From assembly GCF_003008615.1 (NCBI RefSeq), contig NZ_CP027657.1, positions 372,001-436,000 on the forward strand: a DNA stretch of 64,000 nucleotides, given 5' to 3'. Source of the DNA: Pseudomonas mendocina (GTDB lineage Bacteria > Pseudomonadota > Gammaproteobacteria > Pseudomonadales > Pseudomonadaceae). A program made the position numbers and the translations under genes. Below, in pieces: positions 1-64,000 of this stretch. Positions within the stretch are counted from its first letter, which is position 1. Each line of letters begins with the position of its first letter. Under the pieces are notes generated by a model. That model saw nothing but the letters and a program-made list of their open reading frames with translations, was not told the DNA's origin and ran no database searches.

Positions 1-52
1 CGAGCGTATCTGGTGGGCCGAGGATCCACAGCGAACGGGCAAGCTGCGCTGA
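1..52 (+). CDS. 3' end of an unidentified gene (partial)
   Basis: An open frame enters from the left edge and stops with TGA at 50-52. The visible C-terminus is ERIWWAEDPQRTGKLR. It is too short to assign to a family. The next gene lies on the opposite strand, so the two are convergent. Coding status is inferred only from the uninterrupted frame and Pseudomonas-like codon use. Confidence 0.4.
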   Translation, partial: ERIWWAEDPQRTGKLR

Positions 53-78
53 CCCGCTGAACGTCCGAGCCCTGTGCG

Positions 79-504
79 TCAGGGCGTATCCGGCACGATA
101 TCGAAACCACCACGGTTCTGGCTGATGATGCGCAGCTTGTGGGTCTCGCCAGTCTTCACCGGCACCGCCACTTCGCGCAGCAGTCGGCCCATGCCGCACA
201 GGGTGTCATCCATGCGATCCGGCGTGATGCCTACCACACGCGTACCCGGCGGCACCTGGAAGGTGGCGACCTCGCCCATACCGATTCGCGCAGCGACCTT
301 GCGATCAACCTCGATGGCCACGTAGCAACCGCCCCCCATCACGCCGAAATCACGATTGACCACGATCTGCGCGCTGTTCGCCTGCGCCTCCTGAAACGCC
401 AGCAGGCGATCTTCAGACACCGGCTTGATGTTTTCCGGATCACCGCGAAACGATGAACAACCCGCCAGCAAAAGCAGAGGTAGAACGATGAGAGTCGAAC
501 GCAT
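79..504 (-). CDS. small outer-membrane lipoprotein of unknown function
   Basis: A 141-residue protein starting MRSTLIVLPLLLLAGCSS. It has a short basic n-region, a hydrophobic stretch and a lipobox LAGC with Cys around residue 16, so it should be lipid-anchored. The mature part has no catalytic motif that I recognise and contains two further cysteines (GGCY and TLCG). The start at 504 is chosen over longer frames because GGAGGG lies 5 bases upstream and the signal peptide begins there. It is monocistronic and transcribed away from the DUF2790 gene. Lipoprotein status is seen in the sequence; function is unknown. Confidence 0.8.
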   Translation of the reverse strand: MRSTLIVLPLLLLAGCSSFRGDPENIKPVSEDRLLAFQEAQANSAQIVVNRDFGVMGGGCYVAIEVDRKVAARIGMGEVATFQVPPGTRVVGITPDRMDDTLCGMGRLLREVAVPVKTGETHKLRIISQNRGGFDIVPDTP

Positions 505-688
505 GAAGCCCTCCATGGGCAGATGGATGCCGCCTGAGTATTGGTGTTGACGAGCCAGCGAGCAAGGTATCGATGGCAGCAATGTTCAGTAGCACAAGCA
601 TCGATTTCATCAATGAACAGCGTGATGTTTTCATCTCTCTCGACCCCAGCGCCACACACTTCGGCGCCACTGATCGGAGACCATCACC

Positions 689-955
689 ATGAAACTCGCC
701 GCTATCACCACCACGCTCATCGCCGCTTTCGCACCCATGGCGTTCGCCAGCGAAAAAGCACCTGACATCAGCAAGCTGGACGTGCAGCAGTATCACTACG
801 GTATGCAGCTGGACATCGACCAGGTGCTGCAACGCACCGACAACAGCCGCAAGAGCGGTGTAGTGCCCAGCGTGCTGGTCTACCGCGACAGCCAGGGCGA
901 AGTGCATGCCGTGCGTTTCATGGAATGGGGTGGGCTGAACAACCAGAACGGTTGA
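689..955 (+). CDS. DUF2790 family small periplasmic protein
   Basis: An 88-residue protein with a Sec signal peptide (MKLAAITTTLIAAFAPMAFA, cleavage near residue 20). The mature domain carries the YHYGMQLDI...VPSVLVYRDSQGEVH pattern typical of DUF2790, a family found mostly in Pseudomonas and often duplicated and stress- or metal-responsive. No function is established. Upstream is a short AT-richer region, and a strong bidirectional hairpin follows the stop. The start is supported by the signal peptide and a GGAGA sequence about 9 bases upstream. Confidence 0.85.
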   Translation: MKLAAITTTLIAAFAPMAFASEKAPDISKLDVQQYHYGMQLDIDQVLQRTDNSRKSGVVPSVLVYRDSQGEVHAVRFMEWGGLNNQNG

Positions 956-969
956 ACACACCCATGAAG

Positions 970-1003
970 ATGCCCCGACCGATTCACTCGGCCGGGGCAT
1001 TCT
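970..1003. terminator. bidirectional rho-independent terminator
   Basis: Inverted repeat ATGCCCCGaCCG / CGGcCGGGGCAT with a short loop, followed by a T-rich stretch (TCTCGTTT). It sits between the convergent DUF2790 gene and the HIT gene and can serve both. Confidence 0.7.
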
Positions 1004-1007
1004 CGTT

Positions 1008-1445
1008 TCAGCCTTGCAGACGTTTGACCAGACGCGCCTGCAACGCTTCCAGTTCGGCCGGGTCGGCCTTGTTGGCGGCATGAATACCGAGGCCTTCGCC
1101 CTCGAAACGCGGGATCACGTGCATATGGATATGGAACACCGTCTGCCCGGCGGGCGCGCCGTTGAACTGTGCAATCTGCACACCAGCCGGCTGCAATTCA
1201 TCGACTATGGCCTGGGCGACCTTCTTCACCACGGCCATGACCTTGGCCAGGCTGGCTTCGTCGATCTCCAGGATATTGCGCGCGGCAGCACGTTTGGGGA
1301 TCACCAGGCTGTGGCCCTTGGATTGCGGGAACAGGTCGAGAAAGGCCAGTACATCGTCGTCCTCGTAAAGTTTGTAGCAGGGCAAGTCGCCGCGAATGAT
1401 CTGGGCGAAGATGTTCTGGGAATCGTAAGTACCGTGCAGGCTCAT
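1008..1445 (-). CDS. HIT family nucleotide-binding protein
   Basis: A 145-residue histidine-triad protein, normal length for the Hint/HinT branch. It shows the N-terminal IFAQIIRGDLPCYKLYEDD signature and the active-site triad HIHMHVIP near the C-terminus, the nucleophilic His being the central one of HxHxH. Family members hydrolyse purine nucleotide phosphoramidates such as AMP-lysine adducts in the cytoplasm. The start at 1445 is chosen because family homology begins there; upstream in-frame codons look non-coding. A GGAG lies about 9 bases before it. Confidence 0.9.
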   Translation of the reverse strand: MSLHGTYDSQNIFAQIIRGDLPCYKLYEDDDVLAFLDLFPQSKGHSLVIPKRAAARNILEIDEASLAKVMAVVKKVAQAIVDELQPAGVQIAQFNGAPAGQTVFHIHMHVIPRFEGEGLGIHAANKADPAELEALQARLVKRLQG

Positions 1446-1597
1446 GCCGATGGGCTCCGTGCCGGGTGGATGAAAACCCGCACCATACCGCCTCGCTCGC
1501 GCACAGGGAACCGGGCAGGATTGCCCGAGTCGATGACTACTAGCAGTTGGATCGATTTCCTGCGCCCCACCACTCGTGTTCTGATCGCCCCTTTCGT

Positions 1598-1738
1598 AGA
1601 GGTTGTTCAGGATCTCGCGAGCTAGAGCGATACAAGGCAAAAACAAGCGAGGAAGCAGAGTGTACTTTTGTACATGAGCATTCCGAGCTTGTTTTTAACG
1701 CAGTAGCGCCGACGCACAGCAGATCGTGAACAGGCTCT
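1598..1738. repeat. structured inverted-repeat element, copy C
   Basis: A 141-bp intergenic element with ends AGAGGTTGTTCAGGATCT and (reverse complement of the right end) AGAGCCTGTTCACGATCT, matching at 15 of 18 positions. Inside are a hairpin TGTAC-TTTT-GTACA (1661-1674) and long arms AAAAACAAGC (1639-1648) with GCTTGTTTTT (1687-1696). It is related to elements at 2511-2685, 33130-33320 and 34212-34371. It encodes no protein, so it behaves like a MITE or structured-RNA repeat. The right end lies just upstream of the GST gene. Confidence 0.75.
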
Positions 1739-1764
1739 TAGGCCCATTCGACATGGAACTCCAC

Positions 1765-2466
1765 ATGACCGACCTCAGCCCCTTCCACATCACCCGTAAA
1801 TGGCCCGCCCAGCATCCCGAGCGCCTGCAGCTCTACTCGCTGCCCACCCCCAACGGCGTCAAGGTTTCGATCATGCTGGAAGAGATCGGTCTGCCCTACG
1901 AGCCGCACCTGGTCAGCTTTGAGAGCGATGACCAGTTCAGCCCCGAGTTTCTCTCGTTGGCGCCGAACAACAAGATTCCCGCCATCCTCGACCCCGATGG
2001 GCCCAATGGCCACCCGCTGCCGCTGTTCGAGTCCGGGGCGATTCTGATCTACCTGGCGGAAAAGACCGGCAAGCTGCTGCCAAAGGACGCCGCTGCCCGC
2101 TACGAGACGATTCAATGGCTGATGTGGCAGATGGGCGGCCTGGGGCCGATGTTCGGCCAACTCGGTTTCTTCCATAAATTCGCCGGCAGCCAGTACGAAG
2201 ACAAGCGCCCGCGTGATCGCTACGTCGCCGAATCGGCCCGCCTGCTCGGTGTGCTCGATCAGCACCTGCAAGGCCGCGACTGGATCGCTGGCGAGTACAG
2301 CATCGCCGACATCGCCGTGTTCCCCTGGATTCGCAACCTGGTGGGTTTCTACGAAGCCGCCGAGCTGGTGCAATTCGAGCGCTTCGCCAACGTGCGTCGC
2401 GTGCTCGATGCCTTCCTCGCTCGTCCGGCAGTACAGCGCGGCCTGAACATTCCGGCTCGCGGCTGA
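1765..2466 (+). CDS. glutathione S-transferase, YfcG/YghU-like
   Basis: A 233-residue cytosolic protein. The N-terminal thioredoxin fold has LYSLPTPNGVKVSIMLEE, NNKIPAI (cis-Pro) and FESGAILIYLAEKTG, followed by an all-alpha C-terminal domain with QWLMWQMGGLGPM and YSIADIAVFPW. This is the pattern of nu-class GSTs such as E. coli YfcG and YghU, which bind two glutathiones and act as disulfide-bond reductases. The catalytic Thr/Asn pair is present in PTPNG. ATG 1765 is preferred (GGAA 7 bases upstream) over in-frame ATGs at 1726 and 1753, the first of which lies inside the repeat element. Confidence 0.9.
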   Translation: MTDLSPFHITRKWPAQHPERLQLYSLPTPNGVKVSIMLEEIGLPYEPHLVSFESDDQFSPEFLSLAPNNKIPAILDPDGPNGHPLPLFESGAILIYLAEKTGKLLPKDAAARYETIQWLMWQMGGLGPMFGQLGFFHKFAGSQYEDKRPRDRYVAESARLLGVLDQHLQGRDWIAGEYSIADIAVFPWIRNLVGFYEAAELVQFERFANVRRVLDAFLARPAVQRGLNIPARG

Positions 2467-2473
2467 CGCGCCA

Positions 2474-2498
2474 TGCCGGAGCCGTGGTGGCTCCGGCA
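2474..2498. terminator. perfect 10-bp hairpin after the GST gene
   Basis: TGCCGGAGCC-gtggt-GGCTCCGGCA begins 7 bases after the GST stop codon. There is no U-run after it, so it could be a weak terminator or an mRNA 3'-end stabiliser. Confidence 0.45.
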
Positions 2499-2510
2499 CA
2501 ACCGCTGCCA

Positions 2511-2685
2511 AGGTTCTGTTCGAAAAGTCGCCGAGCGAAGGTCAGCGGCCCCACAAAAGCGGGTGAGGAACGACCGGGGTCGCGTCCGACTTTACGAGCT
2601 GTAAATGAGCATTCGACCGGGCTGGCGCTCCAGCCCGTTTTTAACGAAGCATCACCGAGCGCAGGCACCTTTCGTACAGAACCTA
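2511..2685. repeat. structured inverted-repeat element, copy D
   Basis: A 175-bp element whose ends AGGTTCTGTTCGAAAAGTCG and (reverse complement of the right end) AGGTTCTGTACGAAAGGTGC pair with each other, although they differ from the ends of the other copies. The core holds the hairpin TTTAC-GAGCT-GTAAA (2591-2605) and the shared GTAAATGAGCATT. The right end coincides with the stop codon TAG (2683-2685, minus strand) of the MFS gene. Confidence 0.75.
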
Positions 2686-3990
2686 GGTCACCGCGACCTG
2701 CTGCTCAGTAACCTTGCGATCCGCCTGACTGCCCAGGTACCAGCCGAGCAAACCCCACAACGCAGCGCAGGCCGCTCCCACCAGCGCCACCAGCCAGGCG
2801 CCCTGAGCGAACATGTCGAGCAGGCTCTTGAGCCAGCCACTCATGGCATCGCCAGCGCGGTACACCACGGTATCGATGAAGTTCTTCGCCTTGTACTTGC
2901 TCTCGGCATCCAACGGGGTGAAGAGCATCTCCCGCCCGGGGCGGACGAAGGCATATTCACCGATGCGGCGCACGATCATCAGCGCAGCGAGCATGGCGAA
3001 GGTGGGCATCAACGCCAGACCGAGGAAGCCAATACACACCAGCAGCGGCACACAGGCCAGCAACACCCGCACGCCCATGCGCCTGGCGATACGCCCGGTG
3101 ATAAAGAGTTGGGAAACCAGCGCGCCGGCCTGCACCACAAAATCGATCACCCCGAACACCCGCACCTGATCGGCGCGCTGCGGGAACAACTCAGCCACCA
3201 GGCGCGCCTGCTCGAAGTAGAGAAAGGTGCTGGCAGTAGCCAGCAGAATCACGAACCCGGCAATGCCCAGCAGATAGGGCGAGGCCAGCACCCGGGTCAA
3301 ACCGCTGAACGGATTGCCCGGCACCGGCCGCCGTGGACTCTCGGCCTGCACCGCACCAGCACGCCCCGCACCACCCTGCTCACGCCAACGCATCAGTACC
3401 TGCTTGAGCATCAGCGCTACGGCCAGCAACAGCGCTGCCAGCACTATCAACCCGGCCTGTCCCAGGCTTCCGATCAACAGCGCGCTCAGCGCCGGGCCGG
3501 CCAAACCGCCGACACTGGCACCAGCGGCGATGAAGGCGAACAGGCGCTTGGCCTGCTCGCTGTCGAACACATCGGCCATCAGGCTCCAGGCCACCGACAC
3601 GACGAACAGGTTGTAGACCGATATCCACACATAGAAACCGCGCGCCAGCCATACGCTCTCGTCACGGGTGAAGAACAGCACGGCGAACAGCAGCAGGTTC
3701 AGGGTGAAAAAACCGTACACCCAATCGATGAAATGCAGGCGCGGCACCCGTGAACTCAGCCAGGCGAACAGCGGCACCGCCACCAGCATCACCACGAAGG
3801 TGGCAGTGAACAGCCACTGCAGGTTTTCCACCCCGGCGAGGATGCCCATCGCCTCGCGAATCGGCCGCAGCATGAAGTAGCCCGAAAACAGGCAGAAGAA
3901 CAGGCTGAAGCCGGCCAATGCCGGCCACAGTTCGTCGCGCTGCGCGTTGATGGCCACGGCCACGCGCTGCGACATCGTCAACGATGACAT
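2683..3990 (-). CDS. MFS-type multi-pass transporter, possibly ATP/ADP-translocase-like branch
   Basis: A 435-residue inner-membrane protein with about 12 hydrophobic segments. An N-terminal cytosolic stretch of about 30 residues leads into SLFFCLFSGYFMLRPIREAMG, which resembles the YYxLRPLRD signature of bacterial carriers related to nucleotide translocases (COG3202-like). Substrate unknown. Segments are separated by basic loops (SSRVPRLH, RWREQGG). ATG 3990 is supported by GGAG 6 bases upstream and replaces a longer frame to 4080. The gene is followed directly by repeat copy D. The nucleotide-exchange link is a family-level guess. Confidence 0.75.
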   Translation of the reverse strand: MSSLTMSQRVAVAINAQRDELWPALAGFSLFFCLFSGYFMLRPIREAMGILAGVENLQWLFTATFVVMLVAVPLFAWLSSRVPRLHFIDWVYGFFTLNLLLFAVLFFTRDESVWLARGFYVWISVYNLFVVSVAWSLMADVFDSEQAKRLFAFIAAGASVGGLAGPALSALLIGSLGQAGLIVLAALLLAVALMLKQVLMRWREQGGAGRAGAVQAESPRRPVPGNPFSGLTRVLASPYLLGIAGFVILLATASTFLYFEQARLVAELFPQRADQVRVFGVIDFVVQAGALVSQLFITGRIARRMGVRVLLACVPLLVCIGFLGLALMPTFAMLAALMIVRRIGEYAFVRPGREMLFTPLDAESKYKAKNFIDTVVYRAGDAMSGWLKSLLDMFAQGAWLVALVGAACAALWGLLGWYLGSQADRKVTEQQVAVT

Positions 3991-4037
3991 GGGAAGCTCC
4001 TCTATGACGCACGCCGATGCGTGCGTACCGTCATGCC

Positions 4038-5087
4038 TCAGCCGTATTTGACGCCGGTCAGGCGCTCGGCCACCGACCACAACCGTGCGGCGTCATCGGT
4101 GTCCGCCGCCGCATCCGGCACCTTGGCCAGACCCAATGGGCCACGCTTTTCCTCTTCACCGGTCGGGCCGTAGTAGCGACCGCCCTCGGCATCGGCAGCC
4201 GTCGCCGCGAACAACGAGGACAATGCGCCTTGCGCCGCCGAGTGATAAACCTCGCGATCCTTCGCCCACTCGCGCGCGAACTCGCTTTCCAGCCCAGGCC
4301 CACGCTCGACCAACTCGGTCACCGCCACCCCCGGATGCGCGGCAACGCTGCGTACCCCCCAGTCATTGGCGAGGCTGCGCCGTTGCAACTCGAACGCCAT
4401 CATCAGGCAGGCCAGTTTCGACTGGGCGTAGGCAGCGTAGGGGTTGTAGTTGCGCTCGGACTGCAGGTCATCGAAATTGATGCGGCCGCGGTTCACCGCA
4501 ATGCTCGCCAAGGTCACGACCCGCGGATCGGACGACTGGCGCAGCGACGGCAAGAGCAACCCCGTCAGGGCGAAGTGGCCGAGGAAGTTGGTCGCCAACT
4601 GCATCTCGAAACCATCGCGCGACACACCACGCTGCGGCGGCGCCATGATCGCGGCATTGTTGATCAGCACATCCAGGTTTTCGCCCTCGGCGTTCAGACG
4701 CTGAGCCAGGCTACGTACCGACGACAGGTCGGCCAGATCCAGTTGCTCGAAACGCAAGCGAGCATCCGGCACCTGCGCCCGAATACGCTCGATGCTCTCG
4801 GCACCACGCTGCGCATTGCGTGCGGCGATGATCACCTGCGCCCCCGCGCGGCTGAGCGCCAGCGCATCCTCGAAGCCCATGCCACTGCTGCCACCGGTGA
4901 CCAGCATGCGTTTGCCAACCAGCGACGGCATATCCGCTGCCTGCCAGCCCGCCACTTCACTGGCCCAGGCGAACGACGGCACACCGCCCATCACACCGTG
5001 CAGGGCCAGGCTACCGCCCACCACGCCGAACATCTTCAGGGCATCCCGGCGTGTATGGCCACGCCCGCTTTCACGCTTCTTGTCCAT
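4038..5087 (-). CDS. short-chain dehydrogenase/reductase with Tat signal peptide
   Basis: A 349-residue SDR of the retinol-dehydrogenase/protochlorophyllide-reductase-like type. The Rossmann cofactor motif TGGSSGMG is near residue 65, NNAAIMAP follows, and the active-site YAQSK (Tyr-x3-Lys) is near 217. Ahead of the domain is an extra stretch of about 50 residues containing HTRRDALKMFG followed by a hydrophobic Gly/Ala-rich segment ending SFAWAS. This is a twin-arginine signal, so the folded enzyme with cofactor may be exported. GAGGAAAC lies just upstream of the start. The gene is divergent from a LysR regulator that probably controls it. Substrate unknown. Confidence 0.85.
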   Translation of the reverse strand: MDKKRESGRGHTRRDALKMFGVVGGSLALHGVMGGVPSFAWASEVAGWQAADMPSLVGKRMLVTGGSSGMGFEDALALSRAGAQVIIAARNAQRGAESIERIRAQVPDARLRFEQLDLADLSSVRSLAQRLNAEGENLDVLINNAAIMAPPQRGVSRDGFEMQLATNFLGHFALTGLLLPSLRQSSDPRVVTLASIAVNRGRINFDDLQSERNYNPYAAYAQSKLACLMMAFELQRRSLANDWGVRSVAAHPGVAVTELVERGPGLESEFAREWAKDREVYHSAAQGALSSLFAATAADAEGGRYYGPTGEEEKRGPLGLAKVPDAAADTDDAARLWSVAERLTGVKYG

Positions 5088-5244
5088 TGGCTGTTTCCTC
5101 GTGTCCGTTAGCTCGATGCGCCGAAGGCTACGACGCTGGACACAGGGTGCAGGCAGAAGCGCTGTCCGATAAGCCGCCCTCGGCCGAACAGCGCATACGG
5201 TCAGGCGGACAGTTACAGGGTATTACCGTATTTCCACCAGTCGT

Positions 5245-5302
5245 GGCCCGGATACAATCCGGGAACATCCGCCAGACGCCCCCGGATTGCATCCGGGCTA
5301 CG
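5245..5302. repeat. paired REP-like repeats (CCCGGAT family)
   Basis: Two inverted copies: CCCGGATACAATCCGGG (5247-5263) and CCCGGATTGCATCCGGGCTAC (5281-5301). Each is itself palindromic and together they can fold into a larger hairpin. They lie in the 290-bp spacer between the divergent SDR and LysR genes. Other pairs are at 20944-21259, 28238-28296 and 29899-29957. Confidence 0.75.
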
Positions 5303-5377
5303 AAACCGATCCGCTGGATTGGCAAACGCGTTGCCAGGTCGCATCATCATGCGCTCGTCATTACCCAGTCGACGCTC

Positions 5378-6289
5378 ATGCGCCAACCGAATCTGTCCGA
5401 TATCGCCCTGTTCGCCGCCGTGGTCGAGGCCGGCGGCTTTCGCACGGCGGCGCAGCGACGCGGCATGTCGGCATCGTCGCTGAGCGACTGCGTGCGCCGC
5501 CTGGAAAAGGAGCTGGGCGTACGCCTGCTCAACCGCACCACCCGTAGCCTGACGCCGACGGAAATCGGTGCACGTCTGCTGGAGCGTCTGCGCCCGGCAC
5601 TGGATGAAATCAATATCGCGCTCAACGACCTGCAGGAAGACCCGCAAAACCCGGTGGGCTCGTTGCGCCTGCACGTACCCGGCGTCATCGCCCGGCACAT
5701 CCTGCCGCCGCTCGTGGACGGCTTTCTCAACCGCTACCCCGGTATCGCGCTGGAGGTGAACATGGACAACACCTTCATCGACGTGATCGCGGCAGGCTAT
5801 GACGCCGGCATCCGCTACGAGGAAAGCCTGGCCAAGGACATGATCGCCATCCCCATCGGCCCACGCCGACAGTGCTTCATGGCCGTCGCCGCGCCCGCCT
5901 ACCTGCAGCAACACGGCACACCGCAGCACCCCAGCGAGCTGAGCGACCATCGCCTGCTCGGCTATCGCTTCGCCAGCGGCAAGCTCGGCGTATGGGAGTT
6001 CGAGCAGGACGGCAAAACCCTGCGTATCGCCCCCGAAGGCACGCTGATCAGCTCCTCGCAGGATCTGCTGATCGCCGCCGCTTGCGCAGGGCAAGGCATT
6101 CTCTACACCTTCGAGGAATACATTCGCCCGCAACTCGAGAGCGGCCAGCTACGGCCTTTCCTGCAGGACTGGTGGCAGCACTTCGAAGGCCCTTACCTGT
6201 ACTACCACAACCGTCGTCACGTGCCAGCGCCGCTGCGCGCATTCGTCGATTACGTGAAAGCCGCCAACACCCCAGGCCACTCGTCATAA
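5378..6289 (+). CDS. LysR family transcriptional regulator
   Basis: A 303-residue protein. The N-terminal winged helix-turn-helix spans residues 1-60 (DIALFAAVVEAGGFRTAAQRRGMSASSLSDCVRRLEKELG, split here only as a description of the region), followed by the linker helix and a periplasmic-binding-like effector domain to the end. It belongs to the AaeR/DsdC-like group with LLNRTTRSLTPTE. The start at 5378 is the first ATG that fits the family; no clear Shine-Dalgarno is visible. The gene is divergent from the Tat-SDR gene, the usual arrangement of a LysR with its target. Effector unknown. Confidence 0.88.
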   Translation: MRQPNLSDIALFAAVVEAGGFRTAAQRRGMSASSLSDCVRRLEKELGVRLLNRTTRSLTPTEIGARLLERLRPALDEINIALNDLQEDPQNPVGSLRLHVPGVIARHILPPLVDGFLNRYPGIALEVNMDNTFIDVIAAGYDAGIRYEESLAKDMIAIPIGPRRQCFMAVAAPAYLQQHGTPQHPSELSDHRLLGYRFASGKLGVWEFEQDGKTLRIAPEGTLISSSQDLLIAAACAGQGILYTFEEYIRPQLESGQLRPFLQDWWQHFEGPYLYYHNRRHVPAPLRAFVDYVKAANTPGHSS

Positions 6290-6376
6290 AGCCCGAAATA
6301 GAGCGGCTACGAATACCCAAGCGAGGCGCTGGGAGAATATAATCGAGCGCCTGTTTTTCCCTCCTCCAGGTCATTC

Positions 6377-7576
6377 ATGAGCAGCCATTCCAGCGACGCC
6401 GCGACCACCTTGTCGCCAGGCGCGATCCTTCTCATTCAACTCGCCCTGGCCCTCGGCGGCTTCGCCATCGGCACCGGCGAATTCGCCATCATGGGCCTGA
6501 TGCCCAACGTCGCCCAGGATCTGGGCGTCAGCGAACCTCAGGTCGGCCACGTGATCAGCGCCTATGCGCTGGGCGTGGTGGTCGGCGCACCGGTACTGGC
6601 CCTGCTCGGCGCACGCCTGCCACGGCGCATCCTGCTCCTGTTGCTGATGGGCTGCTTCGCCCTCGGCAACTTCGCCAGCGCCCTGGCGCCGAGCTACGAA
6701 CCACTGCTGATCTTCCGCTTCATCGCCGGCCTGCCGCACGGTGCCTATTTCGGCATCGCCATGCTGGTGGCTGCCTCCATGGCACCACCGCACAAGCGTG
6801 CCAAGGCCGTGAGCCGGGTGCTGGCCGGCCTGACCGTGGCGATCCTGATCGGCAACCCGCTGGCCACCTGGCTCGGCCAGTTCATGAGCTGGCGCTACGC
6901 CTTCGCCCTGGTCGGCATCATCGCCATCACCACCATCGCCATGGTCGCGATCTTCCTGCCGGCCGACCCGCACGAGCAGCGCAGCAGCCCCTCGGGCGAA
7001 CTGCGCGCCTTCAATCGCGCACCGATCTGGCTGGCACTGGGCATCGGCTCCATCGGCTTCGCCGGGATGTTCTGCGTATTCAGCTACATGGCGCCGACCC
7101 TGCTCCACGTCACCCAGGTCGGCCCCGGCTGGATTCCCCTGGCCATGGGCGTGTTCGGCGCCGGCTGCATCGTCGGCAACAGCGCCGGCGGCTGGCTGTT
7201 CGACCGCCTGCGCTTGCGCGCCGTGGCCTGGATTCTGGCCTGGAGCACGCTGGTGCTGCTGGCCTTCCCGTTCGCCGCGCACAGCCTGTGGACGATCCTG
7301 CCGGCAATCTTCGCCCTCGGCACCATGATCGCCCTCGGCCCGGCCCTGCAGACCCACCTGATGGACGTCGCCACGGGCGCGCAAACCCTCGCAGCGGCCT
7401 CCAACCATGCCGCCTTCAACGTCGCCAACGCCCTCGGCCCCTGGCTCGGCGGCCTGGCCATCAGCGCCGGCATGGGCTGGACGGTCACCGGTTACATCGG
7501 CGCGGCCACGGCCGTTGGCGGTCTGCTGCTGTTCGCCTGGGCGTGGAAGGTGCAACAGAAAAGCGCGCAGGTTTGA
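6377..7576 (+). CDS. MFS efflux transporter, DHA1/AraJ-like
   Basis: A 399-residue protein with 12 predicted transmembrane segments. It has the motif GFAIGTGEFAIMGLMP in TM1 and ARLPRRILLL in the 2-3 loop, as in sugar-efflux and drug-resistance carriers of the AraJ/YdhP type (DHA1). Export by proton antiport is expected; the substrate cannot be deduced. AGGT lies 6-9 bases before the start. It is followed after 65 bases by a periplasmic-protein gene on the same strand, perhaps co-transcribed. Confidence 0.88.
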   Translation: MSSHSSDAATTLSPGAILLIQLALALGGFAIGTGEFAIMGLMPNVAQDLGVSEPQVGHVISAYALGVVVGAPVLALLGARLPRRILLLLLMGCFALGNFASALAPSYEPLLIFRFIAGLPHGAYFGIAMLVAASMAPPHKRAKAVSRVLAGLTVAILIGNPLATWLGQFMSWRYAFALVGIIAITTIAMVAIFLPADPHEQRSSPSGELRAFNRAPIWLALGIGSIGFAGMFCVFSYMAPTLLHVTQVGPGWIPLAMGVFGAGCIVGNSAGGWLFDRLRLRAVAWILAWSTLVLLAFPFAAHSLWTILPAIFALGTMIALGPALQTHLMDVATGAQTLAAASNHAAFNVANALGPWLGGLAISAGMGWTVTGYIGAATAVGGLLLFAWAWKVQQKSAQV

Positions 7577-7641
7577 TAGATGCGAGATGGTGCGCCGGCA
7601 GGTATCGTCTACCTCCCAAGCCACTATCCCGTGCCCGCCCG

Positions 7642-8199
7642 ATGATTGCCCAGCGTTTACGACTCGCCCTGATCGGCACCGCCCTGTTCACCACCCTGAC
7701 GGCCCAGGCGCAAGTCAGCGTCGAAGCCAACGCCGGCCTGCTGGCAGCCAAGATTTCCGAAGAGATCGCCCCCGGCGATTACGAGAAACTGCTGGAAGGT
7801 TTGCGTGCCAACCCCGGCAAGTACACGCGCAAGATCGTCCTGCTCGACAGCATCGGCGGCAGTGCTCCGGAGGCTATCCGCATGGGCCGCCTGCTGCGGG
7901 AAACCGGTTTCGAGACGCTGGTACCGTCAGACGGCATGTGCCAGGGCAGTTGTGTCTACCTGCTGGCAGCCGGCAAGAAGCGCACCATCAACGGCCACGT
8001 AGCCCTGCGCCGCCCGCCCTTCCCCGCTGGCGACTCGGCGCTGGCTCAGGCAGCCCATGGCCGCCAGCCATTCAGCCCGGCCACGTACTTTCGCGACATG
8101 GGCGTCGACGTGAGCCTGGCCGAAGCGATCTACCAGGTCGCACCGGGTCGTTTGCACCTGCTGAGCAAGAACGAACTGGTGCGCTATCGGCTGAAATAG
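7642..8199 (+). CDS. ClpP/crotonase-like periplasmic protein (COG3904-like)
   Basis: A 185-residue protein with a signal peptide (MIAQRLRLALIGTALFTTLTAQA, cleavage near residue 23). The mature domain has a ClpP-like pattern: LLDSIGGSAPEAIRMGRLLRE (the glycine-rich turn), then GMCQGSCVYLLAAGKKR, where the Ser of CxGSC sits at the nucleophile position, flanked by two cysteines. A catalytic His is less clear. Similar proteins are annotated as predicted periplasmic ClpP-like. The start is chosen at the signal peptide. A strong terminator follows. Confidence 0.75.
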   Translation: MIAQRLRLALIGTALFTTLTAQAQVSVEANAGLLAAKISEEIAPGDYEKLLEGLRANPGKYTRKIVLLDSIGGSAPEAIRMGRLLRETGFETLVPSDGMCQGSCVYLLAAGKKRTINGHVALRRPPFPAGDSALAQAAHGRQPFSPATYFRDMGVDVSLAEAIYQVAPGRLHLLSKNELVRYRLK

Positions 8200-8273
8200 C
8201 GAAGCGCGCTGCATGATCACGAGAAGGTGGCTAACAAAGGCGGCGCCCCCAACCCGGCCATCACAGAAACACC

Positions 8274-8307
8274 AAGCCCCGGCATCAATAGATACCGGGG
8301 CTTTTTT
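8274..8307. terminator. rho-independent terminator
   Basis: Stem AAGCCCCGG / CCGGGGCTT with a 12-base loop, followed by TTTTTT on the plus strand. It lies between convergent genes and can end both. Confidence 0.85.
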
Positions 8308-8310
8308 ACA

Positions 8311-9612
8311 TCAGAACAGGAAGGTCAGCGCCAGGTTGAACAGCATCGCTGCGACGAAACCGATGGGTGCGGCGCGCAGCAGCAGTTGCGAGAACAAGGT
8401 CGAGCGCACCTTCTCATCGGTACAGGAACCCAGCAGCAGGCTGCCGCCAGAAGAGAACGGCGAGATCGAGGTAGCCTGCGCACCGACCACGATGGCGATG
8501 AAGATGATCATCGGATCGATCGACATCGAGGCCGACAGCGGCAGCACCATGGGGAACAGTGCCGGCGTTACCACACCGAGCGTGCTGGCGAAGATAGACA
8601 TCAGCGCCGCCACCACACCGAAGGCCACCGGAACCATCAATGGCGGGATATTGCCGCCGATCCAGGAAGCCAGGGCATCGATGGTGCCGGCCTTGATTGC
8701 CACCGAAATGAGCATGCCGACACCGCAGATCATGATCAGCGTGGACCAGGGCACAGAGGCGATGGCCTTGCGTTCGTCACCGAGCTTGAGCAGCAGCGCG
8801 ATCACCGAGAACACGCTGGCGATCAGACCGATATCCACCTTGCTGTTGATGAATCGAACCGTCTCGTTGCCCGGGAAGGCCAGCAGCGCCAGCGGTGCGG
8901 CGAGCACCAGCAGCATCATCAGTACGGTCAACAGCAGGGTCAGCTTCTGTTCACGATTGAAGGCTTGCGGCAGATCGGTGTTGATCACCGCGTTCTTCAG
9001 GTTACGGCCATGGCCACCGAGGAATACGAACGCAGAAATCACCAGAATCGGAATGACCGCGGTACTGGCAAAAATCGCCAGAGCGTTGACGAAGGCTTCG
9101 CTCTCGGGCACGCCCGCCGTGGCCATCAGGCCACGGAAGATGATGCCGCTCTGGCTGGAAACGAAGTTGGCACCCGCCAGTGCACCGTAGTTCACCGCCA
9201 GGCCACCGAGGATCAGGCTCATGCCAGTGCGCTGGCAGAGCATCAGCGTCAGCGGTGCCATGAAGGCCAGCACGGTGTAGTAACCGGCGCCCATGCCGGC
9301 GATCACGCTGGCGGTGATGAAGATCGCATAGGGCAGCAGGTGCGGCACGTTACGGCAGCGATACAGCAGGTGCCCAGCGAGTTTTTCCAGCGTGCCATTG
9401 ACGGTGGCGAAGCTGTAGAACAGGCAGACCGAGAAGATCACGAAGAAGATCTTCAGCGGCCACATGTTGATGATGTCGCCCGGGCTCAAGCCCATGCCGA
9501 AGCAACCCAGCAGGTAGGCGAAGGCAATGGCGAACAAACCAATATTGATCTTGGTGGTGTAACCCAGCGCGACGGCAAGGACGATCGCGGCGACGACGAG
9601 CAAGCTCATCAT
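8311..9612 (-). CDS. dicarboxylate/organic anion carrier, MatC-like (SLC13/IT superfamily)
   Basis: A 433-residue inner-membrane protein with about 12 hydrophobic segments. The N-terminus LGYTTKINIGLFAIAFAYLLG...SFATVNGTLEKLAG matches what I know of the MatC N-terminal domain, seen in malonate and dicarboxylate carriers. ATG 9612 has AAGGAG 8 bases upstream. It is transcribed after the amidohydrolase gene with a 36-base gap, forming a two-gene operon divergent from a GntR regulator. It probably imports the carboxylate or lactone that the hydrolase handles; the identity of the substrate is inference. Confidence 0.82.
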   Translation of the reverse strand: MMSLLVVAAIVLAVALGYTTKINIGLFAIAFAYLLGCFGMGLSPGDIINMWPLKIFFVIFSVCLFYSFATVNGTLEKLAGHLLYRCRNVPHLLPYAIFITASVIAGMGAGYYTVLAFMAPLTLMLCQRTGMSLILGGLAVNYGALAGANFVSSQSGIIFRGLMATAGVPESEAFVNALAIFASTAVIPILVISAFVFLGGHGRNLKNAVINTDLPQAFNREQKLTLLLTVLMMLLVLAAPLALLAFPGNETVRFINSKVDIGLIASVFSVIALLLKLGDERKAIASVPWSTLIMICGVGMLISVAIKAGTIDALASWIGGNIPPLMVPVAFGVVAALMSIFASTLGVVTPALFPMVLPLSASMSIDPMIIFIAIVVGAQATSISPFSSGGSLLLGSCTDEKVRSTLFSQLLLRAAPIGFVAAMLFNLALTFLF

Positions 9613-9648
9613 GGTGTGTGCTCCTTATTGTTCTGGTGTTGGCCCGGA

Positions 9649-10479
9649 TTACGCCGAAGCGAACCCGAATAGCGTTGCGGGGTTGTCCACCAGAACGCGG
9701 CGGCGCTCCTCGGGATTGGGCAGCAGAGCCTCGAGCAGCGCGAACTGCTGATCGTAGCGGGTCTGCGATTCGAACTGGGTGTTGGGCCAATCGCTGCCCC
9801 AGAGAAAGCGCCCCACTCCGCCACAGGCTTCGCGCAGGCGCGCTGAGATGGCCTGGGCACGGGCCGGGTCGGACTGACTGCGGTAGGCCGCCGACAGCTT
9901 GATCCACACCGGTGCCTGACCAAGCAGATCGAAGAATCCATCATGCTGCGGGTCGTCCAGTCGTACGCTCGGCGCCGGCAGGCCGAAGTGATCGATCACC
10001 ACGGTCACCCCGGACTCGAGAATCGCCGGCACGATCAGCGCCAGGTCGGCGAAGCCACGCTGGATCTCCACCTGCCAGCCACGTCGCGCCAGGCGGCGGA
10101 ACAGAGCACTCCAGGCAGGGCCGGCGTAGTCCTCCAGCGTCTTGCCGATCAGGTTCAGGCGTATGCCCACCACCCCTGCGGCAGCCAACTCGTCCAGCTC
10201 GGCTTCGCTGACCTGGGCATCGACCACCGCCACCCCGCGCAGACGCTGCGCGAAGCGCTGCAACGCCGCGACCATGTAGTGATTGTCGGTACCCAGGAAG
10301 CTCGGCTGGATCAGCACGCCATGAGACAGGCCACAGCCGTCCATGTGCTCCAGGTATTGCTCCACTGTGGCGTCGTAGCTGGGGCTGTAGCGGCGGCCAG
10401 GCACCATCGGAAGATCCTGGCGGAAGATGTGCGCATGAGTGTCGATGCCGGTAATACCGGCATAAGGCATGGGCGTCAC
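9649..10479 (-). CDS. amidohydrolase family metal-dependent hydrolase (COG3618-like)
   Basis: A 276-residue TIM-barrel hydrolase. Landmarks are GIDTHAHIF (HxH metal site) at the N-terminus, VVIDHFGLP in the middle and FLWGSDWPNTQ near the C-terminus, the pattern of 2-pyrone-4,6-dicarboxylate lactonase and sugar-lactone hydrolases. It is therefore probably a lactonase in catabolism of a carboxylated aromatic or aldaric acid. The start chosen is GTG 10479, with GAGG 9 bases upstream; ATG 10470 lacks a ribosome site. It is co-transcribed with the MatC-like carrier and regulated by the divergent GntR. Confidence 0.82.
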   Translation of the reverse strand: MTPMPYAGITGIDTHAHIFRQDLPMVPGRRYSPSYDATVEQYLEHMDGCGLSHGVLIQPSFLGTDNHYMVAALQRFAQRLRGVAVVDAQVSEAELDELAAAGVVGIRLNLIGKTLEDYAGPAWSALFRRLARRGWQVEIQRGFADLALIVPAILESGVTVVIDHFGLPAPSVRLDDPQHDGFFDLLGQAPVWIKLSAAYRSQSDPARAQAISARLREACGGVGRFLWGSDWPNTQFESQTRYDQQFALLEALLPNPEERRRVLVDNPATLFGFASA

Positions 10480-10541
10480 GAAGCGATACCTCTGTGGATT
10501 GTTGTACGGGCCGGCTGGTACGTGCCGCGCCCTTTTATAAA

Positions 10542-10569
10542 TCATCTATTCATATATATGATTAGATGA
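10542..10569. promoter_or_regulatory. 28-bp near-perfect palindrome, probable GntR operator
   Basis: Half-sites TCATCTATTCATAT and (reverse complement of the other half) TCATCTAATCATAT match at 13 of 14 positions. The site lies in the AT-rich spacer between the divergent hydrolase operon and the GntR gene, so it is placed to control both. Confidence 0.75.
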
Positions 10570-10650
10570 CTGTATCTACAGAGATCGAGTGCTGTCAACG
10601 CACGAGGCAGTGGTAAAGTGACGACCGGTCGAATTTCGGATTTGAGGTTT

Positions 10651-11388
10651 ATGAGCACCACGGCTCTGGGACAGGACGAACGCCTGCCGCTGTACCAGCG
10701 GTTGCGCGACGAGATGCTGGGGAAAATCGCTGCGGGAGAATGGCTACCTGGCGAGGCCATCCCTACCGAGGCGGAGCTCACCCGCCAGTACGGTGTGGCC
10801 ATTGGCACAGTGCGCAAGGCGGTGGAAACCCTGGTCGCCGAGGGCCTTCTGCTGCGCGCGCAAGGCCGTGGCACCTTCGTGCGTCGACCGAATTTCGACG
10901 GTTCGCTGTTTCGCTTCTTTCGCCAGGTCAACGCCAGCGGACAATCCCAGGTGCCGCAAAGCCGCATCCTCGACTGCCGGCAAGCCCCTGCCGACGCAGC
11001 CGCTCGCCAGGCGCTGAAACTGGCCGACGACGAGCTCTGCATCCACCTGCAACGCCTGCGCCTGGTCGACAATCGCCCGTTGTTCCATGAACGCATCTGG
11101 CTGCCGCTGTCACGCTTCGCTGACCTGCTGGACGTGGCGCCGAACGATTTTCCACAGTTGCTCTATCCCTTCTATGAGCAGCAATGTGGCCAGCGCATCG
11201 CTTCAGCACAGGAAACGCTCAGCGTCTCCGCTGCCGACACCGAGACTGCCGCCACCCTGGACGTTGCCCTCGCCAGCCCCATCGTGGTGATCGAGCGAAC
11301 AGCGCTGGGTTATGACCGCACCCCGCTCGAATATCGCCTGTCACGCGCCGCGGCGGAAAACTTCCGCTATCAGGTGGAAATCAGCTGA
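10651..11388 (+). CDS. GntR family regulator, HutC/UTRA subgroup
   Basis: A 245-residue protein. The winged helix-turn-helix at residues 10-80 shows LPLYQRLRDEMLGKIAAGEW, IPTEAELTRQYGVAIGTVRKA and GRGTFV. The UTRA ligand domain (about 90-245) ends in the typical TPLEYRLSRAAAENFRYQVE. HutC-type repressors bind small carboxylates or sugars. It is divergent from the hydrolase-carrier operon. Start 10651 is preferred over GTG 10618 because GAGG precedes it closely and family homology begins soon after. Autoregulation through the palindrome at 10542-10569 is likely. Confidence 0.88.
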   Translation: MSTTALGQDERLPLYQRLRDEMLGKIAAGEWLPGEAIPTEAELTRQYGVAIGTVRKAVETLVAEGLLLRAQGRGTFVRRPNFDGSLFRFFRQVNASGQSQVPQSRILDCRQAPADAAARQALKLADDELCIHLQRLRLVDNRPLFHERIWLPLSRFADLLDVAPNDFPQLLYPFYEQQCGQRIASAQETLSVSAADTETAATLDVALASPIVVIERTALGYDRTPLEYRLSRAAAENFRYQVEIS

Positions 11389-11421
11389 GAGACGGGGCGC
11401 AGGTCGAGCGCCCCAGTCAGC

Positions 11422-12165
11422 TCATTGCAGCGTGTACCCCTTGTCCACCACCCAGTCCTGGCCGTAAACGCCACGAGCGCCGTTGGAGAGTTGGAACAAC
11501 ACCACCTCGGCAATGGCCTGCGGGCTGAGAAACTCGCCATCGATCAGGCGCTGGTTCACCTCGCCGGCAACGCCGGCCAGAGCCTCATCCGTCAAGCCCA
11601 GGCTGCCCCATAGCGGCGTGGCGGTCGGTCCCGGCGACACCAGATTGAGACGCAGCCCCTCACCCGCATGCTCCAGCGCCAGGCTGCGCACCAATGCCGA
11701 CAGCGCCGCTTTGCTGGCGATATAGCCACCCAGCCCGGCAAAACCAAGCTGACGCAGAAAGGTGCTGATGAACACCACCGAGGCAGGTCGTGCCAGATGG
11801 GGCTTGAGCAGCGCAAAGGTATTCACCGCACCGGCGCCGTTGACTTGCCACTGCTGCTCGAACGCCTGCAGATCGCAGCCCTGCGCCAGACGGGCGATGC
11901 CGGCGTTGGGCACCAGATAGTCCACAGTGCCGAGTCGACCGGCACGCTCGGCCAGCGCATGCAATGCATCGATATCGGTGACGTCGCCCGCGCACCAATG
12001 CAACTGCTCGGGATACTGCGTACGCAGTGACTCCAGCGCTCCCAGGCCGCGGGAGAAAGCCAGCACGCGCGCGCCGCGCTGCAGCAGCAGCTCGCAAACG
12101 GCCAGCCCGATGCCGGAGCTGGCACCAGTGACGACGGCCAGACGTTGTTGAAAATTCGTACTCAT
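11422..12165 (-). CDS. short-chain dehydrogenase/reductase
   Basis: A 247-residue classical SDR. It has TGASSGIG at residues 13-20, NAGIA near 90, Ser in the FISTF region and YIASK as active-site Tyr-x3-Lys. The C-terminal substrate loop ends GVYGQDWVVDKGYTLQ, typical of 3-oxoacyl-ACP-reductase-like SDRs. The soluble enzyme uses NAD(P)H; substrate unknown. The start is ATG 12165 with GAGG 5 bases upstream; an in-frame GTG lies two codons earlier. It is convergent with the GntR gene and need not be part of that system. Confidence 0.85.
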   Translation of the reverse strand: MSTNFQQRLAVVTGASSGIGLAVCELLLQRGARVLAFSRGLGALESLRTQYPEQLHWCAGDVTDIDALHALAERAGRLGTVDYLVPNAGIARLAQGCDLQAFEQQWQVNGAGAVNTFALLKPHLARPASVVFISTFLRQLGFAGLGGYIASKAALSALVRSLALEHAGEGLRLNLVSPGPTATPLWGSLGLTDEALAGVAGEVNQRLIDGEFLSPQAIAEVVLFQLSNGARGVYGQDWVVDKGYTLQ

Positions 12166-12231
12166 GTGCACCTCGAAACGCGAAAAGAGAAGACGTCGCA
12201 GCAGCCAGAACCGCCGCGGCTGATTCGGCTG

Positions 12232-12579
12232 TCACTGGAGTTGCAGGCGCCCCTGCTGCAATTCGACGTTCTGGCCCAGTTCGAAGCGGGCATTCGGCGA
12301 GCGCACCCACTGCTCTCGTCCGTCGCTGTGCCGCACAACATAGGCGGTGCCGCTGTTGCCACTGGCATCCTGAACCTGGGCGCCAGACCAGCCACCCACG
12401 ACTGCACCGACCAGCGCACCAATCGGGCCGCCAGCAGCAGCCCCCAGCATCAGGCCGGACAGCCCACCGAAACCGGCACCAACCGAGTTTTCTTCACGTT
12501 CGGCCACCACTTCGGCGGCCTGCACAGCGTTGATGGCGACGAGGCCAAGGGAGAGCACGAGCAAGGCAATGGGTTTCAT
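12232..12579 (-). CDS. glycine-zipper domain exported protein
   Basis: A 115-residue protein with a signal peptide (cleavage after AVQA, about residue 21), then a Gly/Ala-rich glycine-zipper segment (GAGFGGLSGLMLGAAAGGP...) that can insert into a membrane, then a polar tail. It resembles the small outer-membrane/periplasmic glycine-zipper proteins (OmpA-like or SlyB-like). No enzymatic motif. AAGGAAAC lies 4 bases before the start. Function unknown. Confidence 0.82.
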   Translation of the reverse strand: MKPIALLVLSLGLVAINAVQAAEVVAEREENSVGAGFGGLSGLMLGAAAGGPIGALVGAVVGGWSGAQVQDASGNSGTAYVVRHSDGREQWVRSPNARFELGQNVELQQGRLQLQ

Positions 12580-12968
12580 CTAAGTTTCCTTTTAGTAGTA
12601 GGCGTTGCACCCACTGCCATCTCAGATTCCATGCCAATAACTTTATTTATATAAATCAAACAGTTGGAAAACTTGAAGTCATAATGACAGCAATAAATCG
12701 AAGTCTTTATAACTACAATTGAAGTCATATCAACACAAGATCGCCTTAGAACCTGCCCACGATTCTTGTGCACTCGACAAACATAAACCCGTACTCCTAC
12801 GGGATCGGCGGCACTAGCAGCCTTTCGATTTTCTGAGCTGAAGCTGATCGCCGCCCAGCTCTCATGCCACCAACTACCTCCAAAAAACGAGTGAGCGGAA
12901 GTGGAAATCCCCCCGCTGCTTCCAGCTATGCTGCACGGCACTCATTACGACAAGGGAATGTACGCACA
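12580..12968. other. AT-rich intergenic region without a recognised gene
   Basis: A 389-bp spacer, clearly lower in GC than its surroundings between about 12610 and 12780 (runs such as TTTATTTATATAAAT). It presumably carries the divergent promoters of the glycine-zipper gene and the membrane-protein pair. A minus-strand open frame across it has no protein-like character. No tRNA or hairpin of note was seen. Confidence 0.5.
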
Positions 12969-13352
12969 ATGACTTTCATCGCACGGCACTTCAAATGGCT
13001 GATGCTGGTATCCGGAGCCCTGACGGCCACCATGTTCTATGGCGTGGTCGCGCCACAGGCAGCACTCGAGTCGATGTTCGGCACATCGTTCGACGGCCAG
13101 CTGGAATCCATCATCATCCGCAGTTGGTCGGCACTGGTCGGGCTTATCGGCATCGTCATGATCTATGGCGCATTGAATGAAAGGCATCGGGTTTTCTCTG
13201 CGTCCATCGCTGCGCTGAGCAAAGCCATCTTCGTATCGCTGGTGATGATCTACGGACAGAAGTTTCTGGGTAGCGTAGCGCCTGCCATTGCGCTGGATCT
13301 GCTGGTCATCGTCTCGACCCTGCTGTTCCTGCTGACGGCACGGCAGTCCTGA
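12969..13352 (+). CDS. small four-helix membrane protein
   Basis: A 127-residue protein with about four transmembrane segments (WLMLVSGALTATMFYGVV; ALVGLIGIVMIYGAL; AIFVSLVMIYGQ; LDLLVIVSTLLFLL). I do not recognise a named family. AAGGGA lies 11 bases upstream of the start, and the codon use is Pseudomonas-like. It is followed after 18 bases by a second small membrane protein of similar design, probably in one transcript. Confidence 0.75.
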   Translation: MTFIARHFKWLMLVSGALTATMFYGVVAPQAALESMFGTSFDGQLESIIIRSWSALVGLIGIVMIYGALNERHRVFSASIAALSKAIFVSLVMIYGQKFLGSVAPAIALDLLVIVSTLLFLLTARQS

Positions 13353-13370
13353 ACGCACCGAGCGAAGCGT

Positions 13371-13751
13371 ATGCGCCTCATCCGCAACATCCTCTGGCTA
13401 GACTGTACAGCCGCCGCCCTGGCAGGCCTCGTCGTGCTGTCGTTCAGCACTCAGCTGAGTGATTGGTACGCCGCGCCAGAGGCACTTCTGAGGTTCATCG
13501 GCGCAGTCAATATTGCCTACGCCTGCTATTCCTTCTTCCTGGCTGCCCGTACCTGGCGCAGCGAAATATCCATTGGGCTGCTGGCATGGGCCAATGGTGC
13601 CTGGGCAGTGGTCTGTCTGTGCATCGCCGCACTCTTGGTGCAGACCCTATCCCCACTGGGGTTCATCCATATTGTTGGCGAGGCAGCCTTCGTCGGTGGC
13701 CTGGCAAGGATCGAGTGGAGATGGCGCAAGCAGTTGACCATGGCGACCTGA
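13371..13751 (+). CDS. small four-helix membrane protein, partner of the preceding gene
   Basis: A 126-residue protein with about four hydrophobic segments and a charged C-terminus (ARIEWRWRKQ). There are no catalytic motifs. It starts 18 bases after the upstream membrane-protein gene, which suggests co-expression and possibly complex formation; both are of similar size. It is convergent with a diguanylate cyclase gene 45 bases away. Function unknown. Confidence 0.72.
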   Translation: MRLIRNILWLDCTAAALAGLVVLSFSTQLSDWYAAPEALLRFIGAVNIAYACYSFFLAARTWRSEISIGLLAWANGAWAVVCLCIAALLVQTLSPLGFIHIVGEAAFVGGLARIEWRWRKQLTMAT

Positions 13752-13796
13752 GCAGCGCCCCTCAACGCAGCGCCTGATACGGGAATATCGCCCCCG

Positions 13797-15677
13797 CTAT
13801 TCCGCTACCCAGTTGAAGCGGTTCTTGCCGGCGTGCTTGGCTGCGTACATGGCCTTGTCCGCATGCTGCACCAGATCGTGGCCATCGTGGCCGTGCAGGG
13901 GGAACATCGCCGCCCCGATGCTTGCCGATATGCGCACCGGCGAGCCGTTCAGGTCGAAGGGCTGCTCCAGCATTGCCAGCACCTTGCGTGCAACGGCTTC
14001 GCAATCCTGCTTGCTGCCCAGGTTGGTGAGGATGATGCCGAACTCGTCGCCGCCAAAGCGCGCCACCGTGTCCTCACCGCGCACGCAATCCTCCAGCCGC
14101 CTGGCGACCTGCTGCAACAGCACGTCACCGGCGGCATGCCCGAGGCTGTCATTGATCGCCTTGAAGCCGTCCAGGTCGATGTACAGCACGGCCGACAGCC
14201 GCCCCGGACTGCGCTCCGAGGCCAGCGCCCGATCCAGCCGCTGGCGAAAATACCCCCGGTTGGGCAGGCCGGTGAGCCCGTCATGCTGCGCATCGTGTGA
14301 AAGCCGCGCTTCCAGGTGCTTGCGCTCGGTGATGTCCTGGGTGACCAGCACGAGGAAATCCGGATGGCCTTCGCGATTGCGCACCACCCCCAGCGCCTCG
14401 CAGACCCAGAGCCGCGAGCCATCCTGCCGCCGGTAGGTCTTCTCGATCTCTGGAGAAAGCGCCCGCGAATCGCTGCTTAGTTGCTCATGCAGAAAGTCCT
14501 GTGCCGCACTGGCCGCGTCGGGATCGCTCAATTCGAAAATATTGCGTCCCTGCAACACCTCGGCGGGGCAGCCCAGCATGCGCGAGAACTTCTCGTTGAC
14601 CCGCAGGATCTCGCCATCGGGCGTGACGTGGGCGATGCCCATGGCGGCCTGGTGGAACGTAGCGCGAAACAGCGCTTCGCTGCCCTGCAAGGCATCGGTG
14701 GCAGCACGTTGACGTACCAGCATCAGCATCAACAGGCCAACGAAGATGCTCACCACCAAAGTGACACCAACTGCAGCACGCAGGTAGGTCGAGCGACGCT
14801 GCAGGGTCGTGGCCATTTCCTCGTCATAAGCCGTGGCCACGGTGACCATCAGAGGGTAGTCGGCCATGGTACGGTAGCTGACGATACGGGCCACACCATC
14901 CAAGGCCTCGCCGCTGTCGTAGAAATTATCGGTATCTTGCAGCTTCTGCCGCTGAAACCAGGCCAGTGGCGCGGCGCCCACGCCGAACTCGCTGCGTGGG
15001 CCAATCTTGCGCGCACGTACTACACCGTCGAGGCCGGTGAGTTCCAGCAGCCCTTGCGACCCCAGATCGACCTGATGGAAGAAATGCGTGACGTCCTCCG
15101 GACTGACCGCCATCACCACGACTCCAGCAAAGCGGCCATCGTCGCGCTCGATACGCAGTGACAACGGTATCAGCCAGCGTCCGGAAACCCGCCCGAGCAC
15201 GGGCTGACTGATGAACAACCGATCGGCCTGCGCGTCGCGCTGCGCTGTGAAGAACTCACGATCGGCGTAATTGACTGCACCGGTGTTCTGGCTGCTGCTG
15301 ACGATATCGCCATGCTCGTCCACCACACTGACGATGGTGAACATCTCCTCGCGGATCACGCCCTCTTCGACCCAGCGGCGCAAGTCGATTGCCCTGCCTT
15401 GCTGGCGGTATTGCTCCCGCACGAAGGCCGCCACCTGCTCGGCCGCCTTCAACGTGCGGAATACCTGTTGCTCGAAGGCGATGGCCAGGCTGGAGTTGGA
15501 CTCCATCTCCGAGGCCAGCGTCTGCTCACGCTCGAACGCGATCCGTTGCAGGGTGATCAACCAGACAACGGCAACGAACACGCTCGCCAGAACGATCAAC
15601 AGGTTCAAGGGTGTTGCGATACGAGCGCGGCGAGCGGCTGAATAGTGCTCGTCATCCGGCAGTCTGGGCGGGGTCAT
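13797..15677 (-). CDS. membrane diguanylate cyclase with Cache-like sensor, PAS and GGDEF domains
   Basis: A 626-residue protein. TM1 is around residues 24-44, a periplasmic double-Cache-like sensor spans about 45-295, TM2 is around 300-320, a PAS/PAC domain spans about 335-455 (ATFHQAAMGIAHVTPDGEILRV) and the GGDEF domain runs from about 465 to the end. The active site FGGDEFG is intact near 541-545. An inhibitory I-site RGED lies exactly five residues before it, so product inhibition by c-di-GMP is expected. It should make c-di-GMP in response to a periplasmic ligand. GGAG is 9 bases upstream of the start. Confidence 0.92.
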   Translation of the reverse strand: MTPPRLPDDEHYSAARRARIATPLNLLIVLASVFVAVVWLITLQRIAFEREQTLASEMESNSSLAIAFEQQVFRTLKAAEQVAAFVREQYRQQGRAIDLRRWVEEGVIREEMFTIVSVVDEHGDIVSSSQNTGAVNYADREFFTAQRDAQADRLFISQPVLGRVSGRWLIPLSLRIERDDGRFAGVVVMAVSPEDVTHFFHQVDLGSQGLLELTGLDGVVRARKIGPRSEFGVGAAPLAWFQRQKLQDTDNFYDSGEALDGVARIVSYRTMADYPLMVTVATAYDEEMATTLQRRSTYLRAAVGVTLVVSIFVGLLMLMLVRQRAATDALQGSEALFRATFHQAAMGIAHVTPDGEILRVNEKFSRMLGCPAEVLQGRNIFELSDPDAASAAQDFLHEQLSSDSRALSPEIEKTYRRQDGSRLWVCEALGVVRNREGHPDFLVLVTQDITERKHLEARLSHDAQHDGLTGLPNRGYFRQRLDRALASERSPGRLSAVLYIDLDGFKAINDSLGHAAGDVLLQQVARRLEDCVRGEDTVARFGGDEFGIILTNLGSKQDCEAVARKVLAMLEQPFDLNGSPVRISASIGAAMFPLHGHDGHDLVQHADKAMYAAKHAGKNRFNWVAE

Positions 15678-15983
15678 CGCCTTGTTCTCCAGGCCATCAC
15701 ATAAGCGGGCTGTGTCTTGTTGTCATGGGCTTTTGGGGGAAACTGCATCGACCCGGAAAGCCTCTGTTATCGCTCCTCGTTCAGCATCGCGGGGCTTTTC
15801 CTATCGCCTTGCCCTGAATCATAGGCACTGCAGTGCCGTTGTGCCGCCATCAGGCTGCAATGGGTTTTGCCCGAATATCGAGGTTGCGGCAGACTGACGC
15901 CCGACGCGTAAGCCCAGCCACATCGCCTCGCGTTCGGGCTCTTGCAGCACGTCTTCGACAACCACCAGCCTCCGAGGCCCGCT

Positions 15984-16826
15984 TTGGACACCACGGTCTT
16001 TCTCGCCGTCATCGCCGCCGCTGCCCTGCATGCTGGCTGGAACGCCCTGCTGAAAATCGGTCTCGACCGCTTCCTGACCGCCACCCTGATCCAGATCGGC
16101 GCCGGCCTGGTGGCTCTGTGCGCCTTGCCGCTGGTGGCGTTGCCACAAGCGGCGGCCTGGCCATGGATCGCACTGTCGGCGCTGCTGCATATCGGCTACA
16201 ACTTCTTCCTTGCCCGCGCCTACCAGTATGGCGACCTGGGCCAGGTCTACCCCATCGCCCGGGGCAGTTCACCGCTGATGGTCGCGCTGCTGTCGTTGCT
16301 GCTGTTGCACGACAGCCTGAGTGCCTTGCAGCTGCTCGGCTTGCTGACCCTGGTAATGGGTATCTGGCTGATGGCGATACGCGGTGGTCATCACCGCGCG
16401 GCGCAGGGCGCGATGCTGTTCTGCGCACTGATGACGGCGCTGTTCATTGCCGGCTACACCCTCAGCGACGCCATGGGCGCACGCAGCAATGGCGACGCCC
16501 TGAGCTATTCGCTGTGGCTGTTCAGCGTCAACGGCGTGGTGATGGCTCTCGTTCTGGCCATCAGCCGTGGGCCACGCGCCTTCCTGCAACTGCGATCGCA
16601 CTGGCGCGGCGGGCTAGCGGGTGGAGCGATGTCGATGGCGGCCTATACCATCGTCATCTGGGCGATGACCCAGGCTCCCGTGGCATTGGTATCGGCACTG
16701 CGCGAGACCAGCGTGGTCTTCGCGGTATTGCTGGGCATGGTGCTGCTCAAGGAGCCGTTACGACCTATCCGTCTGCTGGCATGCGCGGTGATCGCCGCCG
16801 GCGTAGTGATCATGAAGCTGGCCTGA
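15984..16826 (+). CDS. EamA/DMT family permease
   Basis: A 280-residue protein with ten predicted helices in two EamA repeats. ARAYQYGDLGQVYPIARGSSPL is in the first repeat and ALRETSVVFAVLLGMVLLKEPL in the second, as in drug/metabolite transporters. Substrate unknown. The start chosen is TTG 15984, with GAGG 6 bases upstream; a longer frame from TTG 15942 lacks such a site. It is monocistronic or leads weakly into the small membrane gene at 16944. Confidence 0.8.
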   Translation: MDTTVFLAVIAAAALHAGWNALLKIGLDRFLTATLIQIGAGLVALCALPLVALPQAAAWPWIALSALLHIGYNFFLARAYQYGDLGQVYPIARGSSPLMVALLSLLLLHDSLSALQLLGLLTLVMGIWLMAIRGGHHRAAQGAMLFCALMTALFIAGYTLSDAMGARSNGDALSYSLWLFSVNGVVMALVLAISRGPRAFLQLRSHWRGGLAGGAMSMAAYTIVIWAMTQAPVALVSALRETSVVFAVLLGMVLLKEPLRPIRLLACAVIAAGVVIMKLA

Positions 16827-16943
16827 AGAGCGAAGCGTCAGCAAGCACTTGGACAAATGCGCGCCTAAACGAGGTGGCCTGCCCTCACTTACAGCCCCGT
16901 GCTACCTTGCAGCCTCGCCCCGTAGCCGGAAGCCTGGATCCGC

Positions 16944-17354
16944 GTGACATCAGCACCGCCGTTTTTTCTGATTGCCATTCTTATCGCCCCGCTGATGTGG
17001 GGTTACCTGATTCTCCTGGGTGGTTTCACACTCAAGCTGTTCGGCAAGAATCCGAGAACGAGTATCGGGCGCCCATACTGGACCATGCTGAAAGTCAGCC
17101 TGCTGTCATTCATCATCTTCATCCTGGTGTCAGCCCCCATTCTCGCAGCCAACATCGCCAGCCCTGGCGCCAGCTCGTTTGCCATTCCCTATGACGCCTG
17201 TCTGTTCGTCGCCGGGTTCATCGTTTTCATTCAGAAGATCAGCACCGCCACGACAGGCACCCAACAAGCGCTCATCTGCACCGGCCTGGCGGGGCTGATC
17301 GTGGCGCTGTTCACGGCCAGTAAGCATCTGATCGGCTATGCGCTGCTCTCCTGA
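16944..17354 (+). CDS. hypothetical small membrane protein
   Basis: A 136-residue protein with about four transmembrane segments and a basic loop ([16 protein letters not shown]). No family recognised. It starts with GTG 16944, with GGA 5-7 bases upstream; the next ATG would remove the first helix. It lies between the EamA permease and plsB, both on the same strand. The frame ends cleanly before plsB. Coding is supported by the hydrophobic pattern and codon use only. Confidence 0.6.
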
Positions 17355-17515
17355 TTGCAGCACCCAGGCCTGAAACGCTTGGCGCCGGCCCGAGAGCCCA
17401 CGGCTTGCTCGCAGCACGCGCGCTGCAGAGCGCAAGAGTTTTTGCCCGCCGCCCAGGCTTGCGGCAAACTAGGCGCCTCCCGAGCGCCTGTCCGCTCCCG
17501 CATGCAAGAGCCCGT

Positions 17516-19999
17516 ATGACCCGTTCCCCTTTTCGCCGCCTCGTCTTCGGATCGTTGCGCCGCCTGCTGTACCTCTGGGTACGCTCGGAAACCATCAACC
17601 AGTCCGCCTTCACCCTCAAGCTCGACCGCAGCAAGCCGGTGTTCTACGTGCTGCAACAGCCCTCGGTGAGCGATCTGGCAGTGGTCGACCGCGAGTGCAC
17701 CAAGGCAGGCCTGCCGCGCCCGGTATTGCCGGTAGCGGTTGGGGAGCATATGGAGCCGGCCGCCTTCTTCTACCTGACGCCGGAACCGGACTGGTTCGGC
17801 CGCCAGGACAAACGCGGCATTTCGCCGACCCTGGATCGTGTGGTCACCGCCCTTACCCGGCATGCCGTGGACGACGCGCAGATCATCCCGGTCAGCGTGT
17901 TCTGGGGCCAATCGCCGGATCGTGAAACCAGTCCGTGGAAGCTGCTGTTCGCCGACAGTTGGGCCGTGACCGGGCGCCTGCGCCGGCTGGTGAGCATCCT
18001 GATACTCGGGCGCAAGACCCGCGTGCAGTTCTCCACACCGATCCACCTGCGCGAGCTGATCGAGCAGGACAAGGGCCAGGAGCGCACCCTGCGCATGGTG
18101 CACCGCATCCTGCGCGTGCACTTCCGCAACCAGAAGGCCGCGGTGATCGGCCCGGACGTGTCGCACCGGCGCAATCTGGTCAAGGGCTTGGTGCACGACC
18201 CGCTGGTGCGCCAGGCCATCGTCGAAGAGGCCGAGCGCGAGAAGATCAGCCTGGAGAAGGCCGAAGCCCAGGCACTGCGCTATGGCAACGAGATCGCCTC
18301 GGACTACACCTACACGGTGATCCGCTTCCTCGAACTGGTTCTGAGCTGGTTCTGGAACAAGATCTACGACGGCATCCAGATTCACAACGTCGAAGGCGTG
18401 CGGGATATTTCCCAGGGCAACGAAATCATCTACGTGCCCTGCCACCGCAGCCATATCGACTACCTGCTGCTGTCCTACCTGCTGTTCCGCAACGGCCTGA
18501 CGCCGCCGCACATCGCTGCCGGCATCAACCTCAACATGCCGGTGATCGGCGGCCTGCTGCGCCGCGGCGGCGCCTTCTTCATGCGCCGCACCTTCAAGGG
18601 CAACCCGCTGTACACCGCGGTGTTCAACGAATACCTGCACACCCTGTTCAGCAAGGGCTTCCCGGTGGAGTACTTCGTCGAGGGTGGGCGCTCACGCACC
18701 GGGCGCATGCTGCGACCCAAGACCGGCATGCTGGCCATTACCCTGCGCAGCTTCCTGCGCTCGCACCGCCTGCCCATCGTCTTCGTACCGGTGTACATCG
18801 GCTACGAGCGCGTGCTGGAAGGCCGCACCTACCTGGGCGAGCTGCGCGGCGCGAGCAAGAAGAAGGAGTCGATCTTCGACCTGTTCAAGGTGCTGGGCGC
18901 GCTCAAGCAGCGCTTCGGCCAGGTCTCGGTGAACTTCGGCGAGCCGATCAAGCTGGCCGAATTCCTCGACCAACAGCAACCCGACTGGCGCGAACAGGAT
19001 CTCGGCCCGCAGTACCGCCCGGCCTGGCTCAACAACACCACCAACCGCCTCGGTGAGCGCGTGGCGCGCCACCTCAACGAGGCAGCAGCGATCAACCCGG
19101 TCAACCTGGTGGCCCTGGCGCTGCTCTCCACCAGCAAACTGGCGCTGGACGAACGCGCCCTGTCGCGGGTGCTCGACCTGTATCTGGCGCTGCTGCGTGC
19201 GGTGCCCTACTCGCCCCACACCACCCTGCCGGAGGGCGACGGCCTGGCGCTGATCGAGCACGTGCAGGGCATGGATCTGCTGGCCGAGCAGAAGGATGCG
19301 CTGGGCAAGATCCTCTATCTGGACGAGCAGAACGCCGTCCTGATGACCTATTACCGCAACAACGTGCTGCACATCTTCGCCCTACCGGCGTTGTTGGCCA
19401 GCTTCTTCCAGAGCAGCGCACGAATCAGCCGCGAGCAGATCCTGCGCTACGCCGGCGCCCTTTATCCGTACCTGCAGGCCGAGCTGTTCATCCGCTGGGA
19501 ACAGAGCGAACTGGAAGGCGTAATCGACCAGTGGCTGGCGGCGTTCGTCGAACAGGGCCTGCTCAAGACCGAAGGCGACGTGTACGTGCGCCCGGCGCCC
19601 AGCTCGCGCCAGTTCGTGCTGCTGACGCTGCTGTCGCGTTCGGTGGCGCAGACCCTGCAACGCTTCTACATGGCCATCGCCCTGCTGCTCAACGCCGGGC
19701 AGAACGCGATCAGCGCCGAGGAGCTGGAAGACCTGTGCACGGTCATGGCCCAACGCCTGTCGATCCTGCATGGCCTGAACGCGCCGGAGTTCTTCGACAA
19801 GAGCCTGTTCCGCCATTTCATCCAGAGCCTGCTGGATCAGGGTGTGCTGCGTCAGGACGAAGCCGGCAAGCTCAGCCATCACCCGCTGCTCAGCGAGCTG
19901 GCCGAAGGCGCCGCCAAGCGCGTGCTGCCGGCCGAGATTCGCCTGTCGATCCGCCAGGTGGCGCTGGATCGCAACGAGGACGAACCGGTCGCGTCGTGA
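17516..19999 (+). CDS. plsB: glycerol-3-phosphate 1-O-acyltransferase PlsB
   Basis: An 827-residue inner-membrane-associated enzyme that transfers an acyl chain from acyl-ACP or acyl-CoA to sn-glycerol-3-phosphate, the first step of phospholipid synthesis. Acyltransferase block [13 protein letters not shown], contains HX4D (His310-Asp315); block [12 protein letters not shown], and block [16 protein letters not shown], follow in order, with FVPVYIGYE as block IV. Length matches E. coli PlsB (about 807). ATG 17516 with AAGAG upstream is the family start; the frame is open to 17405. Confidence 0.97.
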
Positions 20000-20004
20000 T
20001 GTGT

Positions 20005-20025
20005 GTAGGGTGCGCTGTGCGCACC
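20005..20025. repeat. GTAGGGTGCGC hairpin repeat
   Basis: GTAGGGTGCGCTGTGCGCACC, a self-complementary repeat just downstream of plsB. The same unit occurs as an inverted pair at 29981-30047. It could act as an mRNA 3' stabiliser; no function is shown. Confidence 0.6.
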
Positions 20026-20097
20026 TTCGCATCACCCCGTAGGCCTGGGCGGCCCCGCGACACCCTACCGCTCCACGCCGCATTTCACGTCAGCACC

Positions 20098-20141
20098 GTA
20101 GGGTGGATCGGGGCACGTAGCTGTCACTTTTTACATCCACC
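20098..20141. repeat. GTAGGGTGGAT...ATCCACC inverted repeat
   Basis: GTAGGGTGGAT at 20098 is paired with ATCCACC at 20135-20141. A common type of pseudomonad intergenic hairpin, lying in the 227-bp spacer between plsB and the protease-like gene. Confidence 0.5.
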
Positions 20142-20226
20142 ATGGCGGCGGCTCAATGCGACCAGCCGAACCTGTCACGGGTTTGGCAGTCAGTGATAGA
20201 CCACACACCGGCAGGAGGCCCAGGCA

Positions 20227-20940
20227 ATGATCGACTCCCTGATGCTCAGCGCAGCGCGCATCACCACCCTGGCGGCTGGGCAGATACTGACCAACGCCAG
20301 CGGCTTCTTCTTCCAGCGCGACGGCCGGCTGTTTCTGGTGACCAGTCGTCACGTGGTGCTCGATGAGCCCAGCGGCCATCAGCCCGATAGCCTGCAGATC
20401 GAGCTGCATACCGACGCGAACAACCTGGCCAGCACCGTCAGCTTCGCCATCCCGCTTTATGACGGCGACCAGCACCTGTGGCGCCAGGGCATGGATGGCG
20501 CAGGCGAGATCGACGTGGCGGTGATCGAACTCGATCAGACAGCCCTTCCCTACAACGGCGCCTATCAGGCCTTCACCCCGCAGCACCTGCTGCAAGCCGA
20601 CGAGCATGTGGAAATCGGCTCGACGCTGCTGGTGGTCGGTTTTCCACTGGGCTTTCAGGACACCCTGCACCGCATGCCGGTGGCGCGCCATGCCGGACTG
20701 GCCTCCTCCTTCGGCCTGCGTTTTCAGGGGCTTGGCTACTTCCTGACCGACGGCCGTACCCATCGCGGCCTCAGCGGCGCCCCCGTGGTCAAACGGGCCA
20801 GCGTGGACGGCGACCTGCCCTGGCACCTGCTCGGCATCCACTCCACCCGCCTGCTCGGCAACCGCGACGAGGAACAGGACGAAGCCCTGGGCCTGAACTG
20901 CACCTGGTACGCCGACATCCTGATGACGCTGACGGAGTAG
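20227..20940 (+). CDS. trypsin-like serine protease domain protein (cytoplasmic)
   Basis: A 237-residue protein that is a single chymotrypsin-fold domain. The catalytic triad is visible: His in VTSRHVVLD (about residue 41), Asp in GEIDVAVIE (about 97), and Ser in HRGLSGAPVV (about 184). No signal peptide or transmembrane segment is present, so it probably acts in the cytoplasm. Related bacterial proteins are annotated as trypsin-like peptidases of unknown role. The start is supported by AGGAGG 9 bases upstream. Confidence 0.82.
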   Translation: MIDSLMLSAARITTLAAGQILTNASGFFFQRDGRLFLVTSRHVVLDEPSGHQPDSLQIELHTDANNLASTVSFAIPLYDGDQHLWRQGMDGAGEIDVAVIELDQTALPYNGAYQAFTPQHLLQADEHVEIGSTLLVVGFPLGFQDTLHRMPVARHAGLASSFGLRFQGLGYFLTDGRTHRGLSGAPVVKRASVDGDLPWHLLGIHSTRLLGNRDEEQDEALGLNCTWYADILMTLTE

Positions 20941-20943
20941 ACC

Positions 20944-21259
20944 GTAGCCCGGATGCAATCCGGGAAAGCCGGCGCAGGTCGGATCGGGGCGCCGACCGCT
21001 CGTAGCGCCAACGAACAGTCCGCCGAATCATGCCCCGTTCGGCACCACGGCCCACCATCGAAACGCCAACGGCGTACTGCTTCCGAGCGGCCGGCGTCCC
21101 GATACGCCCTACTCGCTATCCGGTGGCTGCGTGCGCCTCGCTTCATTGTTCGCGGCTGAAGCCGCTCCTACAACAGCTGCGCGGATCTCGTAGGAGCGGC
21201 TTCAGCCGCGATCAGTCTGGCCATCGGTTCGAACAGCCCCCGGATTGCATCCGGGCTAC
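20944..21259. repeat. nested REP-like repeats
   Basis: An outer inverted pair GTAGCCCGGATGCAATCCGG (20944-20963) and CCGGATTGCATCCGGGCTAC (21240-21259) encloses an inner pair of a different family, CGCGGCTGAAGCCGCTCCTA (21151-21170) and TAGGAGCGGCTTCAGCCGCG (21191-21210). The roughly 180-bp interior upstream of the inner pair shows no gene. The whole lies in the 403-bp gap between convergent genes. Confidence 0.75.
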
Positions 21260-21286
21260 TCGCCACGAAATACGAACGGCCGGCCA

Positions 21287-21322
21287 ATAAAAAACCCGCC
21301 CTGCGCATCACGCAGGGCGGGC
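21287..21322 (-). terminator. rho-independent terminator of mqo
   Basis: Stem CCCGCCCTGCG / CGCAGGGCGGG with a 5-base loop. Reading the minus strand it is followed by TTTTTTATT, so it ends mqo transcription. Confidence 0.88.
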
Positions 21323-21343
21323 TCTTCGTAACGCTTAAACGCC

Positions 21344-22948
21344 TTACAGCGTCACGGGCGTCGGCTCGGGCTCAACGGCCATTTCCATGTCCGGTGCCAC
21401 TTCCACATGCTGCAGTTGCAGGCGCTCGCTGCTCCACTGGCGAATGCGGTTGGTCAGCTCCAGATCATCGTTCAGCTTCTGTCCGTAGGACGGGATGATC
21501 TCTTTCAGACGTGCCTGCCACTCAGGCGTGGCAACCTTGTCGGCGAACGCCTTCTCGATCAGGTGCAGCATGATCGGTGCAGCGGTAGAGGCACCCGGCG
21601 AGGCGCCCAGCAACGCGCTGATGCTACCATCGGCGGATGTCACGACCTCGGTGCCGAACTGCAGCACGCCACCCTTTTCCGCATCCTTCTTGATGATCTG
21701 CACGCGCTGGCCGGCCTGCAGCAGTTGCCAGTCTTCGCTGCGGGCGTCAGGGAAGTACTCGCGCAGCGAATCCATGCGGTCTTCCTGGCTCAGCATCAGC
21801 TGGCCCATCAGGTAGGTGCTGAGCGACCAGTTGTCGATACCGGCGTTGGCCATCGGCAGGACGTTGTCGGTGGTCAGGGTGCTGAACATGTCCAGCAGCG
21901 AACCCTGCTTGAGGAACTTGGTGGAGAAGGTGGCGAACGGGCCGAACAGCAGCACGGTCTCACCATCGATCACGCGGGTGTCCAGGTGCGGTACGGACAT
22001 GGGCGGCGAGCCGACCGAGGCCTTGCCGTACACCTTGGCCAGGTGCTGCGCGACGATTTCCTTGTTGCGCGTCATCAGGAACTGCCCGCCCACCGGGAAG
22101 CCGGCGTAACCCTTGGCTTCTTCGATATCGGACTTCTGCAGCAGTTTGAGTGCACCACCACCGGCGCCGATGAAGACGAAGCGGGCATCGACCACCTTCT
22201 CTTCGTCCTTGGCCAGGTCAGCCACGGTCACACGCCAGGTGCCATCATCGTTACGCTCGAGGTTACGCACCTCGTGCTCAAGGTGCAGACGCGCCTGGCC
22301 CCTGCCGATCAGCGAGTCGACCAGTTGGCGGGTGATCTCGCCGAAGTTGACGTCGGTGCCGATGGCCATGCGAGTGGCGGCAACGTGCTGGCCCTCGTCA
22401 CGGCCCTGCATGATCAGCGGCGCCCACTGGGCAATCTGCGCGTGATCCTCGCTGAACTCCATGCCACGGAACAGGTTGCTGTGCTGCAGCGCGGCGTGAC
22501 GCTTGCGCAGGTATTCGATGTTCTCCTCACCCCAGACGAAGCTCATGTGCGGCGTGGTGTTGATGAAGCTCTTGGGCTTGCTCAGCACCTCGCGCTCGAC
22601 CTGAGTGGCCCAGAACTGCTTGGAAATCTCGAAGGACTCGTTGATCGCCACGGCCTTGCTGATGTCGATGCCACCATCAGCGGTTTCCGGGGTGTAGTTC
22701 AGCTCGCAGAAGGCGGAGTGACCGGTACCGGCGTTGTTCCAGGCGTTGGAGCTCTCACCGGCAACGCGGTCGAGGCGCTCGTAGATCTCGATGTTCCAGG
22801 TCGGCTCCAGCTCGTGCAGGTAGGTGCCCAGGGTCGCGCTCATCACACCAGCGCCGATCAGCAGGACATCGACGGTTTTCTCGGGCTCGCGGTTGTTGGA
22901 GCAGCCGATCAGGCTGAGGCTGAGCAGCGTCAGCAGGATTTTCTTCAT
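21344..22948 (-). CDS. mqo: malate:quinone oxidoreductase, lipoprotein-anchored
   Basis: A 534-residue FAD enzyme that oxidises malate to oxaloacetate and passes electrons to ubiquinone at the inner membrane, bypassing NAD malate dehydrogenase. Signatures are [16 protein letters not shown] (FAD-binding), [34 protein letters not shown] and [11 protein letters not shown]. Unlike the plain family form, it begins [19 protein letters not shown], a lipoprotein signal with lipobox LIGC, so it is anchored by lipid or at least exported past the membrane. ATG 22948 is chosen for that reason; there is no strong ribosome site. Confidence 0.95.
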
Positions 22949-23246
22949 GACACAGTCCAGATGGTGACGCACGGTGGACGCCGTACGCGCAAGGTTTCTG
23001 ACAGTGGCCGGTTGGGCCACTCATGGGACGAATGCTGCAGGTATGCAGCGCTGCGGAAGGAAGGGTGTTCCAGGCCTCTTGGCGGGCTCGTTCCGCTCGC
23101 GCCATGCAGCAGCAAGATGCATGCCGCTGAATGGATTCAGCCATAGTCTGGAGGCCTGGCCGCCTGCTGCTGCGGCCGGGGTTGGCGAGTTCTCGCCAAA
23201 CTCGGCCGAGCGAGGGGGCAAGGGTGGCGGGATTCCGCCCCCTTGC
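22949..23246. other. intergenic region with palindrome and hairpin
   Basis: The 298-bp spacer between mqo and lrgB, both on the minus strand. It holds a TTGGCGAG-tt-CTCGCCAA inverted repeat (23182-23199) and, touching the lrgB stop, a GC-rich hairpin GCAAGGGTGGCGG-gatt-CCGCCCCCTTGC (23218-23246) without a U-run. The mqo promoter must lie here, but I see no convincing -35/-10 pair. Confidence 0.5.
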
Positions 23247-23933
23247 TCAGAGGGCGAACAGCAGGGGCAGCAACAAGGCGGTAGCGATACCCAGCAGGCT
23301 CATGCCCAGCGCGGCGAACGCACCGCACTCCTGCCCTTCCTGCAAGGCATGGGCGGTGCCGATGGCGTGGGCATTGATACCGTAGCTCAGGCCACGCGCA
23401 GCCGGATGCTCGACGCCCGCCCAGCTCAGCAACAACGGCCCGAGCGCGGTGCCGATGACGCCGGTGAGCATCACCATCACCGCCGCCAGCGAAGCGATAC
23501 CGCCGATCTGCTCGGCCACCGGCATGGCGATCGGCATGGTCACCGACTTCGGCGCCAGGCTCATCACCACGCTCCAGTCAGCGCCCAGAACCCAGCCAAT
23601 AGCCAGGGTCAGCGCCACCGACAGCACACCACCGGCCGTGAGGGTGATCATCACCGGCCAGAACAGTTGGCGGATGCGCTCGATGTTGTGCTGCAGCGGT
23701 ACCGCCAAAGCGACAGTGGCTGGCCCCAACAGCCAGGCGATGGGTTCAGCGCCAGCACGGTAGGTCGCGTAGTCCACGCCGCACAGCAGCAAGGTGCTGA
23801 CGATCAGCACGACCGAAACCAGCACCGGCTGCAGCACCAGCCAGCCACTGCGCCGGTAGAGCCAAGCGGCGAACAGGAACGCCGCCAGCGTCAGCGCGAT
23901 GGCGAACAGCGGATGCTGGGTCAACATATTCAT
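23247..23933 (-). CDS. lrgB: LrgB family membrane protein
   Basis: A 228-residue protein with about six or seven transmembrane segments and the conserved LrgB stretch APKSVTMPIAM and GINAHAIGTAHA. LrgAB/CidAB pairs were first described as holin-like, but in several bacteria they act as carriers for pyruvate or glycolate. The start ATG 23933 overlaps the lrgA stop (ATGA), giving translational coupling. It is the last gene of an operon beginning with the sulfite/nitrite reductase. Its role there is inference. Confidence 0.92.
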   Translation of the reverse strand: MNMLTQHPLFAIALTLAAFLFAAWLYRRSGWLVLQPVLVSVVLIVSTLLLCGVDYATYRAGAEPIAWLLGPATVALAVPLQHNIERIRQLFWPVMITLTAGGVLSVALTLAIGWVLGADWSVVMSLAPKSVTMPIAMPVAEQIGGIASLAAVMVMLTGVIGTALGPLLLSWAGVEHPAARGLSYGINAHAIGTAHALQEGQECGAFAALGMSLLGIATALLLPLLFAL

Positions 23934-24286
23934 CGGTCGCGCTCCTGACGACGGATCAGCGTCTGCAGCAACCAGCCGCAGAACGGCACCGTGACCAGCA
24001 ACGACAGCACCAGCGCGGCGGCGATCACCGGCAGTTCGCCGAGCAGCAGATCGCTGCTGGTCATGATGCCGGCGGCCGGCACCGCGAGCAGCAGCGGCAG
24101 GTAGGGCAACAGACCGCCAGCAGCCTGTTGCAACGGCTCAGGCACGGCGCCGCGCCACATCAGCCAGACCGAGAGCAACAGCAGGCCGATGATCGACCCC
24201 GGCAACATCGGCAGCAGCCAGTGGTTGAGGGCCACACCGGCAAGTTGCAGCAGCACCAGCCAGAACAGTCCGCGCAACAGCGTCAT
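23930..24286 (-). CDS. lrgA: CidA/LrgA family membrane protein
   Basis: A 118-residue protein with four transmembrane segments and the family motif LPGSIIGLLLLSVWL. Its charged C-terminus (IRRQERDR) is cytosolic. It pairs with LrgB to form a holin-like or organic-acid transport complex. ATG 24286 overlaps the stop of the DUF934 gene by four bases and is preferred over a longer frame that lacks homology. The tight overlaps with genes on both sides mean it is expressed with the reductase operon. Confidence 0.9.
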   Translation of the reverse strand: MTLLRGLFWLVLLQLAGVALNHWLLPMLPGSIIGLLLLSVWLMWRGAVPEPLQQAAGGLLPYLPLLLAVPAAGIMTSSDLLLGELPVIAAALVLSLLVTVPFCGWLLQTLIRRQERDR

Positions 24287-24813
24287 GTTGGCTCTGCCTC
24301 GGCACCGGCACGCCCACGCCGGAACAGCGGACGCGGCTCGATGACCGAGCGTCCGTAGAGCACGCTCAACCCTGCCAGGCCCTTGAGCGCATCCTCCACC
24401 GACTTGTCGGCGCGCACGGCAAAGGCATCGAAGCCGCATTGGCGCATATGCGCCAACTGATCACGCAACACATCGCCCACCGCGCGCAACTCGCCGCGCC
24501 AGCCCAGGCGGGTGCGCAGCAGGTAGGCCTGGCTGTAGCCACGGCCGTCGCGAAAGCTGGGAAAGTCGATGGCGATCAGCGCCAGGCTGGGCAGAAACGG
24601 CTGCAGCTCCTCAGGTTCGTCATCCACCTGCAGCAACAGACCGTCGGCGCTCATCGCCCTGCCCTGCAGCACCTCGGGCGACTGCCGTTCACGCCAGGCG
24701 GCCAGTGGCAGGATCAGTGGCGCCGCACCAACGTTCTCGGCGTCATGCAATTGCCAGGGATCATCAGTGACGATGCGGGCCTGGCCATCGACCAGGCGGA
24801 TCAGATTGTTCAT
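24283..24813 (-). CDS. DUF934 family protein, partner of the sulfite/nitrite reductase
   Basis: A 176-residue soluble protein with the DUF934 pattern (LIAIDFPSFRDGRGYSQAYLLRTR...LRAVGDVLRDQLAHMRQCGFDAF). DUF934 proteins are nearly always encoded directly after CysI/NirA-type hemoproteins and are thought to support their function, though the mechanism is unknown. ATG 24813 overlaps the reductase stop by four bases, so the two are translationally coupled. P. aeruginosa has such partners at PA1837 and PA4129 (from memory). Confidence 0.88.
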   Translation of the reverse strand: MNNLIRLVDGQARIVTDDPWQLHDAENVGAAPLILPLAAWRERQSPEVLQGRAMSADGLLLQVDDEPEELQPFLPSLALIAIDFPSFRDGRGYSQAYLLRTRLGWRGELRAVGDVLRDQLAHMRQCGFDAFAVRADKSVEDALKGLAGLSVLYGRSVIEPRPLFRRGRAGAEAEPT

Positions 24814-26477
24814 GCCACCACCTCCCGGGTGTAAACGCGTTCCTTGAAGGGCTCCAGGCCGATGCGCTGGAAGGTATCGAGAAAGCCCTCGTTGACTTCG
24901 CGATAGTCGACGTAGGTCTGCACGATCCGCTCGATCACAGCCGGCACCTGCTCGGCGGCGAACGATGGGCCGATCACCTTGCCCAGCGCCGCTTGCTGGC
25001 CCTGGCTGCCGCCGAGGGTCAACTGGTACCACTCGCTGCCGTTCTTGTCGACGCCGAGGATGCCGATGTTACCGATGTGGTGATGACCGCAGGCGTTCAT
25101 GCAGCCGGAGATGTTCAGGCTCAGTTCGCCCAGGTCGTGCAGGTAGTCGAGGTCGTCGAAACGCTGCTGGATGGCCTGGGCGATGGGGATCGACTTGGCG
25201 TTGGCCAGCGCGCAGAAATCGCCGCCCGGGCAAGCGATGATATCGGTGAGCAAGCCGGCGTTGGCGGTGCCCAGCCCGGCAGCTTGCACCTGCGTCCAGA
25301 GCGCGTACAGGTCGGCTTTGCGTACATCGGGCAGCACCAGGTTCTGCTCGTGCGCGATACGAATCTCGCCGAAACCGTAGCGCTCGCTCCAGTCGGCAAC
25401 GGCCTCCATCTGCTCGGCCGTGACGTCGCCGGGCGGCGCGCTGATGCCGGGCTTGGTCGACAGTACCACGCTGAGGTAGCCGGGCACCTGATGCGCCATG
25501 ACATTGCGCGACACCCAACGCGCGAAGGCCTCGTCGCGTGCCAGGTGAGTGCCGAATTCGAGGTCGAGGCCGTCCAGCGGGGCATAGGCCGGTTTATGGA
25601 AGGACGCGGCGACGCGCTGGTATTCATCCTCGGTGAGCCGCGCCGGGCCATCCTTGATCGGCTGCCATTCGCGCTCCACCTCGGCGGCGAAGGCTTCGAT
25701 ACCCAGCGCCTTGACCAGGATCTTGATGCGCGCCTTGTACTTGTTGTCGCGCCGACCATGGCGGTTGTACACGCGCAGGATAGCCTCGACGTAAGACAGG
25801 CAATCCTGCCAGTGCAACCCCTCGCGCAGGGTCTGGGCGATGATCGGCGTGCGCCCCAGGCCACCGCCTACCAGCACGCGCAGGCGCAGCTCGTCGGCCT
25901 CGTCGCGATACAGTTGCAGGCCGATGTCATGCACCTGAATCGCCGCACGATCCTGCTCGGCGGCGCACAGGGCGATCTTGAACTTGCGCGGCAGGAACAG
26001 GAATTCCGGATTGACCGTCGACCACTGGCGGAGAATCTCGGCCAGTGGACGCGGGTCGAGGTACTCGTCGGCGGCAACCCCGGCGAAGGCTTCGGTGGTG
26101 ATGTTGCGCACGCAGTTGCCCGAGGTCTGGATGGCATGCATATCGTGGTCAGCCAGCCAGTCGAGGATGTCCGGTACGCGCTCCAGATCGATCCAGTTGA
26201 ACTGGATGTTCTGCCGCGTGGTGAAATGGCCGTAGCCCCGGTCGTACTCGCGGGCGATGTGCGCCAGCGCGCGCATCTGCGGGGCAGAGAGGGTGCCGTA
26301 GGGGATCGCCACGCGCAGCATATAGGCATGCTTCTGCAGGTACAGGCCGTTCTGCAGGCGCAACGGCAGGAACTCTTCTTCGCTCAGCTCGTCGGCCAGG
26401 CGCCGCTGTACCTGGTCGCGGAACTGGGCCACGCGTTCGCGCACCAGTGCGCGGTCATAATCGTCGTATTGGTACAT
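24810..26477 (-). CDS. nirA: sulfite/nitrite reductase hemoprotein, PA4130 (NirA)-like
   Basis: A 555-residue siroheme enzyme with two ferredoxin-like repeats. The 4Fe-4S/siroheme ligands are complete: Cys416-x5-Cys422 (CPGGDFC) and Cys459-x3-Cys463 (CMNACGHHH). It reduces sulfite to sulfide or nitrite to ammonia in the cytoplasm. Sequence alone does not separate CysI from NirA, but the neighbours (DUF934 downstream; ccoG, MocR regulator and orphan ccoN on the other side) match the PA4129-PA4134 cluster rather than the cysI locus. AGGAGG lies 9 bases before ATG 26477. The promoter carries the shared motif at 26531-26569. Confidence 0.9.
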   Translation of the reverse strand: MYQYDDYDRALVRERVAQFRDQVQRRLADELSEEEFLPLRLQNGLYLQKHAYMLRVAIPYGTLSAPQMRALAHIAREYDRGYGHFTTRQNIQFNWIDLERVPDILDWLADHDMHAIQTSGNCVRNITTEAFAGVAADEYLDPRPLAEILRQWSTVNPEFLFLPRKFKIALCAAEQDRAAIQVHDIGLQLYRDEADELRLRVLVGGGLGRTPIIAQTLREGLHWQDCLSYVEAILRVYNRHGRRDNKYKARIKILVKALGIEAFAAEVEREWQPIKDGPARLTEDEYQRVAASFHKPAYAPLDGLDLEFGTHLARDEAFARWVSRNVMAHQVPGYLSVVLSTKPGISAPPGDVTAEQMEAVADWSERYGFGEIRIAHEQNLVLPDVRKADLYALWTQVQAAGLGTANAGLLTDIIACPGGDFCALANAKSIPIAQAIQQRFDDLDYLHDLGELSLNISGCMNACGHHHIGNIGILGVDKNGSEWYQLTLGGSQGQQAALGKVIGPSFAAEQVPAVIERIVQTYVDYREVNEGFLDTFQRIGLEPFKERVYTREVVA

Positions 26478-26530
26478 GCCGGCAGGCCTCCTGATCACGG
26501 GGCGTCGACTATGCCTGTCAGGTGTGCTTC

Positions 26531-26569
26531 GAAAACAGCGCCAGAAAAGCCTAAAAAAACCAGATCAGA
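26531..26569 (-). promoter_or_regulatory. shared upstream motif, nirA copy
   Basis: Read on the minus strand: ATCTGATCTGG, a T-rich spacer, then CTGGCGCTGTTTTC. TCTGAT and CTGnnnCTGTTTT are 25 bases apart (start to start), exactly as at 26721-26759 and 31365-31403. It ends 53 bases before the nirA start codon. Confidence 0.7.
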
Positions 26570-26720
26570 TAGGTGCGGCAGTGGCCAGAACCGAGCGCTG
26601 ATTGGCGCGGCGCGATGTCGCAGGTGCGCTTCTGTACCGCGAAGGCTTAAAACCACAGACGCCAGATATGACGTGGCCTGGAGACGTATCAGGTGCTTTT
26701 CGGCACGATTCCCCGCCATA

Positions 26721-26759
26721 TCTGATCCGCTTTTTTATAGAAAACCTGAGTCTGTTTTG
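26721..26759 (+). promoter_or_regulatory. shared upstream motif, ccoG copy
   Basis: TCTGATCCGC followed by a T-rich spacer and CTGAGTCTGTTTTG, 59 bases before the ccoG start. The last 14 bases are identical to the ccoN copy at 31390-31403, and the spacing from TCTGAT is the same. Confidence 0.75.
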
Positions 26760-26818
26760 CGATCAGTTCCCCTCTGATCATGGCGCCAGCCTGATAAACG
26801 CCTGATGAGGGCAACAAC

Positions 26819-28231
26819 ATGACTGACCGTATCCCCGTGCGGGCCATCGAGACCATCGATCCTGCCAAACCCATCCGCCTGACACCGGCCCAGGCCGGCG
26901 GCCCGATCCACACGCGCAGTTTCACCGGACGCTTTCGCAACCTGCGCCTGCTCGGTGCCGGCCTGCTGTTCCTGCTGTTCTTCGGCACCGCCTGGATCAA
27001 CTGGAATGGCCGCCAGGCCGTACTCTGGGATCTGGACAACCGCCAGTTCCACATCTTCGGCGCGACCTTCTGGCCGCAGGACTTCATCCTGCTCTCGGCG
27101 ATTCTGATCATCGCCGCCTTCGGCCTGTTCTTCATCACCGTACTCGCCGGCCGCGTCTGGTGTGGCTACGCCTGCCCACAGAGCGTATGGACCTGGGTCT
27201 TCATGCGCGTCGAGCAGATCACCGAAGGTGACCGCGGCCAGCGCATCAAGCTCGATGCCGCGCCCTGGTCACTGCAGAAACTGGCTCGGCGCAGCGCCAA
27301 GCATGGCCTGTGGCTGGCCGTGAGCGTGGTCACGGCGATGGCCTTCATCGGCTACTTCACCCCGGTGCGCCAGTTGACCACTGACCTGCTGACCCTGGAG
27401 ATGGGTGCGACCACCGCGTTCTGGGTGCTCTCCTTCACCGCTGCCACCTACATCAACGCCGGCTGGCTGCGCGAGAAGGTGTGCCGCGACATGTGCCCCT
27501 ACTCGCGCTTCCAGAGCGTGATGTTCGACAGCGATACGCTGGTCATCTCCTATGACGCCGCCCGTGGCGAAAACCGCGGCCCGCGTCGCAAGGATGCCGA
27601 CTACAAGGCCGAAGGCCTCGGTGATTGCATCGACTGCACCATGTGCGTACAGGTCTGCCCGACCGGCATCGACATCCGCGATGGCCTGCAACTGGAGTGC
27701 ATCGGCTGCGGCGCCTGCGTCGACGCCTGCGACAGCGTGATGGACAAGCTCGGCTATGACCGTGGCCTGGTGCGCTACAGCTCCGAGCACGAACTGGCTG
27801 GCGGCAAGACCAACTGGCTGCGCCCGCGCCTGATCGGCTACGCAGCGATGCTGGCGGTGATGATCGGCGCCTTCGTCTGGGCGTTGAACGAGCGACCACT
27901 GATCTCCCTGGATGTGACCCGCGACCGTGGCCTGTTCCGCGAGAACGCTCTGGGCCAGATCGAGAACATCTACAGCCTGAAGATCATCAACAAGACCCAG
28001 CAGCCACGTAGCTATGCCATTGGCCTGGTCGATGCTGGCGACTTCGAGTTGCATGGCCCACGCACGCTGAACCTGGCTCCGGGCGAGATCCGCGATCTGC
28101 CGGTGAGCGTCGCGCTGACCGCCACGCACAATGGCGCCGGCCCGCAAACCCTGCGCTTCGAGGTAAGCGACAAAGCCGACTCGCAGAGCCGCGTCAGCAC
28201 CAAGAGCACCTTCCTCGCGCCGCTGCGTTGA
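26819..28231 (+). CDS. ccoG: cytochrome c oxidase accessory protein CcoG (RdxA/FixG-like)
   Basis: A 470-residue inner-membrane iron-sulfur protein. It has several transmembrane helices (about 42-60, 90-110, 160-180, 195-215 and 340-358), CGYACPQSVWTW in an early loop, CRDMCPYSR, and a ferredoxin-type pair of 4Fe-4S motifs CIDCTMCVQVCP and CIGCGACVDACD. A C-terminal Ig-like FixG domain follows. CcoG supports cbb3 oxidase biogenesis, probably by handling copper reduction. Here it is an extra copy next to an orphan ccoN, corresponding to PA4131. It is divergent from nirA with the shared promoter motif. Confidence 0.92.
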   Translation: MTDRIPVRAIETIDPAKPIRLTPAQAGGPIHTRSFTGRFRNLRLLGAGLLFLLFFGTAWINWNGRQAVLWDLDNRQFHIFGATFWPQDFILLSAILIIAAFGLFFITVLAGRVWCGYACPQSVWTWVFMRVEQITEGDRGQRIKLDAAPWSLQKLARRSAKHGLWLAVSVVTAMAFIGYFTPVRQLTTDLLTLEMGATTAFWVLSFTAATYINAGWLREKVCRDMCPYSRFQSVMFDSDTLVISYDAARGENRGPRRKDADYKAEGLGDCIDCTMCVQVCPTGIDIRDGLQLECIGCGACVDACDSVMDKLGYDRGLVRYSSEHELAGGKTNWLRPRLIGYAAMLAVMIGAFVWALNERPLISLDVTRDRGLFRENALGQIENIYSLKIINKTQQPRSYAIGLVDAGDFELHGPRTLNLAPGEIRDLPVSVALTATHNGAGPQTLRFEVSDKADSQSRVSTKSTFLAPLR

Positions 28232-28237
28232 GGCCTG

Positions 28238-28296
28238 GTAACCCGGATGCAAGCCGGGGCGGCCGCTGTCCGCTCCCCAGATTGCATCCGGGCTAC
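28238..28296. repeat. paired REP-like repeats (CCCGGAT family)
   Basis: ACCCGGATGCAAGCCGGGG and CCCCAGATTGCATCCGGGCT in inverted orientation, starting 7 bases after the ccoG stop. The first copy has diverged (AAGCCGGGG). Confidence 0.7.
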
Positions 28297-28312
28297 GGTT
28301 GCCACGAGTTTT

Positions 28313-28390
28313 GTAGGAGCGGCTGGGCGGCATTTCGTTTCAGCCGCGAAACCACCGCGCTGCACCATTCGCGGATAAATCCGCTCCTAC
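28313..28390. repeat. paired GTAGGAGCGG repeats
   Basis: GTAGGAGCGGCTGGGCGG with CAGCCGCGAA, and TTCGCGGATAAATCCGCTCC (28368-28387) followed by TAC, are inverted relative to each other. Same family as 21151-21210. It sits between ccoG and the MocR gene. Confidence 0.65.
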
Positions 28391-28426
28391 ATCCGAAACC
28401 TGCCCTCCCACTAACGAGGCACTGCC

Positions 28427-29902
28427 ATGTCTGCCGCTCACCCCGTAAAGTGTTCGTCCGTACCCTTTGCGTCGGTGAACCAGGACAGGATGAAACGCTA
28501 CGAAAAATTCGCCGACGAGATCGCCGAGCTGATCCGCACCGGCGTGCTCGGCCCCGGTGAGAAGGTGCCCTCGGTGCGCCACGCCAGCCGCACTTACGGG
28601 GTCAGCCCATCCACCGTGTTCCAGGCCTACTACCTGCTGGAAGACCGCGGCCTGATCCAGGCGCGGGCACGTTCCGGCTACTTCGTCCGCGAGCACGCCA
28701 AGCGCCCGCTGCACGAACCGGAGCTGACCGCTCACGCGGCGCAGACCACCGAGGTGGACGTCAGCGAACTGGTGTTCTCCGTGCTCGCCTCGCTGAAGGA
28801 TCCGCACACCGTGCCCTTCGGTTCGGCGTTCCCCAGCCCCGACCTGTTCCCCCTGCCGCGCCTGGCCAAGAGCATGGCGCACGCCCTGCGCATGCTCTCG
28901 CCGCACGAGATCATCGCCGACATGACCGCCGGCAACGCCGACCTGCGCCGGCAGATCGCCCTGCGCTACATGGTCAGCGGCGTGATGCTGCCAATGGAGG
29001 AACTGGTGATCAGCAACGGCGCCATGGAGGCGCTCAACCTCTGCCTGCAGTGCGTGACCCAGCCGGGCGACCTGGTGGCCATCGAGTCACCGACCTTCTA
29101 TGCCTGCCTGCAGGTGCTGGAACGGCTGCAGCTCAAGGCCGTGGAAATCCCCGTGCACCCGCGCGAGGGCATCGACCTGAACGCCCTGTCGGAGAGTCTC
29201 AAGCAACTGCCGATCAAGGCCTGCTGGTTCATGAGCAGCCTGCAGAACCCACTGGGCGCAAGCATGAGCGAGACGAAGAAGCAGGCGCTGTACGATCTGC
29301 TGGTCGAGCATCAGGTGCCACTGATCGAGGACGACGTGTACGCCGAGCTTTATTTCGGCAGCCACCCGCCCAAGCCGGTGAAGAGCTTCGACCGCGAAGG
29401 GCTGGTGATGCATTGCAGCTCCTTCTCCAAGAGCCTGGCTCCGGGCTATCGCATCGGTTGGGTGGCCGGCGGCCGCTATGCCGAGCAGATCGCCCGGCTC
29501 AAGCTGATGACCACCATCTCGCCGTCGGTGCCGGCCCAGGCGGCCTTGGCTGACTACCTGCAGCACGGCGGTTACGACCGCCACCTGCGCAAGCTGCGCC
29601 ACGCCCTGGAAATGCAGCAGAGCGCCATGCTCGCCTCGGCAGCCCGGCACTTTCCGGCCAGCACACGGGTGACGCGACCGGCAGGCGGATACTTCCTCTG
29701 GTTCGAATTTCCCGAGCGCCTGGATTCGCTGCAACTGCTGCGCCTGGCGCTGGCACAGGGTATCAGCCTGGCGCCGGGGCCGATCTTCTCCGCCAGCCAG
29801 GGCTTCCGTCACTGCGCACGGCTGAACTACGGCCACCCCTGGAACCCGCGCAACGAGCAGGCCATGGAAGTGCTCGGGCGCCTGGTGGCGGGCTTGTTGT
29901 AG
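28427..29902 (+). CDS. MocR-type PLP-dependent regulator, MpaR-like
   Basis: A 491-residue protein. The GntR winged helix-turn-helix spans about residues 22-92 (KVPSVRHASRTYGVSPSTVFQAYYLLE) and is fused to a fold-type I aminotransferase domain (about 120-491). The PLP lysine is in SSFSKSLAPGYRIGW, and NPLG and EDDVYAEL are present. MocR proteins act as PLP-sensing regulators. Position between ccoG and orphan ccoN matches PA4132 (MpaR) of P. aeruginosa. It is the best candidate reader of the motif in front of nirA, ccoG and ccoN. CGAGG lies 7 bases upstream of ATG 28427. Confidence 0.9.
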   Translation: MSAAHPVKCSSVPFASVNQDRMKRYEKFADEIAELIRTGVLGPGEKVPSVRHASRTYGVSPSTVFQAYYLLEDRGLIQARARSGYFVREHAKRPLHEPELTAHAAQTTEVDVSELVFSVLASLKDPHTVPFGSAFPSPDLFPLPRLAKSMAHALRMLSPHEIIADMTAGNADLRRQIALRYMVSGVMLPMEELVISNGAMEALNLCLQCVTQPGDLVAIESPTFYACLQVLERLQLKAVEIPVHPREGIDLNALSESLKQLPIKACWFMSSLQNPLGASMSETKKQALYDLLVEHQVPLIEDDVYAELYFGSHPPKPVKSFDREGLVMHCSSFSKSLAPGYRIGWVAGGRYAEQIARLKLMTTISPSVPAQAALADYLQHGGYDRHLRKLRHALEMQQSAMLASAARHFPASTRVTRPAGGYFLWFEFPERLDSLQLLRLALAQGISLAPGPIFSASQGFRHCARLNYGHPWNPRNEQAMEVLGRLVAGLL

Positions 29903-29957
29903 CCCGGATGAAATCCGTGGCAGGAGAAGGAGTTTTCCCGGATTGCATCCGGGCTAC
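29899..29957. repeat. paired REP-like repeats (CCCGGAT family)
   Basis: GTAGCCCGGATGAAATCCG (its TAG is the stop codon of the MocR gene) and CCGGATTGCATCCGGGCTAC (29938-29957) in inverted orientation. Confidence 0.7.
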
Positions 29958-29980
29958 GCCGCTGAAAGCGTCCGACGGCT

Positions 29981-30047
29981 GGTGCGCGCTGCGCACCCTA
30001 CAATCCTCCGCGACTATGCCTACCGCGTAGGGTGCGCTGTGCGCACC
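29981..30047. repeat. inverted pair of GTAGGGTGCGC repeats
   Basis: GGTGCGCGCTGCGCACCCTA (29981-30000) and TAGGGTGCGCTGTGCGCACC (30028-30047) face each other. Each is self-complementary. They lie upstream of the monooxygenase gene. Confidence 0.7.
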
Positions 30048-30144
30048 GAAATCAACACCCGCACTCCCGGCATGATCCCGGACAATATCTGCCACCGCTC
30101 CCCGCCCTAGACTCGGGCTTTCCCGAGTTCGCAAGGAGAGCAGC

Positions 30145-31317
30145 ATGTCACCCGATGTCGTCATCGTCGGCGCCGGCCCCGCCGGCCTATGCCTGGCGCG
30201 CGCCCTGTCTGGGCAAGGCCTGTCCATCGTGATGCTGGAGCGCCAGGCCGAGCAGGCCCTGGCGGAACCGGCCTTCGACGGTCGCGAGATCGCCCTGACC
30301 CATGGCTCGCAGGCGCTGCTAGAACGCCTCGGGCTGTGGCCACGCTTACCTACCGAAGACATCGCCGTGCTGCGTGATGCCCAGGTATTCAACGGCCCCT
30401 CGCTGTTCGCCCTGAAGATCCGCGCCGAACAGGCCGGCGCCGAGCGCCTCGGCCATCTGGTGGCCAACCAGGCGATTCGCCGCGCCGCCTATCAGGCCGT
30501 CAGCGAGTGCGCCGACGTGCAACTGCTGTGTGACACCCGTATTCATGCCATTCAGCAGAGCGAGAGCGAGGTGAAACTGGTGCTGCAGGACGGCCAGGTG
30601 CTGCAACCACGCCTGCTGGTCGCCGCCGACAGCCGCTTCTCGGAGACCCGTCGCCAACTCGGCATCGGCGCGCAGCTCAAGGACTTCGGCAAAACCATGC
30701 TGGTGTGCCGCATGCAGCATGAAGAGGATCACCAGCAGGTGGCCTGGGAGTGGTTCGGCTATGGCCAGACACTCGCCCTGCTGCCGCTCAATGGCAGCCA
30801 GTCGTCCACCGTGCTGACCCTGCCGCCACGCGAGATCGAGCGCTTGCAGAAGCTGGACGAAGCCAGCTTCGCTCGCGAGATGGAGCAACGCTTCGACCGC
30901 CGTCTGGGCGCCATGCAACTGGTCAGCAGCCGCCACGCCTACCCGCTGGTGGGTGCTTACGCGCGGCGTATGGTCGGCAACCGCTGCGCCCTGCTCGGCG
31001 ATGCCGCCGTGGGCATGCACCCGGTCACCGCGCATGGCTTCAACTTCGGCCTGATTGGTGTGCAACTGCTCAGCGACGCACTGCTGGCTGCCCATGCCAA
31101 GCATCAGGACATCGGCGCAGTCGCCCCGCTGGCCCGCTACGAACGTCAGCTGCGTCTGGCCACCTGGCCGCTGTATCAGGCCACCAACCTGCTGGTGGAG
31201 CTGTACACCAACGACCACCTGCCTGCCCGCCTGCTGCGCGGTGCCGGCCTACGTGTGGCGCAGGGCCTGCTGCCGCTGAAGAAGGGCATTGCCCGTCACC
31301 TGACCGCCCAGGCCTGA
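30145..31317 (+). CDS. ubiM: UbiH/UbiM-like FAD monooxygenase
   Basis: A 390-residue flavoprotein hydroxylase. The N-terminal [17 protein letters not shown] binds [14 protein letters not shown] and [16 protein letters not shown] follow, and [25 protein letters not shown] is the second FAD motif. The [11 protein letters not shown] and [11 protein letters not shown] variants fit UbiM, a broad-specificity ubiquinone-ring hydroxylase, better than UbiF/UbiH, but this is from memory of the family. Its position between the MocR gene and ccoN would tie quinone synthesis to the oxidase module. GGAG lies about 9 bases upstream of ATG 30145. Confidence 0.82.
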
Positions 31318-31364
31318 GCACTGAAAGCGCGCGCCGGACAAGGCGCGCGTCACTCGCCGCTCCA

Positions 31365-31403
31365 TCTGATACGCATCAGACAGCAGTTTCTGAGTCTGTT
31401 TTG
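31365..31403 (+). promoter_or_regulatory. shared upstream motif, ccoN copy
   Basis: TCTGATACGC, spacer, CTGAGTCTGTTTTG, with identical spacing to the ccoG copy. It ends 72 bases before the ccoN start. The first part is embedded in the perfect palindrome CTGAT-ACGC-ATCAG (31366-31379), which resembles an Anr/Fnr site with altered end bases. Confidence 0.75.
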
Positions 31404-31475
31404 TTTTCCCCAGCCTCCCTACAGTTTCGCCATTCGCGCGGCTGCGCCCGCATTACTGTATGGAAGGTTACCGCG

Positions 31476-32909
31476 ATGCATTCTGCTGTTCCCCATCCGG
31501 CCTACAACTACAAGGTCGTTCGCCAATTCACCATCATGACCATATTCTGGGGCGTGGTGGGCATGTGCAACGGCGTGTTCATCGCCGCCCAGCTGGTCTG
31601 GCCGGAGCTCAATTTCGACACGCCCTGGCTGAGTTTCGGCCGCCTGCGCCCACTGCATACCAGCCTGGTGATCTTCGGCTTCGCCGGCAGCGCGCAGTTC
31701 GCCGCCAGCTACTATGCGGTACAGCGCACCTGCCAGACGCGACTGTTCTCCGACAAACTGGCTGCGTTCACCTTCTGGGGCTGGCAGGCGACCATCCTGA
31801 TCATGCTGGTGACCCTGCCCATGGGCCTGACCACCACCAAGGAATACGCCGAGATCGAATTCACCGGCGCGGTGTGGATGGCCATCGTCTGGGTCGCCTA
31901 CGGCATCGTCTTCTTCACCACACTGACGCAGCGCAAGACGCGCCACATCTACGTCGGCAACTGGTTCTTCGGCGCCTTCATCCTGGTCATCGCCATCCTC
32001 CACGTGGTCAACCACCTGTCGATCCCGGTGAGCTGGTTCAAGTCCTATTCGGTGTATTCCGGCGCCACCGACGCCATGGTGCAGTGGTGGTACGGGCACA
32101 ACGCGGTGGGCTTCTTCCTCACCACCGGTTTCCTCGGGATGATGTATTACTTCGTACCCAAGCAGGTGAACCGGCCGGTGTATTCCTACCGCCTTTCCAT
32201 CGTCCACTTCTGGGCGCTGATCACCCTGTACATCTGGGCCGGCCCGCACCACCTGCACTACACCGCCCTGCCCGATTGGGCACAGTCGCTCGGCATGGTG
32301 ATGTCGATCATCCTCCTGGCGCCAAGCTGGGGCGGCATGGTCAACGGCATGATGACGCTGTCAGGCGCCTGGCACCTGCTGCGCACCGACCCGATCCTGC
32401 GCTTTCTGGTGGTGTCGCTGGCGTTCTACGGCATGAGCACCTTCGAAGGCCCGATGATGGCGATCAAGACCGTCAACGCCCTGTCGCACTACACCGACTG
32501 GACCATCGGCCACGTACATGCCGGCGCGCTAGGCTGGGTGGCGATGATCACCTTCGGCTCGCTCTATCACCTGATCCCGAAAGTCTTCGGCCGCGACGGC
32601 ATGTACAGCACCGGGATGATCAACGCGCACTTCTGGCTGGCCACCATCGGCACCGTGCTGTACATCGCCTCGATGTGGGTCAACGGCATCACCCAGGGTC
32701 TGATGTGGCGCGCAGTCAACGAGGACGGCACCCTCACCTACTCCTTCGTCGAGGCGCTGGAAGCCAGTCACCCCGGCTTCGTGGTGCGCCTGGTCGGCGG
32801 CCTGTGCTTCCTCGCCGGCATGCTGCTGATGGCGCTCAATACCTGGCTGACCCTGCGCCGCCCAGCCACCGAATCGCACGATGCCGCAGAGGCCGCTCAT
32901 GCCAGCTGA
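31476..32909 (+). CDS. ccoN4: cbb3-type cytochrome c oxidase subunit I, orphan CcoN4-like
   Basis: A 477-residue heme-copper oxidase catalytic subunit with 12 transmembrane helices. Ligands are visible: [51 protein letters not shown] (CuB histidines) and [17 protein letters not shown] (heme ligands). It reduces oxygen at the inner membrane. No ccoO or ccoP follows, so it must use the O and P subunits of the main operon, as described for orphan CcoN isoforms in P. aeruginosa (CcoN4, PA4133), reported to help under cyanide. GGAAGG lies 8 bases upstream of ATG 31476. Confidence 0.93.
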
Positions 32910-33132
32910 AGCCTGGTGGATGATCGCCCTGGCGGTGTTCTTCCTCGGCGTGCAACTGAGCCTCGGCCGTGGCAGCCAGCGTGACCTCGACGAGGCCACC
33001 ATGCTGCCATTCGCCGACGATCCCGAAGTGGCCCGGCGGGTCGAACGCGATACCGGGCGCAGCACTCGCGGCTGCGCCTGCCCCGGCACCTGCAGCGGAG
33101 ACTGCGAGCATCAGGGGCGGCAGGAGTTCTGA
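32899..33132 (+). CDS. small CcoQ-like membrane protein with Cys-rich tail
   Basis: A 77-residue protein. One N-terminal transmembrane helix ([18 protein letters not shown]) is followed by a polar segment and a C-terminal tail [14 protein letters not shown] with four cysteines. It overlaps ccoN by 11 bases, with AGAGG before its ATG inside ccoN, so the two are coupled. Position and topology fit a CcoQ-type accessory subunit (PA4134 equivalent). The cysteine tail is not part of standard CcoQ as I know it. The stop codon TGA is also the first triplet of repeat copy B. Confidence 0.78.
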
Positions 33133-33320
33133 GAGCGTGTTCAAAGTCTGCTGCGCGTCGGCCATGCAGTGTTGAAATCAAGCTGGAACGCCAGCCCGGT
33201 CAGAATGCTCATTTACAGCTCGTAAAGTCGAACGCGACTCCGAGCGTTCTTCGCTCGATTCGCGGGGCCGCCATCGGTATTGCCTGGCTCTAGCTCGCGA
33301 GACTTTGAACAGGCTCTGAG
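33130..33320. repeat. structured inverted-repeat element, copy B
   Basis: A 190-bp element. The left end TGAGAGCGTGTTCAAAGTCT and the reverse complement of the right end TCAGAGCCTGTTCAAAGTCT match at 18 of 20 positions; the AAAGTCT part differs from copy A (ACGATCT) on both ends together. The core hairpin TTTAC-AGCTC-GTAAA is at 33212-33226. Orientation is reversed relative to copies A, C and D. Confidence 0.78.
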
Positions 33321-33323
33321 AAC

Positions 33324-33980
33324 TCAGACCCACTGGTCGCTGCGCTTGCGCTTGACCCGCAGCATGGTCGGCAGGATCAGGCCAAGCAGCAGCCCAGCGC
33401 CGGCGATACTGCCGCCATAGGCCATGTAGCGCATCAGCACCTGCTGCTGTTCCTCACCCAATTGCGCCTGGGCATCGCGCAGTTGCGAACGGGTGGTGGT
33501 CAGCTCGGCGTCCAGCGCACCGCGCGCGGCCTGCAGCTCGTCGATCAGGTTCTTGCGCGTGTCCAGGGTTTCCTGCATGCCTTGCACGCGAGCCTTCCAG
33601 GCATCGTCGATGCCTTTCAACTCGGCGGTGAGATCGGCGACTTTCTGTTCCAGTTGCGGCAGGCGCTCGGCCTGGCCGGGCACCGACTGCAGGTCGCGGC
33701 TGGGAATCCACACCGTGCTGCCACTGGCGCTGCGTACCTGGCTGTAGTCGCCCTGGGTGCGCAACAGCTCCACTTTCTCCCCGGAAACCAGGGTGCCGAC
33801 GATACGGTAGCCGTCGGTGGGGCCACTGCGCACATAGGTATTGAGGCTGTCGCTGACCCAACGCTGGTTACTGGCGGGCTCTTCGGCCAGCGCTGGCTGA
33901 GCGCCGCCGAGCAGGCCGCCAAGCAGCAGGCAGGCACCGAGAATGCGGGGTTGGAATGGAGCATGACGAGATAAAAACAT
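33324..33980 (-). CDS. SH3-domain membrane protein, YgiM/TIGR04211 type
   Basis: A 218-residue protein. The signal peptide ends near residue 32 (QPALAEE); a bacterial SH3 domain covers about 40-105 (TYVRSGPTDGYRIVGTLVSGEKVELL); a long coiled coil runs about 105-180 (LPQLEQKVADLTAELKG); one C-terminal transmembrane helix spans about 187-207 with a basic tail (RVKRKRSDQ). This matches the YgiM-like family of unknown function, presumably facing peptidoglycan from the inner membrane. GAAG lies 8 bases upstream of the start. It is flanked on both sides by the structured repeat elements. Confidence 0.88.
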   Translation of the reverse strand: MFLSRHAPFQPRILGACLLLGGLLGGAQPALAEEPASNQRWVSDSLNTYVRSGPTDGYRIVGTLVSGEKVELLRTQGDYSQVRSASGSTVWIPSRDLQSVPGQAERLPQLEQKVADLTAELKGIDDAWKARVQGMQETLDTRKNLIDELQAARGALDAELTTTRSQLRDAQAQLGEEQQQVLMRYMAYGGSIAGAGLLLGLILPTMLRVKRKRSDQWV

Positions 33981-34211
33981 GGGGCGATCTTCACGTGGCA
34001 GTCAGACGAACCCGGCGAACGGGATGAACGATGCCGGCCACACGCACGAGCGCATGCTCAAGCACGATCCAGGCAGAATCCGCGACGAAGACGCCACGCT
34101 AGCGGCCAATAGCCATCTATTCCTGCCGGTACAGGCCGACAGCAGACAGACATTGCTCGCTTGCTTGGAGTTCACTCGAAGCTGGAGATGGTGGATGGAC
34201 GGAGCGTCGTC

Positions 34212-34371
34212 TCAGAACCTGTTCACGATCTCGCGAGCTAGAGCCAGACAAGGCGAAACCAGGCGAAAAACGCTCGGAGTCGCGTTCGACTTTACGAGTT
34301 GTAAATGAGCATTTTGAGCGTGGTTTCAACGCAGCATGGCCGACGCGCAGCAGATCGTGAACAGGTTCTCA
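34212..34371. repeat. structured inverted-repeat element, copy A
   Basis: A 160-bp element, the best-preserved copy. The left end TCAGAACCTGTTCACGATCT and the reverse complement of the right end TGAGAACCTGTTCACGATCT match at 19 of 20. Inner pairs are GAAACC (34255-34260) with GGTTTC (34322-34327), ACGCTC (34270-34275) with GAGCGT (34316-34321), and hairpin TTTAC-GAGTT-GTAAA (34291-34305). The last three bases are the stop codon of the EAL gene. The 231 bases between the SH3 gene and this element hold nothing I recognise. Confidence 0.82.
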
Positions 34372-35730
34372 GGCGTTGTGACGCTGCACGAAGACGCAGA
34401 AGTCCGCCAGCGGCATCGGCCGACCGAGCAGGTAACCCTGGAACTGGCTGCAGCCGTTGTCGGCCAGAAAGCGCCGCTGCGCCTCGGTTTCCACACCCTC
34501 GGCGATCACCGTCATGCCCATGCTCTGGCCAAGAGCGATCACCGTGCGCACGATGGTTTCGCTGTTGGCATCGGTGAGCACATCGAAGATGAACGAACGG
34601 TCGATCTTGAGTTTGCTCAATGGCAGCCGCTTGAGATGGCTGAGGGAGGAAAACCCGGTGCCGAAGTCATCCAGCGAGAAACGCACGCCATGCTCGACCA
34701 GTGCCGTCATCTTGCGCGTGAGGTCTTCCATGTCGCGGACAATCAGGGTTTCGGTCAGTTCCAGTTCCAGGCGCTGCGCATCGATGCCATGGCGCTCGAT
34801 CAAACCGAGAATTTCGGCAACGAAACTGGTCTGTGAGAACTGCTTCTGGCTGATGTTCACCGCCAGCCCTACATCACCAAAGAGCGGATCATCCTTCCAT
34901 TGCCGCAGTCGTGCGGCAGTCTGTTCCAGCACCCATTGGCCGATGGGGATGATCAGCCCGGTGTTCTCGGCATGGTCGATGAACTCGCCCGGTGCCAGCA
35001 GTCCGCGCTGAGGATGCTGCCAGCGAATCAGCAACTCGGCGCCGATCACCCGGTTGGCGTCGTTGAGCTGCGGTTGGTAATACAACACGAACTGCTGCTC
35101 GCGAACGGCCGCGCGCAAATCCCGATCCAGCTCAGAACGCTCGGCAGTGTCGCTCTGCAGGATGTGCAACAGGAGAAAGAACAGCGCCATGGCCACCAGT
35201 CCCTGTACCCAGGAGCCGACCACCCGCACATCGTCCGGCAAGGCATAGAAATCGGTAGGTCGCCAGTTGGAGGCGGCCAGCGCGACGAACAGCAGCAAAC
35301 TGAACAAAGAAACGCCGTAGCGCAACCACAGCGGCTCATCGCGAAAAGCCATCAAGGCCCCTACGGCGATTGGCAGCAGATACAGATGAGTGGCGCGTGG
35401 CGCGGTGAGCGTGGGCGGATCGAGCAGCAGCGTAGAGAGCACCACGATCAGCGTCAGAGCGCCGAACAGGATCAGATTGGCGCCACGCGCCTGGTTACGC
35501 AAGGTCAGGCCGAACACCGCCAGGCCGCTGAGGACAATCGTCACATCCATGACGACGATGGCCCAGTATCCCCGAGAAGAAAAGAACAGCCCCCAGAGCA
35601 GCCCCATCACGATCATGACCAGGCTCGCCAGCATGCGCATACGACGCTCGCGACGCTGACCGACCAGGGCCAGATCCGCACCATGCCAGAGTTGGCGAAC
35701 GCGCTTGTCGAAGGTAGGGAGTGCTGGCAT
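34369..35730 (-). CDS. membrane EAL-domain c-di-GMP phosphodiesterase
   Basis: A 453-residue protein. Six hydrophobic segments occupy about residues 30-195, and the EAL domain is about 205-450. Catalytic residues are present: AELLIRW (ELL in place of EAL; the Glu is kept), [30 protein letters not shown] and EGVET. It should hydrolyse c-di-GMP to pGpG at the inner face of the membrane. ATG 35730 is chosen (AAGGA 7 bases upstream) over 35757. Its stop codon is shared with the end of repeat copy A. Confidence 0.88.
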
Positions 35731-35790
35731 GGAGAAATCCTTGTCCGATCTCTCCATTCTCGGAGACAGCTGGCCAAATGCAAGCAGCTT

Positions 35791-36690
35791 TTAATGTTGC
35801 CAGTGCGCCTCGCTCGCCAGGCGCTCGGCGATGAAATCGAGCAACAGGCGCATCGCCGGCATCATCTGCCGACGCGTGCCGTACAGCGCATGGATGCCAA
35901 GCTCCGGCGGCCGGTAATCCGCCAGCAAACGCACCAGACGCCCTTCGCTCAACAAACCTGCCACCGAGTAGAGCGGCTGCAGACTGATGCCGGCGCCGGC
36001 CAGGGTCGCCTCCAGCAGCACCATCGACTCGTTGGCACTGAGACTGCCGGCAACCGACACGGCACTCACCTCGCCCTGGTGCTCGAACTCCCACAAGCTG
36101 CGACCGAAATAGGCATAGGCCAGGCAATTGTGCCGAGCCAGATCCTCCGGGCGCTGCGGCGCGCCGTGCCGCACCAGATAGTCCGGACTGGCGCAGACCA
36201 CAGATCGGCATACCGCCAGGCGTCGAGCGATCAGATTGGGGTCGAGCTGGTTGGTAATGCGCAGCGCCAGGTCGATACGCGCCTCCACCAGGTTGACCGC
36301 CTCGCTGCCCACCAGCAGGTCGACGTTGACCTGCGGATAACGCTCGGTGAAGGCCTGCAGCGTATGCACCAACCAGGCCTGGGCAAAGGACTGGCTACAG
36401 GTGATGCGCAAGGTGCCGCGCGGCGTGTCATCCACGCCCTGACCGAGTGCCTGCATGCGCTCGGCCAACGCCAGCATCTCGCGGCACTGCGGCAACATCT
36501 GCTCGCCCGCGGCGGTCAGGCTCAGGCGTCGCGTGCTGCGATGCAGCAGGCGCACGCCAGCCCAGGTTTCCAGCTCGGCGAGATAACGTGAAACCATCGC
36601 CCGCGACATATCCAGCGCCTCGGCAGCAGCCGTCTGACTACCCCGTTCCAGCACCTCGACAAAGACTCGTGCTGCTGTCAGTCGATCCAT
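35791..36690 (-). CDS. LysR family transcriptional regulator
   Basis: A 299-residue LysR of the AaeR/CrgA-like group. The helix-turn-helix spans 1-60 (RVFVEVLERGSQTAAAEALDMSRAMVSR), LLHRSTRRLSLTAAG follows, and the effector domain runs about 90-295. It is divergent, 101 bases apart, from a metallo-beta-lactamase-fold gene and SDR gene that it probably controls. Effector unknown. The start at 36690 fits the family; only a weak ribosome site is visible. Confidence 0.88.
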   Translation of the reverse strand: MDRLTAARVFVEVLERGSQTAAAEALDMSRAMVSRYLAELETWAGVRLLHRSTRRLSLTAAGEQMLPQCREMLALAERMQALGQGVDDTPRGTLRITCSQSFAQAWLVHTLQAFTERYPQVNVDLLVGSEAVNLVEARIDLALRITNQLDPNLIARRLAVCRSVVCASPDYLVRHGAPQRPEDLARHNCLAYAYFGRSLWEFEHQGEVSAVSVAGSLSANESMVLLEATLAGAGISLQPLYSVAGLLSEGRLVRLLADYRPPELGIHALYGTRRQMMPAMRLLLDFIAERLASEAHWQH

Positions 36691-36791
36691 AATTCGCCCG
36701 ATTCATGCAACAAACACGGCCAGTTTACGAGGCTTTTCGTTCGCCATATAGCACATAAGATGCGCCGCACCTTACCTGCCTGGAGTTCGCC

Positions 36792-37655
36792 ATGTCCCTC
36801 GCCACCCGTTTCATCGCCAGCCTCGGCCTGCTCGCCGCTGCTGGCGGCGCCCTCGCCCAACCGCTGACGCTGGATACCTACAACCCGCGCGAAACCGCCG
36901 TTTTCCCGGTCAGTTCGACCCTGATCAGTGGCGAGAAGGACGTCATCCTGGTGGATGCACAGTTCTCCAATCGCGAAGCCCAGGCGCTGGTCGAACGCAT
37001 TCGCGCCAGTGGCAAGCGCCTGACCACCATCTTCATCAGCCATGGCGACCCGGACTTCTACTTCGGTCTCGATGTGCTGACTCGCGCCTATCCCGAAGCC
37101 AAGGTGCTAGCCACGCCGGCCACCGTTGCCTACATCGAGAAAACCCGTGCGCCCAAGCTGGCCTACTGGGGCCCGATCCTGAAAGACAGCGCGCCAGCTC
37201 GCACCCTGGTGCCTGAAGCCCTGCAAGGCAATCAGTTGGAGCTGGAAGGCCAGCGCATCGAAGTGGTCGGCCACGATCCGCAGCACACCAGCCTGTGGGT
37301 TCCCAGCATCAAGACCGTGGTCGGCGGAGTGCTGACCAGCGCCAATATCCATTTGTGGGTCGCCGACGCGCAAAGCGCCGAGGCACGGCAGAGCTGGCTG
37401 AAGTCGCTGGACGAACTCGAAGCCCTGCAACCGACCACCCTGGTGCCAGGCCACTACCTGGGCGAACCGGCGATGAACCTGGGCGACCTGCATTTCACCC
37501 GCGATTACCTGCTGGCGGTGCAGCAGGAACTGCCCAAGGCCAAGGACAGCCAGGCGCTGATCGCCGCAATGAAGGCGCGCTATCCTCAGCTGCACGATGA
37601 CAGCAGCCTGGAGCTGAGCGCCAAGGTGCTCAAAGGAGAGATGCAGTGGCCGTGA
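36792..37655 (+). CDS. periplasmic metallo-beta-lactamase-fold hydrolase, atypical metal motif
   Basis: A 287-residue protein with a signal peptide (cleavage near ALAQ, residue 23) and an MBL fold. The metal motif reads SHGDPDFYFG instead of the usual HxHxDH: the second His is Asp and the last is Phe. Later elements are VVGHDPQHTSLW and VPGHYLG. Metal content may differ from the norm, or activity may be altered. GGAG lies 7 bases upstream of the start. It overlaps the SDR gene downstream by 10 bases; both are likely targets of the divergent LysR. Substrate unknown. Confidence 0.82.
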   Translation: MSLATRFIASLGLLAAAGGALAQPLTLDTYNPRETAVFPVSSTLISGEKDVILVDAQFSNREAQALVERIRASGKRLTTIFISHGDPDFYFGLDVLTRAYPEAKVLATPATVAYIEKTRAPKLAYWGPILKDSAPARTLVPEALQGNQLELEGQRIEVVGHDPQHTSLWVPSIKTVVGGVLTSANIHLWVADAQSAEARQSWLKSLDELEALQPTTLVPGHYLGEPAMNLGDLHFTRDYLLAVQQELPKAKDSQALIAAMKARYPQLHDDSSLELSAKVLKGEMQWP

Positions 37656-38344
37656 AACGCCAGATCCTGATTGGCGGTGCCTCGCGCGGACTGGGCCTCG
37701 GCCTGGTGCGCGCCTTCCTCGAAGCCGGCTGGCAGGTGCATGCGGTGGTTCGTGAATTGCGCCCGGCCAGCCTGTTGGAGGCGCTGCGCACCCAGTACGC
37801 GAATGACCTGCAGGTGATCACCTGCGACCTCAACCGACTCGACGCCGCCTGCACCATCGACGCGGCCCTGAACGGCCAGCGCCTGGACTGTGCGCTGTTC
37901 AATGCCGGGGTCTATGGCCCCGCCCATCAGGATCCGCGCCAGGCCGAGGTCACGGACATCGGCCAGCTGTTCCTGGCCAACGCCGTCGCGCCAATCCGCC
38001 TGGCTCAACAGCTGGCCGGGCATGTGGTCGACGGCGGCGTGATTGCCTGCATGAGTTCACAGATGGCCAGCGTAGAACTGGCGCTCGCCGCCAATATGCC
38101 GCTGTACGGTGCCAGCAAGGCGGCCTTGAATAGCCTGCTGCGCAGTTGGCAGGCGCAATTGCCAGAGCTGCCCTGGAGCCTGCTGGCGCTGCATCCCGGC
38201 TGGGTGCGCACCGACATGGGCGGAGACAGCGCCCCCCTGAGTGTGGAACAGAGCGCCAGTGGCCTGCGTGAAGTGATCACCCAGCAATTGGGCCGACGTC
38301 AGTGCGCCTTTCTCGATTACCGGGGCCAGTCACTGCCCTGGTGA
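37646..38344 (+). CDS. short-chain dehydrogenase/reductase
   Basis: A 232-residue SDR of the C-factor/CsgA-like type. It has IGGASRGLGLGL as dinucleotide site, FNAGVYG in the middle, YGASK as catalytic Tyr-x3-Lys and LHPGWVRTDMGG after the active site. The soluble enzyme uses NAD(P); substrate unknown. It starts with GTG 37646, with GGAG 8 bases upstream inside the preceding gene, so it is translationally coupled to the MBL protein. A second GTG at 37652 is possible. Confidence 0.83.
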   Translation: MAVKRQILIGGASRGLGLGLVRAFLEAGWQVHAVVRELRPASLLEALRTQYANDLQVITCDLNRLDAACTIDAALNGQRLDCALFNAGVYGPAHQDPRQAEVTDIGQLFLANAVAPIRLAQQLAGHVVDGGVIACMSSQMASVELALAANMPLYGASKAALNSLLRSWQAQLPELPWSLLALHPGWVRTDMGGDSAPLSVEQSASGLREVITQQLGRRQCAFLDYRGQSLPW

Positions 38345-38463
38345 CTCCTCTTCCACCTCCCAGCAGTGCCTCCTAGTCGAGGCATTGCAGGCGCCCTGAT
38401 CCACACCACCTGAGTCAGGCGCTCGTAGAAGCGCGTGGAATTCTTTCTCGAATCCGAAACACC

Positions 38464-38503
38464 TATACAAAATCTGTACAAGTTAGTTATTTGTACATAT
38501 ATT
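38464..38503 (+). promoter_or_regulatory. sigma-70 promoter overlapped by TnTACA repeats (candidate LitR/CarH-type operator)
   Basis: A -35 box TGTACA (38475-38480) and -10 box TATATT (38498-38503) are separated by exactly 17 bases. TATACA at 38464 and TGTACA at 38475 are direct repeats 11 bases apart, and another TGTACA (38492-38497) touches the -10. TGTACAA (38475-38481) and TTGTACA (38491-38497) also form an inverted pair. TnTACA at 11-bp intervals is how CarH/LitR operators are described. Confidence 0.6.
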
Positions 38504-38588
38504 GGATAGCAAGGCGGTTCGTACAACGCTCGTGCAAGCCTCTCCAGGTCTGCTCAAGACGACAACGAACCCTGTCGACAAGCTGCGC

Positions 38589-38633
38589 AATCCGGTAACA
38601 CTCTTCTCCCCTCTTTGGTTGCCGGATTTTTTT
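38589..38633 (+). terminator. terminator-like hairpin in the leader
   Basis: AATCCGG (38589-38595) pairs with CCGGATT (38622-38628), followed by a run of seven T. It lies between the candidate promoter and the first gene of the operon, so it could act as an attenuator. The 26-base loop lowers confidence. Confidence 0.45.
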
Positions 38634-38711
38634 ATTGCATGCCCGCAGCCGCCGGGTATCCGAGCCAACGGCTGGGCGCGGCTCACGCCAGCCGAACCAG
38701 AGGGAACGACC

Positions 38712-39260
38712 ATGGCAGCACCATTGCGACCTCCTCTGCGCCCAGCCGTGCTGCTGGTTCTGCTGCTGGCCAGCTTGCCCGTGTTGGCCAACACCCAAAG
38801 CGGTTGGCGTGAACGACTGCCGCAGGCCAGCCTGATCGGCAGCGGCGATTTCAGCTGGTTCGGCTTCTCGGTGTACAACGCCAAGCTGTGGAGTCCGCAG
38901 CGGCGCGTGGATTTCTCGCAGCCCTTCGCGCTGGAACTCACCTACCGGCGCAGCATCAGCCGGGAAACCCTGGTCGATACCAGCCTCGATGAGATTCGTC
39001 GGATCAACGGCGAACCGCTAGACCGCGAGCAGCAACAGGACTGGACGCAGCAGATGCGCCAGGCCTTCGTCGATGTGCAGGATGGCACCCGTATCACGGG
39101 CGTGTTCCTGCCCGATGAAGGGTGCCGGTTCTACGTCGACGGCAAGTTGCAGCACGTCATCGACGACCCGGAATTCGCCCGCGCCTTCTTCTCAATCTGG
39201 CTCGACCCACAGACCCGCAGCCCGAAACTGCGCGCCGCGCTGCTAGGCCTTAACCCATGA
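38712..39260 (+). CDS. chalcone isomerase-like periplasmic protein
   Basis: A 182-residue protein with a signal peptide (hydrophobic LLVLLLASLPVLA, cleavage near 27) and the chalcone-isomerase-like fold pattern FSWFGFSVYNAKLWSP...FALELTYRRSISRETLV...FFSIWLDPQT. Bacterial members lack plant substrates and are often found with DUF3833, SDR and cyclopropane-fatty-acid genes in light- or singlet-oxygen-responsive clusters. AGAGGGA lies 7 bases before ATG 38712; a longer in-frame extension reaches upstream but covers the leader. First gene of a three-gene operon. Confidence 0.85.
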   Translation: MAAPLRPPLRPAVLLVLLLASLPVLANTQSGWRERLPQASLIGSGDFSWFGFSVYNAKLWSPQRRVDFSQPFALELTYRRSISRETLVDTSLDEIRRINGEPLDREQQQDWTQQMRQAFVDVQDGTRITGVFLPDEGCRFYVDGKLQHVIDDPEFARAFFSIWLDPQTRSPKLRAALLGLNP

Positions 39261-39268
39261 GGTATTGC

Positions 39269-39802
39269 ATGAAAACCCTGTTGATTGTGCTGGCCAGCCT
39301 GATGCTGATCAGCTGCGGCCAGGTACCGGTCGAGCGTTACGCCAACGAGAAACCGGCGCTCGACCTGCCTACCTTCTTCGCCGGGCCGGTACAGGCCTGG
39401 GGCATGTTCCAGGATCGCTCCGGTGAAGTGATCAAGCGTTTCCACGTCGACATCAGCAGTCGCCGCGACGGCGACAAGCTGATCCTCGACGAGCGTTTCC
39501 TGTACAGCGACGGCACCCGCCAGCGCCGGGTCTGGACGCTGACGCCTGACAGCTCCGGACGCTGGATCGGCACCGCCGACGACGTGGTCGGCGAAGCCAT
39601 CGGTGAAGTGGCCGGTAATGCCCTGCGCTGGCGCTACCACCTCAACCTGCCGGTGGATGACAGCACCTATGTCGTCTACTTCGACGACTGGATGTACCTG
39701 ATGGACGACGACACCCTGATCAACCGTTCGAGCATGAGCAAGTTCGGCATCGAGCTGGGCCAGGTGACGCTGTTCTTCCGCCGCGGTGCCGCGCAACCAT
39801 GA
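39269..39802 (+). CDS. DUF3833 family lipoprotein
   Basis: A 177-residue lipoprotein: MKTLLIVLASLMLISCGQ with lipobox LISC. The mature domain has the DUF3833 pattern PTFFAGPVQAWGMFQDRSG...LDERFLYSDG...WRYHLNLPVDDSTYVVYFDDWMYLMDD (long run split here). It is beta-rich, perhaps lipocalin-like. Function unknown. ATG 39269 is preferred (GAGG 6 bases upstream) over 39257, which overlaps the previous stop. The next gene overlaps by four bases. Confidence 0.88.
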   Translation: MKTLLIVLASLMLISCGQVPVERYANEKPALDLPTFFAGPVQAWGMFQDRSGEVIKRFHVDISSRRDGDKLILDERFLYSDGTRQRRVWTLTPDSSGRWIGTADDVVGEAIGEVAGNALRWRYHLNLPVDDSTYVVYFDDWMYLMDDDTLINRSSMSKFGIELGQVTLFFRRGAAQP

Positions 39803-40497
39803 CGTTGACCAGTCTGGGCAGCGGCTACAAGGCGCTGGTGATCGGCGCCAGTGGCACGCTTGGCCAGGCCTTCTGCCAATTGCTTCGCGCCGATACCCAC
39901 TGCGCCAGCGTGCATGAACTGAGCCGTGGCAGCATGCCTGCACTCGATCTGGAAGACCCGTCCAGTATCGCCGCCGCCGCGCAAGCACTGGCCGACGCGG
40001 GCCCTTTCCAGCTGATTCTGCATACAGCCGGGTTGTTGCATCGTCCTGGCATCGCCCCGGAGAAGAGCCTCAACGCCATCGAAGCCGATGCCTTGCAGGC
40101 GGTATTTCAGGTCAATGCCCTGGGCCCTGCCCTGGTGCTGCGCCACTTCCTGCCGCTGCTCGACAAACAGGGGGCCATGGCCATGCTTTCGGCCAAGGTC
40201 GGCAGCATCGGCGACAACCGCCTGGGCGGCTGGTATGCCTACCGCGCGTCCAAGGCGGCGCTGAACATGCTGATCAAGACCGCCGCCATCGAACTGGCGC
40301 GCAGCAAACCCAAGGCACGCCTGCTCAGCCTGCATCCCGGTACGGTGATATCCCCCTTGTCACAACCCTTTCGCGGAGCGACTGCCGCGCGCCCAGCCGA
40401 ACTGGCTGCGACTCAGATGCTGCAGGTGATCGACAGGCTCGGCCCGCAGCACAGCGGCAGCTTTCACGCCTATGACGGACAGCCCCTGCCTTGGTGA
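39799..40497 (+). CDS. short-chain dehydrogenase/reductase
   Basis: A 232-residue SDR with VIGASGTLGQAF as cofactor loop, HTAGLLH, YRASK as catalytic Tyr-x3-Lys and LHPGTVISPLSQPF. It is related to CsgA-like SDRs. The start ATG overlaps the DUF3833 stop (ATGA), so it is translationally coupled as the last gene of the operon. The combination with a chalcone-isomerase-like protein and DUF3833 recurs in gamma-proteobacterial photolyase/CFA clusters (from memory). A strong terminator follows. Substrate unknown. Confidence 0.85.
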   Translation: MTLTSLGSGYKALVIGASGTLGQAFCQLLRADTHCASVHELSRGSMPALDLEDPSSIAAAAQALADAGPFQLILHTAGLLHRPGIAPEKSLNAIEADALQAVFQVNALGPALVLRHFLPLLDKQGAMAMLSAKVGSIGDNRLGGWYAYRASKAALNMLIKTAAIELARSKPKARLLSLHPGTVISPLSQPFRGATAARPAELAATQMLQVIDRLGPQHSGSFHAYDGQPLPW

Positions 40498-40518
40498 CAA
40501 CGGCTCGGCCGCCCATAA

Positions 40519-40553
40519 CGACAACGCCACGCTTATGCGTGGCGTTGTCGTTT
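40519..40553. terminator. bidirectional rho-independent terminator
   Basis: Perfect 14-bp stem CGACAACGCCACGC / GCGTGGCGTTGTCG with loop TTAT, followed by TTT. It serves the convergent SDR and giant OmpA-domain genes. A run of 12 G (40556-40567) follows directly. Confidence 0.88.
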
Positions 40554-40567
40554 CCGGGGGGGGGGGG

Positions 40568-43500
40568 TCAGTACTTGCCGATGGCGTTGAAGAACCAGCC
40601 CTGGCTGCGGTACGACAGGTCGGTCAGGTCATCGCTGAAGTCACTGAAGTTGTAGCCCACACCGGCCTTGAAGTGATTGCCGAAGTGCCGGTAGACGCCT
40701 ACCAGCGCGCCGTTCTTGCTGTCGCGCGCCTGTGATTCCTCACGGCGGCGCAGTTCGACCATCAGATCCCACTTCTTCACCACGTGCCAGTCGACCCGCG
40801 CCGCATAGAGCTGGCCGCGGCTGTTGAACCAGTCGGCCGAAGTATCGCGGCTCATGCGCAATTCACTGAGGCGGTAGGCGTACTTGCCGCCGACGCTCCA
40901 GCGTTCGTTGAGGTCGTAGATGCCATCGATGGCGAACACGTGGCTGCGCTGGGCGTAGTCGACGCTGGTGCCGGTGGCGGTGGACACCTGATCTGGCGGT
41001 GGCAGATCCGACAGGTAGGTGTACTTGGCCAGCAGGTTGAGGCGGTCGTTGAACACCGGGCGGTAGGCGTAGCCGAGCGAGGCCTCGACGAAGTCGCCGT
41101 CGAAGTAGTCGCCACGGTCGGAGTCGCCCACCGAGAAGTCCAGGCGGCCGAGGAAGCGCCAGTCCGGGTTGACCTGATAGCTGAGGTTGTTGCGCATCAG
41201 CCACACGGACAGATCCTGCACCTGGCTGCGATCCTGGCGGTACTCCAGGCGGCTGGCGTAACGCAGGTCGCCATTGCTGTAACCGATCTTGGCCCCATAG
41301 GCACGGCGCTTGAGTTCGTATTCGGTCTCGCTGTTGAAGGTGCCGAACTCGGTACTCAGGCCGTAGCTCCAGAACTCGTCCGGGGCGAAGTCCAGACCGT
41401 AGCCCTGAATCAGACCGGCCTGCTCGCCATGCTGCATGCGCTGCTCGGCGTACACGCTGGTGCTGTCGGTCCAGCGCGAACGGGCACCGGATACCAGTTG
41501 CCCGGTGCGACCGGTACCCACCAGGCCACTGCGGCTGGCGAAACCATCGTCGCCACGGTCGCTGTCGAGCTGGTAGTTGAGGTACAGGTTGGTGCGCTCG
41601 GAGGCGTCGTAGTTGATCCCGCCCTTGGCGCCCAGACCGAGGTTGCCACCGGACAGTTCGCCATTGAGCGAGGTGCGCTCGTTGAGGCGATAGTCGCCAC
41701 CCACGCCGAGGCGGTTGTTGGCCTGACGACCAGCGTCGCGGCTGACGGTGCCTTGGGTGAAGCCGTACAGCGACCAGTCATCAGCCTCGTGGTACAGCGC
41801 CTGGAGGATGGCGTCGTTGCGCTCGCCCTCGTCACGTTCACCGTTGTCGTAACCGGCGTAGGTGCCGGTGTAGAGACTGCGGTAGGCGCCACCGTAGGTC
41901 TGCCGATCGTTGCGCAGCCCGGCGGAGAGGCGCCAGGCCTCGCTCAGGTCGTAGGCGATGATGCCTTCGACCGCACGCCGCGAACGGCCGCCCTCCTCGT
42001 CCGTCTGGTCACCCTTTAGGGTCACCTCGGTCTTCTCGCCAAGCGGTGCGGTGTAGCTGCCGCCCACCTGATCGGTGGCCAGGTCGGTGAGACGCCCCGG
42101 CGCAGCGAAGCCGGCGTCGCGGCTCTCGTAGTAGAAGGTGCCGCGCCCTTCGGCATCGGTGACCACGTCACGCAGGTCGAACGCGGTTTCCAGGCGATTG
42201 GCACGGGCGCGCGAATCGGTGCCGGCGATCTGCTCGCCAAAGCCGAAACCACCGTCATAGGAAAAACGCTGATCGAGGCTGTCACCACGGCTCTGCGCCG
42301 ACTCGACCTTCAACCAGGTGCCCTCGCTGTGACGCAACAGCAGGTCGCCGCCGCCCAGGGTCTGGTCTTCGCGACCGGTCTGTTGCTGCTGACTGCCGGT
42401 GACGCCGATGCGCACCTTGTCGTTGGCCCAATAAGCGACGCGACCACCGTAGGCCAGGTCGTCGAGGCGATCCAGCCCTGGCGAGTATTCGTAGCCAACC
42501 ACCAGGAACGCCGGATGCCCGGACAGGCTGCCACCGGAGCGGATCAGGCCACTGCCATCGGCGTTGGCCGACAGCGGTTGGCTGAGAATCACCCGGCCCT
42601 GCATGGCGTTGATCTCGTAGTCGATACCGGCGACCAGATCCTGGCTCTGCAGCACCAGGCCGGAATCCTTGTCGCGCACCTCGATGCGCACACGCTCGCT
42701 GCCCACGGTGAGATCCTGGTGGCGCAGGTAGTAGAGCGAGCCACCGGTACCGCGGAAGTCCTCACGGGCCGAGGCGGTGCCAGGCTCGGCGGCGAAGCCC
42801 TCGACCTGCAGGCGGCGTTCGCCGAAGCTGGTGAAACCGTCGCTGCGATAGCGGGCCTGGGCGCCGTAGAGGCTGCGGTCGACCTGCGCCAGCTCGGTGT
42901 CGCGAATCTGCTGGCGGAAGTTACCCCACAGGGCGTGAGACTTCTCGTCCTCGACCCGCACGTAGAACTTGCCGCGCGTCGGCGCATCCTCGATCAGCGT
43001 CGAGTCGTCGCCAAAGGTGGTCCAGCCCTTGTCGGCCTCGTTGTCGAGACGACGCAGGAACTCGCGCGGATCCTTCTCGTTGAAGTTGCTGAACAGGCTG
43101 TCCGCTGGCTCCTCGCCAGTGTCGACGCTGGCAGTGACGGTGTATTTGCCGTCGATCTTGCCCTTGCTGTAGAAGGCCAGGCGGCCATCGGCGTAGAGCT
43201 TGTCGTCGTAGTAGCGATCCTCACCAGTGACCAGGCTAGCCGGGCCGCTGGTGTTCTGCTGGCCGACGGTGAAGTCGGCGATGGCCACGGTGAACCAGTC
43301 CTGCTGCGGCAGGCGCAGGTCGCGGCGGTAGATGCGCCCCTTGCCCTGCCCGTCGAGCACCGCCACCTCCACGGTGTGCAGGCCGCGCGGGATGATCTGC
43401 GCACTGGCGAAGCTGCCGTTGCCATCGACCGGCACCGGCTTGCCCATGACGAACACGTGCTGCCCTTCGCGCACCTGCTTGCCATTGATGGTCACGGTGC

Positions 43501-44773
43501 CGCCGGCCACCGGGATGCTGTGCCGCTCCAGGCGATTGCCGTCGTAGCCGGCCAGCAGATTGGCCTCGCTGTCGGCCTCTTCCTCGGCTTCGCGCTGGCC
43601 ACGGGCAACGTTGATCAGTTGTGGGCTGGTCTCATCGTAGCGGCCTTCGGCGTCATAGACCCGTAGTTGGTAATAGACGCGCTCCGGCAAGCTGGCGGAC
43701 GGCGTCCACTGGCCTTGCAGTTGTTCGTCGAGCTTGAGGGTTTCCAGCAGCTCTGGCTCACCGAACAGGCGCTTCTTGCCGACGATGCGCACTTCGGCGC
43801 GGTCGATCCAGTGCAGGTAGTTGCTCGAACCACGGAAGCTCAGCGGCTGGCCGACACGCGCCAGGCGCGCGCTGGAGGTCAGGTTCAGGCGCGGCTTGGC
43901 CGACAGGTTGTCGTAGCGCACCTGCAGCAGGTCACGCGCCAGGGCCACATCCACGCAGCGCTGGGTATCGGCACTGCCAGCGGCCTGGCCGCCCTGCGGC
44001 TGGCCGTCGATGCTCAGGCGAAACGGTGCAACACCTTCGCCGGAGACGCTACCGGGCGCGCACTCCTGCGGTTTGGCCGGCGTGCTGACGATGGATTCGT
44101 CGTACCAGATTTCCACTTCCACACGGCGGTTGGTGGCCCAGGCTTCGGGGCTGTCGCCCTGCACCAGCGGCTCGCTCGGCCCGCGGCTGTCGAACATCAG
44201 TTGCTCTGGGCGCAGGTTCAGGCGCTCACGGAAGATCGCACCGACTTCCTTGGCCCGCTGCAAGCCCAGACCGAGGTTGTCCTGGTAGATGGCACGGGTG
44301 CGTTCCGACAGGTGCTGCGGGTCGGTATGGCCGATCAGACGCAGGCGCAGGTTGCGCTTGTCGCCCAGGCGCTGCATCAGCCTGGCCAGGGCATCGCTGT
44401 CGGTATCCGGCACCGCCGAGCGGCCCGAGGCGAAACGCACCACCGGCAGGCCGTCGCGCAAGGCCACAGTGTCGATGGTTTCCTCGCCGACTTCCAGCAG
44501 GTGTTCGCGCTCGCCGAGCGCACCTTCGTATTGCCAGAGAATGAGCTTCTCACGCGGCAACTCACGCTCGGCATTGTGCGGCAGGGCCGGCAGGCCGCCG
44601 GGAGTGAAAGGCCGGCGCTGCAGCAGCGACTCGTCTTCCATCGCCCCACGCGGGCCTTGCAGGCCGCAACCCTGGCCAACTTCACAGCGTTCGCTGGCCT
44701 GGGCCACGGCGGCCGCCAGCGGGTTCAGGCTCATGGCGGCGACGGTGCACGCCAGCAGTTTGCGCATGCTCAT
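40568..44773 (-). CDS. giant OmpA-domain outer-membrane protein with C-terminal beta-barrel
   Basis: A 1401-residue protein. A signal peptide (about 1-27, ending AVAQA) is followed by an OmpA-like peptidoglycan-binding domain at about 95-225 (VVRFASGRSAVPD, LRLIGHTDPQHLS, TNRRVEVEIWY), Ig-like or carbohydrate-like modules to about 500, and a long run of alternating amphipathic beta strands ending in FFNAIGKY, which fits an outer-membrane barrel with a terminal aromatic. ATG 44773 overlaps the stop of the upstream giant gene (ATGA) with GGAGG 8 bases before, so the two are coupled. Likely anchor or export channel for the DUF11 protein; this is inference. Confidence 0.82.
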   Translation of the reverse strand: MSMRKLLACTVAAMSLNPLAAAVAQASERCEVGQGCGLQGPRGAMEDESLLQRRPFTPGGLPALPHNAERELPREKLILWQYEGALGEREHLLEVGEETIDTVALRDGLPVVRFASGRSAVPDTDSDALARLMQRLGDKRNLRLRLIGHTDPQHLSERTRAIYQDNLGLGLQRAKEVGAIFRERLNLRPEQLMFDSRGPSEPLVQGDSPEAWATNRRVEVEIWYDESIVSTPAKPQECAPGSVSGEGVAPFRLSIDGQPQGGQAAGSADTQRCVDVALARDLLQVRYDNLSAKPRLNLTSSARLARVGQPLSFRGSSNYLHWIDRAEVRIVGKKRLFGEPELLETLKLDEQLQGQWTPSASLPERVYYQLRVYDAEGRYDETSPQLINVARGQREAEEEADSEANLLAGYDGNRLERHSIPVAGGTVTINGKQVREGQHVFVMGKPVPVDGNGSFASAQIIPRGLHTVEVAVLDGQGKGRIYRRDLRLPQQDWFTVAIADFTVGQQNTSGPASLVTGEDRYYDDKLYADGRLAFYSKGKIDGKYTVTASVDTGEEPADSLFSNFNEKDPREFLRRLDNEADKGWTTFGDDSTLIEDAPTRGKFYVRVEDEKSHALWGNFRQQIRDTELAQVDRSLYGAQARYRSDGFTSFGERRLQVEGFAAEPGTASAREDFRGTGGSLYYLRHQDLTVGSERVRIEVRDKDSGLVLQSQDLVAGIDYEINAMQGRVILSQPLSANADGSGLIRSGGSLSGHPAFLVVGYEYSPGLDRLDDLAYGGRVAYWANDKVRIGVTGSQQQQTGREDQTLGGGDLLLRHSEGTWLKVESAQSRGDSLDQRFSYDGGFGFGEQIAGTDSRARANRLETAFDLRDVVTDAEGRGTFYYESRDAGFAAPGRLTDLATDQVGGSYTAPLGEKTEVTLKGDQTDEEGGRSRRAVEGIIAYDLSEAWRLSAGLRNDRQTYGGAYRSLYTGTYAGYDNGERDEGERNDAILQALYHEADDWSLYGFTQGTVSRDAGRQANNRLGVGGDYRLNERTSLNGELSGGNLGLGAKGGINYDASERTNLYLNYQLDSDRGDDGFASRSGLVGTGRTGQLVSGARSRWTDSTSVYAEQRMQHGEQAGLIQGYGLDFAPDEFWSYGLSTEFGTFNSETEYELKRRAYGAKIGYSNGDLRYASRLEYRQDRSQVQDLSVWLMRNNLSYQVNPDWRFLGRLDFSVGDSDRGDYFDGDFVEASLGYAYRPVFNDRLNLLAKYTYLSDLPPPDQVSTATGTSVDYAQRSHVFAIDGIYDLNERWSVGGKYAYRLSELRMSRDTSADWFNSRGQLYAARVDWHVVKKWDLMVELRRREESQARDSKNGALVGVYRHFGNHFKAGVGYNFSDFSDDLTDLSYRSQGWFFNAIGKY

Positions 44774-47700
44774 CGGATCACCTCCACGCTTTCGGTCGCC
44801 GGTACGATTTCTTCTTCCAGTTGCAGGTCGTAACAGCACTCGCGGGGCTCCCAACGTTCCTTGATCAAATCCCTGACATGGCCAATCCGTGCACGGGCCT
44901 GCTCGGCATCGCCACCCAGCGGCAGGTGGTAGGCGATCCGCAGGATCGACGGTTCGGCGTACAGCGCGGCCAGTACCTCATCCATGCGTGCCAGGTAGTC
45001 CGCGCTCAGGCGCTCGCCGGCGAAGGCATCACCGGTCAGATCCAGGCGCACCACGCGATGGATGCTGGCGCCGAAGTTGGCCTTGACCAGGCGGCCCTGG
45101 GTCATGCGCACCACGCGCGGGTTCTCGGTGACGATGCGGTAGCCGCTCGGCAGAGTGCGTTCGTCGACCTTGAGGATGAAGTTGCTGCCACGCAGATCAC
45201 CGGGCACGTCGGCACAGGCGATGTGGTAGCGGCCATGGGCATCGGTGGTCACCAGCCAGCCACGCGGCGTGGCCAGACGTACGCCGGGCAGGCCGGGCTC
45301 GCCTTCGTCCTGGTAGCCGTTGCGGTTCTTGTCGTCGAAGACCTTGCCGATCAGGTCGGAGCAGTCGAAGGTCGGGTCGGCGACCACGCGCACGGTGGCG
45401 CTGGCGACGTTCGACACACGCGTGCCGACCGCCAGGTTGAGCGCCCAGGTCTGGTTGACGTACTCGTTGAAACCGACGCCGGAACCGACCACCAGCAGCA
45501 GCTTGACGGTCACCACCTGGCCACCGACCAGGGTGCGTGGCGGCCAGCGCAGACGGCGCCCTTCCATTTCCGGCTCCTGCGGCAGGCCATCGACCTGCGC
45601 CGAACCTTTCACGTACTGGAAGCCCGGTGGAATCTGATCCTCGATGGCGACATCGGCCAGCGAGGTGCCCAGGGTGTTGCGCGCAGTCAGTACATAGGGC
45701 ACCAGCTCACCACGGGTGACGTTGACCTTGGGCGACACCTTGGTCATGACGATCGCACCGCCCATCACCGGATCGAGCGGGATGTGGTTGTTGACCAGGT
45801 CGGCGCTGCTGCCGTCGAGCACGAAGCTGAAGTAGTACTGCGTGCTGCCGGCACCGCCGGCCAGGCCGGCGCTGCTCGCCGGGCAGGTGGCCGGGTCATG
45901 CAGGGTCACCGACTCGGCCGGCGCCAGGTTGCTGTTCTGCACCAGTGCCGGGTCGGGCACCGCCGTGACCGGCAGGGTATTGGTACAGGCCGGAATCAGT
46001 GCCGACGGTGCCGGCAGGTAACCCGCCGGTGCGGTCACGGTCAGGGTGTAGGTACCCGCTGGCGCGCCTGCCAGTAGCAGGAACTGATACAGGCCATCGT
46101 TGCCGGTGGTCTGGCTCAGCGAGCCGCCCAGCACGTTGGCAGCGGAGAAACCGGGCGGGCCGCTGATGCTGACCACGGCGCCGCGCACCGGCTGCCGGCT
46201 GATGGCGTCGTACACCACACCGGACGGGTCGATCGGCAGGCTGTGCTCGACCACGTTGCGACCATGACTGATGGTGATGCCATCGAGGGTGCCGCCCGTG
46301 TTGTCGGCCCCAGCGGGGTTGCCGGGGCCTGTGGTGCCGGGGGTGTAGCCAACCCCCTGCTCGTTCGGCACCGGACGGCCGAACAGCGTGCCGGAATCCG
46401 GATGGCGGAAGCGCACTTCGTAGCCGTTACCCGGCGTCAGGTCGTTGAAGGCATAGGCGCCGTTGCTGTCGGACGTGGTGGTGGCGACCACCGTGCCGTG
46501 CTGCAGCAGCTCGACGGTCCAACCGGGCAACACGGTCTCGCCCGGATCACGGATGCGGTCATGGTTGCTGTCGATCCACACGGTGCCGGACAGCGACGGG
46601 ATGGACACCTCGGCAAACCAGTTGTCCACCGACAGCGCGGTACCACTCAGGTCGATGCCAGTGATGGTGCTCGGTGTCTCGCTGACCACACCACCTGCCG
46701 TACCGGCCGTGGTCGAACCATTGATCAGGCCGTTGGGCTGGTTCGGCTGCACCAGGGTGTAGGTGCCCGGCGGCAGGCCGGTGAAGCTGAAGTCGCCGTT
46801 GCTATCGCTGGTGGTGCTACGGGTGATGCTGTTGCCATTGACGTCGGTACCGCTCAGCTCGATGAGCTGGCCCGCCAGGCCACTGTCGCCGGAGGTCGGT
46901 GCACCGTCCACATCACGGTCGTGGAACACCTTGCCGTGAATGGCGCGGCCATTGAGGATTTCGCCGAAGTCGTTGTTCTCCGACACGTAGCCCGGGCTCA
47001 GGCGCACGCCATCGATGATGCTCGGCGTGCTGCTCACCGGCGTCACGCTGGGCGTGGTGCCGTCGCTGTTGCCGGCGCGGGTGATGCCGTTGGTGGTGCC
47101 GTCCGGCTGGGTCGGCTCGGTCACGCGGTAATCACCCGGCGGCAAGCCGTTGAAACGGTAATCCCCATTGCTGTCGGTGACGCTGCTGCGCGTGACCGGA
47201 CGGCCGAGCCAGTCGGTACCGCTCAGCTCGATGGGCACGCCAGCCAGGCCGCTGTCGCCGCTCTGGCGGATGCCATCATTGTTGAGGTCGACGAAAACCG
47301 AACCGCTGAGGCTGGCTGGACGCACTTCAGGGAAGTCGTTGCCGGACGAACCGCTGACCTCACCACCGGCGCCGTTGCCCTGAAGCACGATGGCGGCGAT
47401 CTGGCTGCTGCTCTCGCTCGGGTTGCTCGGCGTACCGACGGTACCGCTGCTGCCGTTCACCGCGACAATGCCACCGGCCACCGGTTGGCCGTTCAGCGTG
47501 CCCGCCGGCTGGCTGGCCTGGCACACCGAATAGGTGCCGGCCGGCAGCCCCGCGAACAGGTAGTTGCCAGCGGCATCGGTGGTGCTCGGGTTGATCAGAC
47601 CGATGATGCCGCTGACCGGCGCACCGCTGGCGCAACTGGCGCCACTGCGCAGCTCGATGGCCACACCAGCCAGTGGGCTGTCGGTGCCAGCCGAATAGCT

Positions 47701-50700
47701 GCCACTCAGGTCGTTGTCCAGATACACGCGACCGGAGATGAAGCCCAGGGTGCTGACCGTCAATGGCGCATGGGCCGGTTCCGGGTTGTTGCCCATGTCG
47801 GTCTGCAAGGCGCCGGCCGGGATGATGTTGGTGTGCTCACCCGCCGTATCGGCGGTGACATTCACCTCGATGGTGCAGCCGCCGGCCGGCACCACAGTGC
47901 CGCTGGCCAGGCGCACGCTGGCGCTGTTGGCCGCGGCGGTGATGGCGCCAGCCGGGCAACTGCCAGCGATATTCGGTGTGGCAGCGACACGCACGGCCCC
48001 CGGCAAGGTCGGCAGGTTGTCGACCAGGGCCGCGCTGAGGGTCATCGCCGTGGCATTGGGGTTGTTGACGAAGATGGTCAGGCGCGAGATGCCGCCTGGC
48101 GGGATCACCGCCGGGGCAAACTGCTTGCTGACGCTTGGCGGGCTGGAAATGATCAGACGCGCGCGGGTCGGCTCCTCGTTGCGCACGCCTTCGAAACTGC
48201 TCACCGCACCGACACCGATGCTGTTGGTATAGGTGCCGGCGATGTTGCTCAGTACATCCACCTCGACCAGGCAGCTGGCGTTGCCTGCCAGCGCGCCACC
48301 GGACAGGCGCACACTGGTGCCCGACGGCGTGACGCTCAGCGTGCCGCTGCAACTGTTGCTGGCATTGGGCACCTGGGCCACGACCAGGCCGTCGGGCAAG
48401 GTGTCAGTGTAAGCCAGACCGGTCAGCGGGCTGCTGCCGGGGTTGTCCAGGCGAATGGCGAGGCGCACCGGCACACCGGCCGAACCATTGGCCGTGCCGG
48501 TGGTGAAACCGGCCGGGTTGCCGGCATCCAGCGTGCGCGTGGCGATGGCCTTGTGCACGGTCAGCGGCGAGGTGACGCGCAGGGTGTCGGTGGTGTCCTC
48601 GTTGTTGGTCACCGGGCTGCCGCCGGCACTGCCGGTAAGGCCGCCGCCGGGAATGGTGTTGACGTACTCGCCCTGGCTATTGGCGGTCACGTCGATCTCC
48701 ACGTAGCACGAAGCCGGAGCCGCGCCCGTGCCGGCAGGCAGTTGACCGCCACTCAGGCTCACCTGACCGGAGCTGCTGCTGACGCTGCCCTGGCAGGTGT
48801 TGACGACGTTGGCCGGGCTTGCCGTGACCAGGCCAGCCGGATAGGTATCGACCACGCTCAAGTCGCTGATCGGCTGGGTGGTCGGGTTGTAGAAAGTGAT
48901 ACGCAGGCGTGAACGCTCACCTGGTGCGATCACCTTGGGCGTGAACTGCTTGACCAGGCCAAGGCCGCTGCTGGTCTGCAGGCTGCTCGACGCCGGATCG
49001 ACGTTGCTGACGCCCTGGTCGGTGCTGATCGCGCTCGCCGGGATCACGGCGGTCACCGTGCCGGTGTTGACCATGGTCACGTCCACCGTGACGGTGCAGC
49101 TCTGCCCCGCCGCCAGGCTCGCCCCGCTGAGGGCCAGGCGGTTGCCGTTGGCCGGTGCGTTGACCACGCCACCGGGGCAAGTGGTGCTGACGTTGGGCAC
49201 GCCGGCGATACGCTCGCCGGTCGGAGCGCCACCCACCAGGCCATCATCGGTGAAGAAGCTGTCCAGCGTCAGGTTGCTCAGATCCAGGCTGCCGCTGTTG
49301 AACAGGGTCAGGGTCAGTTGGGTCACCGCCCCCGGCGCAGCGACGCTGGCCGTGGCGTGGTTGAGGGTCACGCTGACCCCGCCGCCGCTGGCGTTCTGCA
49401 GGGTGGCGCCAAAAGCGGTGACGTTCTGCACGCCACCGTCGGCCTTGAGCTGGCCAGCAGCGATGCTGTTGACCCAGTCGCCGCCGCCCGTGGCGGTAAC
49501 GTCAAACAACAGGTCGCAGCTGCCGGTGGGAATCCGTGCGCCACTTAGCGTCACCTGACTGCTGCCAGGCGCGGCATTGATCGTCGGCGCACCATCGCAG
49601 GTGGAGTAGGCGTTGGCCGGGTTGGCTACGGTCATGCCGGCCGGCAGGTCGTCGGTGATGCTGACGTTGGTCAGCACACCAGCCTGCGAGTTGCTCAGGT
49701 TGATGCTGACGGTGGAGCGACCACCCGGCTGGATGCGGTTGGGCACGAAGGTCTTGTTGCCCGCCAGTGCCGAGAGGAAATCGATGCTGGCATTGACCGG
49801 GCCAGGACTCTGCACGCGATCCGGATTGGGCGAGCCATCGGCGTAACGCTCGACACCGCTGGCGGCGCCAGCAGGCAGGGAGTTGACGTAATGACCAGCA
49901 GCGCCGACCACGTTCACCCGCACCTGGCAGCGGCCGACCGCGCCCAGGCCGTCACCGCTACGAGCGGGCACGCTGGCCCCGGTGAGACGCACTTCGTTGC
50001 TGCCCGGCACCGCAACCAGAGTACCGCCGCAGGTGGTGGCGGCGTTGCTGGGGAATGCCACCTGCATCGGCGTGTTGTTGCTGCCCAACGGCAGGTTGTC
50101 GAGCAGGCTGACGTCGCTCAGTGCCTGCGCCGACAGGTTGACCAGGTCGATGGTCATGGTCGCCGCGCTGCCCTCGGGCCTGGAGCTGGCATCGAAGCCC
50201 TTCTCCACAGTCAAAGTGGAGCTGCTGACGCTGTACTGCGCGGACGTCGAACTGTGGTTGCAGATACCGCTGGCGCACACGCCACCGGCCGGAATCTCGT
50301 TGATCACCGCGCCGCTGCTGGCGTCGGCCGGCACCATGCCCCAGAAATTCAGGGTGCAGATCGCCGGGTTACCCGCCGCGCCTGCGCCCATGTCGAAGGT
50401 GAAGGTCGGACTGGTGGCGCTGCCGCCAACGACGACCGAGCCGCTGCAACCGGCGCCGCTGATGGAAGGGTTGGCTCGGTTCGGAGCGCTCAGCAGCACC
50501 ATCCCGCTGGGCAGGTGGTCGGTTACCGTCACACCGCTTTGCGCGGTGGTCGAGTAGTTGCGCACCGCCACGCTGAAGTACACCGGGTTGCCAGGGGCCA
50601 CCACATCCGGGCTGCTGGTTTTCTCGATAAGGAACTGATCGACCACGGTGACCGAGGCGGCCGCGCCCTGGCTGAACACATCCGGATTGCTGACGCTGAC

Positions 50701-52029
50701 GCCGCCGGCCGGGATGGTATTGGTGAAGGACTCGGGCACACCCGCCGTACTCAGCGTCGCCGTGTAGGGCACGCGAATCACGCAATTGCTGTTGGGCGCC
50801 AGGGTGCCGCTGCTGTACACCAGGGTCTGGCTGCCCTGCCCGCCCAGGCCCGTGAGGCTGGAGCCACCGGTACAGGTGGCAGTCGGCGCCGAGGTGATCT
50901 GCAGGCCGCTGGCCGCGCCGTCGATGTCGTCGCTGAAGGCTTGCAGGTTGAGCGTGGTCAGCGGGCTGGCGTTGGTCAGGGTGATGGTCAGCAACGCTTC
51001 CTGGCCGGCCGCCACGGTGGCCGGGTTGAAGTTCTTGGCCACGCGCAGCGGCGCGGTAACGGTGAGGTTGGCGCTGGCGTTGCTCGGCGGCACCAGGCCG
51101 CGCTTGTTGCCGAAATCGGTGGTGCGGTTGATGACGTTGGTCAGGCCCATCGAATAGGCGCTGGCCGAGCCGTCGGCCACCACCATCACGCTCAGGGTAC
51201 ATGTGCCGTTGGCCGGCACCACGCCGCCGACCGCGCTGATCTCGCTGGCACCGGCCGCCGGATTGAAGCTCGGTGGCGTCGCGCCGCAGTTGATCTGTGC
51301 ATCAGGGCTGGAAGCAACCTGCAGGCCGTAGTCACCGAGACGATCACGAATGGCGAAAGCCGGGCTGTCGCCAGCACCATTGAGCGGCAGCGGCTGTGAG
51401 GCGTTGTTGCGAATGACGATGCTCAGGCGCGTGGCCTGATCACGCTTGACGATGGTGCCGGCGGCGAAGCTCTTGCTGATGGTCGGCGCCGCCAGGGTGA
51501 GGAAGTTGAGCGACTGCTGCGCCGGGTCGGCGTTGCGCACCGTGCTGCCGTTGTAGGTGCCGCTGACGGCATTGGCGGGGATGACGTTGTTGCCGCTACC
51601 GGCCGTGGTGGAGGTGACCTGAACGACGATCTCGCAGCGCCCGGCCTGGGTACCGGCACCGCGCGAAGGGATCACGCCACCGCTCAGCGTGATGCTGTTG
51701 CTGCCCTGCGCCGCGGCAACGCTACCGACGAAAGGTACCGGGTTGCCACTGCCATCGGCACAGGTGGTCGAGACCACACCCGTACCCGCCACGCGGAAAC
51801 CGGCGGGCATATTGTCGGTGAAGGTGACATCGGTGATGTCGCCGTCATTGAAGTTGTTGGTCAGCTGGATGAGAAAGCCGTCGGTATCACCGACGTAGAC
51901 CGGGTCGGCAAAGCCGGGTGCCCGCGTCTTGCTGATGCCCAGACTGGCTTGTGCCGCCAGCGGCAACAACCCCGCCCCCAATAGTGCGCAGCCAAGCAGC
52001 CACGACCGATGCTTCGGTGTCGACAACAT
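44770..52029 (-). CDS. giant DUF11/SdrD-repeat surface protein
   Basis: A 2419-residue exoprotein. A signal peptide (cleavage near AAQAS, residue 28) is followed by about ten DUF11-type repeats of roughly 120-150 residues (each opening like VAKNFNPATVAAGQ and ending like NTIPAGGV), then four SdrD-B/Cna-B-like modules (GSVFVDLNNDGIRQSGDSG, LPPGDYRV), another classical DUF11 repeat (MTKVSPKVNVTRGELVPYV), a fifth SdrD-B-like module (GKVFDDKNRNGYQDEGEPG) and a charged C-terminal domain. No transmembrane anchor or LPxTG. GGGAGGG lies 4 bases before the start. It is co-transcribed with the OmpA/barrel gene. Confidence 0.87.
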   Translation of the reverse strand: MLSTPKHRSWLLGCALLGAGLLPLAAQASLGISKTRAPGFADPVYVGDTDGFLIQLTNNFNDGDITDVTFTDNMPAGFRVAGTGVVSTTCADGSGNPVPFVGSVAAAQGSNSITLSGGVIPSRGAGTQAGRCEIVVQVTSTTAGSGNNVIPANAVSGTYNGSTVRNADPAQQSLNFLTLAAPTISKSFAAGTIVKRDQATRLSIVIRNNASQPLPLNGAGDSPAFAIRDRLGDYGLQVASSPDAQINCGATPPSFNPAAGASEISAVGGVVPANGTCTLSVMVVADGSASAYSMGLTNVINRTTDFGNKRGLVPPSNASANLTVTAPLRVAKNFNPATVAAGQEALLTITLTNASPLTTLNLQAFSDDIDGAASGLQITSAPTATCTGGSSLTGLGGQGSQTLVYSSGTLAPNSNCVIRVPYTATLSTAGVPESFTNTIPAGGVSVSNPDVFSQGAAASVTVVDQFLIEKTSSPDVVAPGNPVYFSVAVRNYSTTAQSGVTVTDHLPSGMVLLSAPNRANPSISGAGCSGSVVVGGSATSPTFTFDMGAGAAGNPAICTLNFWGMVPADASSGAVINEIPAGGVCASGICNHSSTSAQYSVSSSTLTVEKGFDASSRPEGSAATMTIDLVNLSAQALSDVSLLDNLPLGSNNTPMQVAFPSNAATTCGGTLVAVPGSNEVRLTGASVPARSGDGLGAVGRCQVRVNVVGAAGHYVNSLPAGAASGVERYADGSPNPDRVQSPGPVNASIDFLSALAGNKTFVPNRIQPGGRSTVSINLSNSQAGVLTNVSITDDLPAGMTVANPANAYSTCDGAPTINAAPGSSQVTLSGARIPTGSCDLLFDVTATGGGDWVNSIAAGQLKADGGVQNVTAFGATLQNASGGGVSVTLNHATASVAAPGAVTQLTLTLFNSGSLDLSNLTLDSFFTDDGLVGGAPTGERIAGVPNVSTTCPGGVVNAPANGNRLALSGASLAAGQSCTVTVDVTMVNTGTVTAVIPASAISTDQGVSNVDPASSSLQTSSGLGLVKQFTPKVIAPGERSRLRITFYNPTTQPISDLSVVDTYPAGLVTASPANVVNTCQGSVSSSSGQVSLSGGQLPAGTGAAPASCYVEIDVTANSQGEYVNTIPGGGLTGSAGGSPVTNNEDTTDTLRVTSPLTVHKAIATRTLDAGNPAGFTTGTANGSAGVPVRLAIRLDNPGSSPLTGLAYTDTLPDGLVVAQVPNASNSCSGTLSVTPSGTSVRLSGGALAGNASCLVEVDVLSNIAGTYTNSIGVGAVSSFEGVRNEEPTRARLIISSPPSVSKQFAPAVIPPGGISRLTIFVNNPNATAMTLSAALVDNLPTLPGAVRVAATPNIAGSCPAGAITAAANSASVRLASGTVVPAGGCTIEVNVTADTAGEHTNIIPAGALQTDMGNNPEPAHAPLTVSTLGFISGRVYLDNDLSGSYSAGTDSPLAGVAIELRSGASCASGAPVSGIIGLINPSTTDAAGNYLFAGLPAGTYSVCQASQPAGTLNGQPVAGGIVAVNGSSGTVGTPSNPSESSSQIAAIVLQGNGAGGEVSGSSGNDFPEVRPASLSGSVFVDLNNDGIRQSGDSGLAGVPIELSGTDWLGRPVTRSSVTDSNGDYRFNGLPPGDYRVTEPTQPDGTTNGITRAGNSDGTTPSVTPVSSTPSIIDGVRLSPGYVSENNDFGEILNGRAIHGKVFHDRDVDGAPTSGDSGLAGQLIELSGTDVNGNSITRSTTSDSNGDFSFTGLPPGTYTLVQPNQPNGLINGSTTAGTAGGVVSETPSTITGIDLSGTALSVDNWFAEVSIPSLSGTVWIDSNHDRIRDPGETVLPGWTVELLQHGTVVATTTSDSNGAYAFNDLTPGNGYEVRFRHPDSGTLFGRPVPNEQGVGYTPGTTGPGNPAGADNTGGTLDGITISHGRNVVEHSLPIDPSGVVYDAISRQPVRGAVVSISGPPGFSAANVLGGSLSQTTGNDGLYQFLLLAGAPAGTYTLTVTAPAGYLPAPSALIPACTNTLPVTAVPDPALVQNSNLAPAESVTLHDPATCPASSAGLAGGAGSTQYYFSFVLDGSSADLVNNHIPLDPVMGGAIVMTKVSPKVNVTRGELVPYVLTARNTLGTSLADVAIEDQIPPGFQYVKGSAQVDGLPQEPEMEGRRLRWPPRTLVGGQVVTVKLLLVVGSGVGFNEYVNQTWALNLAVGTRVSNVASATVRVVADPTFDCSDLIGKVFDDKNRNGYQDEGEPGLPGVRLATPRGWLVTTDAHGRYHIACADVPGDLRGSNFILKVDERTLPSGYRIVTENPRVVRMTQGRLVKANFGASIHRVVRLDLTGDAFAGERLSADYLARMDEVLAALYAEPSILRIAYHLPLGGDAEQARARIGHVRDLIKERWEPRECCYDLQLEEEIVPATESVEVIR

Positions 52030-52368
52030 GCAACCCTCCCCCAGCGCAGTGCGCCCAAGGGATTCGCCTACCTTGGCGACTCAGTCATTCAGCGTGCTAA
52101 GCACGTCATGCTCCCGACATTCTCGGTCGAGGCGAACGACGAATCGGCAAGCGAATCCACAGCTCCCAAATGAGGGCGCAAGTTTCGCGATGGGGAGTCC
52201 GCGAACAAGGCAGCGGAGCGGGAAGTAGCGTTGCTGCGTGCGCAACCCCGATCCTCTTTGGCAAAGATCGAGGCCACTCGCCGATTCGTGAAAAGTGCTT
52301 TTAAAACAGAAGGTTGAAAACCAAAAAGGCGGGAGGAAAGTTTTGCCGGAGCGCCTGCGCGAGGCGAC
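52030..52368. other. intergenic leader of the giant-gene operon
   Basis: A 339-bp spacer between the TonB-receptor stop and the DUF11 gene start, both on the minus strand. It contains a small hairpin around CTTTGGCAAAG (52256-52266) and an AT-rich patch at 52290-52340. The T-rich minus-strand sequence after the receptor stop could end that operon. The promoter of the giant pair must lie here, but no boxes stand out. Confidence 0.5.
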
Positions 52369-54726
52369 TCAGTAGGCCACTCTCAAGGTGCTACCGAACT
52401 GCCTGGCCTCGCCGACCACCACCCCGTAGTCGCCGGAACCGAGCTGGCCACGCACGGCGGTGATGTACTGCCTGTCAAACAGATTGCGAACCCATAGCTC
52501 AAGTTCCCAACCACCATCGCTACGGCCAAGACCGAAGCGCAGATGAGTGAGCGCATAAGTCGGTTGCTGGCTGCCGGCGCCGCCTTCCAGGGTGCCCTGC
52601 GAGGCACTGCGCAAGCTGTAGTCGAGCCCCGCGAAGACGGCCAGGCCCTGCTCCAGCGGCTGGCGATAATCGAGACCAGCAGTGACACCCCAGCGCGGCG
52701 CATTGAACAGCCGCTGCCCGCTCAGATCGCATGTCCAGCTCTGGCTTTGCGGTGCACAGGGCGCGTTGGCGAAGTCCCGGTAGCGGGCATCACTGTATGC
52801 GACGCCCAGCCGCAGTTCGATCTGTTCGCTGGCACGCAGGCGCCCGTCCAGTTCGACACCGCGCAGGCGAACCTGGCCGACATTGATCAGGTTGTCGCGT
52901 AGCGGCGGAGAGAACGCATCGGCCGGTGGGCTGTTGGTCAGTGCCTGGTAGTCGTCGACGTCGGTCTGGTACAGCGCCAGCTCCAACCAGGCGCGCTCGT
53001 TCCACAACCACTGCTTGAGGCCGACCTCCAGCGACGTGGCCCGCTCGGCAGCGAAAGTGGGTTGTGCATAGCGGCTGGTCACATCGAGGTTGATGCCACC
53101 AGCCTTGTAACCGCGCGACCAACTCGCGTAGCCGAGCAGGTCATCGTTGAAGCGGTAGCTGATGCTCAGGTGGCCAGACAGATTGTGCTCGTCGATGGTG
53201 TCGCGTCGATAGTAGTCCCCACCCAGCGCCACCTGGCGCAGCAGCGGGCCGCCCCACTGCCACAAGGGGTCTAGCGGATCGAGCGGGTTGGACACCAGCG
53301 GCGCCAGGTTGGAGACCGTCCGCGACAGCCAGGCACGCTTGCGTTCATGGGTGTAGCGCAGGCCTGGAGTGACTGCCAGGCGCGGCGTAAGGTGCCAGGT
53401 CAGCTGACCGAACAGGGCGCGGCTCTCGCTGCGCTGCTCACTGTCGAGATGTTGCTGGGCGCCTTCGAGCAGGGACGCCGGGATGACGCTCGGCGGCAAG
53501 GAGCCGAACGGCGGCGGCAAGTGCAGCTCGGGCCGATCACCCAGGAAGAATGCCGCCGCATCGCGACCGAAGCCCACGCCGATGTCGCGCGCCAGGTTCT
53601 GCCTCAGGTAGTAGAGCCCGGCCACGTAGTCCAGCCGCTCATGGGGCGAACCGGCCAGGCGCAGCTCCTGGCTGAACTGCCAGTGATCCAGCTCGGCACT
53701 GCCGGCTGCGACCGCCAGGCCGGTGCCATCGGCGTCCAGCCGGGTGTCGTAACGCCAATCGCGATAGGCGCTGATGCTGGTCAGTGTGGTGCCATTATCC
53801 CAGTAGCGGTTCAGCTCCAGGGAAATACCGTTCTGGCGCACATCGGCGAAACTCTCCCGGTCATGATCGACCTCGCGGGCGTAGGGGTCGATTGGCGGCA
53901 GCGCATAACCCACATAGGCGCTGCGTTGCACGGTCGCCTGGCTGTAGTTGCTGGCGGCCAGGGCGACATTCTCGCGACGCTGATCATGATCGAGAATCAG
54001 CCGTGCACTGAAACGCTCATCCGGCTGCCACAGCAACTGGCCGCGCAGCCCCTGCTCATCACGGTCACGCGATGAAACGCCGGGATGAAAATTGTCGACC
54101 GCCGCCTCCCGCTGGCTGTCGTAGCCGGACAGTCGCCCTGCCAGTACGCCCTCCACCAGTTCGCCAGACAGTACCCCGCGATATCGGCGCAGCCCGTCTT
54201 CGCCCATCGTCACCTCGCCGCTGGCCTGGGGATGGAAAGTGGGCAGGCGACTGTAGAAATTCAGCGTACCGGCGGTGCTGTTCTTGCCATACAGAGTGCC
54301 CTGCGGGCCACGCAGCACCTCGACACGCTCGAGGTCGAAGAGCGTGCCGACGGACATACCCGGCCGCCCCAGGTAAACGCCGTCGACGAACACACCGACA
54401 CTGCCGTCCAGCCCATCGTTGTAGCCGCTCGAACCCAGCCCGCGTATGGCATAGCTGGCCTGCCGCGCATTGGGTGCGGCCAGCGACAGGCCAGGTACTC
54501 GCTCCGGTAGCTCACTGGCACGTGTCAGCCCGGCCTCGTCGAGTTGCCGCCCCTCGATCACGCTGATCGCGATGGGCACCTCGCCAGCCTTCTCCGGGCG
54601 CTGGCGGGCATTGACGCTGAGGTCATCGAGCTGCAGCAGCGCCGGCTCCTCGGTGGCCACCTGCGCCAGCGCCGTGCTGCCGAGCAACGCCAGCAGACCC
54701 GGCCAGCACGACCACAGACACCTCAT
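52369..54726 (-). CDS. TonB-dependent outer-membrane receptor
   Basis: A 785-residue receptor with a signal peptide (cleavage near LAQ, residue 22), a plug domain at about 40-160 (PIAISVIEGRQLDEAGL, YAIRGLGSSGYNDG, VLRGPQGTLYGKNSTAGTLN), and a 22-strand barrel ending STLRVAY. LDDLSVNA may be the TonB box. It is of the kind annotated for siderophores, vitamin B12 or sugars; the ligand is not evident. ATG 54726 overlaps the upstream kinase stop by four bases, so receptor and sensor are co-translated, which is uncommon. Confidence 0.92.
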   Translation of the reverse strand: MRCLWSCWPGLLALLGSTALAQVATEEPALLQLDDLSVNARQRPEKAGEVPIAISVIEGRQLDEAGLTRASELPERVPGLSLAAPNARQASYAIRGLGSSGYNDGLDGSVGVFVDGVYLGRPGMSVGTLFDLERVEVLRGPQGTLYGKNSTAGTLNFYSRLPTFHPQASGEVTMGEDGLRRYRGVLSGELVEGVLAGRLSGYDSQREAAVDNFHPGVSSRDRDEQGLRGQLLWQPDERFSARLILDHDQRRENVALAASNYSQATVQRSAYVGYALPPIDPYAREVDHDRESFADVRQNGISLELNRYWDNGTTLTSISAYRDWRYDTRLDADGTGLAVAAGSAELDHWQFSQELRLAGSPHERLDYVAGLYYLRQNLARDIGVGFGRDAAAFFLGDRPELHLPPPFGSLPPSVIPASLLEGAQQHLDSEQRSESRALFGQLTWHLTPRLAVTPGLRYTHERKRAWLSRTVSNLAPLVSNPLDPLDPLWQWGGPLLRQVALGGDYYRRDTIDEHNLSGHLSISYRFNDDLLGYASWSRGYKAGGINLDVTSRYAQPTFAAERATSLEVGLKQWLWNERAWLELALYQTDVDDYQALTNSPPADAFSPPLRDNLINVGQVRLRGVELDGRLRASEQIELRLGVAYSDARYRDFANAPCAPQSQSWTCDLSGQRLFNAPRWGVTAGLDYRQPLEQGLAVFAGLDYSLRSASQGTLEGGAGSQQPTYALTHLRFGLGRSDGGWELELWVRNLFDRQYITAVRGQLGSGDYGVVVGEARQFGSTLRVAY

Positions 54727-56666
54727 GCCAGGACCTCCGCTCGCTCGCCTGGCAGCGCCAGGTTCAGCTCGAAGCTGAAGCGGCTACCGGATACGCCGTC
54801 GCTCTGTACCTGCAGCGCACTGCCCATGGCCTGCAACGCCTGGGTGACGATGGCCAGACCCAGGCCACTGCCCTCGACTGCCTCGACTCCCGCTCCTCGC
54901 TCGAAAGGTTGCAGCAGGCGCTGCTGATCGTCAGGGTGAATGCCCGGCCCCGTATCTTCCACCTGCAGTTGCAGGCTTACCGCAGCGACACCACGCGGCT
55001 GGCAGTTCACATGTAGCTGGATGCGACCGTCACGGGTGAATTTGACGGCATTGCCCAGCAAGTTCAGCAACACCGTGCGCAAGCGCCGGAAATCGGCACT
55101 CACCTGCTGCGGCACGTCCGTCGCCAGGTGCAGCTCAAAATCGTTGGCATGCCGCCGAGCCAGCGGCTCCACCTCCTCCGCGATCTCCCGCAGGAACAGG
55201 TGCAGATCACCCGGCACCTCATGCTGTGGCTGTTCGCTGTGGGAGAACTCCAGCAACTCGTCGATCAACGCCAATTGGCGGTGAGCGCTGCGCGTTATCC
55301 GTTGTGGATAGTCATGACGACTCTCGGCGACCAGACGCCGCGCATAGTCGACGATGTCCAACAATGGCGTGCGCAGGTCATGAGTGATTCGCGCCAACAT
55401 CGCCCCGCGGGCCCGCAGCGACTCGCTCAACTGCTCGGTGCGGCGTTGCACCATGCCCTCCAGGCGCCCCTGCTCCGCCTGACGCCGATCCTCCAGTTCG
55501 CCGCGCGCCCGCTGCGCTCGCTTGCGGCTGCGGTAAAGCTCGGTGAGCAGCGTACAGGTCAGCATCACCACCCCCGGAACGATGGAGGAAAGGCTGAAAA
55601 AATCCTGGCGCGACTGCCAGATCACCTGATCGGCCTGCAGCACGTAGCGCATGAAAAATTGCAGCAGATACAGCAGCGGTATGACCCAGGCCATCCAGAT
55701 CAGCGATACCCCGCGGTACCAGGCGACCAGCAGGGTCAGCGGCATCAGCAGATAGACGGTGAAGCGCCTGAGCAGATCGGTGAAGGCCCCGCCCTGCGCG
55801 TGATCGAGCAAGAGCGTCCACAGATGACTGCCGATGAACAGCACCAGCAAAGCGCCGTACAACAATCCCCAGCAGCGCGGCAGATGACGCACCTGCAGCA
55901 GCACACGGGCGTAGCCAAGGAAGCAGGCGAAGCTGATCACGCTGACCAGCGAACGGATCACGTCGCTCCACGGCAACAGCGCCGGCCAGTGGGTCAGATA
56001 ACCGTTCAGCACGCAGGTCACGACGATGTAAGTGAGCACGGTTGCCGCGTGAGTGAGCAACAATGGCGAACGCATGATGCTGCCCACGACCAGGCTGAAA
56101 GGCACCACCAGCAACACGATCCCCAGGCTCAGGCCATCGACCAACGCGCTGGTCTGACGCTGCATGAGCATCGCCAGCTCCGACCACAGGATCGGCTCGA
56201 CGATCAGCGCCGAACGGCTCGTCGCGCGAATCAACACGAGGCCGTCGTCCTCGTCGTAGAGGGGAAAACTCGGCTGGCGCCCCAGTACCGGCCATTCCTC
56301 GGCGGGATAGGCACTACCGGCGTGCATGCGCTGCCACTGGCCAGCGCTCCGGATGAATACCTGGATATCGTTCAGGCGCGGATCGCCCACCGTCAGCCAG
56401 CGCAAGCAATCGCGGCTCGTCACACCGGCCAGAGAGAAGCGCACCCAGTACGCCGAGTGGGTGTAATTGGCAAACAGGTAGCCCTGTTCGAAGTTGCTGA
56501 AAGCCTGCTCCGGTAAAGCCAGGATCTGCTCCAGGCGCAATTGCGCACCACGATCCTCGAAGACCGCCAGGCGTTCGAGACGCGCAGGTGGTTGATCGGC
56601 ACATACCGTGGCTACGGCCATCTCACTGACGACCAGCAGGACGAACAGCAGCGCCAGACGCATCAT
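54723..56666 (-). CDS. 7TMR-DISM sensor histidine kinase
   Basis: A 647-residue kinase. Signal peptide, periplasmic DISMED2 domain (about 25-170: YWVRFSL, LTVGDPRLNDIQVFI), seven transmembrane helices (about 175-385), coiled coil, then HisKA with His429 in ARITHDLRTPL and HATPase with NLLGNAVKFT, DTGPGI and GSGLGLAI. No receiver domain. It is a tandem paralogue of the hybrid kinase upstream and coupled to it by a four-base overlap, as well as to the TonB receptor downstream. Probably senses the receptor substrate or a periplasmic sugar; that is inference. Confidence 0.92.
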   Translation of the reverse strand: MMRLALLFVLLVVSEMAVATVCADQPPARLERLAVFEDRGAQLRLEQILALPEQAFSNFEQGYLFANYTHSAYWVRFSLAGVTSRDCLRWLTVGDPRLNDIQVFIRSAGQWQRMHAGSAYPAEEWPVLGRQPSFPLYDEDDGLVLIRATSRSALIVEPILWSELAMLMQRQTSALVDGLSLGIVLLVVPFSLVVGSIMRSPLLLTHAATVLTYIVVTCVLNGYLTHWPALLPWSDVIRSLVSVISFACFLGYARVLLQVRHLPRCWGLLYGALLVLFIGSHLWTLLLDHAQGGAFTDLLRRFTVYLLMPLTLLVAWYRGVSLIWMAWVIPLLYLLQFFMRYVLQADQVIWQSRQDFFSLSSIVPGVVMLTCTLLTELYRSRKRAQRARGELEDRRQAEQGRLEGMVQRRTEQLSESLRARGAMLARITHDLRTPLLDIVDYARRLVAESRHDYPQRITRSAHRQLALIDELLEFSHSEQPQHEVPGDLHLFLREIAEEVEPLARRHANDFELHLATDVPQQVSADFRRLRTVLLNLLGNAVKFTRDGRIQLHVNCQPRGVAAVSLQLQVEDTGPGIHPDDQQRLLQPFERGAGVEAVEGSGLGLAIVTQALQAMGSALQVQSDGVSGSRFSFELNLALPGERAEVLA

Positions 56667-59032
56667 GCCGTATCCAGCAACCTGGCTATCTGCTCGAGCA
56701 ACTCGCCGCCATCGGCAGGTTTCAGCAGCGCGGCATCGAAGGCCAGAGCGGGACTGCAGGATGCGGGGCGCAGAGGCGGCGCCGCGGAGTACAGCAACAC
56801 CGGAAGCGCTGGATACGAAGTACGTACCACCGACAGCAACTCCCAGCCGTCGATCACCGGCATCATCTGATCGGTGATCAACAGATCGAAGGCCGTCTCT
56901 TCGAGTGCTTGCAGGGCCTGCGCGCCGTCCTCGGCTACGAAGGTATCGAAGCCATAGCCACCGAGCAGGTCGCTGATGCTTTCGCGGTTCTGCTCGGTAT
57001 CGTCGACGATCAGCACCCGGCGGTCGTCGCCACGGATGGCAATGCCGCGGCTCTCTTCCATCACCACATCGAGTTCGTGTTCGTTGGCAGTCGCCAGCAA
57101 CAGGTGGAAGGAGAAACAGCTGCCGTGCCCCGGTCGCGTATCGATCAGCAACTCGGCGCCCATCTGCTCCAGGAGTTGATTGACGATCGACAACCCCAGA
57201 CCACTGCCCTCATAGCGCCTGGCATTGCGCCCACGGCTGAAGGGCTGCAGCAGATCCGCGCGATCATCGGGATAGATACCGATGCCGGTGTCACGGACGC
57301 TGAAAGCCAACTCCACTTCAGCGGCCTCGGCCTTGACCAGGCTCACGCTGAAATCGATCCGGCCCTGGTGCGTGAACTTGCCGGCATTGGCCAGCAGGTT
57401 GACCAGAATCCGGCGCAGGCGGCGGAAATCGGCCTGCACCAACGGTGGCAGATCGATACCGAACTGGCAGTGCAACTGATTGCCCTGACGCTGTGCGAAA
57501 AAGCGCGCCTCGTCCTCGATCTCGCCCAGAAAGCCGTACAGGTAACCGGGCGCCAACACCAGCTCCTGCTGTTGCAATTCACTGCGCGAGAACTCCAGCA
57601 ACTCGTCGATCAACTCCAGTTGGCGGCGCGCGTTACGTTCGATCTTCTGCGGATAATCCTGACGGGTCTCGGCACGCAGCAGACGCGCGTAATCGATGAT
57701 GCTCGACAGCGGCGAGCGCAAATCGTGAGTGATTCGCGCCAGCAAGGAACTGCGTGCACGCAGCGACTCGCGCAACTGCTCGGTACGCCGTGCCACGGTG
57801 CTTTCCAGGCGCTCGTGTTCGGCATTGCGTTGTGCGTCCAGTTCGGCCAACGCCAGGCGCTCGCGACGTCGACTGTGGGCGAACTCCATGATCAGGGTGC
57901 AGACCAGCAACAGCACGCCCGGCAGGCTGGAAGCCAGTCCGAGGTAGTCCTCGCCGTACTGCCAGGCGGCATCGCTGATATCAAAGACATAGCGTGACAA
58001 CGCCTGCAGGGTGAAGAAACCACTCAGCGACCAGGCCAGCCAACTCGGCCGCAAACCACTGTGCCAGGCGGCCAGACAGAGCAGCGGTACCAACACATAG
58101 AAGATCCAGCGCAGCTCGCTGAACAGGCTGCGTGTAACGGTGTAATCGAGCAGGACACCAGATAGCAGTAAACCGCCGAGCAGCAGCGCACTGATCGCCA
58201 GCAAGCCGCGCCAGAACCTGGACATCTGCTGCACCTTGAACAGCACGTGCAAATAGGCCATGAACAACATGAGCGCCGTACAACCCATCAGGCTGCTGAC
58301 CTCACTGCTGTAGGGCAGGATCTTCGGCAGGTAGAACAGGTAACCGTTGGCGACGCAGGCCAGCATCACGTAGGCGAGAATCGCCAGGGCGTTGATCACC
58401 AGCAGCCCGGAGCGGATCTGCAAGCCAACGATCAGGCTGAACGGCACGATCAGCAACACGATGCCGAATACCAGACCATCCGCCATGTACAGATCCGGGC
58501 TGGCCTGCAGCAACTCCAGCTCGCCCCACAGACGCGGCTGGATCATCAATACGCCGCGGCTGGTCACTCGCACCAGCACCTGAACCTGCTCGCCCTCCTC
58601 CAGCACCAGCGGAAACAGGGGGGTACGCGTACGGGTTGGCCATTGCTCGATCGGGTAGTCACGACCGGCCTGCATGCGAGTCATCTCACCATCGCGCAGC
58701 ACATATACCTGTACATCATTGAGCCGCGGCTCCCCCACGCTCAGCCAGTTCGAACAGGAAACATCGGACGGTGCGCTCAGAGAAAAACGCAGCCAGAACG
58801 CAGAATGACTGAACTCGATAGGAAAGGAGCCTGGCGGCAGGCTCCAGAAATCCTGTTCGTCCGCAGCCAGCACCTGTTCCACACTCAGCTGGCGAGAGGC
58901 GTCTTCCAACACCCGGATCGGAGCCTCACCGTCGAGCTGGCAGGCCGGCCTGCCATCCGCCGCCAGCGCCTGCTGCATCAGCAACAGCGCAAGCAATAGA
59001 CACATGCTCCAGCTGGGCAGCGCCCCGCTCAA
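56663..59032 (-). CDS. 7TMR-DISM hybrid sensor kinase with receiver domain
   Basis: A 789-residue protein with the same layout as its downstream paralogue: signal segment, DISMED2 (FWLRFSL, LSVGEPRLNDVQVYV), seven helices, HisKA with His436 in ARITHDLRSPL, HATPase (NLLANAGKFT, DTGIGI, GSGLGLSI), plus a C-terminal receiver (LIVDD, phospho-Asp721 in ITDQMMP, Lys in LLKPADG). It could phosphorylate itself and the REC-AraC regulator. Start: TTG 59032 overlaps the previous stop (TTGA), consistent with the operon's 4-base overlaps; ATG 59005 is an alternative. Confidence 0.88.
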   Translation of the reverse strand: MSGALPSWSMCLLLALLLMQQALAADGRPACQLDGEAPIRVLEDASRQLSVEQVLAADEQDFWSLPPGSFPIEFSHSAFWLRFSLSAPSDVSCSNWLSVGEPRLNDVQVYVLRDGEMTRMQAGRDYPIEQWPTRTRTPLFPLVLEEGEQVQVLVRVTSRGVLMIQPRLWGELELLQASPDLYMADGLVFGIVLLIVPFSLIVGLQIRSGLLVINALAILAYVMLACVANGYLFYLPKILPYSSEVSSLMGCTALMLFMAYLHVLFKVQQMSRFWRGLLAISALLLGGLLLSGVLLDYTVTRSLFSELRWIFYVLVPLLCLAAWHSGLRPSWLAWSLSGFFTLQALSRYVFDISDAAWQYGEDYLGLASSLPGVLLLVCTLIMEFAHSRRRERLALAELDAQRNAEHERLESTVARRTEQLRESLRARSSLLARITHDLRSPLSSIIDYARLLRAETRQDYPQKIERNARRQLELIDELLEFSRSELQQQELVLAPGYLYGFLGEIEDEARFFAQRQGNQLHCQFGIDLPPLVQADFRRLRRILVNLLANAGKFTHQGRIDFSVSLVKAEAAEVELAFSVRDTGIGIYPDDRADLLQPFSRGRNARRYEGSGLGLSIVNQLLEQMGAELLIDTRPGHGSCFSFHLLLATANEHELDVVMEESRGIAIRGDDRRVLIVDDTEQNRESISDLLGGYGFDTFVAEDGAQALQALEETAFDLLITDQMMPVIDGWELLSVVRTSYPALPVLLYSAAPPLRPASCSPALAFDAALLKPADGGELLEQIARLLDTA

Positions 59033-59805
59033 CTCGGCTCTCGCATCTGCTGGCGAAACTGGCTGGGCGTCATGCCCTGACGCTCACGAAACGCCGTGGT
59101 GAAATTGCAGGCACTGCGAAAGCCGACCAGTTCGGCGATGTCCTGCACGCTCATGCCACTGCCAGCCAACAGCTCCTGGCCCTTGCGCAGGCGTGCCTCA
59201 CGGACGTAGGCGAACACCGTGGTCTGCAAGTGCTGACGAAAGATCGCCGATAGACGCTTGTCATGAGTACCGACCTTGCGGGCGATCTCGGCCAGCGAAG
59301 GCAGATCCGCCAGGTTCTGCGCGATCAGGCGCATCGCGGCCTGCAGAATCACCACCTCTTCATCCACCGGTTCGAGCGGATTGTTGATCGCCCCCTGCGG
59401 CTGTCCGGTACGCGACAGCTGCAGATGAATGCGAATGCGCGCCATGACTTCGGCTGCTTCGAAAGGCTTGAGCACGTAGTCGACGCCGCCCATCTCCAGG
59501 CCTTCGAGACGTTCTTCGAGGCTACCGGCCGAGGTCAGGAAGATGATCGGCGTATTGCGCGTGGCCGGTGCCTCGCGCAACAGGCGGCAGAGGGTGAAGC
59601 CATCCATTTGCGGCATGCGCACATCGAGCACGATGAGATCGGGGCGCAGGGCCAGGGCACGTTGCAGCCCCTGCCGGGCTTCGCTGGCCAGCGACAGACG
59701 CCAGCCCTGGGCTCGGATCTGCTGCAGCAGCGTTTGCAGCGCTTCCGGCATATCGTCGATCACCAGAATCAACGGACTCTGAACGGCCTCTTTGCTCGCG
59801 AACAT
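59029..59805 (-). CDS. response regulator with AraC-type DNA-binding domain
   Basis: A 258-residue protein. The receiver domain spans 10-125 with acidic pair Asp17-Asp18, phospho-acceptor Asp61 in VLDVRMPQMDG and Lys in VLKPFEAAE. The AraC/XylS helix-turn-helix pair spans about 155-255 (LPSLAEIARKVGTHDKRLSAIF and MSVQDIAELVGFRSACNFTTAF). It is the first gene of the operon and probably activates it and other targets when phosphorylated by the two DISM kinases. ATG 59805 is the natural start of the receiver; a longer frame to 59949 runs into the divergent LysR. Confidence 0.9.
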   Translation of the reverse strand: MFASKEAVQSPLILVIDDMPEALQTLLQQIRAQGWRLSLASEARQGLQRALALRPDLIVLDVRMPQMDGFTLCRLLREAPATRNTPIIFLTSAGSLEERLEGLEMGGVDYVLKPFEAAEVMARIRIHLQLSRTGQPQGAINNPLEPVDEEVVILQAAMRLIAQNLADLPSLAEIARKVGTHDKRLSAIFRQHLQTTVFAYVREARLRKGQELLAGSGMSVQDIAELVGFRSACNFTTAFRERQGMTPSQFRQQMREPS

Positions 59806-59933
59806 GACTACTCGTTCCCCTTCCAGGTGCGAGGGAACCGGTAGCAATCCCCCCAAGCAAAACCTTCGTCCGCTCCAGCAAAAGCCCGTGTTCGGAGCGG
59901 CGCATAAGATAGCGCATTGCCGGGGGAAGCTGA

Positions 59934-60935
59934 ATGAATGACCGTTCACACGGATCGAACACTACGTACCGAAAACAGCAACTGCAGACCAACATGGCCG
60001 CCAGAATGCTGGGTGATCTCTATTGGTTCGTGCAGGTGGTCGAGGCCGGTAGCTTCTCTGGAGCGGCCGACCGCACCGGTGTGGCCAAGTCCAGCCTGAG
60101 CCGACGTATCGCCCAACTGGAGCGTGCACTCAACGTGCAACTGCTCAATCGCAGCACACGCCTGTTCGCCATGACCACCATCGGCGAGCAGATCTATCGC
60201 CACGCCCTGGACATGATCAACTCCATGGAGGCAGCGCTGCTCTGCGCACTGGAAACCAACAACACGGCCAGCGGCCTGATCCGCCTGGCGGCGCCCAGCT
60301 CGCTATCGGAGTGGACGCTCAATACCATGGCCAGCTTCCAGCGCAGTCACCCCAGGGTGCAGTTCGCACTGACACTGGAAGACGGCTCGCTGGATCTCGC
60401 TGCCCAGCGTCTGGATCTGGCATTGAGCCTCGATGAGGTGCCCACCGACAGCAGCACCCTGGTTGCCCGACCGCTGGCCGAGCTGACCATGGTGATCGTC
60501 GGCACTCCGGCCCTGCTCGCCCGCCTTGGCAACCCGAAACACCTCGGCGAAGTGAGTGACGAACACCTGCTGACGCTTGGCACCAACACCCTGCCACGGC
60601 CCTGGAAGCTGCAAACCGGCCTGCGCGATATCCATCAGCCGGCACTGCTGGCCGATAACACCAATACCCTGCTCAAGGCGGCGCAAGCCGGCCTGGGCCT
60701 GGCCTGTGTGCCACTCTACGCCTGCAGCGAGGATCTCATCGAGCAGCGCCTGCAACGCGCTTGTCCCGGTGAACACCCCTGTCCAATGATCCTGCATGCC
60801 CTCACGCCGCCGCACAAAGGGATTACCTCGACGGCCCGTCAATTGATCGAACATATGCGCCAGCGGCTGATCAGCAAGGAGCGCAAAGGCATCAGCCTGC
60901 TCTTCGAAGCAGCGCCTGGAGAGCGAGACCAATGA
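59934..60935 (+). CDS. LysR family transcriptional regulator
   Basis: A 333-residue LysR with an unusual N-terminal extension of about 24 residues (MNDRSHGSNTTYRKQQLQTN...) before the helix-turn-helix (LYWFVQVVEAGSFSGAADRTG). LLNRSTRLFAMTTIG and the effector domain follow. GGGGAAG upstream supports ATG 59934; ATG 60006 would give the standard length. It is divergent from the two-component operon (128-bp spacer) and may regulate it. The last gene base pairs overlap a small gene. Confidence 0.85.
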   Translation: MNDRSHGSNTTYRKQQLQTNMAARMLGDLYWFVQVVEAGSFSGAADRTGVAKSSLSRRIAQLERALNVQLLNRSTRLFAMTTIGEQIYRHALDMINSMEAALLCALETNNTASGLIRLAAPSSLSEWTLNTMASFQRSHPRVQFALTLEDGSLDLAAQRLDLALSLDEVPTDSSTLVARPLAELTMVIVGTPALLARLGNPKHLGEVSDEHLLTLGTNTLPRPWKLQTGLRDIHQPALLADNTNTLLKAAQAGLGLACVPLYACSEDLIEQRLQRACPGEHPCPMILHALTPPHKGITSTARQLIEHMRQRLISKERKGISLLFEAAPGERDQ

Positions 60936-61201
60936 ACTGCAAACGCCCTTCTGCGCAACCTCTGCAAGCGGTAAGCCTACCCGTCAGACGTCATGCGCCA
61001 CCCCGCCAGAGCTCCACGCTGCCCTTGCCCCGCCGCGATGCCCCCTGCCAACACCAGGCAACCGCCGAATACCAGGCCGCTCGCCTGGGCAAGCTGCTCA
61101 GAAGCCAACCGAGCCAGGCCGACTCGGAAATGGCCAATGCCCTGCTGCAGGAACTGGTCGAGGCCTATCGCCTGGCATTGCACAAGGCCAGGCAGGGCTG
61201 A
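60932..61201 (+). CDS. hypothetical small protein
   Basis: An 89-residue protein starting inside the LysR stop (ATGA overlap). The first half is rich in Pro, Arg and Gln (SLPVRRHAPPRQSSTLPLPRR); the second is a predicted helix (DSEMANALLQELVEAYRLALHKARQ). No family recognised. Coupling to LysR and the intact frame are the only evidence for coding. Confidence 0.5.
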   Translation: MNCKRPSAQPLQAVSLPVRRHAPPRQSSTLPLPRRDAPCQHQATAEYQAARLGKLLRSQPSQADSEMANALLQELVEAYRLALHKARQG

Positions 61202-61205
61202 GCGC

Positions 61206-61607
61206 TCACAGGCCGCTGAACAGATCGTTGGAGTCGAGCAGGCGCCAGGCGATTTCCGGCCGTTTCTCCATGGCCCGACGGATCGCTGCCGGGATGCTCT
61301 GCCGGGTCTTGCGGCACAACCCCGGGTGAGCATCGAAGTGCATATGGATACCGCGCATGCTGCGCACCTCGCCGTGGCTCGGTTCGATGTGCAGGCGAAT
61401 ACCCAGTTGCTCGAACAGGCGCTGCTGCATGCGCTGCAGATCTTCCAGGCTCTGCAGGTTCTCCAGACGCTCGAGCAGGCGATGCTCCTCGTTACGCGTC
61501 AGCAGCAACACGCGCGTGTCGGCGCCCGGCCTGTCCAACAGCTCATCGCGTTGACAGTCACAAGCACCCGGCGGGCAGGAATTTCGTATGGGCAGCGGAG
61601 AATTCAT
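61206..61607 (-). CDS. hypothetical protein with N-terminal CPPGACDC motif
   Basis: A 133-residue soluble protein. The N-terminus has CPPGACDCQRD, three cysteines that could bind a metal or cluster. A leucine-rich helical middle follows (RLLERLENLQSLEDLQRMQQRLFEQLG), then GIHMHFDAHPGLCRKTRQSIPAAIRRAMEK. It looks like a conserved Pseudomonas hypothetical, but I cannot name it. ATG 61607 is preferred over two upstream ATGs. It is convergent with the small gene at 60932. Confidence 0.72.
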   Translation of the reverse strand: MNSPLPIRNSCPPGACDCQRDELLDRPGADTRVLLLTRNEEHRLLERLENLQSLEDLQRMQQRLFEQLGIRLHIEPSHGEVRSMRGIHMHFDAHPGLCRKTRQSIPAAIRRAMEKRPEIAWRLLDSNDLFSGL

Positions 61608-61723
61608 GGCCCTGATCATAGCCATCGCCGAGCGCCCTGCCCATCCACGCCTATCGGCTGGCTTGCCAGTGCCACAGACTCCGTTAAGCTGACGCTATTA
61701 CCCCCGATGCAAGGATGAACACC

Positions 61724-62401
61724 ATGTTGCGCCTCACCACGTTCGCCGCTGGCCTGCTGCTCTCGGCCAACGTCTTCGCCCTGTCCCTTTCCGACCTGAG
61801 CCAGCAGGACGCCAGCGGCGGCCTGAAAGACGCGCTGATCCAGGGCGCCCAGGTGGCCGTCAAACAGCTGGGCGCGCCCGGTGGTTTCAGCAATAACCCG
61901 GACGTGCGCATCGAGCTGCCCGGCAAACTCGGCAAAGCCGCCAAGACCATGAAGATGATGGGCATGGGTGCCCAGGTCGATCAGCTCGAAGCGAGCATGA
62001 ACAAGGCCGCCGAAGCCGCCGTGCCACAAGCCCAGACCTTGCTGGTCGATGCCGTGAAGAAGATGACCGTGGCTGACGCCAAGGCGATTCTCAGCGGCGG
62101 CAATGATTCCGCCACGCAGTACCTGAACAAGAGCAGCCGCGAGCAGATTCGCGCCAAGTTCCTGCCCATCGTCAAGCAGGCCACCGACCAGGTCGGCCTG
62201 GCCCAGCAGTACAACGCCTTCGCCGGCCAAGCGGCCAGCTTCGGCGTGGGCGATGCCAAGAACAGCACGGTGGAAAGCTACGTCACCGAGCAGGCGCTCG
62301 ATGGCCTGTTCGAGATGATCGCCAAGCAGGAAGCCAGCATCCGCCAGAACCCGGCCGGTGCCGCCACCAGCCTGGCGAAGAAGGTCTTCGGCGCCCTGTA
62401 A
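61724..62401 (+). CDS. DUF4197 family periplasmic protein
   Basis: A 225-residue protein with a signal peptide (cleavage near VFALS, residue 20). The rest is alpha-helical with the DUF4197 pattern: DASGGLKDALIQGAQVAVKQLG at the start, PGKLGKAAKTMKMMGMG, and SSREQIRAKFLPIVKQATDQVG. Function unknown; present in many gamma-proteobacteria. ATG 61724 is favoured because AAGGA lies 8 bases upstream; the ATG at 61715 has the same AAGG touching it. A strong terminator follows. Confidence 0.88.
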   Translation: MLRLTTFAAGLLLSANVFALSLSDLSQQDASGGLKDALIQGAQVAVKQLGAPGGFSNNPDVRIELPGKLGKAAKTMKMMGMGAQVDQLEASMNKAAEAAVPQAQTLLVDAVKKMTVADAKAILSGGNDSATQYLNKSSREQIRAKFLPIVKQATDQVGLAQQYNAFAGQAASFGVGDAKNSTVESYVTEQALDGLFEMIAKQEASIRQNPAGAATSLAKKVFGAL

Positions 62402-62421
62402 GGCCCAGCCACCTGACGCGA

Positions 62422-62456
62422 ACGCCCCGCTCGGCCTGTGGCCGGCGGGGCGTTTT
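62422..62456. terminator. rho-independent terminator
   Basis: Stem ACGCCCCGC(t)CGGCC / GGCCGGCGGGGCG with a 3-base loop, followed by TTTTC. It ends the DUF4197 gene and faces the EAL gene on the other strand. Confidence 0.88.
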
Positions 62457-62489
62457 CATGTCGGCTGAAGCGAACCGGGGCAAGGCCCC

Positions 62490-63269
62490 TCAAGGGAGAC
62501 CGAGCACGCCAAGCTGAGGGCGCGCGAACAGGTAGCCCTGCATGTAGCGGATGCCCAGCTCGATCAACGCGTCACGCTCCCCGGCGGTCTCGATGCCCTC
62601 GGCGATGATGCGAATACCCAGGCGCCGAGCGACCAGCACGATCCCGGCGACGATGGCCTGGCGTACCGGATCATGGTCGATGCCACGGGTCAGCACCATG
62701 TCCAGCTTGAGCACATGCGGCTGGAAAGCCGCCAGCAGGTTGAGCCCTGAATAACCCGCGCCGAAATCATCGATGGCGGTGGTGAAGCCCTGCCGCCCGT
62801 ACTCGGTGAAGATTCGTTTGAGATGCTCGGCATCGTGAATCTGCTCGCCCTCGGTCACCTCGAACATCAACCGCTCGCGCGGAAAATCGAAGCGCCTGGC
62901 GGCCTCCAGGGTGGCACGAATGCAGGTCTCGGCCCGGTAGACCGCATTGGGCAGAAAATTGATGCTGAGCAGGCAGTCGGGAATCCTGTGCAGGCCGAGG
63001 CCAGCCGCCAGCTCGATGGCCTTGACCCGGCACGCCTGATCGAAGCGATAGCGATTGCCATCGTTGACCCGCCCGAGTACTTCTCCTGCGGACTCGCCAT
63101 CGAGGCCGCGCACCAGTGCCTCGTAGGCGAACGGCCGCTGCTCCTCGACATCCAGGATCAGCTGGAACGCCATGGTGAAATCGAACCCCAGCGCTTCGGG
63201 ATTGCGGCACTCGTTACAGCCAACCGAACGAAAAGGTTCAGGAAAGATGCTCGTGCTGACAATGTCCAT
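62490..63269 (-). CDS. soluble EAL-domain c-di-GMP phosphodiesterase
   Basis: A 259-residue, single-domain cytosolic EAL protein. Catalytic residues are complete: YEALVRG, LSINFLPNAV, MFEVTEGE, IDDFGAGYSGL, LKLDMVL and EGIETAGE. The N-terminal 25 residues contain two cysteines in GCNECRN, perhaps a redox or metal switch. It should convert c-di-GMP to pGpG. AGGA lies 10 bases upstream of the start. It follows a chemoreceptor gene on the same strand with a 42-base gap. Confidence 0.9.
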   Translation of the reverse strand: MDIVSTSIFPEPFRSVGCNECRNPEALGFDFTMAFQLILDVEEQRPFAYEALVRGLDGESAGEVLGRVNDGNRYRFDQACRVKAIELAAGLGLHRIPDCLLSINFLPNAVYRAETCIRATLEAARRFDFPRERLMFEVTEGEQIHDAEHLKRIFTEYGRQGFTTAIDDFGAGYSGLNLLAAFQPHVLKLDMVLTRGIDHDPVRQAIVAGIVLVARRLGIRIIAEGIETAGERDALIELGIRYMQGYLFARPQLGVLGLP

Positions 63270-63311
63270 TGAACGGATCCTGATCAGGAGAAGACGCCGG
63301 CTGCTGACGAA

Positions 63312-64000
63312 TCAGAGCTTGAAGTAATCCACCTGCCTTTCCAGAGACAGGGCCAACTGTTGCAAATCCCTCGCCGTGCGTGCGGTGTCGGCCACGGCCT
63401 CGCTGTTCTGCATCGACATCTGCGCGATGCGCTCGACGTTACGTGCCACGTCCTGGCTGGCCACTGTCTGCTCGCGCAGTGCCAGGGAAATCTGATCGAC
63501 CACACCGACCACCCGGTCGGAGGCCTGACGGATGGTGACGATGGCGTCGCCGGCCTGATTGGCCTGCTCCACCCCGCTACTGACCTGTTGCACGCCGACT
63601 TCCATGTTGCCCACCGCATTGCGCGTACCGGTCTGGATCTTCTTGATCATCTCGGTGATTTCCTGGGTGGAATTGGCGGTGCGCTGCGCCAGCAGCCGCA
63701 CCTCATCGGCAACCACGGCAAAGCCGCGGCCCTGCTCACCGGCACGCGCTGCTTCGATCGCCGCGTTGAGCGCCAGCAGGTTGGTCTGGTCGGCGATCTC
63801 CTTGATCACATTGACGATAGAGGAAATCTGATCCGAGTGCTGGCCTAGTTCGCTGATCTGCACCGCGGCACCCTGCACGGTGTCGGCAATGCGCTGCATG
63901 CTCGACAGCGTGCTCTGAATCACCGTACCGCCTTCGGCCGACTGCCGCCCCGACTCGCTCGACAGGCCATGGGCCTCGTTGGCGTTGTCGGCGACATGGT
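63312..64000 (-). CDS. methyl-accepting chemotaxis protein, C-terminal part (truncated by window edge)
   Basis: About 229 residues of the cytoplasmic signalling domain are visible; the start lies beyond 64000. The hairpin tip [35 protein letters not shown] (long run, shown only by its landmarks [13 protein letters not shown] and [10 protein letters not shown]) is intact and typical of the 40-heptad-type receptors of Pseudomonas. The chain continues in frame past 63923, so the GTG there is not the start. It ends [10 protein letters not shown]. The sensor domain cannot be judged. Confidence 0.92.

Follow-up and report, generated by a model that had tools for sequence, protein, structure and literature searches.

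Three promoters of the nirA–ccoG–mpaR–ccoN4 module share a spaced, two-part site that is very probably the activator operator of MpaR, a cyanide-response regulator of MocR type whose gene lies in mid-module, with both boxes belonging to the operator and a poor −35 element at the promoters it serves. Box 1 of this site (ATCTGAT) is already known; what is new is that the operator also stands before the gene of a 27-residue membrane-type peptide, apparently undescribed so far.

The window, the whole stretch of 64,000 nucleotides that was analysed, carries the following genes of the module.

24810–26477, minus strand: nirA, siroheme nitrite/sulfite reductase family (PF01077/PF03460)
24283–24813, minus strand: DUF934 gene (PF06073), second in the nirA unit, PA4129-like by position
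23930–24439, minus strand: lrgA (cidA/lrgA-like; PF03788), next in the nirA unit; the real start is probably downstream of 24439
23247–23933, minus strand: lrgB (PF04172), next in the nirA unit after lrgA
26819–28231, plus strand: ccoG, cbb3 oxidase accessory protein (TIGR02745 above cut-off)
28427–29902, plus strand: mpaR, GntR/MocR regulator (PF00392 and PF00155); the real start may be the ATG at 28490
30145–31317, plus strand: ubiM, 5-demethoxyubiquinol hydroxylase (NF006593 above cut-off), between mpaR and ccoN4
31476–32909, plus strand: ccoN4, cbb3 oxidase catalytic subunit (TIGR00780 above cut-off; PF00115)
32899–33132, plus strand: small ccoQ4-like open reading frame (ORF) of 77 aa, found from sequence and named by position only, with no match in Pfam

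The product of 28427–29902 joins a GntR winged helix–turn–helix to an aminotransferase class I/II domain, with PF00392 and PF00155 both above their gathering scores. Both the name mpaR and the '4' in ccoN4 were given by synteny, the former to the published cluster of P. aeruginosa. An ORF start at 31460 lies in a different frame; the correct frame, from 31476, encodes CcoN (TIGR00780).

The original prediction, a spaced bipartite motif before nirA, ccoG and ccoN, was confirmed: the pattern TCTGATNNG-(14 to 18)-CTGNNNCTGTTTT matches three times in the window, at 26569–26532 (minus strand), 26721–26758 (plus) and 31365–31402 (plus), against no matches in 100 dinucleotide shuffles of the window. 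The genome (5.77 Mb) has no exact match beyond these three, and none at all to a reversed control pattern. The operators are as follows.

26532–26570, minus strand: nirA operator, box 1 ATCTGATCTGGTTTTT (26570–26555), box 2 TCTGGCGCTGTTTT (26545–26532)
26720–26758, plus strand: ccoG(-mpaR) operator, box 1 ATCTGATCCGCTTTTT (26720–26735), box 2 CCTGAGTCTGTTTT (26745–26758)
31364–31402, plus strand: ccoN4 operator, box 1 ATCTGATACGCATCAG (31364–31379), box 2 TCTGAGTCTGTTTT (31389–31402)

As had been claimed, CTG begins exactly 25 bases from TCTGAT, and ccoG and ccoN4 share the final 14 bases of their sites without a difference. The sites, expected to end 53–72 bases before the start codons, do so at 53, 59 and 72 bp, in agreement with the nirA ATG at 26477, the ccoG ATG at 26819 and the ccoN ATG at 31476. 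Allowing up to two mismatches yielded 55 matches in the window's genome (3 exact, 1 with one mismatch and 51 with two) versus 3 for the reversed pattern, which is a poor control for the codon bias of CTG-rich coding sequence. The 52 inexact matches, taken together, look like such coding sequence and are probably not further sites.

The motif is conserved before the same genes in relatives, the point on which the original prediction had made itself refutable. In loci gathered by MpaR homology and not by motif, both boxes were found at fixed spacing in 71/71 ccoG promoters (14–15 of 15 positions) and 41/41 nirA promoters (13–15 of 15), and the operator was present in 4/4 ccoN4 promoters read in the correct frame (14–15 of 15). 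The 15 scored positions were picked after viewing the ccoG and nirA profiles, and scores of at least 13 arose by chance in 6 of 7100 (ccoG) and 1 of 4100 (nirA) Markov shuffles. With TCTGAT as the sole anchor, among promoters carrying it 60–160 bp upstream, box 2 lay at the same offset in 69/69 ccoG and 31/32 nirA promoters. Close relatives are frequent among the species compared. Dereplication below 80% identity reduced the 69 ccoG promoters to 42 and the 31 nirA promoters to 15, and in these sets the linker between the boxes varies while the boxes stay fixed.

In a sister genus, all 25 genomes had at least one exact operator match; ccoN4 lay beside mpaR in none of the 23 genomes with mpaR in view (G598 and G601 left out). 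At locus L139 the operator stands directly before mpaR, with no ccoG match in between, and weaker forms (13–14 of 15 positions) precede mpaR at L193–L197 and L201. No operator was found by regular expression at the orphan mpaR genes of genomes G026, G031 and G161, nor at 13 of 15 positions at the mpaR locus L200. The identical ends of the ccoG and ccoN4 sites would suit chance or a recent duplication, in which three promoters were copied from one ancestor and kept by drift, but the varying linkers around fixed boxes, and the persistence of the boxes across genera and before unrelated genes, make this exceedingly improbable.

The upstream box of the site is ATCTGATCCGNTTTTT; the downstream one, YCTGNNNCTGTTWT, begins 24 bp later. 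The latter covers the −35 region, at about −43 to −30, and the −10 register is constant to within one base among the ccoG, nirA, ccoN4, 27-residue peptide and cydAB promoters. Because box 2 overlies the −35 region and the −10 lies at a near-constant distance, this geometry suggests an activator site. The candidate −10 elements of the window, assigned by position, are listed here.

26508–26513, minus strand: candidate −10 of nirA, CATAGT, 56–61 bases past the first T of TCTGAT
26776–26781, plus strand: candidate −10 of ccoG, GATCAT
31420–31425, plus strand: candidate −10 of ccoN4, TACAGT

CATAGT is the most frequent −10 form in the nirA profile (9/15), A+56 and T+60 are invariant in the 42 dereplicated ccoG promoters, and TACAGT recurs at the equivalent place in the bd-oxidase promoter of genome G326. 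The start deduced from the conserved −10 would fall at about +67, that is, 62 bp past the last T of ATCTGAT. Counted from that T, this would fit the published 61–62 bp between ATCTGAT and the three start sites in P. aeruginosa (Smiley et al., mBio 2023, PMC10790758, partial text).

Given the conserved −10, box 2 is placed where a −35 element belongs and may partly be that element itself, yet its CTG (about −42 to −40) falls beyond the −35 hexamer and is invariant in 42/42 dereplicated ccoG promoters, as is CTGT. Such invariance is stricter than usual for sigma-70 −35 elements. A reading in which box 1 alone is the MpaR site, and box 2 something that RNA polymerase reads, either a conserved −35 element or a constraint on the spacer, would accommodate the placement of box 2 and the published mutagenesis, which in the partial text is confined to box 1 (PMC10790758); we consider it unlikely, and Suvorova and Rodionov (2016, PMC5320631, partial text) name TGT as one group typical of MocR sites.

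The claim that the site forms direct repeats about 24 bases apart appears to hold for a core of 6–7 bases only. Among six window widths tried, the 6- and 7-base windows had their best match at an offset of 24 bp, which 17 and 14 of 2000 column shuffles equalled, whereas the best matches at widths 8–12 were reached by 96–128 of 2000, and from 9 bases up the best offset was 30. A direct repeat of whole boxes was rejected, a 12-column profile at 24/25 bp being no better than shuffled columns (1120/5000). Boxes of MocR sites usually stand whole helix turns apart (PMC5320631, partial text); in the dereplicated ccoG promoters they do not, 24 bp being 2.3 turns at 10.5 bp.

The 27-residue peptide has the consensus M-x-K-M-A-x-F-L-x-G-F-L-x-L-T-x-x-I-G-x-L-x-T-I-[SP]-P, and peptide-pattern searches matched 197/298 genomes of the genus. 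The operator precedes the peptide in 58/58 testable loci read among these matches; in two genomes it begins about 30 bp behind mpaR. At pattern level the peptide is absent from the window's genome, and the relaxed pattern matches L268 and L269, from a second genus of the family, proved not to be this peptide. It belongs to no Pfam family and matches NCBIfam only far below cut-off; one member queried against PDB sequences gave no match up to E 10, with CcoM and small oxidase subunits included. No neighbour is constant around the peptide genes: each of the two largest neighbour clusters spans 9/30 loci, and one of these two is katG-like by eye.

MpaR matches at E 1e-100 occur in 296/298 genomes of the genus, paralogues included, and because MpaR is nearly universal there, a co-occurrence test has little power. 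With 'lacking MpaR' defined as no match better than 1e-150, the peptide pattern was found in 0/10 genomes lacking MpaR versus 197/288 others (Fisher 1.5e-5, kinship ignored), 5 of the 10 being only 73–90% complete. In two genomes that have the peptide, G034 and G108, the MpaR matches reach just 1e-163 and 1e-171.

Further predicted targets of the operator are lrgAB and a GAF-PAS-GGDEF-EAL protein. In another family, one genome carries the operator before cydAB, which encodes a bd-type oxidase, and encodes an MpaR homologue (58%) with an operator on its divergent side; the cydAB copy is on a different contig from the homologue. In two sampled genomes a similar operator precedes a different peptide, of 32 residues, whose ORF bears a weak likeness to CcoM (10/29 identical, E 3e-5, in a single BLASTP comparison) and has no phmmer match in PDB up to E 10.

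The original prediction had left two options, an operator serving the MpaR-like MocR protein and an activator site common to the module; it is supported, and we favour both at once. An activator-type MpaR operator is favoured because the site is conserved before the same genes and directly before mpaR in L139, and because P. aeruginosa ccoN4 expression needs both box 1 and MpaR: the ATCTGAT stretch is required for ccoN4 promoter activity, and expression depends on MpaR and is boosted by cyanide (PMC10790758, partial text). The same text states that no in vitro approach was taken, and recounts in vitro work with a truncated protein that gave another MpaR site, GC-rich and lying upstream of mvfR.

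Low-oxygen respiration has other regulators, of Anr/FNR type or response regulators, that could own the site with MpaR merely a target. The ccoN4 box 1 includes TCTGATACGCATCAGA, which resembles an FNR-type dyad, but by eye this dyad is in ccoN4 only among the three window sites, and it was rejected as the common element. Genome G167, in which no MpaR-grade protein was found, keeps a ccoN4-type site; yet around mpaR the site is conserved, in another family it adjoins a homologue of mpaR, the peptide pattern is missing from all ten genomes without an MpaR-grade protein, and mpaR is needed for ccoN4 expression (PMC10790758, partial text). We regard ownership by another regulator as very unlikely.

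On the favoured reading, an activator operator of MpaR, the regulator would be activated when cyanide is present, would most likely bind both boxes and would recruit RNA polymerase where the −35 element is poor, with positive feedback via the ccoG–mpaR unit. Contact of MpaR with both boxes, the class of activation and the role of the peptide are what we infer. It is conceivable, though somewhat short of probable, that the unannotated 27-residue inner-membrane peptide is a core MpaR output in about two-thirds of the sampled genus: a cyanide-induced oxidase cofactor of a new family that would join a terminal oxidase or the respiratory membrane and be needed for respiration under cyanide, with a similar operator re-wired to the bd oxidase in the other family and to the 32-residue peptide in two genomes.

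Pseudomonads produce cyanide yet must respire under it, by means that are partly understood. A 27-residue protein apparently induced by the cyanide regulator is a testable candidate for this respiration. The published 7-bp motif would become a bipartite activator site that is defined and has a fixed geometry at the promoter, making MpaR regulons predictable from sequence in pseudomonads, and prediction yields a widely conserved micropeptide gene as well as lrgAB, the GAF-PAS-GGDEF-EAL protein and a bd oxidase outside the family.

The MpaR system of P. aeruginosa (PMC10790758, partial text) has the same regulator, three promoters, ATCTGAT and a compatible start distance. That account, in its partial text, gives one 7-bp palindromic motif and does not describe box 2, whereas the present site has two parts, the second box being fixed over the −35 region, and is conserved across species; the 27-residue peptide, lrgAB, the GGDEF/EAL protein and the bd oxidase are predicted targets beyond it. 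The MocR operators of GabR, TauR and PdxR (PMC5320631, partial text) share spaced multi-box sites, a regulator of GntR/aminotransferase fold, autoregulation, targets near the regulator gene and the TGT group, and the present site differs from them in its 24-bp period and its short common core; the main text of that study makes no mention of ccoN or nitrite. CcoM of cbb3 oxidase (PDB 5djq chain N) and CydX and CydZ of bd oxidases (PMC4325964, partial text), CydZ being encoded in cioAB operons of pseudomonads, are likewise tiny and tied to terminal oxidases. Unlike these, the 27-residue peptide is encoded by a gene that stands alone behind an MpaR-type operator of its own; the direct CcoM alignment covered only the separate 32-residue ORF. 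We know of no regulation shared by the peptide and YohP of E. coli. YohP matches it in size, at 27 residues, and is a small membrane protein made under stress (PMC12719787, partial text).

The bipartite site that the original prediction placed before nirA, ccoG and ccoN4, comprising a first box that contains ATCTGAT (box 1) and a second box starting 24 bp later (box 2), was found at all three places; the pattern matches exactly nowhere else, either in the window or across the 5.77 Mb genome. Scanning the window with the pattern gave 3 sites versus 0 matches in 100 shuffles. Allowing up to two mismatches added 52 genome matches that, judged as a group, resemble CTG-rich coding sequence. Because neither the window nor the genome holds another exact match, the regulon of this organism is predicted, as far as the pattern shows, to comprise three promoters:

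Promoter 1: nirA, with DUF934 and lrgAB behind it
Promoter 2: ccoG–mpaR, mpaR encoding the MocR-type cyanide-response regulator
Promoter 3: ccoN4 and a small ccoQ-like ORF

The lrgAB genes (CidA/LrgA family; 23247–24439, minus strand) lie downstream of nirA, and ubiM (30145–31317) is inserted between mpaR and ccoN4; a ubiM match also occurs in five of the loci fetched (L015, L017, L079, L081 and L084) and is absent from most of them. Short intergenic repeats of the GTAGGAGCG / CCCGGATG...GGGCTAC type, at 28231–28400 and 29900–30080, are REP-like by eye.

The second box is real. We collected 80 loci by MpaR protein homology, with flanks of up to 8 kb, and used every ccoG (71) and nirA (41) match starting near the protein start; two truncated ccoG matches were left out, and in seven loci ccoG had no match. 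All 112 promoters carry 13–15 of the 15 fixed operator positions, and at least 13 were reached in 6 of 7,100 (ccoG) and 1 of 4,100 (nirA) Markov shuffles. With the four of four ccoN4 genes in these loci that have the operator, the motif thus precedes the same genes in relatives (ccoG 71/71, nirA 41/41, ccoN4 4/4), as the original prediction had asked. When promoters were anchored on TCTGAT alone, box 2 stood at a constant offset in 69 of 69 ccoG and 31 of 32 nirA promoters; among 42 TCTGAT-anchored ccoG promoters less than 80% identical to one another, CTG at +25 and CTGT at +31 (counted from TCTGAT) are invariant and the linker varies. Of 298 genomes of the genus, 109 contain the strict pattern, although some of these matches look by eye like coding chance (reversed control, 1); a similar pattern occurs in 25 of 25 genomes of a sister genus.

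Across target classes, a −10-like hexamer (TACAGT, CATAGT, GATCAT or CACAAT) lies at +55 to +61. From its position, transcription is predicted to start at about +67. Relative to that start, box 1 would span about −68 to −53 and box 2 about −43 to −30; an activator contacting polymerase would be expected to use a site that overlaps a weak −35. The suggestion of direct repeats about 24 bases apart held in part: what the boxes have in common, 24 bp apart, is limited to the short core (C)AYCTG, a likeness reached by 17 and 14 of 2,000 shuffles, so a strict direct repeat is unproven.

Some loci depart from the usual arrangement. In L139 the operator directly precedes mpaR, and genome G093 (L128, L129) has two ccoG–mpaR units. 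Both have an operator of their own, and the first has a divergent nirA site as well. In L160 (G082), what appears by eye to be a degraded ccoG remnant is preceded by an exact operator. Four orphan mpaR genes have no adjoining ccoG match (L133, L134, L135 and L200); a regular expression found no operator at the first three, and none was found at 13 of 15 positions at L200. G167 has a ccoN4-type operator (contig C283, 22217–22254) and a best MpaR match of paralogue grade (1.2e-114), pointing to a lost regulator or an assembly gap.

Outlying matches of the genome scans, read locus by locus, revealed further genes behind the operator. It stands directly before lrgA or an lrgA-like gene in L018, L072, L158 and L261 (Pfam for L158, the others by eye); nirA gave no match at the L018 locus. 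In G063 and G036 it lies upstream of one protein, GAF-PAS-GGDEF-EAL by Pfam in G063, a target that raises a possible link from cyanide to c-di-GMP; in these promoters (L140, L141) the −10-like hexamer is one base further on. The operator also precedes 27-residue ORFs of one family in the genome pairs G251/G297 and G007/G096 and a 32-residue ORF in the pair G043/G249, each a single hydrophobic helix by eye. The 32-residue ORF (MDGVIMLTIITATLGSFGYVMYLIHKESKENK; L147, 1875–2216, and L136) starts 96 bp after the operator, bears a weak likeness to CcoM (10 of 29 identical) and is distinct from the 27-residue family, for which the peptide tested is given here:

27-residue peptide, tested: INDEPENDENTLY

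The search used the codon pattern of the C-terminal part of the peptide and not the operator. The strict pattern matched 52 of 298 genomes with no control match seen, and the relaxed pattern 197 of 298 with 5 control matches. We read 30 strict-pattern loci, 25 relaxed-pattern loci and 4 further true ones; L181, cut by a contig end, was left out of the operator count. An operator (12–15 of 15) lies 90–207 bp before the peptide start in 58 of 58 testable loci, of some 200 matches, a count whose formal significance is limited by genome relatedness and by positions picked from similar data. The lowest scores were 12 (L233 and L244); in shuffled upstream regions of 25 loci, at least 12 was reached in 13 of 5,000 and 13 in none. 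The link is all or nothing among the loci read. Translation of the ORF is very probable, because a Shine–Dalgarno-like sequence precedes it in 54 of 54 cases and substitutions fall mostly at third positions (6,821, 3,759 and 12,736 pairwise at codon positions 1, 2 and 3 among 45 dereplicated ORFs). The peptide's operator in G094 and G192 begins about 30 bp past the end of the mpaR match, and the start codon follows after about another 145 bp; G149 has the peptide on the opposite strand from mpaR, no more than about 1 kb away; and in G601 a third operator predicted the peptide, which was found there. Neither pattern found the family in the window's genome. It has no Pfam match and only a sub-threshold NCBIfam match, and its sequence strings gave no text match in open-licence literature.

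A looser pattern matched 18 of 194 genomes of the order, 8 of them in the window's own family; of the ten outside it, G326 was read and most others resemble coding chance. G326 belongs to another family and carries the site twice. One copy precedes cydAB (PF01654, TIGR00203), and its −10, TACAGT, keeps the register exactly. The other points at a 79-residue ORF and lies on the divergent side of an MpaR homologue (58% identity). The one other genome sampled from that family had no match.

We propose as the likeliest mechanism that MpaR, altered by cyanide as already suggested (PMC10790758), would bind box 1, for which others have genetic evidence, and presumably box 2, and recruit polymerase. 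Its own level would then rise, as would those of CcoG (assembly), CcoN4 (the cyanide-resistant subunit) and NirA; the membrane peptide would join them in about two thirds of the sampled genus. Since the co-targets are cbb3 assembly and catalytic subunits and, elsewhere, a bd oxidase, our guess by association is that the peptide acts at a terminal oxidase or the respiratory membrane.

In the available text of PMC10790758 (Smiley et al.), a palindromic ATCTGAT is required for ccoN4 expression in Pseudomonas aeruginosa PA14 and lies 61–62 bp upstream of where transcription starts in each of the nirA, ccoG–mpaR and ccoN4 units; ccoN4 expression needs MpaR, its full induction needs endogenous cyanide, and cyanide-modified PLP is the proposed signal. 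Half of the motif was thus already published. The main text does not use the terms bipartite, direct repeat, inverted repeat or half-site, and box 2 and its spacing were not found in the passages covered. In passages of a 2025 paper (PMC12688703), the nitrite reductase NirA is reported to tolerate cyanide, and its control by MpaR is cited. The original finding is true and its reading as an MpaR operator or activator site sound, with the core half known before; the conserved bipartite site and the hidden micropeptide family appear, by keyword search of open-licence literature, to be new.
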